Below, piece by piece: positions 1 through 43,262 of a stretch of 43,262 nt of DNA. The notes beneath the pieces were generated by a model. That model was not told the DNA's origin. It searched no databases and worked only from the letters and a program-made list of their open reading frames with translations. Both the position numbers and the translations under genes were made by a program. Every line of letters begins with the position of its first letter. The first letter of the stretch is position 1. This DNA is from an uncultured Clostridia bacterium (GTDB lineage: Bacteria; Bacillota; Clostridia; Oscillospirales; CAG-272): positions 1-43,262 of the forward strand of contig CANQNM010000003.1 of assembly GCA_947625265.1 (NCBI GenBank). Reading direction: 5' to 3'.

Positions 1-816
1 TACGTCGTAGGCGCGGGCATCAACACCAGGGACTATGCGCAAAGAGTACCGGCACTGGTGGAAGCAGGAGCGGACGTTCTCTGTATCGACTCTTCCGAAG
101 GTTTTTCAGAGTGGCAGTCCAAAACCATTGACTGGATCAGGGAGCATTACGGCGACAGCGTAAAAGTGGGCGCCGGAAACGTGGTTGATCGGGACGGTTT
201 TCTTTTCCTTGCTAAGGCAGGGGCCGATTTCGTGAAGGTCGGTATCGGCGGCGGCTCCATCTGCATCACCAGAGAAACCAAAGGCATCGGCAGAGGGCAG
301 GCAACGGCGCTCATTGACGTCTGCGCCGCGCGGGACGAATACTTCAAGGAAACGGGGGTTTATGTGCCGGTCTGCTCCGACGGCGGTATCGTTCATGACC
401 ATCATATGACGCTGGCTCTTGCCATGGGAGCGGATTTTCTGATGCTCGGCCGGTATTTCGCGCGTTTCGATGAAAGCCCTACCAACAAAATTTCCATCAA
501 AGGAAACTATTATAAGGAGTATTGGGGCGAGGGATCCAACCGTGCCCGCAACTGGCAGAGATACGATCAAGGCGGCGACAAAAAGTTATCTTTCGAGGAA
601 GGTGTGGATTCCTATGTTCCCTATGCGGGAACGCTTCGGGACAATGTGCGTCTGTCGCTGAGTAAGGTTGTCTCCACCATGTGCAATTGCGGCGCGCTCA
701 CCATTCCCGAATTGCAGCAAAAAGCCAGATTGACGCTTGTTTCTGCCACCAGCATCATCGAAGGCGGCGCACACGACGTCATTCAGAAGGAAACTTCCGC
801 AGGAAACGGAAAATGA
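1..816 (+). CDS. guaB: IMP dehydrogenase, C-terminal part (5' truncated by window edge)
   Basis: Open from base 1 ([34 protein letters not shown]...); IMPDH hallmarks [34 protein letters not shown]. Confidence 0.93.
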
Positions 817-911
817 GACAGTTTCTTTTTGCAGACTGCAGAACGCAGGGTGCAGACATCGAATAAAACACCGGACATTCTTTAAACGCAGGGCGCTGCG
901 CCATGAGGATG

Positions 912-976
912 ACGGAACATATCCGTATCGGGAAAAGGCATTGTTTTCTGCCAATGTTTGTACGGATATGTTCCGT
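912..976 (+). terminator. Rho-independent terminator after guaB
   Basis: ACGGAACATATCCGTA (912-927) pairs with TACGGATATGTTCCGT (961-976), followed by TTTTG. Confidence 0.7.
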
Positions 977-1161
977 TTTTGTTTTGCTCCTGCTCTGTAT
1001 TGATCTTGGTTCATTTCAACCTGTTTTTTCACTTGCGGCCCAAAACGCCGTGCAAATTCCCTTTGCTCCGGCTTGAACAATATTTATAAAAAAATCAGAA
1101 AAAGCGCCAACCTTTTGGAATTTTTCCGCACTATATGGTCAAACGGCGCCGGAGAACTGAA

Positions 1162-2781
1162 ATGGATAAACAAAAAGCGGATGAACTCATCACCGAATAC
1201 CTTCCAAAAATTTACGGCTTTGCCGTCAAAAAGTCCTTTTCCTATGCGGAAGCGGAAGATTTGGCGGCCGAGATTGTAAAAGAAGTGTATCTTTCCCTGC
1301 TTACCGCCAGAGAGGTGGTCAACGTTGAGGGATATGTGTGGCGTATCAGCGAATATACATACGCGAAATACGTCTCTTTAAAGAAAAAACACGAGGGCAT
1401 ATCTCTTGACGGGATAGAAATTCCTGTATGGGAGGACGATATTTTGGACGATCCGGCGGAAGAAATCGCCGCGCTGCGCCGCGAAATTGCCTTTTTGAGC
1501 GAAAAACGCCGCGAAGTAGTTTACCTGTTTTACTACAAGGACAGATCCGTTTCCTTTATCGCAGACAAATTGGGGATCCCGGAAGGAACGGTGAAGTGGC
1601 ACCTGAACAAAGCGAGAAACGAATTGAAAGAAGGAATGAAAATGGAAAGAAAAATCGGAAAACTGGGCATTGCTCCTTTGGAATTGCAAAATGTGTGTAT
1701 AGGTCACAGCGGCATGCCCGGAACCAACGGCGGTCCGGAATTCTATCTTGGCGACAAACTCAACCTCAACATCGTTTACAGCGTGTACCACACGCCCAGA
1801 ACTAAAGAGGAGATTGCCGAGGAACTGGGTGTGACACTGGTATACATCGAAGACAAGATCGAATTTCTTGAAAGCAACGGCTTTCTCGTGAAAACCTCCG
1901 GAAACCGCTATACCACCTATGTGTGTTTCTCCCCCGAGACTTTTTCCCTTGAGTTGTGGGAGAAGAAACTCAAAACACAGATGAAGATTGCAGAAACTCT
2001 GGCAAAGGACTATGTACCCGTCGTGCGGGCGGCCGTTGCCGGGATGGACGAGGTATATATTCCGGGCGGAAATCGGGAACTGCTGGATGCGGCGGCGATC
2101 TTCTATGGAATCTTGCAAAAATGCAGACTTCCCGTGAAAAACGATGTGTCAAACTACAATATTAAAACTACAGACGGTGGGAACTATATCGCATATGTGG
2201 ATATTCCGGCCGAAAGATCCGACCCGGCGTATAAACCCACCCTGAAACCCGCGGACTATAATACATGTGGATTCATGACGAGAGATTCTTCAAAATATCC
2301 CGCCGTATTCTCCTGGTCCGTGGACTCACGCCTTGATTCTCGCCAGGGCGGTTGGGAAAACAATCTCAACACAGACTACGAATATCTTTATGAATTCATG
2401 AGCAAAACCATCTGCGACAACGCCGCCAACAAAGAAAAGTTCAAGAGACTGAAAGAACGGAACTTTTTAACCGAAGACAATCAGGTGAACATCATGGTGG
2501 TCAAAGGAACAGAATCTGAATTTTTCAAAAAAATTCCAAGTTGCGACGACCGGCTGAAGAACAAATTTGCCGACGCCGCTTTGGAATACGCCACCGCGCA
2601 TGCAAGGAAATATCCACCGCAGATGCAGGATTTAGTGATCGGAATGGCGTCCGACTTCATCGGCAGCACCGTGGCGATGATGGTTATGGACATTCTCTAC
2701 AGCAACGGCACCTTCCGCGCACTGACGTCCAACGAAAAAGTGACCTCCACACTTTTGATGTTCAGCGACATTCTTCCTTAA
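1162..2781 (+). CDS. Sigma-70 family (ECF-like) sigma factor fused to winged-helix-like region and large C-terminal domain
   Basis: ATG at 1162 preceded by GGAG; sigma region 4 LSEKRREVVYLFYYKDRSVSFIADKLGIPEGTVKWHLNKARNELK; then wHTH-like TKEEIAEELGVTLVYIEDKIEFLESNGFLVKTSGNRYTTY; about 270 aa of further unassigned protein. Confidence 0.8.
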   Translation: MDKQKADELITEYLPKIYGFAVKKSFSYAEAEDLAAEIVKEVYLSLLTAREVVNVEGYVWRISEYTYAKYVSLKKKHEGISLDGIEIPVWEDDILDDPAEEIAALRREIAFLSEKRREVVYLFYYKDRSVSFIADKLGIPEGTVKWHLNKARNELKEGMKMERKIGKLGIAPLELQNVCIGHSGMPGTNGGPEFYLGDKLNLNIVYSVYHTPRTKEEIAEELGVTLVYIEDKIEFLESNGFLVKTSGNRYTTYVCFSPETFSLELWEKKLKTQMKIAETLAKDYVPVVRAAVAGMDEVYIPGGNRELLDAAAIFYGILQKCRLPVKNDVSNYNIKTTDGGNYIAYVDIPAERSDPAYKPTLKPADYNTCGFMTRDSSKYPAVFSWSVDSRLDSRQGGWENNLNTDYEYLYEFMSKTICDNAANKEKFKRLKERNFLTEDNQVNIMVVKGTESEFFKKIPSCDDRLKNKFADAALEYATAHARKYPPQMQDLVIGMASDFIGSTVAMMVMDILYSNGTFRALTSNEKVTSTLLMFSDILP

Positions 2782-2790
2782 ACCTCATCC

Positions 2791-2824
2791 AGGACCGCCG
2801 CGAAGCCACGCACGCGGCGGTCCT
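2791..2824 (+). terminator. Strong hairpin after sigma-factor gene (weak U tract)
   Basis: AGGACCGCCGCG / CGCGGCGGTCCT 12-bp perfect stem. Confidence 0.5.
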
Positions 2825-2916
2825 GACGCTTTCCCCTTCCCTTGTCTATAACCCCAACTGGTCAAGTGAAGAGCGGCGGCGCCTTGAATCAAATAGAAAA
2901 AAAGGAATTTTTGTTT

Positions 2917-4713
2917 ATGCAAAGTGAAAGTGTACAGGCCATTAAAAATGGAATATATTCCTTTCAAACGATCACTCGGTATGTTCCGGGATGGACATTT
3001 TGTTATGTGTTTCTCACGGCGATTTCCGCACTTATTTCGCCTGTACAAATCTATGTCCTGGAAAATCTAGTAGATTCTGTTGTTTCAGCATGGAATGTAC
3101 AGCATATTTTTTGGTGGGGAACTCTGCTGATTGCAGTGATCCTTTTGAGGTCAGGCTTCTCTTTTGTAAAAGGACTTGTCATGACAATGTTGACAAGAGA
3201 CTTCCGGCGAGGGCAAATTCCGGTTACCCTTCGGAAATTTCGGCAGATCGAATATGCCTGTTTCGAGAATTCGTCAAAGCAGGACCTGCTGAATAAGATT
3301 TCCGAAAATCCCCAGTCGGAAATCCTGTCTGTATTTGTGCAAATGCTTTCGATTATTTCTGCTGTTATAAGTACGGCGGGAGTGGAACTGCTGCTTTTTA
3401 GAGCATCTTTTCTCCTCGGCATCGTTTCGATTGTTACGATGCTCCCCATGTTTTTGCTTGAGGGAAAAGCGGCAAACAAGGAAACAAAACTGCGATGGAC
3501 AATGACCACAGATATTCGGAAACGGTATTATTTGCAACAATTGTTTGTGGATAAAGATGCTTTGCAGGAGATCAAGTTGTTCGATGCCAAAGATCTCCTT
3601 ATCGACAGGTCTGAGGCACTCACGAAAAAGATCAATACGGAAATGAAGGATACTTTAAAACAAGTGATCCGACTTTCTTCCGGTTCCTCGATGGCGGCAT
3701 TCATTTTTACAGGAGCGGCTCTGTTTGTGCTTTCCTTTGCCTTGCTGAAAGGAAACATTACCTTTGGCGTATTTGTTTCTCTTGTAACGGCGCTCACCAG
3801 TTTTTATGGAACGATCCGAGGAACCGTGGGGGCGGTGGCGACATTTCTGCGCCTTTCTGCAAAAATCAAATATTATCAGGATTTTCTTGCTCTTCCCGAA
3901 CGGATGGATCCTTTGCACGGTGACGAAAAGGAAACCGCAGATCCTGCAACAATTCAGTTCGATCATGTATCATTTCGTTATCCTGGCTCCGAAAAGGATG
4001 TTCTGCATGATGTCAGCTTCACCATTTTCCCAGAACAGAGGATCGCTTTTGTGGGACAAAACGGTGCCGGAAAAACAACGATCATTAAATTGCTTCTGGG
4101 GCTCTATGTACCCACACGAGGGAAAATTTACATTGGTGGAATGGATAGTACAGAACTATCTGACGAGAAACGGCAAAAACTGTTTTCGGTTATTTTTCAG
4201 GACTACCAAAATTACGAACTTACATTACGGGAAAACATCGCTTTTGGAAATATTGAGAAACTACGATGTGACGATGCTCTGTTCAAAGCGATGAAGGACG
4301 CCGGAATAGAGGACCTGCCGACAAAGTATGATCAAGGTTTTGATCAGCATTTGGGAAGAATCTTCGAGGATGGCGTAAATCTTTCCGGCGGACAGTGGCA
4401 GCGAGCAGCCCTTGCAAGAGCGTATTTGGCAGATGCCTCCTTTATCATTATGGATGAACCCACCGCAGCCCTTGATCCCATTGCGGAAAGCGAAATGTAT
4501 ACGCAATTTGCGGCGATTTTAAAAAATCGAGGGGCGATCATGATTTCACATCGTCTGGCATCTGCAAAAATGGCGGAAAAAATATTTGTCATGGAAAATG
4601 GACGCATTACCGAGGAAGGATGTCATGATGAACTGCTAAAAAAAGGCGGAGCATATGCAGAAATGTGGGAAAAACAAAGCTCATGGTATACAGAAAGGAA
4701 AATGACAGTATGA
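2917..4713 (+). CDS. ABC exporter, fused permease/ATPase
   Basis: ATG 2917 with AAAGGA RBS; TM N-half; Walker A GQNGAGKTT, signature LSGGQWQRAALAR, Walker B IIMDEPTAAL, H-loop ISHRLAS. Confidence 0.92.
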   Translation: MQSESVQAIKNGIYSFQTITRYVPGWTFCYVFLTAISALISPVQIYVLENLVDSVVSAWNVQHIFWWGTLLIAVILLRSGFSFVKGLVMTMLTRDFRRGQIPVTLRKFRQIEYACFENSSKQDLLNKISENPQSEILSVFVQMLSIISAVISTAGVELLLFRASFLLGIVSIVTMLPMFLLEGKAANKETKLRWTMTTDIRKRYYLQQLFVDKDALQEIKLFDAKDLLIDRSEALTKKINTEMKDTLKQVIRLSSGSSMAAFIFTGAALFVLSFALLKGNITFGVFVSLVTALTSFYGTIRGTVGAVATFLRLSAKIKYYQDFLALPERMDPLHGDEKETADPATIQFDHVSFRYPGSEKDVLHDVSFTIFPEQRIAFVGQNGAGKTTIIKLLLGLYVPTRGKIYIGGMDSTELSDEKRQKLFSVIFQDYQNYELTLRENIAFGNIEKLRCDDALFKAMKDAGIEDLPTKYDQGFDQHLGRIFEDGVNLSGGQWQRAALARAYLADASFIIMDEPTAALDPIAESEMYTQFAAILKNRGAIMISHRLASAKMAEKIFVMENGRITEEGCHDELLKKGGAYAEMWEKQSSWYTERKMTV

Positions 4714-6482
4714 AAGAAAACAAGGAGAGAGGAATGTGGAAAACGATCCTACTTTCCACAAAAGACTTATTTTCAGCAATGCCGGTCATTGTGAGCGTGA
4801 CCATTTTCCTTCAAATGGTCACAGCAGGCATTTCGGTGGCCATGGTATCCCTCACGGCAAAGTTGATCGATTCCGCCGGCAATATTTCGTCGGATGCAAA
4901 AGCAGTTTTTGTTTTTGCGGGAGTCATTCTTTGCTGCCGACTTGTTTCACTCTTTTGCGAAAAAATTTCTTATCGCATCAACCAGATCGACGCCGTACCC
5001 AAATTTGAGATATTTCATCACAGACTCTCACAATATACCGTATCGCTTTCCTTAGAAGCGGCGGAGGATCCGGAGATTTCCGGAATGTTTTGGAGAGCAA
5101 AGGATGCGGTCTATCAAAACCGTATGGGGGAGGTGTTTTTTGGGGTATTTGGGATCCTGCCGGGGCTTTTTCAACTCGTTTCGATAGCGATCGTTTTAGG
5201 CGCATATCATAAGGTTCTTGTACTCCTTGCCGGGATATCGGTTCTTCCAGTATTGATTGTACAGATCATGCAGGGTAAAAAAGGATATCGGCTGTACAAA
5301 AGTCAAACGGAAAAAAACCGATTATGCGGATATCTTTGGGAACTTTTGACCTCGAGAAATTCAGTCAAAGAGATGCGCATCATGGGGTTTTCCGGGTATC
5401 TTACCGACAAATATTTGGAAGTCCAGGAAGAAGTAAACGAAGAAAACAGACGGTTTGCTATGAAAAGCAGTTTGCAGGGTTTTCTTTGTGATTTCATCAA
5501 GATCGCTTTTTATGCCGTTTCCATCGCAGTTTGTGTGATGCTTTTGCGGGAATCGAAAATATCCGTCGGAGCGTTCGGTGCCTGTCTTGGTGCTTTTACA
5601 TCTATGCAGGGAGTCCTCGCCGGATTGCTTTCCGGAATATCCGGCATCAAAAATACCTGTAATTATGCAAACGATTATTATGATTTTTTCCATTTGAAAA
5701 AGGCGGATACGCACACAAGAAAAGTGAATCTATCCGGGTCGGTCCTGTCCACGGAGGACCTGTCCTTTCGGTATCCCAAAGCGGACCAAAATGCAGTCAA
5801 CAGAGTAAATCTTGCGATCAAAAAGGGAGAAATCATTGCCATAGTCGGGGAAAACGGTTCTGGGAAAACAACCCTTTCCAAACTCTTACTTGGCTTGTAT
5901 ACGCCAACGGAGGGGTATGTGCGAATGGATGGCGAGGATATTCAAACATTGAATCACGATTACTACAAAAAATTTTCGCTCGTCGCCCAAAGATTTGGGA
6001 GATACAGCATTTCTTTAAGGGATAACATTGCGATAAGCGATATCCGAAGGCGTGAAGACACGTTTTTAATCCAATCTGCCATGGACACAGCCGGGATCAA
6101 AAATCTTGGAGCGCAAATCGGCGGGATAAACGAAGAATTAGGGATAGAATTTGGCGGGAAAGAGTTATCCGGCGGACAGTGGCAGAAGGTGGCCCTTGCG
6201 AGAGGAGTCTTTCGCAAGGGCGAGATCCTATTTCTAGACGAACCTACCAGCGCATTGGACCCCATCACAGAGTACGATATTTTGTCGGGGTTTGTTGGCA
6301 TGGTTGATCAAAAAACTGCGTTTGTCGTTTCTCATCGCATCGGGATCTGTAAGATCGTCGATCGAATTCTTGTGATGCAAAACGGAAAGATCGTAGAGGA
6401 CGGAACGCATGAGCAGTTGTTGCGGCGCAGCGGCGTTTACGCAAAAATGTGGGACGAACAGGCAAAATGGTACCAAGAATAG
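4710..6482 (+). CDS. ABC exporter, fused permease/ATPase (partner of preceding gene)
   Basis: ATGA 4-nt overlap with upstream stop; Walker A GENGSGKTT, LSGGQWQKVALAR, Walker B ILFLDEPTSAL, VSHRIG. Confidence 0.92.
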   Translation: MKENKERGMWKTILLSTKDLFSAMPVIVSVTIFLQMVTAGISVAMVSLTAKLIDSAGNISSDAKAVFVFAGVILCCRLVSLFCEKISYRINQIDAVPKFEIFHHRLSQYTVSLSLEAAEDPEISGMFWRAKDAVYQNRMGEVFFGVFGILPGLFQLVSIAIVLGAYHKVLVLLAGISVLPVLIVQIMQGKKGYRLYKSQTEKNRLCGYLWELLTSRNSVKEMRIMGFSGYLTDKYLEVQEEVNEENRRFAMKSSLQGFLCDFIKIAFYAVSIAVCVMLLRESKISVGAFGACLGAFTSMQGVLAGLLSGISGIKNTCNYANDYYDFFHLKKADTHTRKVNLSGSVLSTEDLSFRYPKADQNAVNRVNLAIKKGEIIAIVGENGSGKTTLSKLLLGLYTPTEGYVRMDGEDIQTLNHDYYKKFSLVAQRFGRYSISLRDNIAISDIRRREDTFLIQSAMDTAGIKNLGAQIGGINEELGIEFGGKELSGGQWQKVALARGVFRKGEILFLDEPTSALDPITEYDILSGFVGMVDQKTAFVVSHRIGICKIVDRILVMQNGKIVEDGTHEQLLRRSGVYAKMWDEQAKWYQE

Positions 6483-6834
6483 GAGAAGAAAGATGCTTTA
6501 CTAGACTAAATATTATTTATGCGAGAAAATAAATAATCATAAAATCATTCTAGGGAATACGCAAACGGGACATGGTATTGTTTTAAAAGGAAATGTGCAA
6601 GAAGTTATAGTTTCAACTGAAACAAAAATCTGGAATGAAGATATTGATTCAAATATAAAAAGAGTGCTTTTTCATACTGAATTTTTATTGGATTCGGATC
6701 AGATACAATCACAAAACAATCTTATTGAAAAAATGAGAGTCGAAACAGTATTTGATGATTCATATATGTCATTAACAATTGTATCTACCGATACCTATAA
6801 TTTCAATTATATATATTGCTATTACTAAAACAAT

Positions 6835-6930
6835 TCATATCCGAAAAAACCGACGCTATGCCGAAATGTGGCGGGAGCAGTCTAAGTGGTACGAGCGGGG
6901 GAAGTACGAAAACGGTGAACTGCAGAAAAA
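6835..6930 (+). pseudogene. Relic of the C-terminal tail of a third ABC exporter
   Basis: Reading frame NRRYAEMWREQSKWYERGKYE matches the C-termini of the two flanking exporters (GGAYAEMWEKQSSWYTER; SGVYAKMWDEQAKWYQE), with no ATPase domain upstream. Confidence 0.6.
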
Positions 6931-7311
6931 ACCGATCTCGCTCCGGTTTTTGAGGATCCGTTTTCGTTATAAAATTTCGTGAGTTCACAGAGGAAAAACA
7001 AAGAGCGAAGCGCTATACAAAATCTTTTCACGTCTGGATCTGCGGCGACCGGCCAATCTCCCTCCTGAACTGTACAATCGCGCAGGAAACAAAGATGAAA
7101 CCGTCAAAAACAGTTTCGTTTATCCTCCAAAAAAGAAAAGGAGAAAGCAATAGGGGACAAGCCTGATAAAACAAAATTTTTTCGAACGCCAAGCAAGAGC
7201 GGCGCAGTCATAAAAGTGAAAAAAGGTCTTTAAAACGGCGTTGCGCGCCGGGCCTTCCGGGGAATTCAAAACCCCCGATCGCTCGACGCGCGACGTTTGT
7301 TTTACAAAGAT

Positions 7312-8457
7312 TTACAAAAGGCTCCTGTAAAGTTCAGCGATTTCCTCTACACTGGTTTCTCTCGGGTTTCCGGGACGGCAGGCGTCGTCGTAAGCGGACT
7401 GCGCCAGGAAAGGGATATCCTCCTCTTTCACAATCGCCTTTAGATCGGCGGGAATACCCACATCTGCGGACAGTTTCCGCACGGCGTCCACCGCCGCTTT
7501 CCGATATTGTTCCACCGACATTCCTTCTACGTCTTTCACACCCATGGCGGCGGCGATGTTCTTATATTTCTCACCGGTCGCCGGGGCGTTATATTCCATA
7601 ACTCTAGGCAAAATGATGGCGTTTGCGATGCCGTGAGGCGTATCGTAGAGCGCTCCCAAAGGATGAGCCATAGAGTGGACGATTCCCAACCCCACGTTGG
7701 AGAACCCCATGCCGGCGATATACTGTCCCAACGCCATGCCTTCTCTGCCCTCCTCGGTGTTCTTTACCGCATCGCGCAGAGTGCGGGAAATGATCTCAAT
7801 GGCCTTCAGATGGAACATATCTGACAGTTCCCACGCGCCTTTAGTGATATATCCCTCGATTGCATGTGTCAGAGCGTCCATACCTGTAGCGGCGGTAAGG
7901 CCTTTCGGCATCGTGGACATCATTTCAGGATCTACCACGGCGACCACCGGAATGTCGTGTACGTCCACGCAAACCATTTTACGGTTTTTCTTCACATCGG
8001 TGATCACATAGTTGATGGTGACTTCCGCCGCCGTTCCGGCGGTGGTGGGTACGGCAATGATGGGAACGCACCGATTCTTTGTAGGGGCGACCCCCTCCAA
8101 AGACACCACATCCCCAAACTCCGGGTTTTCGATGATGATCCCCACGGCCTTGGCCGTATCCATGGAAGAACCGCCGCCAATGGCCACGATGCAGTCGGCG
8201 TTCGCCTCTTTAAACGCCTTCACACCCGCCTGCACGTTTTCCACGGTGGGATTGGGCTTGATTTCAGAGAAAAGCGCATAGTTCACCTTCGCTTCATCCA
8301 AAATCCGAGTGACCTTCTGCGTCACGCCGAATTTGAGAAGATCGGGATCGGAAACCACCAGAGCCTTTTGAAAGCCCCGGCCTTTGATTTCATCGGGAAT
8401 GGCGCTGATCGCTCCCTTTCCGTGATACGAAATCTCATTGAGTACGAACCTGTTCAT
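7312..8457 (-). CDS. fucO: Iron-containing alcohol dehydrogenase, lactaldehyde reductase (FucO)-like
   Basis: IAIGGGSSMDTAKAVGI, VPTTAGTAAEVTINYVITD, GMDALTHAIEGYITKGAW, GMGFSNVGLGIVHSMAHPLGALYDTPHG; close to E. coli FucO as I remember it. Confidence 0.88.
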   Translation of the reverse strand: MNRFVLNEISYHGKGAISAIPDEIKGRGFQKALVVSDPDLLKFGVTQKVTRILDEAKVNYALFSEIKPNPTVENVQAGVKAFKEANADCIVAIGGGSSMDTAKAVGIIIENPEFGDVVSLEGVAPTKNRCVPIIAVPTTAGTAAEVTINYVITDVKKNRKMVCVDVHDIPVVAVVDPEMMSTMPKGLTAATGMDALTHAIEGYITKGAWELSDMFHLKAIEIISRTLRDAVKNTEEGREGMALGQYIAGMGFSNVGLGIVHSMAHPLGALYDTPHGIANAIILPRVMEYNAPATGEKYKNIAAAMGVKDVEGMSVEQYRKAAVDAVRKLSADVGIPADLKAIVKEEDIPFLAQSAYDDACRPGNPRETSVEEIAELYRSLL

Positions 8458-8848
8458 AACAATACACCTCTCATTCCATTTTATTTATTCTCATTTATCC
8501 CGCCGAATATACGGTTTGTCTGTGCGTTGTCCGCAGACACGCAGATCTACACAGAAACGCGCCGGAACCCCGCAGTCAAACCTCAAAAGACGGGATAAAA
8601 TTCAAATACAACCGTAAAATCCTGATGTACAAAGAAAACGGGAAACAAAACCCGCGGCGGAACAGCCGAAGACGGTTCAGCGCACCGTTTTCAGCAACCG
8701 CGCGTCAGGCGGTTCACCCCGCAAAAGGCAGCGCCCTCAACATCTGCCGCAGACCGCATGTCGCAAACCGTGTATTGCAAACCGTGTATCGCCCGCCTGC
8801 TATACGCTGTAAATCACAGGTTGGAAACTGTCGCGGAGGATTTCAATT

Positions 8849-10660
8849 TTACGCTGCTTTTTCGGACGCCCTGCCGATCTTTGAGGAAACCGTTTCGGCA
8901 ATCAGGGCCATACCCGCGGCGTTGGGGTGCAAGCGGTCCACCGTATAGGTTGAAATATTGGTGGCGTCGATACCGCATGCGTCGTACAGGTCAATAAGTT
9001 CTGCGCCCATATTCCGGGCAATGGTACGTATGGCACCGTTATACTCCTCAATGCTTGCGCCGATGCCGTTGGTGTCCCCCGAAAAGCGCTTTCTGTCGGG
9101 CAGGAACGTACAGCAATAGATCTCAGCATTCTCATACTCTTGCATCATATTGTAGAGCATTCTGCCGTATGCCTCGCTAAAGGTCGATGGACTTGTCGGG
9201 GGAACGGCACCCCCATCATAAGTCCCTACCGCGGTGTTGGCGGCAAAATCGTTGACCCCCATAAAAATCACGATGACGTCCGGTTCCTTGCCTTTGTTGT
9301 TATGCAGGTTTCTTGCGCGCACATTGTAGGTTTGGGAATCTTTTACCACCGACCCGGAGTAAGAATTGTTGACACAAATTTCGTAGCCAAGCTGCTTGGC
9401 AACCCTATACCACCAGGTGTCCGTTACCGCCATATCGGCACCCGCATAATTGCCGTTGGGAAACCACACGGCGTTGTTCCCAATAGTGCCATTGTACGAG
9501 GTGTTGTTGGACCACCCCGAATAGGTTGAAATGCTGTCCCCCAAAAAGGAGATCATAGGAGAATTTTTGTTGTTATCAGGATCATCAGGGTTTTGCCCGT
9601 CCCGACTGTAGCCGACGATCTTCAACACCAACGAGTGATTGTTCTGCCCCTTTGACCCGAAAATTCTGTTCCAGAATCCGTAGCGGCCGTCGTTGCGCAA
9701 AAATCCGGGGAGAACCGCCATATCCGCGTCTCCGAACGCCAACGTCTCTCCTTCCTCCAATTCAATATGCAGATCTTTCACCGTCAGCCAGTCTCCCTGC
9801 TTCACACCGCTCAGCTTGCCGGTGAAATCCAGAAGTATTTTCTTCCCGTTCTCAACAGTGCATTGGGACTTTGAAGTAGTAAAGTCGCTCTTCACTACAT
9901 AAACCGGCATATACAGATTGGCGGAAGAGACGGTGTAGCCGCTTGCAAGTCCGTAAAAGGGAAAGGAAATCTCTGTAATCACACTGTTTGAGAAAAGAGA
10001 GGTATCGTACAGAGCGAAAGGCGCGTAGTCCGGCAAAAACGGCGATGAACCCGAAAGATCGGAACTGTCGAAAAGAGCTGCGGAGATGATGCATTTCCCG
10101 CCTTCAAAGGTCACTTTGTAGTTGGCGTTTTCGCACACACCCGTCACCTGTTTGATTCCTCCTGTGCCGGCGTCGAGCGAAAGACTGATTTTTGGATCGT
10201 CTCCCGGCAAAAATCCCTCTGTCTTGTAAGTCAATTCATAGGTATCCCCCAGGGTGAACTCCAAATCGTCAATGAGCACACGGGCGTTCTTGGGACGGAT
10301 CTCCAATTTTGCCTCAAGATCCGACAGAGTCTTCCCGCCGTAGGACAACCGCGCTTTGACAGTATATTCCCCAGCATCGGTTTGTCCGTTGTTTTCATAG
10401 GAAACCGTCACGCCGTTCGGCAGATCGTATACCTCAAGCGCGTGACTTTGCCCGTCGTATTCAAAAGCAGCGTCCTCAAATTTCACCCCTGAAATGTCCG
10501 GAATCTCCCCCGGCAAAGAATTCTGCGACTGCACGGAAGAGTCGTTCAGGGACGGGCTTTCCCCTGCTCCAGAGTTCTGCTTCTTCTCTGTGCAGCCTGA
10601 AAAAAGCACTGTGCATGACAGCAAAAGCGTCAATACCGAAAACCAAACAATCTTTTTCAT
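8849..10660 (-). CDS. Secreted lipoprotein with MBG/YDG-like repeats and SGNH/GDSL hydrolase domain
   Basis: Start MKKIVWFSVLTLLLSCTVLFSGCTEKK (lipobox) with GAAAGGA RBS; FLGDSIS block, GVNDFA block, DRLHPNAAG block of SGNH hydrolases. Confidence 0.82.
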   Translation of the reverse strand: MKKIVWFSVLTLLLSCTVLFSGCTEKKQNSGAGESPSLNDSSVQSQNSLPGEIPDISGVKFEDAAFEYDGQSHALEVYDLPNGVTVSYENNGQTDAGEYTVKARLSYGGKTLSDLEAKLEIRPKNARVLIDDLEFTLGDTYELTYKTEGFLPGDDPKISLSLDAGTGGIKQVTGVCENANYKVTFEGGKCIISAALFDSSDLSGSSPFLPDYAPFALYDTSLFSNSVITEISFPFYGLASGYTVSSANLYMPVYVVKSDFTTSKSQCTVENGKKILLDFTGKLSGVKQGDWLTVKDLHIELEEGETLAFGDADMAVLPGFLRNDGRYGFWNRIFGSKGQNNHSLVLKIVGYSRDGQNPDDPDNNKNSPMISFLGDSISTYSGWSNNTSYNGTIGNNAVWFPNGNYAGADMAVTDTWWYRVAKQLGYEICVNNSYSGSVVKDSQTYNVRARNLHNNKGKEPDVIVIFMGVNDFAANTAVGTYDGGAVPPTSPSTFSEAYGRMLYNMMQEYENAEIYCCTFLPDRKRFSGDTNGIGASIEEYNGAIRTIARNMGAELIDLYDACGIDATNISTYTVDRLHPNAAGMALIAETVSSKIGRASEKAA

Positions 10661-10701
10661 AAAAAACATTCCTTTCAAAAATATCTTATAACGAAAAGTA
10701 T

Positions 10702-11271
10702 TTAAAACAATCCGTATATGATTATACCAAGCGCCGCAGAAAAGAGGATCATCCCCACGGGCGGAGGTTTTTTCTTCAGTTTCACCAAGATCAGATGGGT
10801 AAGAACCAAAACAAGAAATATGGCTACTCCTCGCCAATCGGGTGAAAATTCCCCTATTTTTTCTATTCCAAAAAGTTGTGAAAGCGCCATGGAGAGCCCC
10901 GTTGCCGCGATAAGTCCCACCACGCACGGACGCACGCCCAAAAGAATTCCCTGCACTGCCGAATATTTCAGAAAGTTGCGCAAAAGGGCGGCGATTGCCA
11001 AAATAACCGTAAACGACGGCACAATCACGCCAATCGTCGCGAAAAGCGCTCCCGCGAACCCTCCCTCATGAGAACCTACAAAAGTGGCCATATTGATAGC
11101 CAAAGGTCCGGGTGTGGATTCGGACACGGCGACAAAGGAGAGAAATTCCTCTTCCGTCAGCCAACCGTGCGAGAGAACCTCTTCCCTCATGAGCGAGATC
11201 ATTCCGTACCCCCCACCGAAGGAAAATCCGCCGATTTTCACGAAGGTGAGAAAGAGAACCAGCAATTTCAC
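10702..11271 (-). CDS. Chromate transporter (short CHR subunit)
   Basis: FVKIGGFSFGGGYGMISLMREEV, ESTPGPLAINMATFVG; overlaps next gene by 4 nt. Confidence 0.88.
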   Translation of the reverse strand: MKLLVLFLTFVKIGGFSFGGGYGMISLMREEVLSHGWLTEEEFLSFVAVSESTPGPLAINMATFVGSHEGGFAGALFATIGVIVPSFTVILAIAALLRNFLKYSAVQGILLGVRPCVVGLIAATGLSMALSQLFGIEKIGEFSPDWRGVAIFLVLVLTHLILVKLKKKPPPVGMILFSAALGIIIYGLF

Positions 11272-11864
11272 TTTTTTTCACGCGCCTTTCTTCTCACCGT
11301 GCAGAAAACCAAACCGGCGGCGCCCGCCGCAAGGATGCACAAAACGGTGGAAAAATTCGAGGCAAACAGTGAAGCACACAGCATTCCCGCCACAACCAAC
11401 CCAAAAACAGTCATCGAAAACGGCGTCTTTTCAAGTTCCTTAAAAAGCGTTACCGCCGTCCGGAGAATGAGATACAACACGCAAACGCGGATGCCCGAGA
11501 AGGCATAGGCCACGGCGCGCAGCCTGAGAAACCGGTCGAAGAAAAGCGAAACGGCGAAAATGATGACAAAGGAGGGCAGACATACGCCGAACGTTGCCGC
11601 AAGCGCGCCCCATACCCCGGCGATCTTGTATCCCACATAGGTTCCGCTGTTTACCGCAACCGGACCGGGCGTCGATTCCGCCACCGCGATCATGTCCAAA
11701 AACTCCTCTCTTTGCAGCCACTGCTTCTTCTCTACCAATTCATTTTGAAGGAGAGCAAGCATGGCGTATCCGCCGCCAAATGTGAACAAACCGATCTTCA
11801 GCATCGCGCAAAAAAGGGGAAAAATCATTCTTTTGTCTGTTCCAGCCGTTTTCTTACGGTTCAT
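11268..11864 (-). CDS. Chromate transporter (short CHR subunit)
   Basis: LKIGLFTFGGGYAMLALLQNELV, ESTPGPVAVNSGTYVGYK. Confidence 0.88.
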   Translation of the reverse strand: MNRKKTAGTDKRMIFPLFCAMLKIGLFTFGGGYAMLALLQNELVEKKQWLQREEFLDMIAVAESTPGPVAVNSGTYVGYKIAGVWGALAATFGVCLPSFVIIFAVSLFFDRFLRLRAVAYAFSGIRVCVLYLILRTAVTLFKELEKTPFSMTVFGLVVAGMLCASLFASNFSTVLCILAAGAAGLVFCTVRRKAREKK

Positions 11865-12123
11865 TTGTGTTCAACCGCGCGCATCCGCCCATTCCTTCCC
11901 AAAAATTTTCAAGAATTTTTTTAAATTTGCGATTCCTACATGACAAAATCACTGTTTCTACTTTCGGTTTTTCATTTTTCATTTATTGTATACCTAAAAA
12001 GAGAATTTGTCAACTTGTATTTCTTCGCTTACCCTTCAACTTCAATTTTCAGTCTGTAACTCCATGTTTATTTCTCAAGTTTCTTATCCCAAAGGCAAAC
12101 GGCAAAAATATTTGATTTGACTG

Positions 12124-12152
12124 TTTACAAACCATTTTTTTCGTGCTAAAAT
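12124..12152 (+). promoter_or_regulatory. Sigma-A-type promoter for DUF4317 gene
   Basis: TTTACA (12124-12129), 17-nt spacer, TAAAAT (12147-12152). Confidence 0.6.
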
Positions 12153-12165
12153 ATCCCCCGCCAAT

Positions 12166-12205
12166 CAGTCGGCCATACCATTGAAATACCATTGAAGGCC
12201 GACTG
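12166..12205 (+). promoter_or_regulatory. 5'UTR hairpin whose loop is two copies of an 11-mer
   Basis: CAGTCGGCC / GGCCGACTG 9-bp perfect stem; loop ATACCATTGAA ATACCATTGAA. Confidence 0.6.
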
Positions 12206-12229
12206 AAAAACAAAGAAGGAAGGAAAACC

Positions 12230-13381
12230 ATGATCGACAAAGAACTGTCCGAAATCAAAAAAACACTGTCCGTCAAAAAAGCCGCCGCAACCTCCGTAAA
12301 AGGATGCTACATCAACGCCGAGGGAAGAATTATCACCACCTTTGAACGCTCCTTCGGACTTATTGAAGAAGCCGAGATTGAAAAATATCTCGCCATTTTC
12401 AAAAGAACCCTCTCCGGCGGGCTGCAAAAGAATCTCATTGACATTGCCTTCTCCCCCGAGCAGGTCTCAGAGGGAGAGGAATATAAACTTCTGAACACCC
12501 TGAAAAAAAGTTCCCTTGAGGACGGGGAAGCGTTGTCCACCTTCTATGAAAAAATCGCTTCCACTGTGAAATCCAAGGACAACTATGCGGTCCTGTTGCT
12601 CTTCAACAGTTACGACGTCCCATTTAAGGGCAGAAACGATGCGCTGGCGGCTGATATCCATGAGGACGGCGGCTTGGGGGAAGTGTACTCCTACATTCTC
12701 TGTGCGCTTTGTCCTGTAAAAGCCGGGAAATCAGCGCTTTGTTATGATCCGATAGAAAAAACCTTTACAAATTCCCGAGGAGAGGGAACCGTCTGCGCTC
12801 CCACCCTTGGATTTCTTTTCCCCGCCTTTGACGGGAGACAAACCAATATTCACAACGCTCTCTTCTACACCAGGAGCACCGAGGAACTGTCCGAGGAATT
12901 TCTTTCGGCAATATTCGGAAAAACGCCGCTTCCTATGCCGGCAGCGGAACAGTTTCGCTCGTTCCGCACGGTTCTTGCCGAAACTCTCGAAGAGGAATGC
13001 AGCCTCCACATGGCGAAGGAGGTTCGCCGCAAGATCTGTGAAAGAATGGAGGAGCATAAGGACAGCCGCGACCCCGAACCTCTCGCGTTAAGCAAAAAAG
13101 AAGTGCGCGACATGCTGTTGGACTGCGGCGTGGCCGATGAAAAAATGGAAAATTTCTCTAAGAACTACAATGATTCCTTTGGTCCGGCAGCCGATCTTAC
13201 ACCTAAAAATATCGTGGATCCCAAACACTTCGAACTGCGCACTCCGGAGGTACTCATCAAAGTTTCACCCGGACATGACGAACTCATCGACACCAAAATC
13301 ATCGACGGAGTAAAATATATTCTGGTACGCGCCGACGGCGACGTGGAGTTCAACGGACTGTCCGTAAAAATTCGCAGCTGA
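12230..13381 (+). CDS. DUF4317 domain-containing protein
   Basis: Sequence pattern MIDKELSEIKKTL...KGCYINAEGRIITTFERSF recalls the DUF4317 family; RBS GGAAGGAA. Confidence 0.7.
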   Translation: MIDKELSEIKKTLSVKKAAATSVKGCYINAEGRIITTFERSFGLIEEAEIEKYLAIFKRTLSGGLQKNLIDIAFSPEQVSEGEEYKLLNTLKKSSLEDGEALSTFYEKIASTVKSKDNYAVLLLFNSYDVPFKGRNDALAADIHEDGGLGEVYSYILCALCPVKAGKSALCYDPIEKTFTNSRGEGTVCAPTLGFLFPAFDGRQTNIHNALFYTRSTEELSEEFLSAIFGKTPLPMPAAEQFRSFRTVLAETLEEECSLHMAKEVRRKICERMEEHKDSRDPEPLALSKKEVRDMLLDCGVADEKMENFSKNYNDSFGPAADLTPKNIVDPKHFELRTPEVLIKVSPGHDELIDTKIIDGVKYILVRADGDVEFNGLSVKIRS

Positions 13382-13394
13382 CGCTCTTTAAAAA

Positions 13395-13435
13395 CAGACG
13401 GCGGGATGTTTCAAACACGCCCGCCGTCTGCTTTT
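13395..13435 (+). terminator. Rho-independent terminator
   Basis: CAGACGGCGGG (13395-13405) / CCCGCCGTCTG (13420-13430) then CTTTTT. Confidence 0.85.
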
Positions 13436-13499
13436 TCATTGTTGGTTGCCGTTTCGCATTTTGACACGCCTCTGCCATGCTTCGTCTGTCTGTTCGCCT

Positions 13500-13727
13500 T
13501 TACCTGCTCAGCCACTCCTCGGCTTTGGCCTTGGAAAGTGCTTTGATATCTTCCTTTTTGTATGGCGAGGCCTCGCCGCCATTGACATAGAGGAAATACA
13601 GCCCCTTTTCGGTCTGATAAAGACTCTCCTCGTACCCATCAGCGTCGCCAAAATTTCCGTATGTTGCTTTTTTTACAAGCGTCGCGTTTTCAGTATCGTA
13701 TTCTCTTCTGCAAATGATTTTTTTCAT
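13500..13727 (-). CDS. Small conserved-looking protein, 75 aa
   Basis: MKKIICRREYDTENATLVKKATYGNFGDADGYEESLYQTEKGLYFLYVNGGEASPYKK...; GGAAGGAAAATCC upstream of ATG. Confidence 0.65.
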   Translation of the reverse strand: MKKIICRREYDTENATLVKKATYGNFGDADGYEESLYQTEKGLYFLYVNGGEASPYKKEDIKALSKAKAEEWLSR

Positions 13728-13943
13728 GGATTTTCCTTCCTTGGATTTTTGTCTTGATGTTCGAATGTAAGATGCGATTCATCCCATGGAGTATAGCATA
13801 CTTTTTCCCGGCTTTCAATAGTTTTTCCCGTCAAAATTCAGGCAAAAGTCGCTGTTTTGCATAAAATTTCAACAGTTTTCAGTTATGGAGATCGTTTCAA
13901 GGAGATTGAAGCCGAATTTTTTCAAAAACGGCTTTTTTATTCT

Positions 13944-13979
13944 AAAAAAGCCTCTCGCGGTTTTTTCGCCGCGGGAGGC
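13944..13979 (-). terminator. Rho-independent terminator of the oxidoreductase/isomerase operon
   Basis: Minus strand GCCTCCCGCGG-CGAAAAAA-CCGCGAGAGGC followed by TTTTTT. Confidence 0.85.
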
Positions 13980-14096
13980 TTTCAAGCACAGTGTTTTTCG
14001 GCGTCAACGCACAGTTCCCGCCCCTTTTCAACCCTTCAAAGAATGGCGTTGGGACGAAAGGCGGACAGCCTGAAACATTCCACCGGAATATCGCCG

Positions 14097-15236
14097 TCAA
14101 ATTTCGGGAATCTCAATGTCAATCTCTTTGCCCAGACGCGCGGATTTCACAATGCTGTCAATGATAATCTGGTTATAGAAGATCTGCGATGTGGGCACGG
14201 GAGCTGTTCCGCCGTTCCTCACCGCGTCAAGGAAGGAGCGCACTTTCTGGTAGAACAAACCGTTCTTTACCGGACCGCACAAGGGGATGACAGTCTCGGT
14301 CTGCTTGCCTGCCACATCATGGTAGAGTGTCATCGGACCGCCTACCGAACCGTTCCAGCATTCGGTGGAGGGAATACGCAATGCACCTTTTGTGCCGAGG
14401 ATCACGGTGTCCCCGGGGGTATTGAGGTGCATCGCCCAGGAAATGCGGAAGTCCAGAATGATTCCGCCCTCCAAACGGACGAAAGCGGCGGCAAAATCCT
14501 CCACATTGAATCTGGCAGCGTCCGCCGGATTGTTGTAGAGAGGATTGGGGCCGAAATAGGAGGAAATATATCCCGACGCCGTCAAGGGCTTGGGATAGCC
14601 AATGGCGTTCAGCACCATATCCAGGGAATAGCATCCGATGTCTCCCAACGCTCCAATGCCTGCGGTTTTATCCTCAATGAAGGTGCTGTTGGGAATTCCT
14701 CTTCGCCGTCCACCGCCGGTCTGGATGTAGTATATATTCCCCAGTTCACCCGATTCGACGATTTTTTTGATCATTTTCATATTGTTGTCCATTCGGGGCT
14801 GAAAACCTACCGAGAGAATCTTCCCGCTTCTTTTCTCCGCCCGAATGATCTCCACGGCCTCTTCGGTCGTCACGCACATCGGTTTTTCCAAAAGAACGTT
14901 CACACCCTTGTCCAGCGCATAGATGGTCGGCTCGGCATGCTGGCGGTTATAAGTGCAAACCGATACCGCATCCAGTTCCTCGTTGTCCAGCATCTCCTTG
15001 TGGCTGGGATAGCAACGCACGCCCTCCACGCCGTATCTTTTAAAGAATTTTTCGGCTTTTCCGGGGATCAGATCGGCGCCAGCCACGATCTCCACGTCCT
15101 CCATTTGCTTCAAACTCTCTATATGCGCTTCGGCAATCCAGCCCGTGCCGATGATGCCCACTTTGAGTTTTCTGCCGTCGTTCTTTTTCTCCTCGACGGT
15201 CTGCTGTGTAAATTGGTTAAGAACCGAATCAGACAT
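14097..15236 (-). CDS. Gfo/Idh/MocA family oxidoreductase
   Basis: KVGIIGTGWIAEAHIESLKQ, GVNVLLEKPMCVTTEEA, GALGDIGCYSLDMVLNAIG. Confidence 0.9.
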   Translation of the reverse strand: MSDSVLNQFTQQTVEEKKNDGRKLKVGIIGTGWIAEAHIESLKQMEDVEIVAGADLIPGKAEKFFKRYGVEGVRCYPSHKEMLDNEELDAVSVCTYNRQHAEPTIYALDKGVNVLLEKPMCVTTEEAVEIIRAEKRSGKILSVGFQPRMDNNMKMIKKIVESGELGNIYYIQTGGGRRRGIPNSTFIEDKTAGIGALGDIGCYSLDMVLNAIGYPKPLTASGYISSYFGPNPLYNNPADAARFNVEDFAAAFVRLEGGIILDFRISWAMHLNTPGDTVILGTKGALRIPSTECWNGSVGGPMTLYHDVAGKQTETVIPLCGPVKNGLFYQKVRSFLDAVRNGGTAPVPTSQIFYNQIIIDSIVKSARLGKEIDIEIPEI

Positions 15237-15321
15237 TGTTTTTTCCTCTCAAACTTTTTTCAAATTTTGTATTTTGTGACCGTTCTTTTCAAAATCGAAG
15301 GAGAGCGGTCATGACGGAAAT

Positions 15322-16161
15322 TTAAGACCAAAGGCTTTTCAGATATCCGATACTCATCGCGGCGCATTCCAAACTGGTTTTCCCAAGGGACGGATCGTCC
15401 TGCTCCACAACCAGCCAAACGCTTCCCGCCTCCTCCGAAGCTCTGAGAATCTCCGGGATGTTCTGTGCGCCATACCCTACAGGACGGAAAGAAAAGGCGT
15501 CGCTGTCACCCTTGTTCTGCTCCTCTTTCATGCCGATCAGTGCGTACAAATGCGCCGGTTTCTTTCCCGGCATGACGAAGTCCTTTAAATGCACCACCGG
15601 AATCCTGCCGCTGTACTTCCGGACATACGCCGCGGGATCCTCCCCCGCCACATTCACCCAGCAGGTGTCAATTTCTGCCGTGAGAAGATCCGCCGGAATC
15701 TGATCGTAAAGATCGTCAAACCCGTATTTTCCGTTTTCCAGTCTTACAAATTCAAAATCATGATTATGGTACATCATCTGAAGTCCGTACTCCTTGGACT
15801 TTTTGGCGAGCATCCTCACGTTTTCGACTGTAGCGCCGTAGTTCTCTTTGCCCGGGCGATCCTTGCCGCCTAAGTATGGCACCGCGATATAGGAGCAGCC
15901 GATCTCCTTGTACGTCGCAAAGGTTTTATCAGGATCCTCCAGCATCTCTCCCAGCGGTACATGGGCAGAAATCGGGTTCAAATGATATTGAAGGCACAAC
16001 TCACGCACCTGCTCGGCACTTTTGGAGAAAAGACCGGCGAATTCCACGCCGTCGTATCCCATCTTTGCCACACTGTCCAAAGTTCCCTCGAAATCCTTCG
16101 CCATCTGATCCCTTACCGAATACAACTGCAACGCCACCGGAAATTTTTTCAAAAAAATCAC
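15322..16161 (-). CDS. Sugar phosphate isomerase/epimerase (AP-endonuclease 2-like TIM barrel)
   Basis: VALQLYSVRDQMAKDFEGTLDSVAKMGYDGVEFAG, MMYHNHDFEF, EIDTCWVNVAGEDP. Confidence 0.88.
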   Translation of the reverse strand: MIFLKKFPVALQLYSVRDQMAKDFEGTLDSVAKMGYDGVEFAGLFSKSAEQVRELCLQYHLNPISAHVPLGEMLEDPDKTFATYKEIGCSYIAVPYLGGKDRPGKENYGATVENVRMLAKKSKEYGLQMMYHNHDFEFVRLENGKYGFDDLYDQIPADLLTAEIDTCWVNVAGEDPAAYVRKYSGRIPVVHLKDFVMPGKKPAHLYALIGMKEEQNKGDSDAFSFRPVGYGAQNIPEILRASEEAGSVWLVVEQDDPSLGKTSLECAAMSIGYLKSLWS

Positions 16162-16375
16162 TCTCCTTTTTTCGGATTGACCCCGTTTTTAAAGAACCGT
16201 CCGTCCTTTCAGGTTCAGACGCTGAATTTTGGCAGCACGATGCGCCGACAGAGAACGGTTCGGATATGTCGGGGATCCAGCGCGGACCTTTTCTCGAAAC
16301 AGACCGTGCTGTCAACCATTGGCATGAACCGTGCGACGGTGCTCTGGAAAACAGGACAATTTTCATGATCTCCTC

Positions 16376-16404
16376 TTGCATTATAAGACAATTTGTGGTA
16401 CAAT
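16376..16404 (+). promoter_or_regulatory. Candidate promoter for AraC-family gene
   Basis: TTGCAT, 17-nt spacer, TACAAT. Confidence 0.5.
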
Positions 16405-16586
16405 GAAAGACAACAAATGGTTTTTTATAGACAAATATTGCTGTTTTTCAAAATTCAAAATTTTCAGAAGACCGATTCTACTCTTCCGACGTTAAGGGAG
16501 TTCCGAGAAAAACCGGCAAGTACACGGATCCACTTCATTTCGAAACATCCGTTGGAAAAAACCATGTAGCAAAGGGAGAAACCGAC

Positions 16587-17398
16587 ATGCCTGCGTATGA
16601 GAATCACGGAAATATCCTGCGCTGCACCAGAGGCAGCCGCCTGCACTATTTCGCCCATCGGCACCGGGAAATCGAACTGGTTCTCATGCTTGAGGGAACT
16701 TCCACCGTGGTCGTTGACGGAACATCCCACAAAATTTCAGCGGGAAACGCCCTGATCGTCTTTCCGAATCAACTTCACCAATATATTTCCACCGAAAAAG
16801 AGAATTACATCCTCATCCTGATTCCTGCCAACATCTACGGGGACTATGAGGACAGCATCAACGGACACCGACCGCTGAATCCCGTCATCAAAGGCGGCGC
16901 CCAGGACGGGCAGGTACTCACGCTCGTGAAAATGTGTCTTGAAAACTCCTCACACTATGCCTATCAACGGCATAAATGTCTTATCGGGGCCATTCTCGGT
17001 ATCCTTCTGGAGCATCTGCCACTCACTGAGGCGGTGACGGGAACAATGCCGTGGAAAGAATTCTCTCCTACTGTGAGCAGCATTTTCTTGAGGAAATCTC
17101 CCTTGAGAGTATGGCAAAGGAACTTTTTTTGGGAAAATTCTACATTTCCCATCTTTTCAACAATCAACTCAACACCAGTTTCAGCAATTATATCAACGCT
17201 CTGCGCATTGAAAAAGCAGTCAAATTGCTCACCGCCACCAAACTTTCCATCACGGACGTCTGCTTTTCCTCGGGTTTTACATGCACGCGGACATTCAACA
17301 GGGTTTTTGTCAAACGCATTGGCGTTCCTCCAAGGAAATACCGGGCATACCAGCAGGCGGAGTTCGAATCTCATCTTGAAAAGGAATCAAAGGCATGA
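16587..17398 (+). pseudogene. AraC-family transcriptional regulator interrupted by a frameshift near 17049-17052
   Basis: Frame A: cupin half HRHREIELVLMLEGTSTVVVDG...; frame B from GTG 17051: VERILSYCEQHFLEEISLESMAKELF...KLSITDVCFSSGFTCTRTFNRVFVKRIGVPPRKYR, the AraC HTH. Confidence 0.75.
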
Positions 17399-18111
17399 AC
17401 GCAGGCAAAAACGAAACGCTGACCCTAACGCCCATCGCCCACATCGAGACAGACTTTGAGGAGAAATTCGGCGTACCCAGACAGAGCGGAAGAGTGGAAG
17501 AGTTGCGCGGAACTTTGATTTTTGAAAAGGAATACGCGGTCAACGAAGCTCTCAGGGGCATTGAACGCTATTCCCACCTGTGGCTTCTGTGGGGATTCTC
17601 CCTTTGTCGCCGGAGAATATGGTCCCCCACTGTCCGCCCGCCGCGGTTAGGCGGAAACAGACGCGTAGGCGTTTTCGCCACACGTTCCCCCAACCGTCCC
17701 AATCCCGTGGGGCTGTCTCTGGTCAGACTGCTTTCGGTAAACTCCGGAAAAAACGGACCGGAACTTCTTTTGGGCGGCGCAGACCTGGTCTCCGGCACAC
17801 CCATCTACGACATCAAGCCCTACCTTCCCTTTTCCGACTGCGCTCCGGATGCCGTCGGAGGGTTCGCGTCGGATTTTGAGGACTACGGACTGGACGTGGA
17901 GATTCCAGAAGAACTTCTTTCCAAACTCCCTGTCGAAAAACGCAAAGCACTCTGGGGAATTCTTCACGAGGATCCCAGACCTGCCTACCAGCACGACGGC
18001 AGAACCTATGGATTGTCTTTTGCCGGGTACAGCATCTTCTTTTCGGTAGATCGCGAAAACATCCTGCATGTCACCGAAATACGTGAGAGAGAAAAGAGCA
18101 AGGGAAGGTAA
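17395..18111 (+). CDS. trmO: tRNA (N6-threonylcarbamoyladenosine-N6)-methyltransferase TrmO
   Basis: PIAHIETDFEEKFGVPRQSG, VRPPRLGGNRRVGVFATRSPNRPNPVGLS, TPIYDIKPYLPFSD; ATGA overlap with AraC stop. Confidence 0.88.
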   Translation: MNAGKNETLTLTPIAHIETDFEEKFGVPRQSGRVEELRGTLIFEKEYAVNEALRGIERYSHLWLLWGFSLCRRRIWSPTVRPPRLGGNRRVGVFATRSPNRPNPVGLSLVRLLSVNSGKNGPELLLGGADLVSGTPIYDIKPYLPFSDCAPDAVGGFASDFEDYGLDVEIPEELLSKLPVEKRKALWGILHEDPRPAYQHDGRTYGLSFAGYSIFFSVDRENILHVTEIREREKSKGR

Positions 18112-18771
18112 GAAGCGCCTTCGTTTTACAGACGCCAACATTGCCTGAAACTCTACCGGCACATTCACGCCGTCAAAGCCATGCGTCCTCTCGTAAAAAC
18201 CAGATTCAAAAAAAGAATAGTTTTCTTTAAGGAATTCCTTTAGAAAAGAACTGCCGAAGGCAAAACCGTTTTTCGAACAACATTTTTTCATGGTTTGAGG
18301 GCTGCGGTATTTACGGTAAAAAGCGTACCTATACTGCAAAGGGACGCCGACATGGGACGCCGTCCGATCATTCCCGACAAGACAAAACGAAACGACCGGC
18401 AAGAAGCGTGTACTCTCCTTCGGTTCACTCCTGAAATTTATGAAACCAACGTCCGCAGGGGCGCGCAAAAGGGAACGTACCCCTCCGAAATTCCGAACCT
18501 TGCCGTCTTTCAATGGCTGAGTTCGAAAATGGATTTTGGAAAAGGAGCCGTACCGTCCGCTCCAGAAGAAAGACTGTAGCGAAAATTTTAAAAAATCCTG
18601 AAACCTGCGGACGTCCGTTTCGCTGTCCCGGCGATGGCCCGCAACGCGCTTTTTACACCGACTGCCGTTCTTACCGTTGACATAGAGAACCGTTTTAAAA
18701 GTTGAGATTCAATCTCATATAACATTATTTCCAAGAAAAGAGGCCCCATTGTTGGGGGAATAGCATGAGAA

Positions 18772-19482
18772 ATGGGAAAAGAAGAATTTATACGTTTTGA
18801 GAACGTGAGCAAGATTTACGAAATGGGACAAACCCAAATTTCCGCTTTACATGATGTAACCTTCTCGGTAAACGAAGGGGAATTCTGCGTCATTGTCGGG
18901 GCGTCTGGCGCAGGGAAAACCACGCTTCTGAATATTTTGGGAGGAATGGACGTTCTTACCTCGGGCAGTGTGTTTTTAGACGGCAAAGAGATTTCCCGCT
19001 TTTCCCAAAAAGAACTGACCGCCTACCGGCGTCACGATGTAGGTTTTGTCTTTCAGTTCTACAATCTGGTACCCAATCTAACCGCTCTTGAAAATGTGGA
19101 GTTGGCAGCGCAGATCTGCAAAAAGCCCATGGATCCCGATGAAGTGCTGGAGCGTGTGGGACTGGGTGAACGCAAAGACAATTTCCCGGCGCAACTTTCG
19201 GGGGGAGAACAGCAGCGGGTGGCCATTGCGCGGGCTCTTGCCAAAAACCCAAAGATTCTTCTATGCGACGAACCCACGGGAGCCTTGGACTACAACACTG
19301 GCAAAGCCATTTTAAAACTTTTGTTTGATACCTGTAAAAACAACAAAAAAACCGTGATGGTGATCACGCACAATCAGGCGCTGTGCGCCATGGCCGATCG
19401 GGTGGTGCATGTGCGCAGTGGAAGCGTCACGCAGGTGCAGATCAACGCGCATCCGAAATCGGTAGAGGAAATTGAGTGGTAA
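18772..19482 (+). CDS. ABC transporter ATP-binding protein (MacB/LolD type)
   Basis: [50 protein letters not shown]. Confidence 0.93.
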
Positions 19483-22412
19483 ATATGAGAAAAAAGAAAA
19501 ATCCGCGGTTGGCGATGTTTTTTCGCGAGATAGGCAAAAATCCCGGACGCTATGTGGCGCTGCTTTCCATCATCGCACTGGGCGTCGGCTTTTTTTCCGG
19601 CCTGCGCATCAGCACCGACGACATGATTGAAACTGCCGGCACTTATCTTAAAAAGCAAAATTTCTACGATTTCCGCCTGCTCTCCAGCATCGGTTTCGGA
19701 AATGAGGAAATTCTGGAACTGTCCTCCTCCCCCCTTGTCGAGGCGGCGGAGGGCGGATACAGCGTTGACGCGCTCTATCTGAAAGAAGACGGTTCGGACG
19801 CGGTGGCGAAATTTCATTCCGTGCCCCAACGCCTCAATCTTCTTTCGCTCTCCTGCGGCAGATTGCCGCAAAACGCTTCCGAGTGCGTGGCGGATAGCCG
19901 ATATTTCAGTGAAGAACAGTTGGGGCAACAAGTGCGTCTGTCCCCGAACAATCAAGAGATAAAGGAAAATTTTAAAAGCGAAGAATTCACTGTGGTAGGG
20001 CTGGCGTATACCCCGCTCTACCTCAACTATGAGCGCGGCACCACCTCCCTTGGAACAGGCAGCGTTTCCTGCTATATTTTTCTCCCCTCTGAGGCTTTCA
20101 CAGGGGAAGTTTACACCGAGGCATACCTCTCCCTTTCCGAAAAGAAACGGGCGTATACCGACGACTACGACAATCTCTCCGACGCACGCCGAAATGCCAT
20201 TGAAGAACTCCTTGTTTCGGTATCGTCAAAACGCTATGAGAATCTGAAAAAAGAATTTGTTTCAGAAATTTCCGAAGGCGAAGAGACGCTGAGTGAAAAC
20301 AAAGCCCTGCTGCAGTCTTCGAAAGAGGATCTGAAAAAGTTGGATGACGGTCTTTCAGCAGCGGAAACCGCGATAGCAAACCTGGAAAATGGCATTTTGG
20401 AGGCAGAAAGAGCAATTGCTGCCTTTCCGCAATTTCGGCAGACGCGCTATGCCGAGATTTTAAAAGAACTGTCCGAACAGATAGGAGCCCCCGTCGATGA
20501 GACGCACCCGCTCTTTCTCTTGGCGAAGGAAGAGGCCGACAGGGAGCTTGACGCGAAAGAAAACGAACTGAAAATTCAAAAGGACGAACTTTCAAAGAAC
20601 CTTGAGGATGCCCAAAAAACCAAACAGGAACTGACGCAGACAAGACAATCTGCCATGGAAAAAATTTCTGAATACGAAGCGCTGCTTTCAGACGCCGAAA
20701 AAGAACTTCTTGCTGCAAAGGAAGATTTGGAGGCGTTTGCCCCGCCCAATACCTATGCACTTGACAGGTCCTCAAACGTAGGCTATGTTTGCTTTGAAAA
20801 CGATGCACATATTGTCAAGGGCATCAGCAACGTTTTTCCCGTGTTTTTTTTCCTTGTCGCTTCACTGATCTGTTCTACGACCATGACGCGCATGATCGCC
20901 GATGAAAGGACGCAAATCGGCGTTTTAAAAGCGCTGGGCTACGGTTCCGCCGCCATTATGCAGAAATATCTGCTCTATGCAGGAAGCGCTGCGGTGGTGG
21001 GGACGGCGTTTGGGTATTCTTTGGGAATTCGTTTTATACCGGACATTATCTGGAAAGTTTACGAAATCATGTACGGCAGATTTGCTCCCCTTTCCCACAC
21101 CTTCAGTTTGCCGCTTCTGCTCATCTCCCTCCTTTCCGCCCTCACCTGTTCGGTAGGCGTCACGCTGCTGTGCTGCAAATCCGAACTCTCTGAGACATCC
21201 GCTTCTCTCATTCGTCCAAAGGCACCCAAGGCCGGACGAAGAATTCTCTTAGAGTATATAAAACCTCTTTGGAAAAGAATGTCCTTTTTGCACAAAGTCT
21301 CGGCGCGAAACATCCTCCGCTATCAAAAAAGGCTGTGGATGATGGTGTTGGGCATCGGAGGCTGCACCGCCCTGCTTCTCACAGGCTTCGGCATAAGAGA
21401 CTCTGTTTCAGGGCTCGTGGAGGATCAGTTCGGCGGGATTCTCCACTATGATTACAGCGTCACCATGATCTCGCCGCCGACTTCCGAAGAGCGGAGAGTT
21501 TTCGAAGAAAACTGTGGGGATATCGCTGAAAAGATCCTGTATGTCTTTGAGGGATCCGTGGACTGTTCAAAAGACAAAGCACACAAGACGGCATACATGG
21601 TGGTACCGGAAAATCAGGAAGAACTGTTCGAAACGATGATTTCCCTGCTCGACGGTAAAAAAACAATTCCCTTCCCGGAAAAGGGAAAAGCGGTGATCAA
21701 CAAAAAACTGGCGCAGGAACTGGGCCTAAAGACGGGGGATCATATCACCGTCAATCTGGACGGAGAAAAGAACGCGTCTTTAGAGGTTTCGGGAATCTGC
21801 GACAACTACGTGTACAACTATGTGTACATTTCACCCCAAACCTATTTTGAGGCTTTCTCGGAAGAACCGTCCTTCAAAACAGCGTATATTCTCGCAGCAA
21901 CCGGAACGGATCCCTATCTGGGCGGCGCCAAACTTCTTGAAAGGGATCGTGTGGCCAATGTCACAGTGACAGCCGAAGTGCGAAACCGCATCGGGGGATT
22001 CCTCGAAAACCTGAACTACATTGTGCTCCTTGTCATCGTCTGCGCGGGACTTTTGGCTTTCATTGTGCTCTATAACCTCACCAACATCAACATCACCGAA
22101 CGCACAAGGGAACTGGCCACCATCCGAGTTCTTGGGTTCTACAAAAATGAAAGTGCGTCCTATGTTTTTAGGGAAAACCGTGTCCTTACGCTGCTGGGGG
22201 CGCTGGCAGGATTGGGCATGGGATATTTTCTTCACGCTTTCGTGATGGATCAGATCAAAGTGGACATGGTATCCTTCCATGTACACATCTCTCCTCTCAG
22301 CCTTTTCTATTCCCTGATTCTCACCTTCGTTTTTGAATTTCTCGTGCATCTGCTCATGCGCCGGAAAATCAACCGTATTCCTATGGCTGAAAGTTTAAAA
22401 TCGGTAGAGTGA
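19476..22412 (+). CDS. FtsX-like ABC permease with large extracytoplasmic coiled-coil insert
   Basis: N-terminal TM + MacB-like periplasmic region, coiled coil around residues 265-425, VASLICSTTMTRMIADERTQIGVLKALGY and C-terminal ITERTRELATIRVLGF. Confidence 0.9.
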   Translation: MVNMRKKKNPRLAMFFREIGKNPGRYVALLSIIALGVGFFSGLRISTDDMIETAGTYLKKQNFYDFRLLSSIGFGNEEILELSSSPLVEAAEGGYSVDALYLKEDGSDAVAKFHSVPQRLNLLSLSCGRLPQNASECVADSRYFSEEQLGQQVRLSPNNQEIKENFKSEEFTVVGLAYTPLYLNYERGTTSLGTGSVSCYIFLPSEAFTGEVYTEAYLSLSEKKRAYTDDYDNLSDARRNAIEELLVSVSSKRYENLKKEFVSEISEGEETLSENKALLQSSKEDLKKLDDGLSAAETAIANLENGILEAERAIAAFPQFRQTRYAEILKELSEQIGAPVDETHPLFLLAKEEADRELDAKENELKIQKDELSKNLEDAQKTKQELTQTRQSAMEKISEYEALLSDAEKELLAAKEDLEAFAPPNTYALDRSSNVGYVCFENDAHIVKGISNVFPVFFFLVASLICSTTMTRMIADERTQIGVLKALGYGSAAIMQKYLLYAGSAAVVGTAFGYSLGIRFIPDIIWKVYEIMYGRFAPLSHTFSLPLLLISLLSALTCSVGVTLLCCKSELSETSASLIRPKAPKAGRRILLEYIKPLWKRMSFLHKVSARNILRYQKRLWMMVLGIGGCTALLLTGFGIRDSVSGLVEDQFGGILHYDYSVTMISPPTSEERRVFEENCGDIAEKILYVFEGSVDCSKDKAHKTAYMVVPENQEELFETMISLLDGKKTIPFPEKGKAVINKKLAQELGLKTGDHITVNLDGEKNASLEVSGICDNYVYNYVYISPQTYFEAFSEEPSFKTAYILAATGTDPYLGGAKLLERDRVANVTVTAEVRNRIGGFLENLNYIVLLVIVCAGLLAFIVLYNLTNINITERTRELATIRVLGFYKNESASYVFRENRVLTLLGALAGLGMGYFLHAFVMDQIKVDMVSFHVHISPLSLFYSLILTFVFEFLVHLLMRRKINRIPMAESLKSVE

Positions 22413-22463
22413 AGGCTCAAAAACGGCAAAGCAGAAGGGGAATATCACCATTTCTATAAAAGA

Positions 22464-22493
22464 AAAGACCGAACGGCGCGCCGTTCGGTCTTT
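22464..22493. terminator. Perfect 30-bp palindrome, bidirectional terminator between convergent genes
   Basis: AAAGACCGAACGGCGCGCCGTTCGGTCTTT between FtsX (+) and P1B-ATPase (-). Confidence 0.7.
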
Positions 22494-22792
22494 GACCGTT
22501 TGAAAACTTGAAGGTTTTAAGGTAACGGAAGCCGAACCGAAAGAACTTCACGCAGTCCATCTTTCGCACTTTTCCGATCTTCATCGCTGTCTTGTGCAAG
22601 CAAGGCTGTCTCCGCACAGAAAATCATCTGAAAAATTCTCCTCATGGAGTGCGCAAAAGTTTCCGACCAGCGAATTTTTGTTTAGGCAAGAAAAAGACCG
22701 CAGGAAATATTTTCTGTATTTTCAAGAATTTTTTTGCCCAATGGACAAAAATCCGACGCCGTTCACCAGTTCCGGTTCTACTCCCGGCGTCT

Positions 22793-24727
22793 TTACCGCA
22801 TTGCCCGCATAGCGTTGAGAATCGCAAGAACCGAAACACCCACATCGGCGAACACCGCGAATTCCCCCGCATATCCCTCAAGAACCGAAAGCGCAGGAAG
22901 CACCGCTGCCAAACCCAACAGGATAAGCACGCCGAATTTTACAACCAGTGCAAGGATAATGTTCTCCTTTACCAACCTCATGGTTTTTCGGCAGAGTCTT
23001 ATGGCCTTAGGAACATCCGACGGTCTGTCGTTCATAAGCACCACATCTGCCGCTTCCACGGCGGCGTCCGACCCAAATGCGCCCATGGCGATACCCACAT
23101 CGGCTCCAGCCAGCACCGGCGCGTCGTTGATTCCGTCGCCCACAAAGGCCACTGTAAAGTTTCCGGAAGACTGCCCGTCCTGTGCGGCGGGTTCCCTTAC
23201 AAGACGCACCTTGTCTTCCGGAAGCAACTGCGCATGGTATGCGTCCAAATCTAAGAACCGTACCGTTTCCCTTGCGTTTTCGGCGCGATCCCCCGTCAGC
23301 ATCACCCGCCGAATCCCCAGATCCTTCAGTTCTTTGAGCGCCTGGACGCTGTCCTCTTTCAACGTGTCCGACGCAAGAATGCAGCCGATATATTCGCCGT
23401 CGCGCGCAAGGTATACGGCGCTCCCCTTGGAACTTTCCGGAATGCTTTGCTCAATTCCCAGTTCCTTCATCATTCTCAGGTTTCCCGCACAGATTTTTCT
23501 TCCCTGAACCGTCGCCGCAACGCCCCTGCCTGCGAGTTCCTTATACTCCGAAACTTCCGGCAACGGCCCATCTCCGTATTCCTCCCGAATCGCTTTTGCA
23601 AGAGGGTGCGTACTGTATTTCTCCACCGCCGCCGCAAGACACAGAAGTTCTTCTTTTGAACAGTGTTCCGGTAAAAGTTCCTTCACCGAAAAACTGCCTT
23701 TCGTGAGCGTGCCCGTCTTGTCAAAGAAGACCGTTTTACATTTGGACAGCCTTTCCACATAGACGGAACCTTTCATAAGAATACCCTTAGAGCACGCTCC
23801 GCCGATACATCCAAAAAAGGACATGGGCACTGAAATGACCAAAGCGCAGGGACAGGAGACAATCAAAAACATCAACGCCGCGTGTATAAAAGGGCGCCAT
23901 GTGTGCGCGAATCCCCAATTTCCTCCGGAAAGTCCCATGGCCAGCGGTGGGATCAGCGCCATGAGCAACGCGACGCCTGTCACCAAAGGAGTATAAACTC
24001 TTGAAAACGCGGTGATAAAATTTTCGCTTTTCGACTTGTTCAGCCCGGCGCTCTCCACCAATTCCATGATTCTGCGCACAGTGCTTTGCGAAAACGGTTT
24101 GACGACTTTGATGCGCAGCGCCCCGGACAGATTGACACATCCCGAAACCACTTCGTCCCCCTCGGTCACCTCTCGGGGAAGGCTTTCCCCGGTAAGTGCG
24201 GCAGTGTTCAGTTCTGAAGTTCCTTCAATCACCACGCCGTCCAGCGGCACCCGCTCGCCGGGCCGAACAAGAACCGTCTGTCCAACCTGAACCTCCTCCG
24301 GGGATACGCTCTCCGTCGTCCCGTTTTTCTCCAGATTTGCAAGTTCCGGCATCATATTCAAAAGCGAGGACACAGATCTTCTCGATTTACCCACCGCAAT
24401 GCTCTGAAACAGTTCCCCAACTTTATAGAAAATCATGATCGCCGCCGCCTCATGCGCCTCTCCTGCATCCTTTTCCACAACACAGAGAAGCAGCGCTCCC
24501 AAAGAGGCCACACTCATAAGAAATGTCTCATCGAAAATTTGGCCGGAAAACAGTCTGCTTACCGCCGACCACAGCACATCGTAACCGATGAAAAGGTAGG
24601 GGATCGTCATAGTGAGCACACCCGCCCAAAAAGGAGGGTTCCAAATGGCATTCACAGCCAGCGCCCCGAAAAACAGAATCAGAGACAAAAGAATTCTAAG
24701 CAGCGTCTTTTTTTGACTGCCTGTCAT
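22793..24727 (-). CDS. cadA: Heavy-metal translocating P1B-type ATPase (Cd/Zn/Co type), no HMA domain
   Basis: ALTGESLP, VSCPCALVISVP, FFDKTGTLTKG, KYSTHPLAKAI, VGDGINDAPVLAGADVGIAMG all intact. Confidence 0.92.
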   Translation of the reverse strand: MTGSQKKTLLRILLSLILFFGALAVNAIWNPPFWAGVLTMTIPYLFIGYDVLWSAVSRLFSGQIFDETFLMSVASLGALLLCVVEKDAGEAHEAAAIMIFYKVGELFQSIAVGKSRRSVSSLLNMMPELANLEKNGTTESVSPEEVQVGQTVLVRPGERVPLDGVVIEGTSELNTAALTGESLPREVTEGDEVVSGCVNLSGALRIKVVKPFSQSTVRRIMELVESAGLNKSKSENFITAFSRVYTPLVTGVALLMALIPPLAMGLSGGNWGFAHTWRPFIHAALMFLIVSCPCALVISVPMSFFGCIGGACSKGILMKGSVYVERLSKCKTVFFDKTGTLTKGSFSVKELLPEHCSKEELLCLAAAVEKYSTHPLAKAIREEYGDGPLPEVSEYKELAGRGVAATVQGRKICAGNLRMMKELGIEQSIPESSKGSAVYLARDGEYIGCILASDTLKEDSVQALKELKDLGIRRVMLTGDRAENARETVRFLDLDAYHAQLLPEDKVRLVREPAAQDGQSSGNFTVAFVGDGINDAPVLAGADVGIAMGAFGSDAAVEAADVVLMNDRPSDVPKAIRLCRKTMRLVKENIILALVVKFGVLILLGLAAVLPALSVLEGYAGEFAVFADVGVSVLAILNAMRAMR

Positions 24728-24788
24728 GCAAAGCACCCCTTTTTTGAAAATTTTCGCCTCTCAGCAAAGAAAACCGAATGTAAACCGT

Positions 24789-25004
24789 TCATTTTACAAC
24801 ACAGTCCTTTTCCACAGAACGCACTGCTTCGCGCACTTTTTCAAGGATACCCTTCTCGTCTCCGTCTTCACAGTCAAGGATCATTTTCTGTGCCATGAAA
24901 CTGATGGAAACAGAGTGCACTCCCTCGATTTTCGAAATTTTGCGCTCCATTTTTTCGGCGCAGTGCGCGCATTCCAGATTCTCCATTTTTAAAACCTTTA
25001 CCAT
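24789..25004 (-). CDS. Free-standing HMA-domain protein (metallochaperone-like)
   Basis: MVKVLKMENLECAHCAEKMERKISKIEGVHSVSISFMAQKMIL; CxxC motif CAHC; GGGAGGA RBS. Confidence 0.85.
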   Translation of the reverse strand: MVKVLKMENLECAHCAEKMERKISKIEGVHSVSISFMAQKMILDCEDGDEKGILEKVREAVRSVEKDCVVK

Positions 25005-25331
25005 TGCTTTTCTTCCTCCCAGAATATGAATGTAACCATGGACATACTTTGACGCCACGAAAAGTTTTTATTTTTTTACTTTCCAAACGGTGTGATCCCG
25101 AAAATTTCGCGGCGTTTTAAAAGCGGGTTTCAAACAGACAGCAGTTTCCGGTGTCTAACCGTTTCTGCGACTTTATGGCTTACGGTTTTGCGGCCTTTAC
25201 AGTCCCGCAGATTTATTCTCCCGATTTCTGCGTCTTTGCACCGTTCCCCGTACAACGCCGCACTGCCCGCCTTTACCTTTCTAACGTTCGGACATTTTCT
25301 CCCCACATATTCGCGGTTACGTCTCGCCGGT

Positions 25332-25715
25332 TCACTCTGACACATGGTCCAGTCCCAACAGCAAAATCATCCGCACATGTTCGTCACACAAACTGTAAAA
25401 AACGCTTTTTCCCTCTCTGCGACAGCGCACCAGCCGCGCCCCCTTTAAAATTCTCAGAGAGTGGGACACCGCCGACATGCTCATTTGCAGCCGGTCCGAC
25501 AAACCGCCCACACCCGCTTCCCCATCCAAAAGGACGCTGAGAATCCGAATGCGCGTTTCATCCGCAAAAATTTTGTAGAGCTGCGCCAATTCGTACAGCA
25601 GCTCCTCATTGGCAATCCGTTCTTCTTCCCCCTCTGGAATATCTCCGGGATTGAACCGCACACCACTTCGTTCCAATCCCTCCTCTCCGTCAGCGTGAAG
25701 GATCTCTTTTTCCAC
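25332..25715 (-). CDS. ArsR/SmtB family metal-responsive repressor
   Basis: LYKIFADETRIRILSVLLDGEAGVGGLSDRLQMSMSAVSHSLRILKGARLVRCRREGKSVFYSLCDEHV; GAAAGGAGG RBS before GTG 25715. Confidence 0.9.
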   Translation of the reverse strand: MEKEILHADGEEGLERSGVRFNPGDIPEGEEERIANEELLYELAQLYKIFADETRIRILSVLLDGEAGVGGLSDRLQMSMSAVSHSLRILKGARLVRCRREGKSVFYSLCDEHVRMILLLGLDHVSE

Positions 25716-25750
25716 TACAGTTCCTCCTTTCGTTTACATACGCATACCTG

Positions 25751-25817
25751 CATACGTATGGTTTTTTTGAAACATCCCTGCGTGTCGAAATCAAATATCA
25801 TTTGAACAATTGTTCAA
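25751..25817 (-). promoter_or_regulatory. Candidate ArsR operators
   Basis: Perfect palindromes CATACGTATG (25751-25760) and TTGAACAATTGTTCAA (25802-25817) upstream of arsR. Confidence 0.6.
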
Positions 25818-25881
25818 CTGTTCTATAACAGTATACAGCATACAACCGGTTTTGTCAAGAGGAAACTGAAAATTTTTTTAC

Positions 25882-25996
25882 AGATCAATTTACAGGTCAA
25901 CTTTTTGCGGGTCAACTTTTTTACAGGTCAACTTTTTGTAGGTCAACTTTTTGCGGGTCAACTTTTTTAGGGGTCAATTTTTTTACAGGTCAACGC
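25882..25996. repeat. Tandem array of 15-16 bp GGTCAAC-T5-6 units
   Basis: Copies start near 25894, 25909, 25925, 25940, 25955, 25971 and 25987, plus a degenerate AGATCAATTT at 25882. Confidence 0.85.
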
Positions 25997-26321
25997 CGTG
26001 AAAGTCATGGGTACGCTCTCGGCGGCGCCCCCGCGTTCTTCCGTCACGCTGTGCCGCACAATTTTCACAAATGATCCGAGCAAAAGATCTGGCAGTTTGA
26101 AAATGACGGCGTCCGATTTTACGACGCTTTGCGAAAAATTCACCGACTCGAAGTGGACCTGTCAACCTGCCCCACAGCATACAGCACTCTCCTATGATCG
26201 GTCAACATGTATGACGGCGCGGAACGCTGCAAAATCAGGCGGCGAAGTTTTCGTTGTCCCAGCCTTCTTCACCGCAGCGAGGGGGGTACGAAAGAATTCA
26301 CAAAAGGTTTTTCAGTTTTAC

Positions 26322-26350
26322 TTGTGTTTTGATCTTTTTTGCTGTATAAT
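26322..26350 (+). promoter_or_regulatory. Candidate promoter for CotH gene
   Basis: TTGTGT, 17-nt spacer, TATAAT. Confidence 0.5.
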
Positions 26351-26478
26351 AAGTGGGCTATGGCAGGCGCGCAGAATGCAAAGTCGGTAAGGCGTCGCCG
26401 CCATCCGGGACCTTTTCAAGAAAGGAACGCGCGGAAGCCCATCGCCGGACGCCCCCAGCGCCCGTGCGATAATCCGCC

Positions 26479-28206
26479 ATGCATCCATCCATGAAAAAAA
26501 TTTTTTCGCTTCTCCTGATATTTGCCTTTATTTTGGGAACACTGCTCTCCTGCGGCAATTCTCAATCCACCGTCAATACCCATGGAAGCACCCACCGTCC
26601 ATCGCCCGACGGGAATAACTGGATCTATGACGACAGTTCTCCCGATCCCTCTTCCACACCCGCAAAGGATCCGTCCAAAGGGGTGCAGGTTCGCTATGTC
26701 TGCGCTCCCGTAGGGGCGGGCGTCATTGACGGAACCGCCACGCAATATATCAAATCCGGCGGATACACCGAACGCGTCACCGCTATTCCTCTCTACGGCT
26801 ACATGTTCACCGGCTGGTCGGACGGTAAGACCGAGCGGTCAAGAGTTGCGGACAGCGCCAAAGAGGATGTGGTGTACACCGCCAACTTCGCGCCGGTGGA
26901 AGTTCCCGTCAAACTCACTGTGCCCGACGTTTATGTCAATACCTCGTCCGGGGGGGACATTCGTTACAAGAGTTACGAGCGCGCCACGGTGACCGTCACA
27001 GGCGCGGATAAGGACAAATACAATTTCACGGCGGCGGGCGCGAACATTAAAGGCAGAGGAAACTCCTCCTGGAGTTCGTCTTATATCGGAAAAACTCTGG
27101 GACAGAACCGTTGGACAACCACCGGCAAAAAGTATGAAACGGTGTCGGAAACCGAGATGTATAAAACGAAGAATTCCTATACTCTGAAATTCGACGAAGC
27201 GGTCAATCTCCTCGGCATCGGCAACGGAAAGAACAAAGATTGGATTCTTCAGTCCAACAAATACGACATCTCCAACCTCCGCAACAAATTCATCTACATG
27301 CTTGCGGAAAAGATGGGAACACTCACATGGGTCACCCACTGCGCCTGGGTCAATCTTTATATCAATGGGGAGTATAGAGGACTGTACATGATTCAGGAAA
27401 AGGTCGAAGCAGCCAATGACCGGGTAAACATCGACGACAGCGGCACCGACCCCGACAAGGGATATCTGATCGAACTGGACTTCCGCGCCGGCAGTGATTC
27501 CAGCAAAAAGGAAGGACTGGACTATTTCTATATCCCGGAATTTCACAAAAACGACAGCAACAAAAGAGAATTCGACATAGTGAGCGAACATTCCACCGAG
27601 GCGGAATGCTCCTTCATACAGGACTATATGATCCGGGTAGACGCCGCCATCCGTTCTCATGACAAAGAGCGCATTGAGGAATTGGTGGATCTCTATTCGC
27701 TTGTGGATATTTTCATCATTGAAGAAATCGCCAAGGACTGCGACTGGGGAGCAACGTCCTTTTACATGTATAAGGAAAAGGGCGGAAAACTTTATTTCAC
27801 TTCGCCTTGGGATTTCGATCTCTGCATGGGCAGTTACAGTGTCTCCCTGACTCTTCCGGGACTGGTGAGCGCGCACTATGGCAACGAGTGGTTCATCGAA
27901 TTGCACGACGTCAAATGGTTTGTAAACATGGTGCAGGCGCGAATGACGTCGCTGGAGGGAGCCATCGACGACTGTCTTGTGATGCTTCAAAAATACGCAC
28001 TGGCTCTCAAGCCCTATGTGGATCGCAACAATGAGCGCTGGAATGTCTACGGAGTAAACTATCATGAATATGTCTCCCCCCAGGTTTCCGGACTGCTGTG
28101 CACTTACGAAGAACATGTAGCGTTCATCTACGACTGGATTCTCTACAGATGGGACGATCTGCGCAAATACTACCCGCCAAACAGCACCTCCCCCCTGCTC
28201 AAATAA
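26479..28206 (+). CDS. CotH kinase family lipoprotein
   Basis: Signal peptide with lipobox LLSCGN; GANIKGRGNSSW, KNSYTLKFDEAVNLLG, WILQSNKYDISNLRNKF, VNLYINGEYRGLYMIQEKVE, SPWDFDLCMG. Confidence 0.88.
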   Translation: MHPSMKKIFSLLLIFAFILGTLLSCGNSQSTVNTHGSTHRPSPDGNNWIYDDSSPDPSSTPAKDPSKGVQVRYVCAPVGAGVIDGTATQYIKSGGYTERVTAIPLYGYMFTGWSDGKTERSRVADSAKEDVVYTANFAPVEVPVKLTVPDVYVNTSSGGDIRYKSYERATVTVTGADKDKYNFTAAGANIKGRGNSSWSSSYIGKTLGQNRWTTTGKKYETVSETEMYKTKNSYTLKFDEAVNLLGIGNGKNKDWILQSNKYDISNLRNKFIYMLAEKMGTLTWVTHCAWVNLYINGEYRGLYMIQEKVEAANDRVNIDDSGTDPDKGYLIELDFRAGSDSSKKEGLDYFYIPEFHKNDSNKREFDIVSEHSTEAECSFIQDYMIRVDAAIRSHDKERIEELVDLYSLVDIFIIEEIAKDCDWGATSFYMYKEKGGKLYFTSPWDFDLCMGSYSVSLTLPGLVSAHYGNEWFIELHDVKWFVNMVQARMTSLEGAIDDCLVMLQKYALALKPYVDRNNERWNVYGVNYHEYVSPQVSGLLCTYEEHVAFIYDWILYRWDDLRKYYPPNSTSPLLK

Positions 28207-28210
28207 AACG

Positions 28211-28252
28211 CCGGGACTGTTCCAACGGTTTGGACGGTCCCGGTTCTCTTTT
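28211..28252 (+). terminator. Rho-independent terminator after CotH
   Basis: CCGGGAC...GTTCCAA-CGG-TTTGGAC...GTCCCGG then TTCTCTTTTT. Confidence 0.7.
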
Positions 28253-28516
28253 TGGCGTTTCCTTCAAATTTGAACCCTTTTGCGGTTGGGTTCGCTTTCT
28301 GCGCCGCCACTGTATGTCTTTAAAGTCCGAAGGTTTTGCGCGCCATTCTTTCGCGTGCGTTTAAAAGCGTTCTCAGAGAATTTTTTGCCGAATGGAGGAA
28401 AATCCGCTGATGCAAACCTGCTCCGGTTCCACTCCCACCACCTTCAAAGGTCCTTGGCGTTTTCCGGCTGCTTGAAAAATTTCTTCAAGCGTTTTTTTAA
28501 AGCCGCCTTTTCGGAT

Positions 28517-29200
28517 TCAGCGAGCGTTTTCAAAGTAAGCGCACAGAACTTTTGCGGAATTGTCCGCAGCGAGTTTTTTGAAACTTTCATAGTCCATGGC
28601 GCCGCCTGCGCCATCGGAAATGCATCGCAAAATGGCACAGGGAGTTTTGTTCACGAAACACACCTGCGCGATCGCCTGCCCTTCCATTTCACAGGCAATC
28701 GCCGAAAAATTCTCCCGGATCTCACGTTTTCTCCCATTCTCGCAAACAAACTGATCTCCCGAAGCGATGACGCCCCTCTTTGCTCTGACGCCCAGCCGTT
28801 CGCAGATATCCAGAAGTTCCTCGCTCATTGGGACGTCAAGGGGAATTCGCACCGTATTCAGCCCCGAAATCCACCCTATGGGATCGCCCAAAGGCGACGT
28901 GTCCATGTCATGACAAACGGCGGCACTACCCACCGCCATATCTCCTACCGACAGTTCCCCGTCCAGCGCACCCGCCACTCCCGTGTTGATCACCGCATCG
29001 GGAGCGTAACGCAGAATCATTGCCTCGGCACAAAGCGCAGCAAATGTCTTACCGATGCCGCACACTGCCAGCACTGCATCCTTTCCAAAAAGTTTTCCGC
29101 CGGTAAAACGAACGCCTGAGATCTGTTCCTCCCACCGCTCGGCAAGACGGCTCTCCAATCTCTCGATCTCCAGATCCATTGCTCCGATGATTCCAATCAT
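28517..29200 (-). CDS. mtnN: 5'-methylthioadenosine/S-adenosylhomocysteine nucleosidase
   Basis: MIGIIGAMDLEIERLESRL, NTGVAGAL, ACEMEGQAIAQVCFVNKTP, ISDGA. Confidence 0.9.
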   Translation of the reverse strand: MIGIIGAMDLEIERLESRLAERWEEQISGVRFTGGKLFGKDAVLAVCGIGKTFAALCAEAMILRYAPDAVINTGVAGALDGELSVGDMAVGSAAVCHDMDTSPLGDPIGWISGLNTVRIPLDVPMSEELLDICERLGVRAKRGVIASGDQFVCENGRKREIRENFSAIACEMEGQAIAQVCFVNKTPCAILRCISDGAGGAMDYESFKKLAADNSAKVLCAYFENAR

Positions 29201-29445
29201 TTTTATATTTATGTCCGTCCTTTCTTTCTATTGGCCGCCAGGGTTTTTCACGCGGTCTGCTGATTTCGATTTCAATCCCGAAAAATTTGCAAGGTCTCCC
29301 GGCAAAAACACAAAATCCCGTTTGAAAAACGCTTTTTAGCCCGTCGCCTCCCCTTTGCGCGGTGACTTCTGTCTGTTTGGTCGCTTTGTCTTTCTATTTC
29401 CCGGAATTCCTTTCCGGTCTTTGTGCAGCCTTCTTTCTCAGAAGA

Positions 29446-29904
29446 TCACCCCTTTGGGTAAATAAAATTGGCGCCCAGAAGATCGGTGTGTTCAAGAAAA
29501 TCCGCTGCACAGGATTTCGCCGCCTCCAGGGACAATTCCCTGTAGTTGCCGCACTGCGTTTCCGACTGTCCGTACATTTCCGTTGCCTCAAAGGCGATAA
29601 ACCGCAGCGTCCGGTAAACTTCCTTCCGGACGGTATCGCCATCCACTTTTCGAAGCAGCAGATAGAAACCCGTGCGGCATCCCATGGGACCAAAATATAT
29701 CACGTTTTCGCCAATGGGACCGTTGCGAATGCAGGTAGCAAACATATGTTCCACAGAGTGCATTTCAAGATTGGAAAGGTAGTCTCCCCCGTTCGGTTTT
29801 TTGAAACGCAGATCATAGGTGTCAATGTCTCCGTCCCTTCTTGAAAGATAGATCCCGGGCACAATATATCTGTGATCTACCCGAAAACTCTCGATTGGTT
29901 TCAT
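29446..29904 (-). CDS. luxS: S-ribosylhomocysteine lyase LuxS
   Basis: SFRVDHRYIVPGIYLSRR, LEMHSVEHMFATCIRN, YFGPMGCRTGFYLLL, QCGNYRELSLEAAK; start MKPIESF with GAGGA RBS. Confidence 0.95.
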   Translation of the reverse strand: MKPIESFRVDHRYIVPGIYLSRRDGDIDTYDLRFKKPNGGDYLSNLEMHSVEHMFATCIRNGPIGENVIYFGPMGCRTGFYLLLRKVDGDTVRKEVYRTLRFIAFEATEMYGQSETQCGNYRELSLEAAKSCAADFLEHTDLLGANFIYPKG

Positions 29905-29949
29905 GTTCGTCCTCATATCCGTTTTTCGCATTCATATTTGCGGATTTAT

Positions 29950-30015
29950 CTACCGCTCCGGAAATGTCCGGTAGCCTGGGTTCGCCGTTCCGCACCCGGC
30001 GGAGAACCGTTCCAT
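29950..30015 (-). CDS. Possible 21-aa upstream ORF in the luxS leader
   Basis: GGGAGGATTTTCT-ATG; MERFSAGCGTANPGYRTFPER*; not in the supplied ORF track because of length. Confidence 0.35.
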   Translation of the reverse strand: MERFSAGCGTANPGYRTFPER

Positions 30016-30167
30016 AGAAAATCCTCCCGTGAAAAACCGCCCGGCGGAAAGTCGCTCGGTTTCTTCGCCCATTTAAGGTTCTTTCTTTTTTCAGCGGGCA
30101 AACCCTCTTTCAAATTTGCGTCCGCTCAGGCGCGCTCGGCGCTCCTTACAAAAAAGACTGATATACC

Positions 30168-30196
30168 TTGACTTTTCCCGAAAACTATCGTATAAT
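30168..30196 (+). promoter_or_regulatory. Sigma-A promoter for VTC-DUF4956 genes
   Basis: TTGACT, 17-nt spacer, TATAAT. Confidence 0.75.
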
Positions 30197-30208
30197 GTGT
30201 GCGTATAG

Positions 30209-30221
30209 TGTACAGTGTACA
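30209..30221. promoter_or_regulatory. Operator-like inverted repeat TGTACAGTGTACA
   Basis: TGTACA-G-TGTACA lies between the two opposing promoters. Confidence 0.55.
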
Positions 30222-30247
30222 TCACGTCGGAAATATACCGCACCGGG

Positions 30248-30276
30248 AGTATAGCACAAAAACGTCCCAATGTCAA
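30248..30276 (-). promoter_or_regulatory. Sigma-A promoter for luxS
   Basis: Minus strand TTGACA (30276-30271), 17-nt spacer, TATACT (30253-30248). Confidence 0.75.
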
Positions 30277-30470
30277 ATGCAAATAAGAAAGCGCACGCGC
30301 CCCTTTTCGTTGCCGTAAATCCTTTATCTGCACTGAAGTTCGGTTTGGCCGACCGCTTGACTGTTTGCCGCATGAATGTCTAAGCATCTGAACGCTTAAA
30401 ACGTCTGCCGTGCTGTTCGCTTTCAACCGGGCGTGAAGCCGGTTTGCAGCCGGCGGAAGGGAGATGGCGT

Positions 30471-31229
30471 ATGCCTGTTTTTCAGTTCACTTTCGAACGA
30501 TACGAGAGAAAATATCTGATTTCCGAAGAACAGTATCAGAAACTCCTTGAGCGTTTGGAAGGAAAAATGACGGAGGACCGATACGCGCGGTCGCTCATCA
30601 CCAATATATACTATGACACACCTGATTTTCTCCTCGTAAGAAGGAGTATTGATAAACCCATCTATAAAGAAAAACTCAGGGTGCGGAGTTACGGCGTTCC
30701 CCAGAGCGACAGTAAGGTTTTTGTGGAAATCAAGAAAAAATATAAAGGTGTAGTCTATAAGAGACGAATCAATGTGCCGCTTGACAGCGCCTGTGCCTTT
30801 CTGAAAGGAAATGCTCCCTGCCCGGAACCGGGGCAGATCGGAAACGAAATCTCTTATTTCGTATCGTTCTACAGGGGAATCGGTCCAGCCATGTTCATTT
30901 CCTACGACCGTTATTCATTGGCCAGCCCCACAGACAGCGTGCTGCGCATCACCTTCGACCGCAACATCACCTGGCGCACCGAAGACCTCGACCTGAAGAA
31001 CGGCGTTTACGGAAACCGTCTTCCTCTGGACGACGGAATTCTTATGGAAATAAAAATTCCAGGCGTAATGCCCCTATGGCTTTCGCAACTTTTGGACGAA
31101 CTGCATATCATGCCCTGTTCCATCTCCAAATACGGAACAGCCTACAGCATTGCGCTGGAGGAACATCTCGTAGATCCCTTGGCGGGCGCACAATCGCTCC
31201 TCGCCAAAACCAACCGAATCCTCCCCTGA
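30471..31229 (+). CDS. VTC-domain (polyphosphate polymerase-like) protein
   Basis: RYERKYLISEEQYQKLLERL, TNIYYDTPDF, KEKLRVRSYG, VFVEIKKKYKGVVYKRR, SYDRYSL, LRITFDRNITWR, ILMEIKIPG; RBS GGAAGGGAG. Confidence 0.88.
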   Translation: MPVFQFTFERYERKYLISEEQYQKLLERLEGKMTEDRYARSLITNIYYDTPDFLLVRRSIDKPIYKEKLRVRSYGVPQSDSKVFVEIKKKYKGVVYKRRINVPLDSACAFLKGNAPCPEPGQIGNEISYFVSFYRGIGPAMFISYDRYSLASPTDSVLRITFDRNITWRTEDLDLKNGVYGNRLPLDDGILMEIKIPGVMPLWLSQLLDELHIMPCSISKYGTAYSIALEEHLVDPLAGAQSLLAKTNRILP

Positions 31230-31299
31230 GCGCGCCGCAAAATCGGAAACACAACGCGACCGTGTCGAATTCAATTTGAACTTTGAAAGGAAAACACAC

Positions 31300-31974
31300 A
31301 TGGAACTTTTTGGAATAACCTTCACGGGAATTTACGCCTTTTTCATCTGTGCTGCCATTGCTCTGGTTCTCGCCGTTCCCATCGCTTTCAGTTACACCGT
31401 CAAGAATAAGTCCTACAGCAAAGGGTTTGTTCTCACAATCTTTTCTCTGCCGATCGCCGTAATGACCGTACTGATGATGGTGGGCAATCAGGTGGGCGCT
31501 GCGGTGGCCATCGCCGGCGTCTTTGCCCTGGTGCGCTTCCGCTCTCTGCCCTGCACAGCCAAAGAACTGGTCAACGTCTTCATGGCCATGATCGTCGGCG
31601 TCGCCGTGGCCAATGCCAAAGCGGATGCCCTGATCGTCGCTGTGGTCTTCACCGTGGTGGTATGCGCCATCAACATCGTGTTCAACACCACACATCTCGG
31701 TGAAGTTTCAAGGAGCAGCAAAACTCTGCGAATCACCATCCCGGAATCGTTGGACTATACTGACGTTTTTGACGATCTCTTTGAAAAATACACTTCCGCC
31801 CATGAGTTGGTGCGCGTAAAAACCGCCAACATGGGCAGCATGTTCCAACTGACCTATGAAATCACTCTGAAAAACGAGAGAGATGAGCGCGCTTTCCTCA
31901 ACGATTTACGTTGCCGCAACGGAAATCTTGACATCATCTGCGCCAAAACACTGCAGGACGAAAACACCCTTTGA
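31300..31974 (+). CDS. DUF4956 membrane protein
   Basis: N-terminal TM helices, GAAVAIAGVFALVRFRSLPCTAKELVNVFMAMIVGVA pattern; adjacent to VTC gene; RBS GAAAGGA. Confidence 0.8.
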   Translation: MELFGITFTGIYAFFICAAIALVLAVPIAFSYTVKNKSYSKGFVLTIFSLPIAVMTVLMMVGNQVGAAVAIAGVFALVRFRSLPCTAKELVNVFMAMIVGVAVANAKADALIVAVVFTVVVCAINIVFNTTHLGEVSRSSKTLRITIPESLDYTDVFDDLFEKYTSAHELVRVKTANMGSMFQLTYEITLKNERDERAFLNDLRCRNGNLDIICAKTLQDENTL

Positions 31975-32140
31975 TCTTTGCCGGTTTTCCGCGCGGTTTT
32001 CCAAGTGTGGAGACAAAAAAACGGTTTTACTCTACCGGACAAGGCGACGGGAAACGATTCTTGTTCCCGTTGCTCTTACTGTTCTATACAACCGTGCGGT
32101 TTCCTTCATTCTCCCTATATGCAGCATCAAAACGAAACGG

Positions 32141-32177
32141 GCCACGGCGGATCAAAAAACGATCCGCCGTGGCTTTG
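32141..32177 (+). terminator. Rho-independent terminator after DUF4956 gene
   Basis: GCCACGGCGGATC / GATCCGCCGTGGC then TTTG. Confidence 0.65.
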
Positions 32178-32375
32178 AATATTTATTCTATAGAATTGTA
32201 CGGTAAATGAACTTCACCCGACCGTCCATATCCACGCTTACTCCTGAAAAGTTTTTGCAATTTCGTGATACGTCCCCAGCCGCGCGCAGCCTTACCATCA
32301 AGCCCAAAAAGTTTTTCCTGGAACGAACTTCCCGCTAGGCAAATTGGAATTCTTTAAAACTTGGCGTTTTATTGC

Positions 32376-33005
32376 CTACCCTTTGCCCTTGAGCACCGGT
32401 GAAAGAGGTTTGTAGATAAAAAAGACGATGAGTGAAACGAGAAGACACTTGATCAGGGTAAAGGGCAGATTGAAGACCGCAAGACAAGCAAAAAGATTCC
32501 CATCCAAAGGAAGAATTTCCTCATACATGGCAAGCAATGTTTCTTTGGGCAAAAGCACCTTCATGTAGAGGGGATAAATGAGGAAGTAGTTGCTGGCGAG
32601 GCTGAAAACAGCACAGAGTACCGATCCTCCCAGACTGGCTGCAATCGCTCCTTTTCTGGTCTTTGCCCGCATGTAGATCGCTCCTGCGGCTGCCGTAAAC
32701 ACAGCGGCCAGAATGAAATTAGAAAGTTCGCCGATGCCCATGGTTCCGGTCACCGTGAGGTGGAACAGATTTTTTATCAAGCACACCGCGACGCCCCACT
32801 GGGGACCAAGCGCGAAAGCACAAAGAAGTGCCGGAAGATCTGAAAAGTCAAATTTTAAAAACTCGGGCACCAACGGCACAGAAAACTCAAGAAGCTGCAG
32901 AATAAAACTCACTGCTGAAAGAATAGCCGTCACCACCAAAGGTCTGATTCTAAAGGAGTTTTTTTTCACTTCTTTTGAAGTGGCGTTCAAAGATTCGTTT
33001 TTCAT
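32376..33005 (-). CDS. ribU: Riboflavin ECF transporter S component RibU
   Basis: VTAILSAVSFILQLLEFSVPLVPEFLKFDFSDLPALLCAFALGPQWGVAVCLIKNLFHL; preceded by FMN riboswitch. Confidence 0.9.
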   Translation of the reverse strand: MKNESLNATSKEVKKNSFRIRPLVVTAILSAVSFILQLLEFSVPLVPEFLKFDFSDLPALLCAFALGPQWGVAVCLIKNLFHLTVTGTMGIGELSNFILAAVFTAAAGAIYMRAKTRKGAIAASLGGSVLCAVFSLASNYFLIYPLYMKVLLPKETLLAMYEEILPLDGNLFACLAVFNLPFTLIKCLLVSLIVFFIYKPLSPVLKGKG

Positions 33006-33025
33006 TTTTTCCTTTCCGGGACGCA

Positions 33026-33049
33026 AAGAAAAAGCGCCCCAGAGGGCGC
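33026..33049 (-). terminator. Riboswitch expression-platform terminator
   Basis: Minus strand GCGCCC-TCTG-GGGCGC followed by TTTTTCTT. Confidence 0.75.
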
Positions 33050-33061
33050 GCGAAAAGCGCA

Positions 33062-33185
33062 ACTTTTCTCATCCGGACTATACCGTCGGTGCAGGCTTTT
33101 CCCTGCTCGGCGCCTTTCGGCGTTCGCGGACTTCCGGTCTTTTCCGACCGTTCACCGCCGGTGTGGAATTTCACCAACCCCCAAA
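33062..33185 (-). ncRNA. FMN riboswitch (RFN element)
   Basis: Minus strand GGTGAAATTCCACACCGGCGGTGA...AAGTCCGCGAACGCCGAAAGGCG...ACCGACGGTATAGTCCGGATGAGA matches RFN consensus blocks. Confidence 0.95.
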
Positions 33186-33230
33186 GTTTATTTTTTGTAT
33201 GTTTGGTATATCGACAGTATATGCACCTAA

Positions 33231-33261
33231 GGGTTGCCGTGACATAACGCGACGGCAACCC
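33231..33261 (-). terminator. Terminator hairpin after tuf
   Basis: GGGTTGCCGT / ACGGCAACCC 10-bp stem just past tuf. Confidence 0.6.
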
Positions 33262-33273
33262 TTTGTGTTTCAA

Positions 33274-34479
33274 TCACTCAATGATATCGGCAACGACGCC
33301 AGAACCAACGGTTCTACCGCCCTCACGGATAGCGAAGCGAAGACCCTTCTCAATCGCGATAGGGGTGATCAGTTCCACAGTCATATCCACGTTGTCGCCG
33401 GGACGGCACATCTCAACATCAGAGGGAAGAGAGATGGTTCCGGTCACATCGGTGGTTCTGAAATAGAACTGGGGTCTGTATCCGGGGAAGAAGGGCTTGG
33501 AACGGCCGCCTTCCTTCTCGGTCAGCACATACACATGACCCACAAATTTCGTGTGGGGATGAATGGTGCCGGGTTTGCAGAGAACCTGACCTCTTTCGAT
33601 TTCGTCCTTGGCAACGCCACGCAGCAGTGCGCCGATGTTGTCGCCGGCTTCCGCCTGATCCAACAGTTTGTGGAACATTTCCACTCCGGTAACAACGGTA
33701 GTTCTCTTTTCGTCAGACAAACCGACGATTTCGACAGTATCGGACACCTTCACAGTACCTCTTTCCACTCTACCGGTTGCAACGGTTCCGCGTCCGGAAA
33801 TGGAGAACACGTCCTCCACAGGCATAAGGAAGGGCAGATCGGATTTTCTCTCAGGAGTGGGGATATAGTTGTCAACCTGATCCATCAGTTCCCAGATGCA
33901 GGCATACACGGGATCGGAGGGATCGGTGGAGGTGCTTTCCAGAGCGTTACGGGCAGAACCACGGACGATCGGGATATCATCTCCCGGGAATTCATACTGA
34001 GACAGAAGATCTCTGACTTCCATCTCGACCAGATCCAGCAATTCGTCATCGTCCACAAGGTCGGTTTTGTTCATGAACACAACGATGGCAGGCACGCCCA
34101 CCTGACGGGCAAGCAGTACGTGCTCTCTGGTCTGCTGAAGAGGACCGTCGGTCCCAGCGACAACCAGAATTGCACCGTCCATCTGAGCGGCGCCGGTGAT
34201 CATGTTCTTCACATAGTCGGCGTGCCCGGGGCAGTCCACGTGGGCGTAGTGACGTTTATCCGTCTCATATTCGACGTGTCTTGTATTGATTGTGATTCCT
34301 CTTGCCTTCTCTTCGGGCGCGTTGTCGATCTGATCATACGCCATAAACTCAACGTTTCCGTTCTTCAGCGCCAGAGTTTTGGTGATGGCCGCGGTCAGTG
34401 TGGTCTTACCATGGTCAACGTGACCGATGGTTCCGATGTTTACATGGGGTTTTGTTCTCTCGAATTTAGCCTTTGCCAT
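33274..34479 (-). CDS. tuf: Elongation factor Tu
   Basis: [50 protein letters not shown]. Confidence 0.99.
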
Positions 34480-34538
34480 TGTAAAATCCTCCGTAAAATA
34501 AATTTGTTTTATATTTGTTTGTTTTTTAGTACAGTAAC

Positions 34539-36623
34539 TTATCTCTGTGTTTTTGCCCTAAAAGTGATGATGCTCTCCTGAATACTCTTCGGCACCTCTG
34601 CGAAGTGGCTGGGTTCCATTACATACTGTCCCCGTCCCTGGGTCTTAGAACGGAGATCCGTGGCGTAACCAAACATCTCGGAGAGGGGAACGGCGGCTGT
34701 CACCTGCTGTGCGCCGGAAACCGCTTCCATAGACTGTATCTGTCCTCTTCTGGAGTTCAGATCTCCGATCACATCGCCCATATAGTCGTCGGGCGTGATC
34801 ACCACAACTTTCATGATGGGTTCGGTCAGCACCGGACTCGCTTTGCGCATTGCTTCCTTAAACGCCATGGAACCGGCGATCTTGAAGGCCATTTCGGAGG
34901 AGTCCACCTCGTGATACGAGCCGTCGTACAGCGTGACCTTGACGTCCACCACGTTGTACCCCGCCAGAACTCCCGTTTGCATCGCCCCCTGGATACCGGC
35001 GTCAACAGCCGGAATATACTCCTTGGGGATGGCGCCGCCAACCACCTTGTTGATAAACTCATACCCTTTGCCGGGCTCGTTGGGTTCAAGAATGATCTTG
35101 ACGTGACCGTACTGTCCTTTACCGCCCGACTGACGTGCATACTTCATATCCACATCGGCCGTGCCGCGGATCGTTTCTTTATAGGAAACCTGCGGTTTCC
35201 CCACGTTTGCCTCCACCTTGAACTCGCGCAGCAGTCTGTCCACGATGATCTCCAAATGCAATTCACCCATGCCGGCGATGATGGTCTGTCCCGTTTCCTC
35301 ATCCGTATAGGTCTTGAACGTAGGATCTTCCTCCGCCAACTTGGCAAGAGCGATACCCATTTTTTCCTGACCCGCCTTGGTCTTGGGTTCAATGGCGACC
35401 CGGATCACGGGTTCCGGAAAATCCATGCTCTCAAGGATGATGGGATGATCCTCGTCACAAAGCGTGTCGCCGGTAGTGGTGTTCTTCACTCCGGCAATCG
35501 CCGCGATATCGCCCGCGTAGCAGACGTCAATGTCCTTCCGGTCATTGGCATGCATCTGCAGAATTCTGCCGATGCGCTCCCTCTTTCCCTTGGAAGAATT
35601 GTACACCGTGGTACCTGCTTCCAACTTACCGGAATACACCCGGAAGAAACACAGTTTTCCGACAAACGGATCCGTGGCAATCTTAAACGCCAGCGCCGCA
35701 AAGGGCTGGTCGTCGCCCGAAATCCGCTCTTCAGTCTCGTCAGTGCGAGGATTCACTCCCTTGATGGGAGGAATATCCAGAGGGGAGGGCATGTAGTCGA
35801 TCACAGCGTCCAGCAGTTTCTGTACGCCCTTGTTTCTGTAGGAAGTACCGCACACCACCGGAACGATGGTATTGTTCAGCGTTCCTAAGCGCAGCGCTTT
35901 CTTGATCTCCTCGACCGTTAACTCCTCTCCGTCGCTATATTTCGCGAAAAGATCATCATCGTGCTCCGCAACCGATTCCACAAGTTTCTGTCTGTATTCC
36001 TTTGCTTTTTCAAGCATATCTGCGGGAATCTCCTCCACGCGCATGTCCTGTCCCAAGTCGTCATAGTAAATGTCGGCCTCCATGTTGATCAGATCAATGA
36101 TTCCACGGAATTTATCCTCCGCGCCAATGGGCAGTTGAATAGGAACCGGGTTGGCCTTCAGCCGCTCTTTAATCATATCGACAACACGGTAAAAATTTGC
36201 GCCCATGATGTCCATCTTGTTGACGTATACCATACGGGGAACACCGTACTTGTCCGCCTGACGCCAAACGGTCTCAGACTGGGGTTCCACGCCTCCTTTG
36301 GCACACATCACCGTGACGGCGCCGTCAAGCACCTTCAGCGATCTTTCAACCTCCGCTGTAAAATCCACATGGCCAGGCGTGTCGATGATGTTGATACGGT
36401 TTCCTTTCCAGAAACAGGTGGTTGCGGCAGAAGTGATGGTGATTCCCCGTTCCTGCTCCTGAACCATCCAGTCCATGGTGGCTGAGCCGTCGTGAACCTC
36501 CCCCAACTTGTGCGTCTTTCCCGTATAGAAAAGGATACGCTCGGTGGTAGTGGTTTTGCCCGCGTCAATGTGCGCCATGATTCCGATGTTACGGGTGTTC
36601 TCTAAAGAATATTCTCTCGGCAT
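34539..36623 (-). CDS. fusA: Elongation factor G
   Basis: [47 protein letters not shown]. Confidence 0.99.
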
Positions 36624-36644
36624 TCTTACTCCTTTGCGGGCAGA

Positions 36645-37115
36645 TCAATATCTGTAGTGTGCAAACGCCTTGTTTGCCTCTGCCATTCTGTGCGTCTCTT
36701 CCTTCTTCTTGAAGGCTCCGCCGGTGTTGTTCACGGCGTCCAAAATCTCCCCCGCGAGACGCTCCGCCATAGTGTTCTCCGAACGGGTTCTGGAATAGTT
36801 CCGGATCCAGCGCAGACCCAGCGTCTGACGTCTGTCGGTTCTTACATCCATAGGAACCTGATAGGTGGCGCCGCCCAACCGGCGCGCTTTGATTTCCATC
36901 ACCGGCATCACATTCTCCAAAGCCTGCTGGAACACCTCTAAGGGGTTCTTTCCGCTTTTTTGCTCCACGATCGCAAACGCTTCGTATACGATCTTCTGCG
37001 CCACGCCCTTCTTGCCGTCATACATGATATTGTTGATCAGTTTCGTGACAAGTTTAGAATTGTACAGCGGGTCGGGCAACACATCTCTTTTGGGTATTTG
37101 ACCTCTTCTGGGCAT
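36645..37115 (-). CDS. rpsG: 30S ribosomal protein S7
   Basis: [47 protein letters not shown]. Confidence 0.99.
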
Positions 37116-37284
37116 AATCTTCCCTCCTTCATTAAAAATGATATCACAGGTACTCGAAAGTGATCCTTCCGATTTGCTCTGTCCAAGGTTTTTGTTTCCA
37201 TCACATTTACGTTATTTTGACAAAAAACAGGGATCAGCAAATTAGACTGAATTTTATCTTGTTACCTCTTTGTTCGGCCGAAAG

Positions 37285-37707
37285 TTATTTCTTCTTGGCC
37301 TTGGGCCTCTTCGCACCGTATTTGGAACGGCCCTGATTCCGCTTGTCCACGCCGTGCGTATCCAGCGTTCCGCGAATGATGTGGTACCGCACACCGGGCA
37401 GATCGCGCACTCTCCCACCGCGAATGAGAACAACCGAGTGCTCCTGCAGGTTGTGCCCGATACCGGGAATATACGTAGTCGTTTCCAGACCGTTGGTCAG
37501 ACGAACCCTCGCAATCTTCCGCATCGCCGAGTTCGGCTTTTTGGGGTTGGTCACCGTGACCTTGGTGCACACTCCTCTTTTCTGAGGAGAACTCTGTTTG
37601 GTCGCGGCGTTCTTCAGCGTGTTGAATCCCGACTGAAGCACCGGAGCCTTCGATTTGTAAACTCTCTGCTGTCTTCCCTGCTTTACCAGTTGGTTAAACG
37701 TAGGCAT
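37285..37707 (-). CDS. rpsL: 30S ribosomal protein S12
   Basis: [13 protein letters not shown]...[31 protein letters not shown]. Confidence 0.99.
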
Positions 37708-37818
37708 ACTCTTCCCTCCTTTTTCTCAAAATAACGTAAATTTTCCGTTCGGTGCAAGAGTATTTTCCACCGCTTTCGTTGGGGACGCGGCAACCCTCTT
37801 TTCACCGATACGAGGGGT

Positions 37819-37847
37819 ATTATATCATTATTTCCCTTGCCTGTCAA
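37819..37847 (-). promoter_or_regulatory. Consensus sigma-A promoter of the str operon
   Basis: Minus strand TTGACA (37847-37842), 17-nt spacer, TATAAT (37824-37819). Confidence 0.85.
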
Positions 37848-38140
37848 CATTTATTTTTGAAATTCTTTTTCTCTTTTCTGTCACTTTTTCAAAAACATTT
37901 TTTTCACCGTCCTCTTCCCGTTGTTTCCGTGTCGGCATGAGGATTTTCTTTGCACAGTCTCCCCTTTGTTTGGAAATTTTATGCATTGGCCGATCCGTGC
38001 GCTGTCTCAGAAACAAAAAAGAAAAACTCCGTCCGAAGTTCAAAGTCTCAGACGGTTTTTTCGCGCGTTTTCTTTTGACGCTGATTTCTCCGTTTCCGTT
38101 GCAGACAAAAGTCCGTAAGCGCCGTTTTTCATTCTTCCCG

Positions 38141-39052
38141 TCAACTTTTGTCTGCACATTCTCCCGCTTCGGAATGTTTTGTCTTTTGTCCGTCCGTTGC
38201 GCGCCCCGTCACCTCCCTCAAAATCGGCATGATGTCCCCGTCCGTAAGATTCTCAAAAATGGCGCACTGTCCTTTCCGCATACAGCGCCGGAGTTCCTCC
38301 TTTTGCCGCACGGTCCAGAAACAGATCGGCAGCCGCGCCTTCTCAAGAACACGCAGCGGCAAGGCATCCCTATGATCAATGTTGTAGGCCACAAAATCAG
38401 GGTTGGTCAGGAGATTGGTCACCATCAGGCTCAGCAGCAGCCTCAACCCTACAAACCCGATTCTGGCGTGAAGAAAGTTGTCGGCCAACTGTCCCCTTGG
38501 AATTTCCGGCGCTCTTTTTTTCAGCGCCCAAAGCACCCGCGGATCGAAGGATTCTATGAAAACCCGTCCGCTGTATCCTTTCAAAACCTCCAGCGTCTTT
38601 TCACACAGGGGCAGGGCATTGTTTTTATCGGTTTTCAGTTCAATGAGCAGGGGAACTCTCCCCCGCGTCAGTTCCAGAACCTCCTCAAACGTGGGCAACG
38701 GCGATCCGTCCGGCAAAGGAAAAGCGCGCAGTTCCGCAAGGGAACTCTCACACACTTTCCGATCTTCCCCGCACATTCTGAAGATAGTGTCGTCGTGCAT
38801 GACGGCAAGACGCCCGTCGGAAGTCAGGTGCAGATCAAATTCAAAACCGTAGCCCTTCTCCACCGCGGCCTTGAACGCGGCGATAGAGTTTTCGGGCCTG
38901 ACGCCGTCGTGCAATCCCCGATGGGCGAAAAACGGCGGAAAATTTTGCGTTTGGGCACTCCCCTGACGGAAAGCGCAAAGGGCGAGAACCCAAAGAAGAA
39001 ACAGGAACGCCAAAAAAAGCAAAGCGCCCGTTCCAATGTAAAGATAAATCAT
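38141..39052 (-). CDS. Membrane-anchored glycerophosphodiester phosphodiesterase
   Basis: N-terminal TM; FFAHRGLHDGVRPENSIAAFKAAVEKGYGFEFDLHLTSDGRLAVMHD. Confidence 0.92.
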   Translation of the reverse strand: MIYLYIGTGALLFLAFLFLLWVLALCAFRQGSAQTQNFPPFFAHRGLHDGVRPENSIAAFKAAVEKGYGFEFDLHLTSDGRLAVMHDDTIFRMCGEDRKVCESSLAELRAFPLPDGSPLPTFEEVLELTRGRVPLLIELKTDKNNALPLCEKTLEVLKGYSGRVFIESFDPRVLWALKKRAPEIPRGQLADNFLHARIGFVGLRLLLSLMVTNLLTNPDFVAYNIDHRDALPLRVLEKARLPICFWTVRQKEELRRCMRKGQCAIFENLTDGDIMPILREVTGRATDGQKTKHSEAGECADKS

Positions 39053-39292
39053 ACGTTCATCCCTCTCCCTAGGCAAAAGCCAAAATCAATTGCCGCCCTT
39101 TGAAACGTCTTGGTTTCGGACAAAGCGTTTGCGGGCGGTTCCGATAGTCCCCTGTCCCAGGCATTCCATGCCATCGCCCGCGCCGGCGGTTCGCCCCGGT
39201 ACTCGATAAATCCTTCCAAATTTCAATACCGCCGGTTTTCCCGTAAAAATTCGTCCGACACCGGGCGCCGGGTTGCTTAGCTGCTCGGGTTC

Positions 39293-40870
39293 TCAGTCAC
39301 CCATTTCCGCTACCGTATCCAAAAGCGACTTGCCGGACGCCGGTTTGCTGTCACCGTGACGCACGAACACCATGGTGACGAAGGACAGTCCCACAAACAC
39401 GGCGGCAAAGGGAAAAAAAGTGCGCATATTCAGATCCAGAAACAGGCCGGACAGTACCGGGCTCACGGTTTGCGCCGCCATGGAGGCGGTGTAGTAGTAG
39501 CCTGTATATTTGCCGGTGTTTTCGCCGGTGGCAAGTTCCACCACCATCGGGAAGGAATTGACGTTGATGGTCGCCCATCCGATACCCGCCAACATGAAAA
39601 GCGCAACGACCAGAAGAAAAGGGGAGGAGGAATCAAGGAACGACCCGGCCGCCAGCGCCGAGAAAAGCAGCGCAACGCCAACAAGAATCGCCTTTTTTCT
39701 GCCGACTTTGGAAGAAAGCATTCCAACGGGAATATAGGACGCAATGGCAGCAGCCTGCGCGATCAGCAGCGGAAGCGCATAGTCCATGCCCAAAACCGTC
39801 CCGGCGTAAACCGAATACTTGGAGGATACCGCGTTGTACCCCACATACCACAGCGCCACCGACAGCAGAATCAGCACAAGGGACGTCTTCTCCCCTTTCG
39901 ACAGTTTCTTTTTTCCGGATGTTTCTTCCTGTTCATTTACCGTCTCCAAAATACGGTTTTGTTCCTCCGCCTCCCTGCTCCATAGAGGTTCTTTTACCGT
40001 AAAAACAAACACCGCAAGCGAAAGCAGCATCAAGACCGTCACCACCGCGAAAAAGGGCGCGAATCCCATAAGGGCGTTTTGTGCCCTCCCAGTTCCCATA
40101 AGCATGCCCGCCGCCAGCACAATGATTCCGCCCGCGGCTCCCATGAGGTTGATTACGGCGTTGCCCTTGGAACGCAGGGGCTTGGGCGTCACATCGGGCA
40201 TCAGCGCCACAGCCGGTGAACGGTAGACGCCCATGGCCAAAAGAAGCGCAAAAAGCAGAACGATAAAGAGGATGAGCGCCGAAGGGTCGCTGGCCGTCGT
40301 CTGCGCGGCGTAGGCCTGACGCGCGGGAACTACATATTCCGTGTATGCAGCGGTCACATCGCCCTTCCCGTCGACCATCTCTATCGAGGTGAATTCCTCC
40401 CTGCTCATCAGTTCCTGAAGAGGATATTTCTTCACCTTCGAAAAAATGCCGTATTCGTCCGCATTGGATGTATGTTCGCTGCCCGGATGAATTTGAGGAT
40501 TGGCGTCGTAGAGCACTTCCAGGGAGGAACGGTAGTTCTTCGGACTGACCGCTTCCAATTTGGAAGTCTGCATAGCATCCGAAAACGTGAGCAAAAGCAG
40601 CGCGCAGCAGGAAATCACCGTTCCCACGACGACAAAGGGCGTTCGTTTGCCCCAACGACTTTTGCACTTATCCGAAAGAGCACCGAAAAAGGGTAGGAGA
40701 AAAAGAGCCAAAATATTGTCGAGCGCCATCACCGCCCCGGACCACGCCTGCGCCATACCGAATTTATCCGTGAGAATTTTTGGAATGATGGTCTCGTACG
40801 CCTGCCAGAACGCACAGATCAGAAAAAAAGCGAAGCCCACAAACACCGTTCTTCTGTAGTTCAGTTTCAT
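39293..40870 (-). CDS. MFS transporter (SLC45/GPH-like)
   Basis: 12-TM pattern; FFGALSDKCKSRWGKRTPFVVVG, YRSPAVALMPDVTPKPLRSKGNAVINLMG. Confidence 0.88.
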   Translation of the reverse strand: MKLNYRRTVFVGFAFFLICAFWQAYETIIPKILTDKFGMAQAWSGAVMALDNILALFLLPFFGALSDKCKSRWGKRTPFVVVGTVISCCALLLLTFSDAMQTSKLEAVSPKNYRSSLEVLYDANPQIHPGSEHTSNADEYGIFSKVKKYPLQELMSREEFTSIEMVDGKGDVTAAYTEYVVPARQAYAAQTTASDPSALILFIVLLFALLLAMGVYRSPAVALMPDVTPKPLRSKGNAVINLMGAAGGIIVLAAGMLMGTGRAQNALMGFAPFFAVVTVLMLLSLAVFVFTVKEPLWSREAEEQNRILETVNEQEETSGKKKLSKGEKTSLVLILLSVALWYVGYNAVSSKYSVYAGTVLGMDYALPLLIAQAAAIASYIPVGMLSSKVGRKKAILVGVALLFSALAAGSFLDSSSPFLLVVALFMLAGIGWATINVNSFPMVVELATGENTGKYTGYYYTASMAAQTVSPVLSGLFLDLNMRTFFPFAAVFVGLSFVTMVFVRHGDSKPASGKSLLDTVAEMGD

Positions 40871-41162
40871 TGTTTTCTCCCAGAATAAAATTTCTCAAAT
40901 TCAGCGTTTCCGTACCTTTCCGCAAGAGCGCAGTTTCCATTGAACATTTGGCGTAACGTACAACAGTACAGTTCCAAGTCTCCGCCGCCGTCAAAAGTTT
41001 TGAAAAGGCCGAACAACCGATTGTATGCAGAGTGAAGTATACCATATTTTCCGCACGTTTTCAACAATTTTTGGCCAAAGCGTTCTTTTTTTAAATACCA
41101 TATCAAAGGACAAAGATTTTTCCATCGGAAATCGAACCAACGCTTCAAACAATTTTAAACCA

Positions 41163-43118
41163 CTACAGATCCGTTTCGGGTATGAGACGCAGACCTGCCG
41201 CGTTTGCAAGCAGAAACACAAAAGACAGAAGAGCGGCCAAAAGCGGGACCCGCCCGTCGGTATAGCCGGCCGCGGACAGGATCATGCCGAAAAGAGAGAA
41301 AAGCGCGGAAATCCAAAGATTTTTCCGCATGACGGCGGCAGTGCGTTTTGAAAGACGAAACGCCCTGTAAAGTTCTTCGGCTGTCCCGGTTTTCAGTAAA
41401 ACATCGGCGCTTTCCCTGAGAATTTTTTCGCTTCCGAACAGAGCGACACTGACGTTTGACGCGGCAAAGCCGGGGATATCCCCCAACGATTCCCCGACAA
41501 CCGAAACCCGTTTGCCGCTTTGACGAACCTCCCTGATTCTTCGTCCTTTTTCAGCGGGAGACGCTGCGCAGACCCCACCGTCTGTCCCCAAACCGCATTT
41601 CGAAGTTTCCGCCGAACCGTCCGAAAAAAAGACGAAATCCACACCGGAATTTTTAAGCGCCGTCCGCGCCCTTTCCTCCCTTGACTGATTCTCTTCGCAT
41701 TGAGTTTTTTCAGGTTCGTTTGCGCCTTTGATCCCCTCCCCGTTGAACTTTACCGTCTTGTCGGATTCAATGGGTTTGCCGGATTCATCGGCTTTTTCTT
41801 TGACCGATTCCTTTTCGTCGTCTCCGCGACGGTCAAAAATCACAGTGTCGATTCTTCTCAAATCTTCAAGAGCGGCAGCCCGGTGAAACAGCACGCCCTC
41901 TTTGATACCTCTGCGCATACCCGCGGCGGCGGCAAGAAATACCGCCGTTTCGGGTGAAAAAATCGCGGAAACCGTCAGCATAAAGACACCGATTCTAAGA
42001 ACCGTCCCAGGATCTCTACAAAAGAACAGCCAAAACGCACAGACAAAAAACGTAACGCTCAACGCCGCACAGGCAAAATATTTCCCGAATTTTTTGGAAA
42101 TCTCCCTGACGGAATCCTCCTTGCCGCATATCTCCTCAAACGATGAGCAGATCTCTGAAAGCAGCGTATACTCCCCGGTTTTCTCAGCGACGAATCGGAA
42201 TTCATCCGTCAAATTTACAGTTCCGGCGTACACCTTTGCGCCGGGAAAAAGTTTCCGGGGCGTTTTGGTTCCCAGTAGAAGCGACTCATCTGCAAGCGAA
42301 GAACCACAAAGAATTTTTCCGTCCGCAGGAACGGTATCTCCTGCACGTACAACGGCGACGTCCCCCGGGAAAAGCGATGCTGCGGGTATCACGCGCAGTT
42401 GTCCGCCCGCGCACACCAGCGCGTGTTCGGGCATTAACTCCACAAGATTTTGAACGGTATGCGACGTATACTCGGTTTCGATTTTCAAAACCGTAAAATC
42501 CTTGAACGCCGCCAATGTGAGAATCATACCCGCCGGTACAAACAAGAGTGTCGGGGAAAACGCGGTAAAAATAAGGGCGCGAAGCATGTTGTAGACAGAA
42601 TACGCAGCGGCGGCTCCCACACCCGCCGAAACCAATGCGTCGGTGTTCGGCTTTCCCGAAAAAAGGGCGGGAATTCCTTTTCTGAAAGGTTCAAAATTGA
42701 AAAAAAGAATGGGAAGAAACAAAAAAATCTGAAGTACCGCGCGAAAATTTTGTTCCTCAAAAATTTCAAACCACTCGGTAAAAACCCTGCCGCCCGCGTC
42801 CACAAACAGCAGAAGCAGCAGAAAAATAAAGGAAATGGTCGCTCTAAACGCGCAAAACGGAATTTTTGCGTTCATGATTTTTCCGTCCCTTACAGCGACT
42901 GAAGAATGGGGCAAAAGGGTATAGCCCGCCCGAGAAACCGCCTCAAAGAGCGGCTGATCGTCGGTAAGATTGTCGGGAAGCGTCACAAGAACCGTTGCAA
43001 AGGACGGATGAATTTCGACAAAAGCCACTTCTTCGCAGGAAAGCAGCGCATTTTTTACCGTCTCACACTCGCGAGGGGTGGCATCCCGCATCCCCAGAAC
43101 CGTATATTTTTTTTGCAT
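41163..43118 (-). CDS. P1B-type ATPase-like membrane protein with all catalytic and metal-binding motifs substituted (putative pseudoenzyme)
   Basis: Intact 651-aa ORF (start ATG 43118, RBS GAGGGAG). HMA-like N-terminus without CxxC; FSPETAVFLAAAAGMRRGIKEGVLFHRAAALEDLRRIDTVIFDRRGD aligns with the CPC...DKTGT region; VVGESLGDIPGFAASNVSVALFGSEKILRESADVLL aligns with the GDGIND region. Confidence 0.85.
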   Translation of the reverse strand: MQKKYTVLGMRDATPRECETVKNALLSCEEVAFVEIHPSFATVLVTLPDNLTDDQPLFEAVSRAGYTLLPHSSVAVRDGKIMNAKIPFCAFRATISFIFLLLLLFVDAGGRVFTEWFEIFEEQNFRAVLQIFLFLPILFFNFEPFRKGIPALFSGKPNTDALVSAGVGAAAAYSVYNMLRALIFTAFSPTLLFVPAGMILTLAAFKDFTVLKIETEYTSHTVQNLVELMPEHALVCAGGQLRVIPAASLFPGDVAVVRAGDTVPADGKILCGSSLADESLLLGTKTPRKLFPGAKVYAGTVNLTDEFRFVAEKTGEYTLLSEICSSFEEICGKEDSVREISKKFGKYFACAALSVTFFVCAFWLFFCRDPGTVLRIGVFMLTVSAIFSPETAVFLAAAAGMRRGIKEGVLFHRAAALEDLRRIDTVIFDRRGDDEKESVKEKADESGKPIESDKTVKFNGEGIKGANEPEKTQCEENQSREERARTALKNSGVDFVFFSDGSAETSKCGLGTDGGVCAASPAEKGRRIREVRQSGKRVSVVGESLGDIPGFAASNVSVALFGSEKILRESADVLLKTGTAEELYRAFRLSKRTAAVMRKNLWISALFSLFGMILSAAGYTDGRVPLLAALLSFVFLLANAAGLRLIPETDL

Positions 43119-43206
43119 AACTCCCTCTTCCCGGCAGAAAATTTGCCTGGCAAAAATTATATGTTTATATATTGCAAAAATTATCAAAGTGAAGACAAAG
43201 TCTTAT

Positions 43207-43256
43207 GCGGGGCTTTGCCCCGCGCCCCATTTAAGGGACTTTTTGGAAAAAGTCCC
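43207..43256. repeat. Double-hairpin palindromic element at right edge
   Basis: GCGGGGC-TTT-GCCCCGC (43207-43223) and GGGACTTTTT-GG-AAAAAGTCCC (43235-43256); window ends just after. Confidence 0.6.
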
Positions 43257-43262
43257 CTAAAA

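Follow-up and report, generated by a model that had tools for sequence, protein, structure and literature searches.

How two near-consensus promoters can serve divergent genes while pointing at each other, and what this geometry would mean for expression of the genes, is the question raised by the region between luxS and a VTC-domain gene in the 43,262-nucleotide stretch of clostridial DNA analyzed here (the window). The two genes are separated by a gap of about 540 nt, inside which the promoters face each other with their -10 elements 51 nt apart; by sequence, these are opposite-strand promoters aimed at each other, one for each of the divergent genes. The features of the locus are as follows, with transcription start sites predicted 7 nt past the -10 element.

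The facing promoters and the genes around them

26479 to 28206, plus strand: CotH kinase-like protein (Pfam CotH, E 2.6e-30; position kept in three congeners, by synteny)
28517 to 29200, minus strand: pfs, MTA/SAH nucleosidase (Pfam PNP_UDP_1, E 4.4e-47; also by synteny)
29446 to 29904, minus strand: luxS, S-ribosylhomocysteine lyase, AI-2 synthesis (Pfam LuxS, E 1.9e-43)
30168 to 30196, plus strand: VTC-DUF4956 promoter, TTGACT-17-TATAAT, 11 of 12 consensus matches, predicted start near 30203
30203 to 30241, no strand assigned: predicted dually transcribed stretch of 39 nt between the predicted start sites
30209 to 30221, no strand assigned: palindrome TGTACA-G-TGTACA between the predicted starts of the two promoters, a possible operator, present in the window species only
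30248 to 30276, minus strand: luxS(-pfs) promoter, TTGACA-17-TATACT, 11 of 12 matches, predicted start near 30241
30471 to 31229, plus strand: VTC-domain, polyphosphate-polymerase-like protein (Pfam VTC, E 7.7e-41)
31300 to 31974, plus strand: DUF4956 protein, on the VTC strand (Pfam DUF4956, E 4e-13)

An earlier note on this DNA had described the two promoters with their 17-nt spacers and had predicted about 39 nt of complementary 5' ends, with each polymerase having to cross the promoter of the other. The coordinates and spacers agree with that description, each site lies in the initially transcribed region of the other, and the arithmetic is correct for the predicted starts; the gene names luxS, VTC and DUF4956 are upheld by the Pfam E-values. 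The likely luxS start, judged from sequence and comparison with congeners, is the ATG at 29904 behind GAGGA, the longest open frame beginning at 29931. The pfs gene is on the luxS strand and lies immediately past luxS in the congeners. In streptococci and clostridia, genes for CotH, polyphosphate polymerase and DUF4956 proteins accompany pel exopolysaccharide clusters as accessory genes (PMC7112168), which makes it possible that AI-2/methyl-cycle flux is linked to a function in the envelope or matrix. Also in the window, an FMN riboswitch (90.9 bits; 33057-33192, minus strand) is located upstream of the gene at 32376-33062, which encodes an ECF transporter substrate-binding protein, probably a riboflavin transporter.

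Only six sites with at least 11 of 12 matches are present on both strands of the 43-kb window, and the facing pair accounts for two of them; no additional site with at least 9 of 12 matches was found inside the gap for either luxS or VTC, which leaves each promoter as the sole good candidate for its gene in the window. None of 3000 dinucleotide shuffles of the 539-nt intergenic region yielded a face-to-face pair this good, and the pair is the sole strict one found in its own genome, the genome-wide counts being based on pattern searches. The luxS promoter has an extended -10 element, TGC-TATACT, noted as TTTTTGTGC-TATACT. Elsewhere in the window, another consensus promoter, TTGACA-17-TATACT (25830-25858, minus strand), precedes an ArsR-type regulator (25332-25715), a short putative metal-binding open reading frame (24789-25058) and a P-type metal ATPase (22793-24736).

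The predicted leaders are long: with the start at 29904, that of luxS has about 337 nt, and that of VTC has 268 nt. A riboswitch or attenuator in them was considered and set aside: there is no Rfam match at E≤1 and the folding energies are unremarkable (z-scores of -1.43 and +1.00). Further copies of either leader were not found in the genome, and a repeated element as the source of the longer gap in the window was rejected on this ground.

Conservation, spacing and footprints within the genus

Five congeners were compared, the window species and four others (G001, G002, G003 and G004), of which G002, G003 and G004 correspond to deer MAGs labeled "Clostridia bacterium", from colon, rectum and cecum. 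These three keep the order CotH(+) pfs(-) luxS(-) / VTC(+) DUF4956(+), with about 62% identity for luxS and about 72% for VTC; no whole-region DNA similarity to the window was detected, and the comparison was made via protein synteny. In each of the three, a VTC-strand TTGACA-17-TATAAT (12 of 12) faces a luxS-strand TTGACA-17-TATACT (11 of 12). The intergenic gaps are shorter in these congeners, the range across the four species being about 185-540 nt, and shuffling of the G002, G003 and G004 regions likewise gave such a pair in 0 of 3000 trials for each. The 600 nt preceding VTC, scanned in two of these congeners, contained no alternative promoter with at least 9 of 12 matches.

In an alignment made blind to the promoters, many of the invariant columns fall on the promoter sites. 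With the promoters as anchor, the alignment has 23 invariant columns among the 24 of the hexamers, compared with 13 of 34 in the spacers and 12 of 102 in the flanks; the corresponding Fisher test (p ~2e-15) is inflated by the hexamer anchoring, and the weight rests on the unanchored alignment and the shuffles. The invariant spacer columns are mainly TTTTGTG and TCG ahead of the -10 elements, with TTTTGTG preceding that of luxS, and the congener alignments also show a conserved TCGTATAATG at the VTC-DUF4956 promoter. These results support the view that both sites are genuine, conserved promoters, as they appear to be from their sequences. It should be noted that G002 and G003 are close relatives, so that the four species amount to about three independent lineages.

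The earlier note had named conservation of both hexamer pairs in relatives as a check on its proposal. Both pairs are present in four of the five congeners, the window species counted; the 39-nt overlap, in contrast, is not kept. The -10 elements lie 51 nt apart in the window, as against 18 nt in G003, 17 in G002 and 6 in G004, which gives predicted shared 5' ends of 39, 6 and 5 nt and none, respectively, the predicted starts in G004 being divergent and 7 bp apart. Because the shared 5' ends vary in this way while the promoters persist, the antisense overlap stressed in the earlier note is not the conserved property, and a function for the complementary ends is not supported. The footprint of RNA polymerase on a promoter is taken as -55 to +20. 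With this value, the footprints of the two promoters have 3 bp in common in the window, 36 in G003, 37 in G002 and 48 in G004. On these predicted positions, the conserved property is the overlap of polymerase footprints, which is strong in three species and marginal in the window.

Outside these four species the arrangement differs. In a scan of 51 luxS loci in the family and order, the facing pair was found at the four loci of this genus only, and its absence from all 47 of the others rules against a family-wide feature of luxS; strong divergent promoters at other luxS genes, where present, are back to back. In the fifth congener, G001, VTC lies directly opposite pfs with the promoters back to back, and luxS is elsewhere; face-to-face geometry is therefore not essential to the genus. 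In G077, which belongs to a different genus, DUF4956-VTC and luxS-pfs are divergent without the interlock. Comparison with G001 and G077 thus indicates that the gene neighborhood recurs but that the interlock is confined to part of one genus.

Two further observations concern the genes themselves. The luxS gene of G001 (L024, contig C107) is only about 50% identical and has a different neighborhood, which suggests that luxS has been replaced or transferred within the genus. The activated-methyl-cycle genes pfs and luxS repeatedly adjoin VTC-DUF4956, in G001 (L065/L133), in G077 (L131) and in G016, where pfs and VTC are on one strand (L068).

Probable competition for RNA polymerase and the alternatives

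The reading that we favor is that luxS-pfs and VTC-DUF4956 probably compete for RNA polymerase through their interlocked promoters. The sites, their conservation, the synteny and the geometry are observed; on this reading, both promoters would fire, at strengths sufficient for interference. Two strong promoters of the housekeeping sigma type, belonging to divergent units, would interlock face to face, and a polymerase at one of them would cover, or have to cross, the other. The stronger or more activated promoter would then depress its opponent through occlusion and through removal of waiting polymerase (the sitting-duck effect), and short face-to-face overlaps are thought to work mainly by the latter (PMC3134472). 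In the three congeners with 6-18 nt between the -10 elements, there would be a direct contest for one shared footprint; with 36-48 bp in common, a polymerase bound at one promoter should keep a second one off its opponent. The footprints just meet (~3 bp) in the window species, where the distance is 51 nt, and interference would come chiefly from the elongating polymerase. Mutually exclusive expression, as envisaged in the earlier note, may follow from this geometry, with a strong case in the three relatives and a weaker one in the window species. The window gap offers ample space, and the promoters are interlocked nonetheless; with gaps in the range found across the four species, shortage of space is an unconvincing cause of the interlock.

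Retention of two promoters does not, however, prove that interference is used, and the pair may instead consist of two ordinary constitutive promoters that became interlocked by chance, are conserved because both are needed, interfere negligibly and owe their geometry to descent. The small number of independent lineages is compatible with this, as are the ability of G001 to manage with a different geometry and the finding that five tested bidirectional promoters of Escherichia coli are too weak basally for competition to matter (PMC12825309). The promoters considered here have near-perfect hexamers, which argue for high occupancy, where competition would be expected to appear; in addition, all four gaps are roomy enough for separated promoters, and the distance between the -10 elements has drifted freely from 6 to 51 nt while the interlock stayed. 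We therefore consider the constitutive explanation unlikely, although it deserves to be taken seriously.

Two explanations that depend on features of the window species are much less probable. A regulator bound to the palindrome at 30209-30221 could govern both promoters jointly in this species, and the palindrome is indeed a perfect one of 13 nt that sits between the promoters and within both predicted transcripts. It is absent, however, from the aligned regions of the congeners, and TGTACA-N-TGTACA was rejected as a regulon operator since its single other exact copy in the genome is within a GGTACA repeat, so that no regulon is visible; control through this element appears very improbable. 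Least probable of all is that an antisense duplex between the complementary 5' ends silences one of the mRNAs post-transcriptionally. There is precedent for excludon-type control in Listeria and elsewhere, and 39 complementary nt are predicted in the window, but the overlap shrinks to a few nucleotides and then to nothing in the congeners, and the leaders show neither unusual structure nor a match to an RNA family; this was rejected as the main reading.

Relation to known systems and to the family

The luxS/VTC pair is a fresh, well-conserved case of an already known but unusual face-to-face divergent arrangement. The closest counterpart is scbA/scbR of Streptomyces coelicolor, also a pair of divergent genes with face-to-face promoters, one of the genes making a diffusible signal; its 5' ends overlap by 53 bp and it has been modeled as a bistable switch acting through transcriptional interference (PMC3134472). 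The two differ in that ScbR is a repressor of its own circuit with feedback, whereas the Pfam assignments at the present locus (LuxS, MTAN, VTC and DUF4956) include no DNA-binding regulator that could supply product feedback, and the overlap of luxS and VTC is not conserved; a sequence relation is not expected. In bidirectional promoters, one -10 region serves both strands and the divergent starts are mostly 10, 18 or 23 bp apart; opposing polymerases cannot occupy overlapping sites at once, as would also be expected here, and strong transcription one way can repress the opposite direction (PMC12825309). G004 is close to this class, but the -10 elements of luxS and VTC are separate in all four species (6-51 nt apart), each with its own consensus -35, and the predicted transcripts cross in three of them. 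The convergent promoters of phages P2, 186 and lambda are similarly strong and face to face, with interference by occlusion, collision and the sitting-duck effect (PMC6593788), but they serve a phage decision, have dedicated regulators and are mostly wider apart, whereas the luxS and VTC promoters serve bacterial metabolic or envelope units. The excludon resembles the locus in having neighboring genes with opposite-strand transcripts; there, a long antisense RNA extends across a gene, whereas the leaders of luxS and VTC overlap by a predicted 39 nt at most, and a substantial conserved overlap is lacking across the four species.

Strict near-consensus pairs were surveyed in 198 genomes of the family. 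Face-to-face pairs with a gap of 0-30 nt were found at 52 sites in 46 of the 198 genomes, against none in a reversed control; at equal spacing, same-direction pairs were found in 6 and back-to-back pairs in 130, and gaps of 31-60 nt add 39 face-to-face sites in 35 genomes. The geometry is thus a regular but minority arrangement in the family. The majority of 30 face-to-face loci that were inspected lie between divergent open frames, and several of ten sampled with Pfam join a regulator (AraC, DeoR, ROK, TetR or S24/LexA-like) to a neighbor. Several of the pairs among L032-L061 adjoin LexA-like/S24 repressors, Y-family polymerases or UvrB, and promoters of surveyed pairs coincide in part with a recurring element, TTTCGGAAATGCG or GAACAAATGTTC.

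At this locus the genus provides a graded series, near-bidirectional at 6 nt between the -10 elements, overlapping at 17-18 nt and convergent at 51 nt, together with the back-to-back form in G001. That the series embodies a conserved choice, made without a regulator, of either the AI-2/methyl-cycle genes or a VTC-DUF4956 unit like those beside exopolysaccharide clusters is possible but doubtful. The four natural spacings would offer a ready-made series for the effect of distance on competition between face-to-face promoters, and the survey indicates that such near-consensus pairs are regular in genomes of the family. Should the interference prove real, these ruminant-gut Clostridia would couple AI-2 synthesis to a VTC/DUF4956 unit without a regulatory protein.

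Follow-up and report, generated by a model that had tools for sequence, protein, structure and literature searches.

Among kinases, pseudoenzymes have been studied extensively. For pseudo P-type ATPases, the few papers that we found deal with a single disputed human protein, TMEM94/ERMA; no paper on a bacterial counterpart was found. TMEM94/ERMA lacks TGES and has DKQGI and GSSANL, and Mg2+ transport that requires the Asp was reported for it (PMC13322241), whereas another study found neither ATPase activity nor Post-Albers features for TMEM94 (PMC12134183). The protein analyzed here, P0001, resembles TMEM94/ERMA in having the P-type architecture, in the absence of TGES and GDGVND and in the presence of the acceptor Asp (PMC12134183, PMC13322241). 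It differs in that TMEM94/ERMA stems from a different branch (nearest to SPCA), has retained an N-like domain and is conserved in animals, and we claim a relation at the superfamily level only. The disputed activity of TMEM94/ERMA is a caution that the loss of motifs need not mean the loss of activity, though TMEM94 keeps the N-like domain that P0001 is without. The second comparator is CopA, represented by the copies of three congeners (L059, L060, L061) and by LpCopA (3rfu/4bbj). P0001 shares with CopA its descent, its fold and the domain order HMA-TMs-A-TM3/4-P-TM5/6, but is without CPC, YN, TGES, canonical DKTGT and GDGxND, the N domain and the C-terminal HMA.

P0001 is encoded at one end of the window, by which we mean the whole stretch of DNA analyzed, 43,262 bases. 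This is the entire contig C3 of a metagenome-assembled genome of gut Clostridia, of 1.99 Mb in 165 contigs that is 87% complete. Motifs were called from a 34-sequence alignment, in which 32 CopAs of the bacterial family served as comparison. The features are as follows.

41163..43118, minus strand: P0001, CopA-derived, 651 aa, open frame, lacking the motif set of a functional P-type ATPase (TIGR01525, E=1.9e-57; closest relatives, canonical CopAs of the genus)
43121..43128, minus strand: strong ribosome-binding site AGAGGGAG preceding the P0001 ATG, read directly from the sequence
42909..43118, minus strand: HMA-like N-terminal domain, aa 1-70, beta-alpha-beta-beta-alpha-beta, GMxCxxC replaced by GMRDATPREC, 8/12 family-conserved columns kept (alignment and AF2 secondary structure)
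42129..42443, minus strand: actuator (A) domain, aa 226-330, the best-conserved part of P0001, 17/24 conserved columns (alignment, AF2)
42264..42275, minus strand: TGES position, LGTK, aa 282-285 (alignment)
41958..41966, minus strand: TM4 CPC position, AIF, aa 385-387 (gapless register; the PDB alignment agrees)
41820..41834, minus strand: DKTGT position, DRRGD, aa 429-433, acceptor Asp D429 kept (alignment)
41688..41819, minus strand: remnant of the N (nucleotide-binding) domain, aa 434-477, ~45 aa, predicted disordered (alignment, AF2)
41616..41624, minus strand: TGD position, SDG, aa 499-501 (alignment)
41547..41549, minus strand: P-domain Lys K524, kept (alignment)
41478..41495, minus strand: GDGxND position, GESLGD, aa 542-547, last Asp kept (alignment)
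43185-43262: dispersed repeat of ~78 bp with an inverted-repeat core (GGGGCTTTGCCCC type) at the contig end, ~40 copies in the genome
22793..24736, minus strand: canonical ZntA-like P1B ATPase with all motifs, the internal control (alignment; orthologs in four congeners)

The minus-strand frame from 43118 to 41163 opens with the ATG behind AGAGGGAG and runs for 651 codons with no stop and no frameshift, as a preliminary description of this DNA had reported. The P1B-ATPase ancestry and fold proposed there held as well. The NCBIfam model TIGR01525 matched P0001 with E=1.9e-57, although the scores against the heavy-metal P-type ATPase models were far below the curated cut-offs. E1-E2_ATPase (1.1e-30) was the sole match in the Pfam scan, which did not match the HMA and Hydrolase (HAD) domains, and LpCopA 3rfu was the top PDB sequence match (E=1e-38). 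Judged by sequence, the homology to P1B ATPases is certain, and chance is excluded both for this homology and for the open frame. The AF2 model had a CopA fold (pLDDT 78, pTM 0.68) and in Foldseek was most similar to ATP7B and LpCopA in the PDB (TM 0.67-0.69), a predicted likeness that was favored because canonical CopAs made up the AF2 input alignment. Phe accounts for 8% of the residues of P0001, versus ~2.6% in the congener CopAs.

The replacements described previously, DKTGT by DRRGD, TGES by LGTK, GDGIND by GESLGD and S/TGD by SDG, were all recovered on the 34-sequence alignment, as was the loss of the first Cys of the HMA motif GMxCxxC, where P0001 reads GMRDATP. The CPC motif, however, had been assigned to SPE in the wrong register; AIF (385-387) aligns without gaps at this position, SPE lies three residues on, and the LpCopA PDB alignment agrees. 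Further losses were absent from the preliminary description: most of the N domain, in a region with two in-frame deletions relative to the congener CopAs, the C-terminal HMA tail, the YN pair of TM5, which aligns with FS at 607-608, and the Ser of TM6, where the second Ser of MxxSS aligns with F633 and the Met with Ala. The statement that every catalytic and metal-binding motif was replaced holds for most motifs but went too far, in that D429, G432 (the Gly of DKTGT), S499, K524 and D547 are kept. S499 is the Ser of SGD, and the congeners also have Ser at this position; the first Asp of GDGxND is Glu (E543) in P0001. Given that the N domain, the CPC metal site, YN and TGES are gone, P0001 should not pump copper, in agreement with the earlier prediction.

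We then analyzed the descent of P0001. Its closest relatives are canonical CopAs of three congeners, with 33-38% identity and all motifs present. The tree grouped P0001 with the CopAs of G113, G146 and G147 (SH-aLRT 100 for the set of four), and a codon model with outgroups preferred P0001 as sister of the three congener CopAs (lnL -10329.6 versus -10339). The branch length of P0001 in the tree, 10, sits at the limit and was not used as a distance. These data show that P0001 descends from the CopA, a copper-exporting P1B-1 ATPase, of its genus. The genome has another CopA (G000:C2), encoded beside a CsoR-like gene, which belongs to a different CopA branch (52.7% to the CopA of G066). This gene (G000:C2:41738-44199; L063:5738-8200, minus strand) keeps DKTGT, TGES, CPC and GDGIND, and ~36 aa of its product, the TGD motif included, are missing as an in-frame gap, by deletion or assembly error.

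P0001 is a singleton. Searches of ~395 family genomes and of five genomes from the genus, together with two GTDB r220 scans, turned up neither a second copy nor an ortholog carrying these substitutions; they returned canonical CopAs only, as did a search for relatives with the C-terminal part alone. One candidate relative, L077, was rejected as a fragment of a canonical CopA. Thus, with no ortholog found, P0001 shows no losses common to orthologs of several species, the pattern by which a conserved pseudoenzyme is recognized, and the long-term retention for a non-transport role that the preliminary description envisaged gained no support from these genomes. The same description held that close orthologs restoring DKTGT, TGES and GDGIND would speak for recent decay; the nearest relatives do have these motifs, but they are the CopAs of other species in other neighborhoods. 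No neighbor of P0001 is shared with the congener CopA loci L059 and L061, whose flanks are readable; L060 lies on a 3.7-kb contig.

A canonical P1B ATPase in the same window had been named as an internal contrast, and the gene at 22793-24736 indeed keeps every motif. This control was used to calibrate the rate of P0001, because synonymous sites are saturated (third-position identity 0.33), so that the branch omega runs to its bound and gives no usable point estimate. Between the control and its orthologs in the three congeners that have a CopA, d is 0.50-0.55; for the orthologs of two of these congeners it is 0.26, and for the CopAs of the same two 0.16. From these values ~0.33 would be expected for P0001, whereas 1.09 to its relatives was observed. 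Put on one branch, this is an acceleration of ~5-fold, whereas full loss of constraint from omega 0.08 would give ~12-fold. The dN/dS comparison proposed previously thus yielded no usable omega value, but omega=1 on the P0001 branch was rejected, being worse by 36.5 lnL units on the four-taxon tree and by 14.1 on the best six-taxon tree.

We compared P0001 with neutral simulations that started from congener sequences and ended at 34-41% identity (200 runs per setting). The simulated sequences acquired 13 to 19 stops on average, with minima of 3 to 9, versus none in P0001; already at t=0.2 substitutions per site, no run had fewer than 3. The replaced residues had a BLOSUM score of ~-0.35 in P0001 versus ~-0.7 in the neutral runs, whose maxima were -0.46 to -0.58; replacements in P0001 were therefore more conservative than in any neutral run. 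TM-like segments numbered 7 in P0001 and 2-3 in the simulations. The lack of stops, the conservative replacements and the rejection of omega=1 support the conclusion that P0001 is not simply a pseudogene evolving neutrally. Constraint may have lasted for a longer time and been lost recently; a mixed history of this kind, with the final third neutral, would match the average rate, yet would predict ~10 stops.

Loss was also uneven between domains. We counted the columns in which at least 90% of the family agrees and P0001 does too. These were 8/12 for the HMA, 16/27 for the first helices and 17/24 for the A domain, but 5/26 for TM3-4, the least conserved part of P0001, 12/32 for the second part of the P domain and 7/20 for TM5-6. 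The N-terminal half (HMA, TM1-2 and A domain) thus keeps 41/63, versus 24/78 in the rest (TM3-4, P2 and TM5-6; p=8e-5). The canonical CopAs L060 and L063 keep nearly all such columns in every domain. These data show that P0001 gave up the transport core and preferentially kept its N-terminal half.

The strongest alternative is that P0001 is a redundant CopA under strongly relaxed selection, which has lost its function and is decaying, and whose frame stayed open by luck or since truncated membrane proteins are harmful. Its status as a singleton, the ~5-fold acceleration, the several in-frame deletions, the loss of most active-site residues and the other CopA gene beside CsoR in its own genome (L063) all speak for this explanation. 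Yet we regard it as unlikely, since a decaying gene should have collected at least the 3 stops seen at t=0.2, and since replacements and hydropathy are better conserved than in the neutral simulations and the loss is uneven between domains.

A second alternative is that P0001 has remained an active enzyme or transporter whose chemistry has changed, either because D429, S499, K524 and D547 keep HAD-type phosphoryl chemistry or because another substrate is moved, as claimed for ERMA/TMEM94. All four HAD core positions are kept, and ERMA was reported to be active with DKQGI and GSSANL and inactive as D427N (PMC13322241). At the 40% rate observed for family-invariant columns, such retention has a chance of ~0.03 (about 1 in 40), but the test was picked after the retention was noticed, so the retention is only suggestive. 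Considering also that the N domain, unlike that of ERMA, is almost wholly missing, that TM3-4 is the least conserved part of P0001 and that TMEM94 itself was without ATPase activity in another study (PMC12134183), we find this explanation quite improbable. Lastly, an assembly or binning artefact, with a chimeric or foreign contig end, might be suspected from a gene known from a single MAG at the end of a contig that closes in a dispersed repeat, but it is highly improbable, since this repeat occurs ~40 times in the same genome, to which the contig end therefore belongs, and since the nearest relatives are from the same genus, the codon-position GC of P0001 resembles that of the neighboring genes and the frame is intact.

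Our preferred reading, which we would accept or doubt with equal readiness, is that P0001 descends from CopA, gave up pumping and was retained as a membrane protein. P0001 was probably reused for something other than pumping, and the best reading is that it was retained for its N-terminal half. It would be produced and would fold in the membrane without its N domain; with this domain and TGES gone, P0001 should be unable to go through the Post-Albers cycle. That the N-terminal half was retained suggests that it may still dock a partner. The simplest candidates are a second protein of the copper system and a different P1B ATPase, which P0001 would bind or regulate and not replace. The P domain, with the HAD acceptor Asp and the Ser, Lys and Asp kept, may hold a ligand or phosphate. 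P0001 may serve in one of the non-transport roles put forward earlier, as scaffold, sensor or partner. Against the best reading, P0001 is a single sequence with no ortholog and no conserved neighbor, and its partner is conjectural. If the reading is true, P0001 is a CopA that has neither N domain nor metal site but a protected frame, and it could be used to study how the actuator domain and the platform of a copper pump act on their own.

The same bacterial family has a second set of such proteins, of ~930 aa and derived from P2A Ca2+-ATPases, which we call pseudo-P2.

G000:C97:2122-4872 (L084/L088); L089-L117, L085, L086, L147-L166: pseudo-P2 members

DKTGT, TGES and GDGxND are absent in all 52 members read (52/52), and the position of the acceptor Asp is usually Pro, as in LIVPKEG. 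The pseudo-P2 profile matched LMCA1 (6zhf, E=7e-120), and the AF2 model (pLDDT 85.6) matched SPCA1, SERCA and LMCA1 in Foldseek. In nearly all of 12 loci from nine genera the gene lies directly beside a McsA-ClpC gene, often with a CvpA-like gene, a membrane-anchored repeat protein, truA and ecfT/ecfA upstream; this order of genes is conserved. Omega was 0.07-0.08 for pairs with readable synonymous change. The 19 class-level matches outside the family were all canonical, suggesting that pseudo-P2 is specific to this bacterial family, as far as a class-level sample goes. Pseudo-P2 is probably a conserved pseudo-P-type ATPase.

Like P0001, the pseudo-P2 proteins are open, folded P-type ATPase relatives of the same lineage without DKTGT, TGES and GDGxND; unlike P0001, they derive independently from a P2A Ca2+-ATPase, keep all domains, have lost the acceptor Asp and belong to a family-wide clpC operon. 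They are unrelated to P0001, yet they show that this lineage keeps non-canonical P-type ATPases. It is conceivable, though rather doubtful, that P-type ATPases became non-pumping membrane proteins more than once in this bacterial family. The older event would have produced the protein derived from a Ca2+-ATPase and fixed beside clpC throughout the family, and a later, independent one would have produced P0001, a regulator or partner derived from CopA that lost the ATP-binding domain. The pseudo-P2 family may matter more than P0001, offering dozens of genomes for testing the same question.

Finally, we compared the place of P0001 in the contig with the corresponding region of congeners. P0001 occupies the place upstream of an MFS gene in its genome; co-transcription of the two genes as an operon was not assumed, given a gap of 292 bp that contains a promoter-like site. 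P0001 is absent upstream of the MFS gene in congeners, where MATE or other genes are found; in G147:C121:1-45163 (L069) and G113:C17 (L070), the gene upstream of the MFS gene is of the MATE type.
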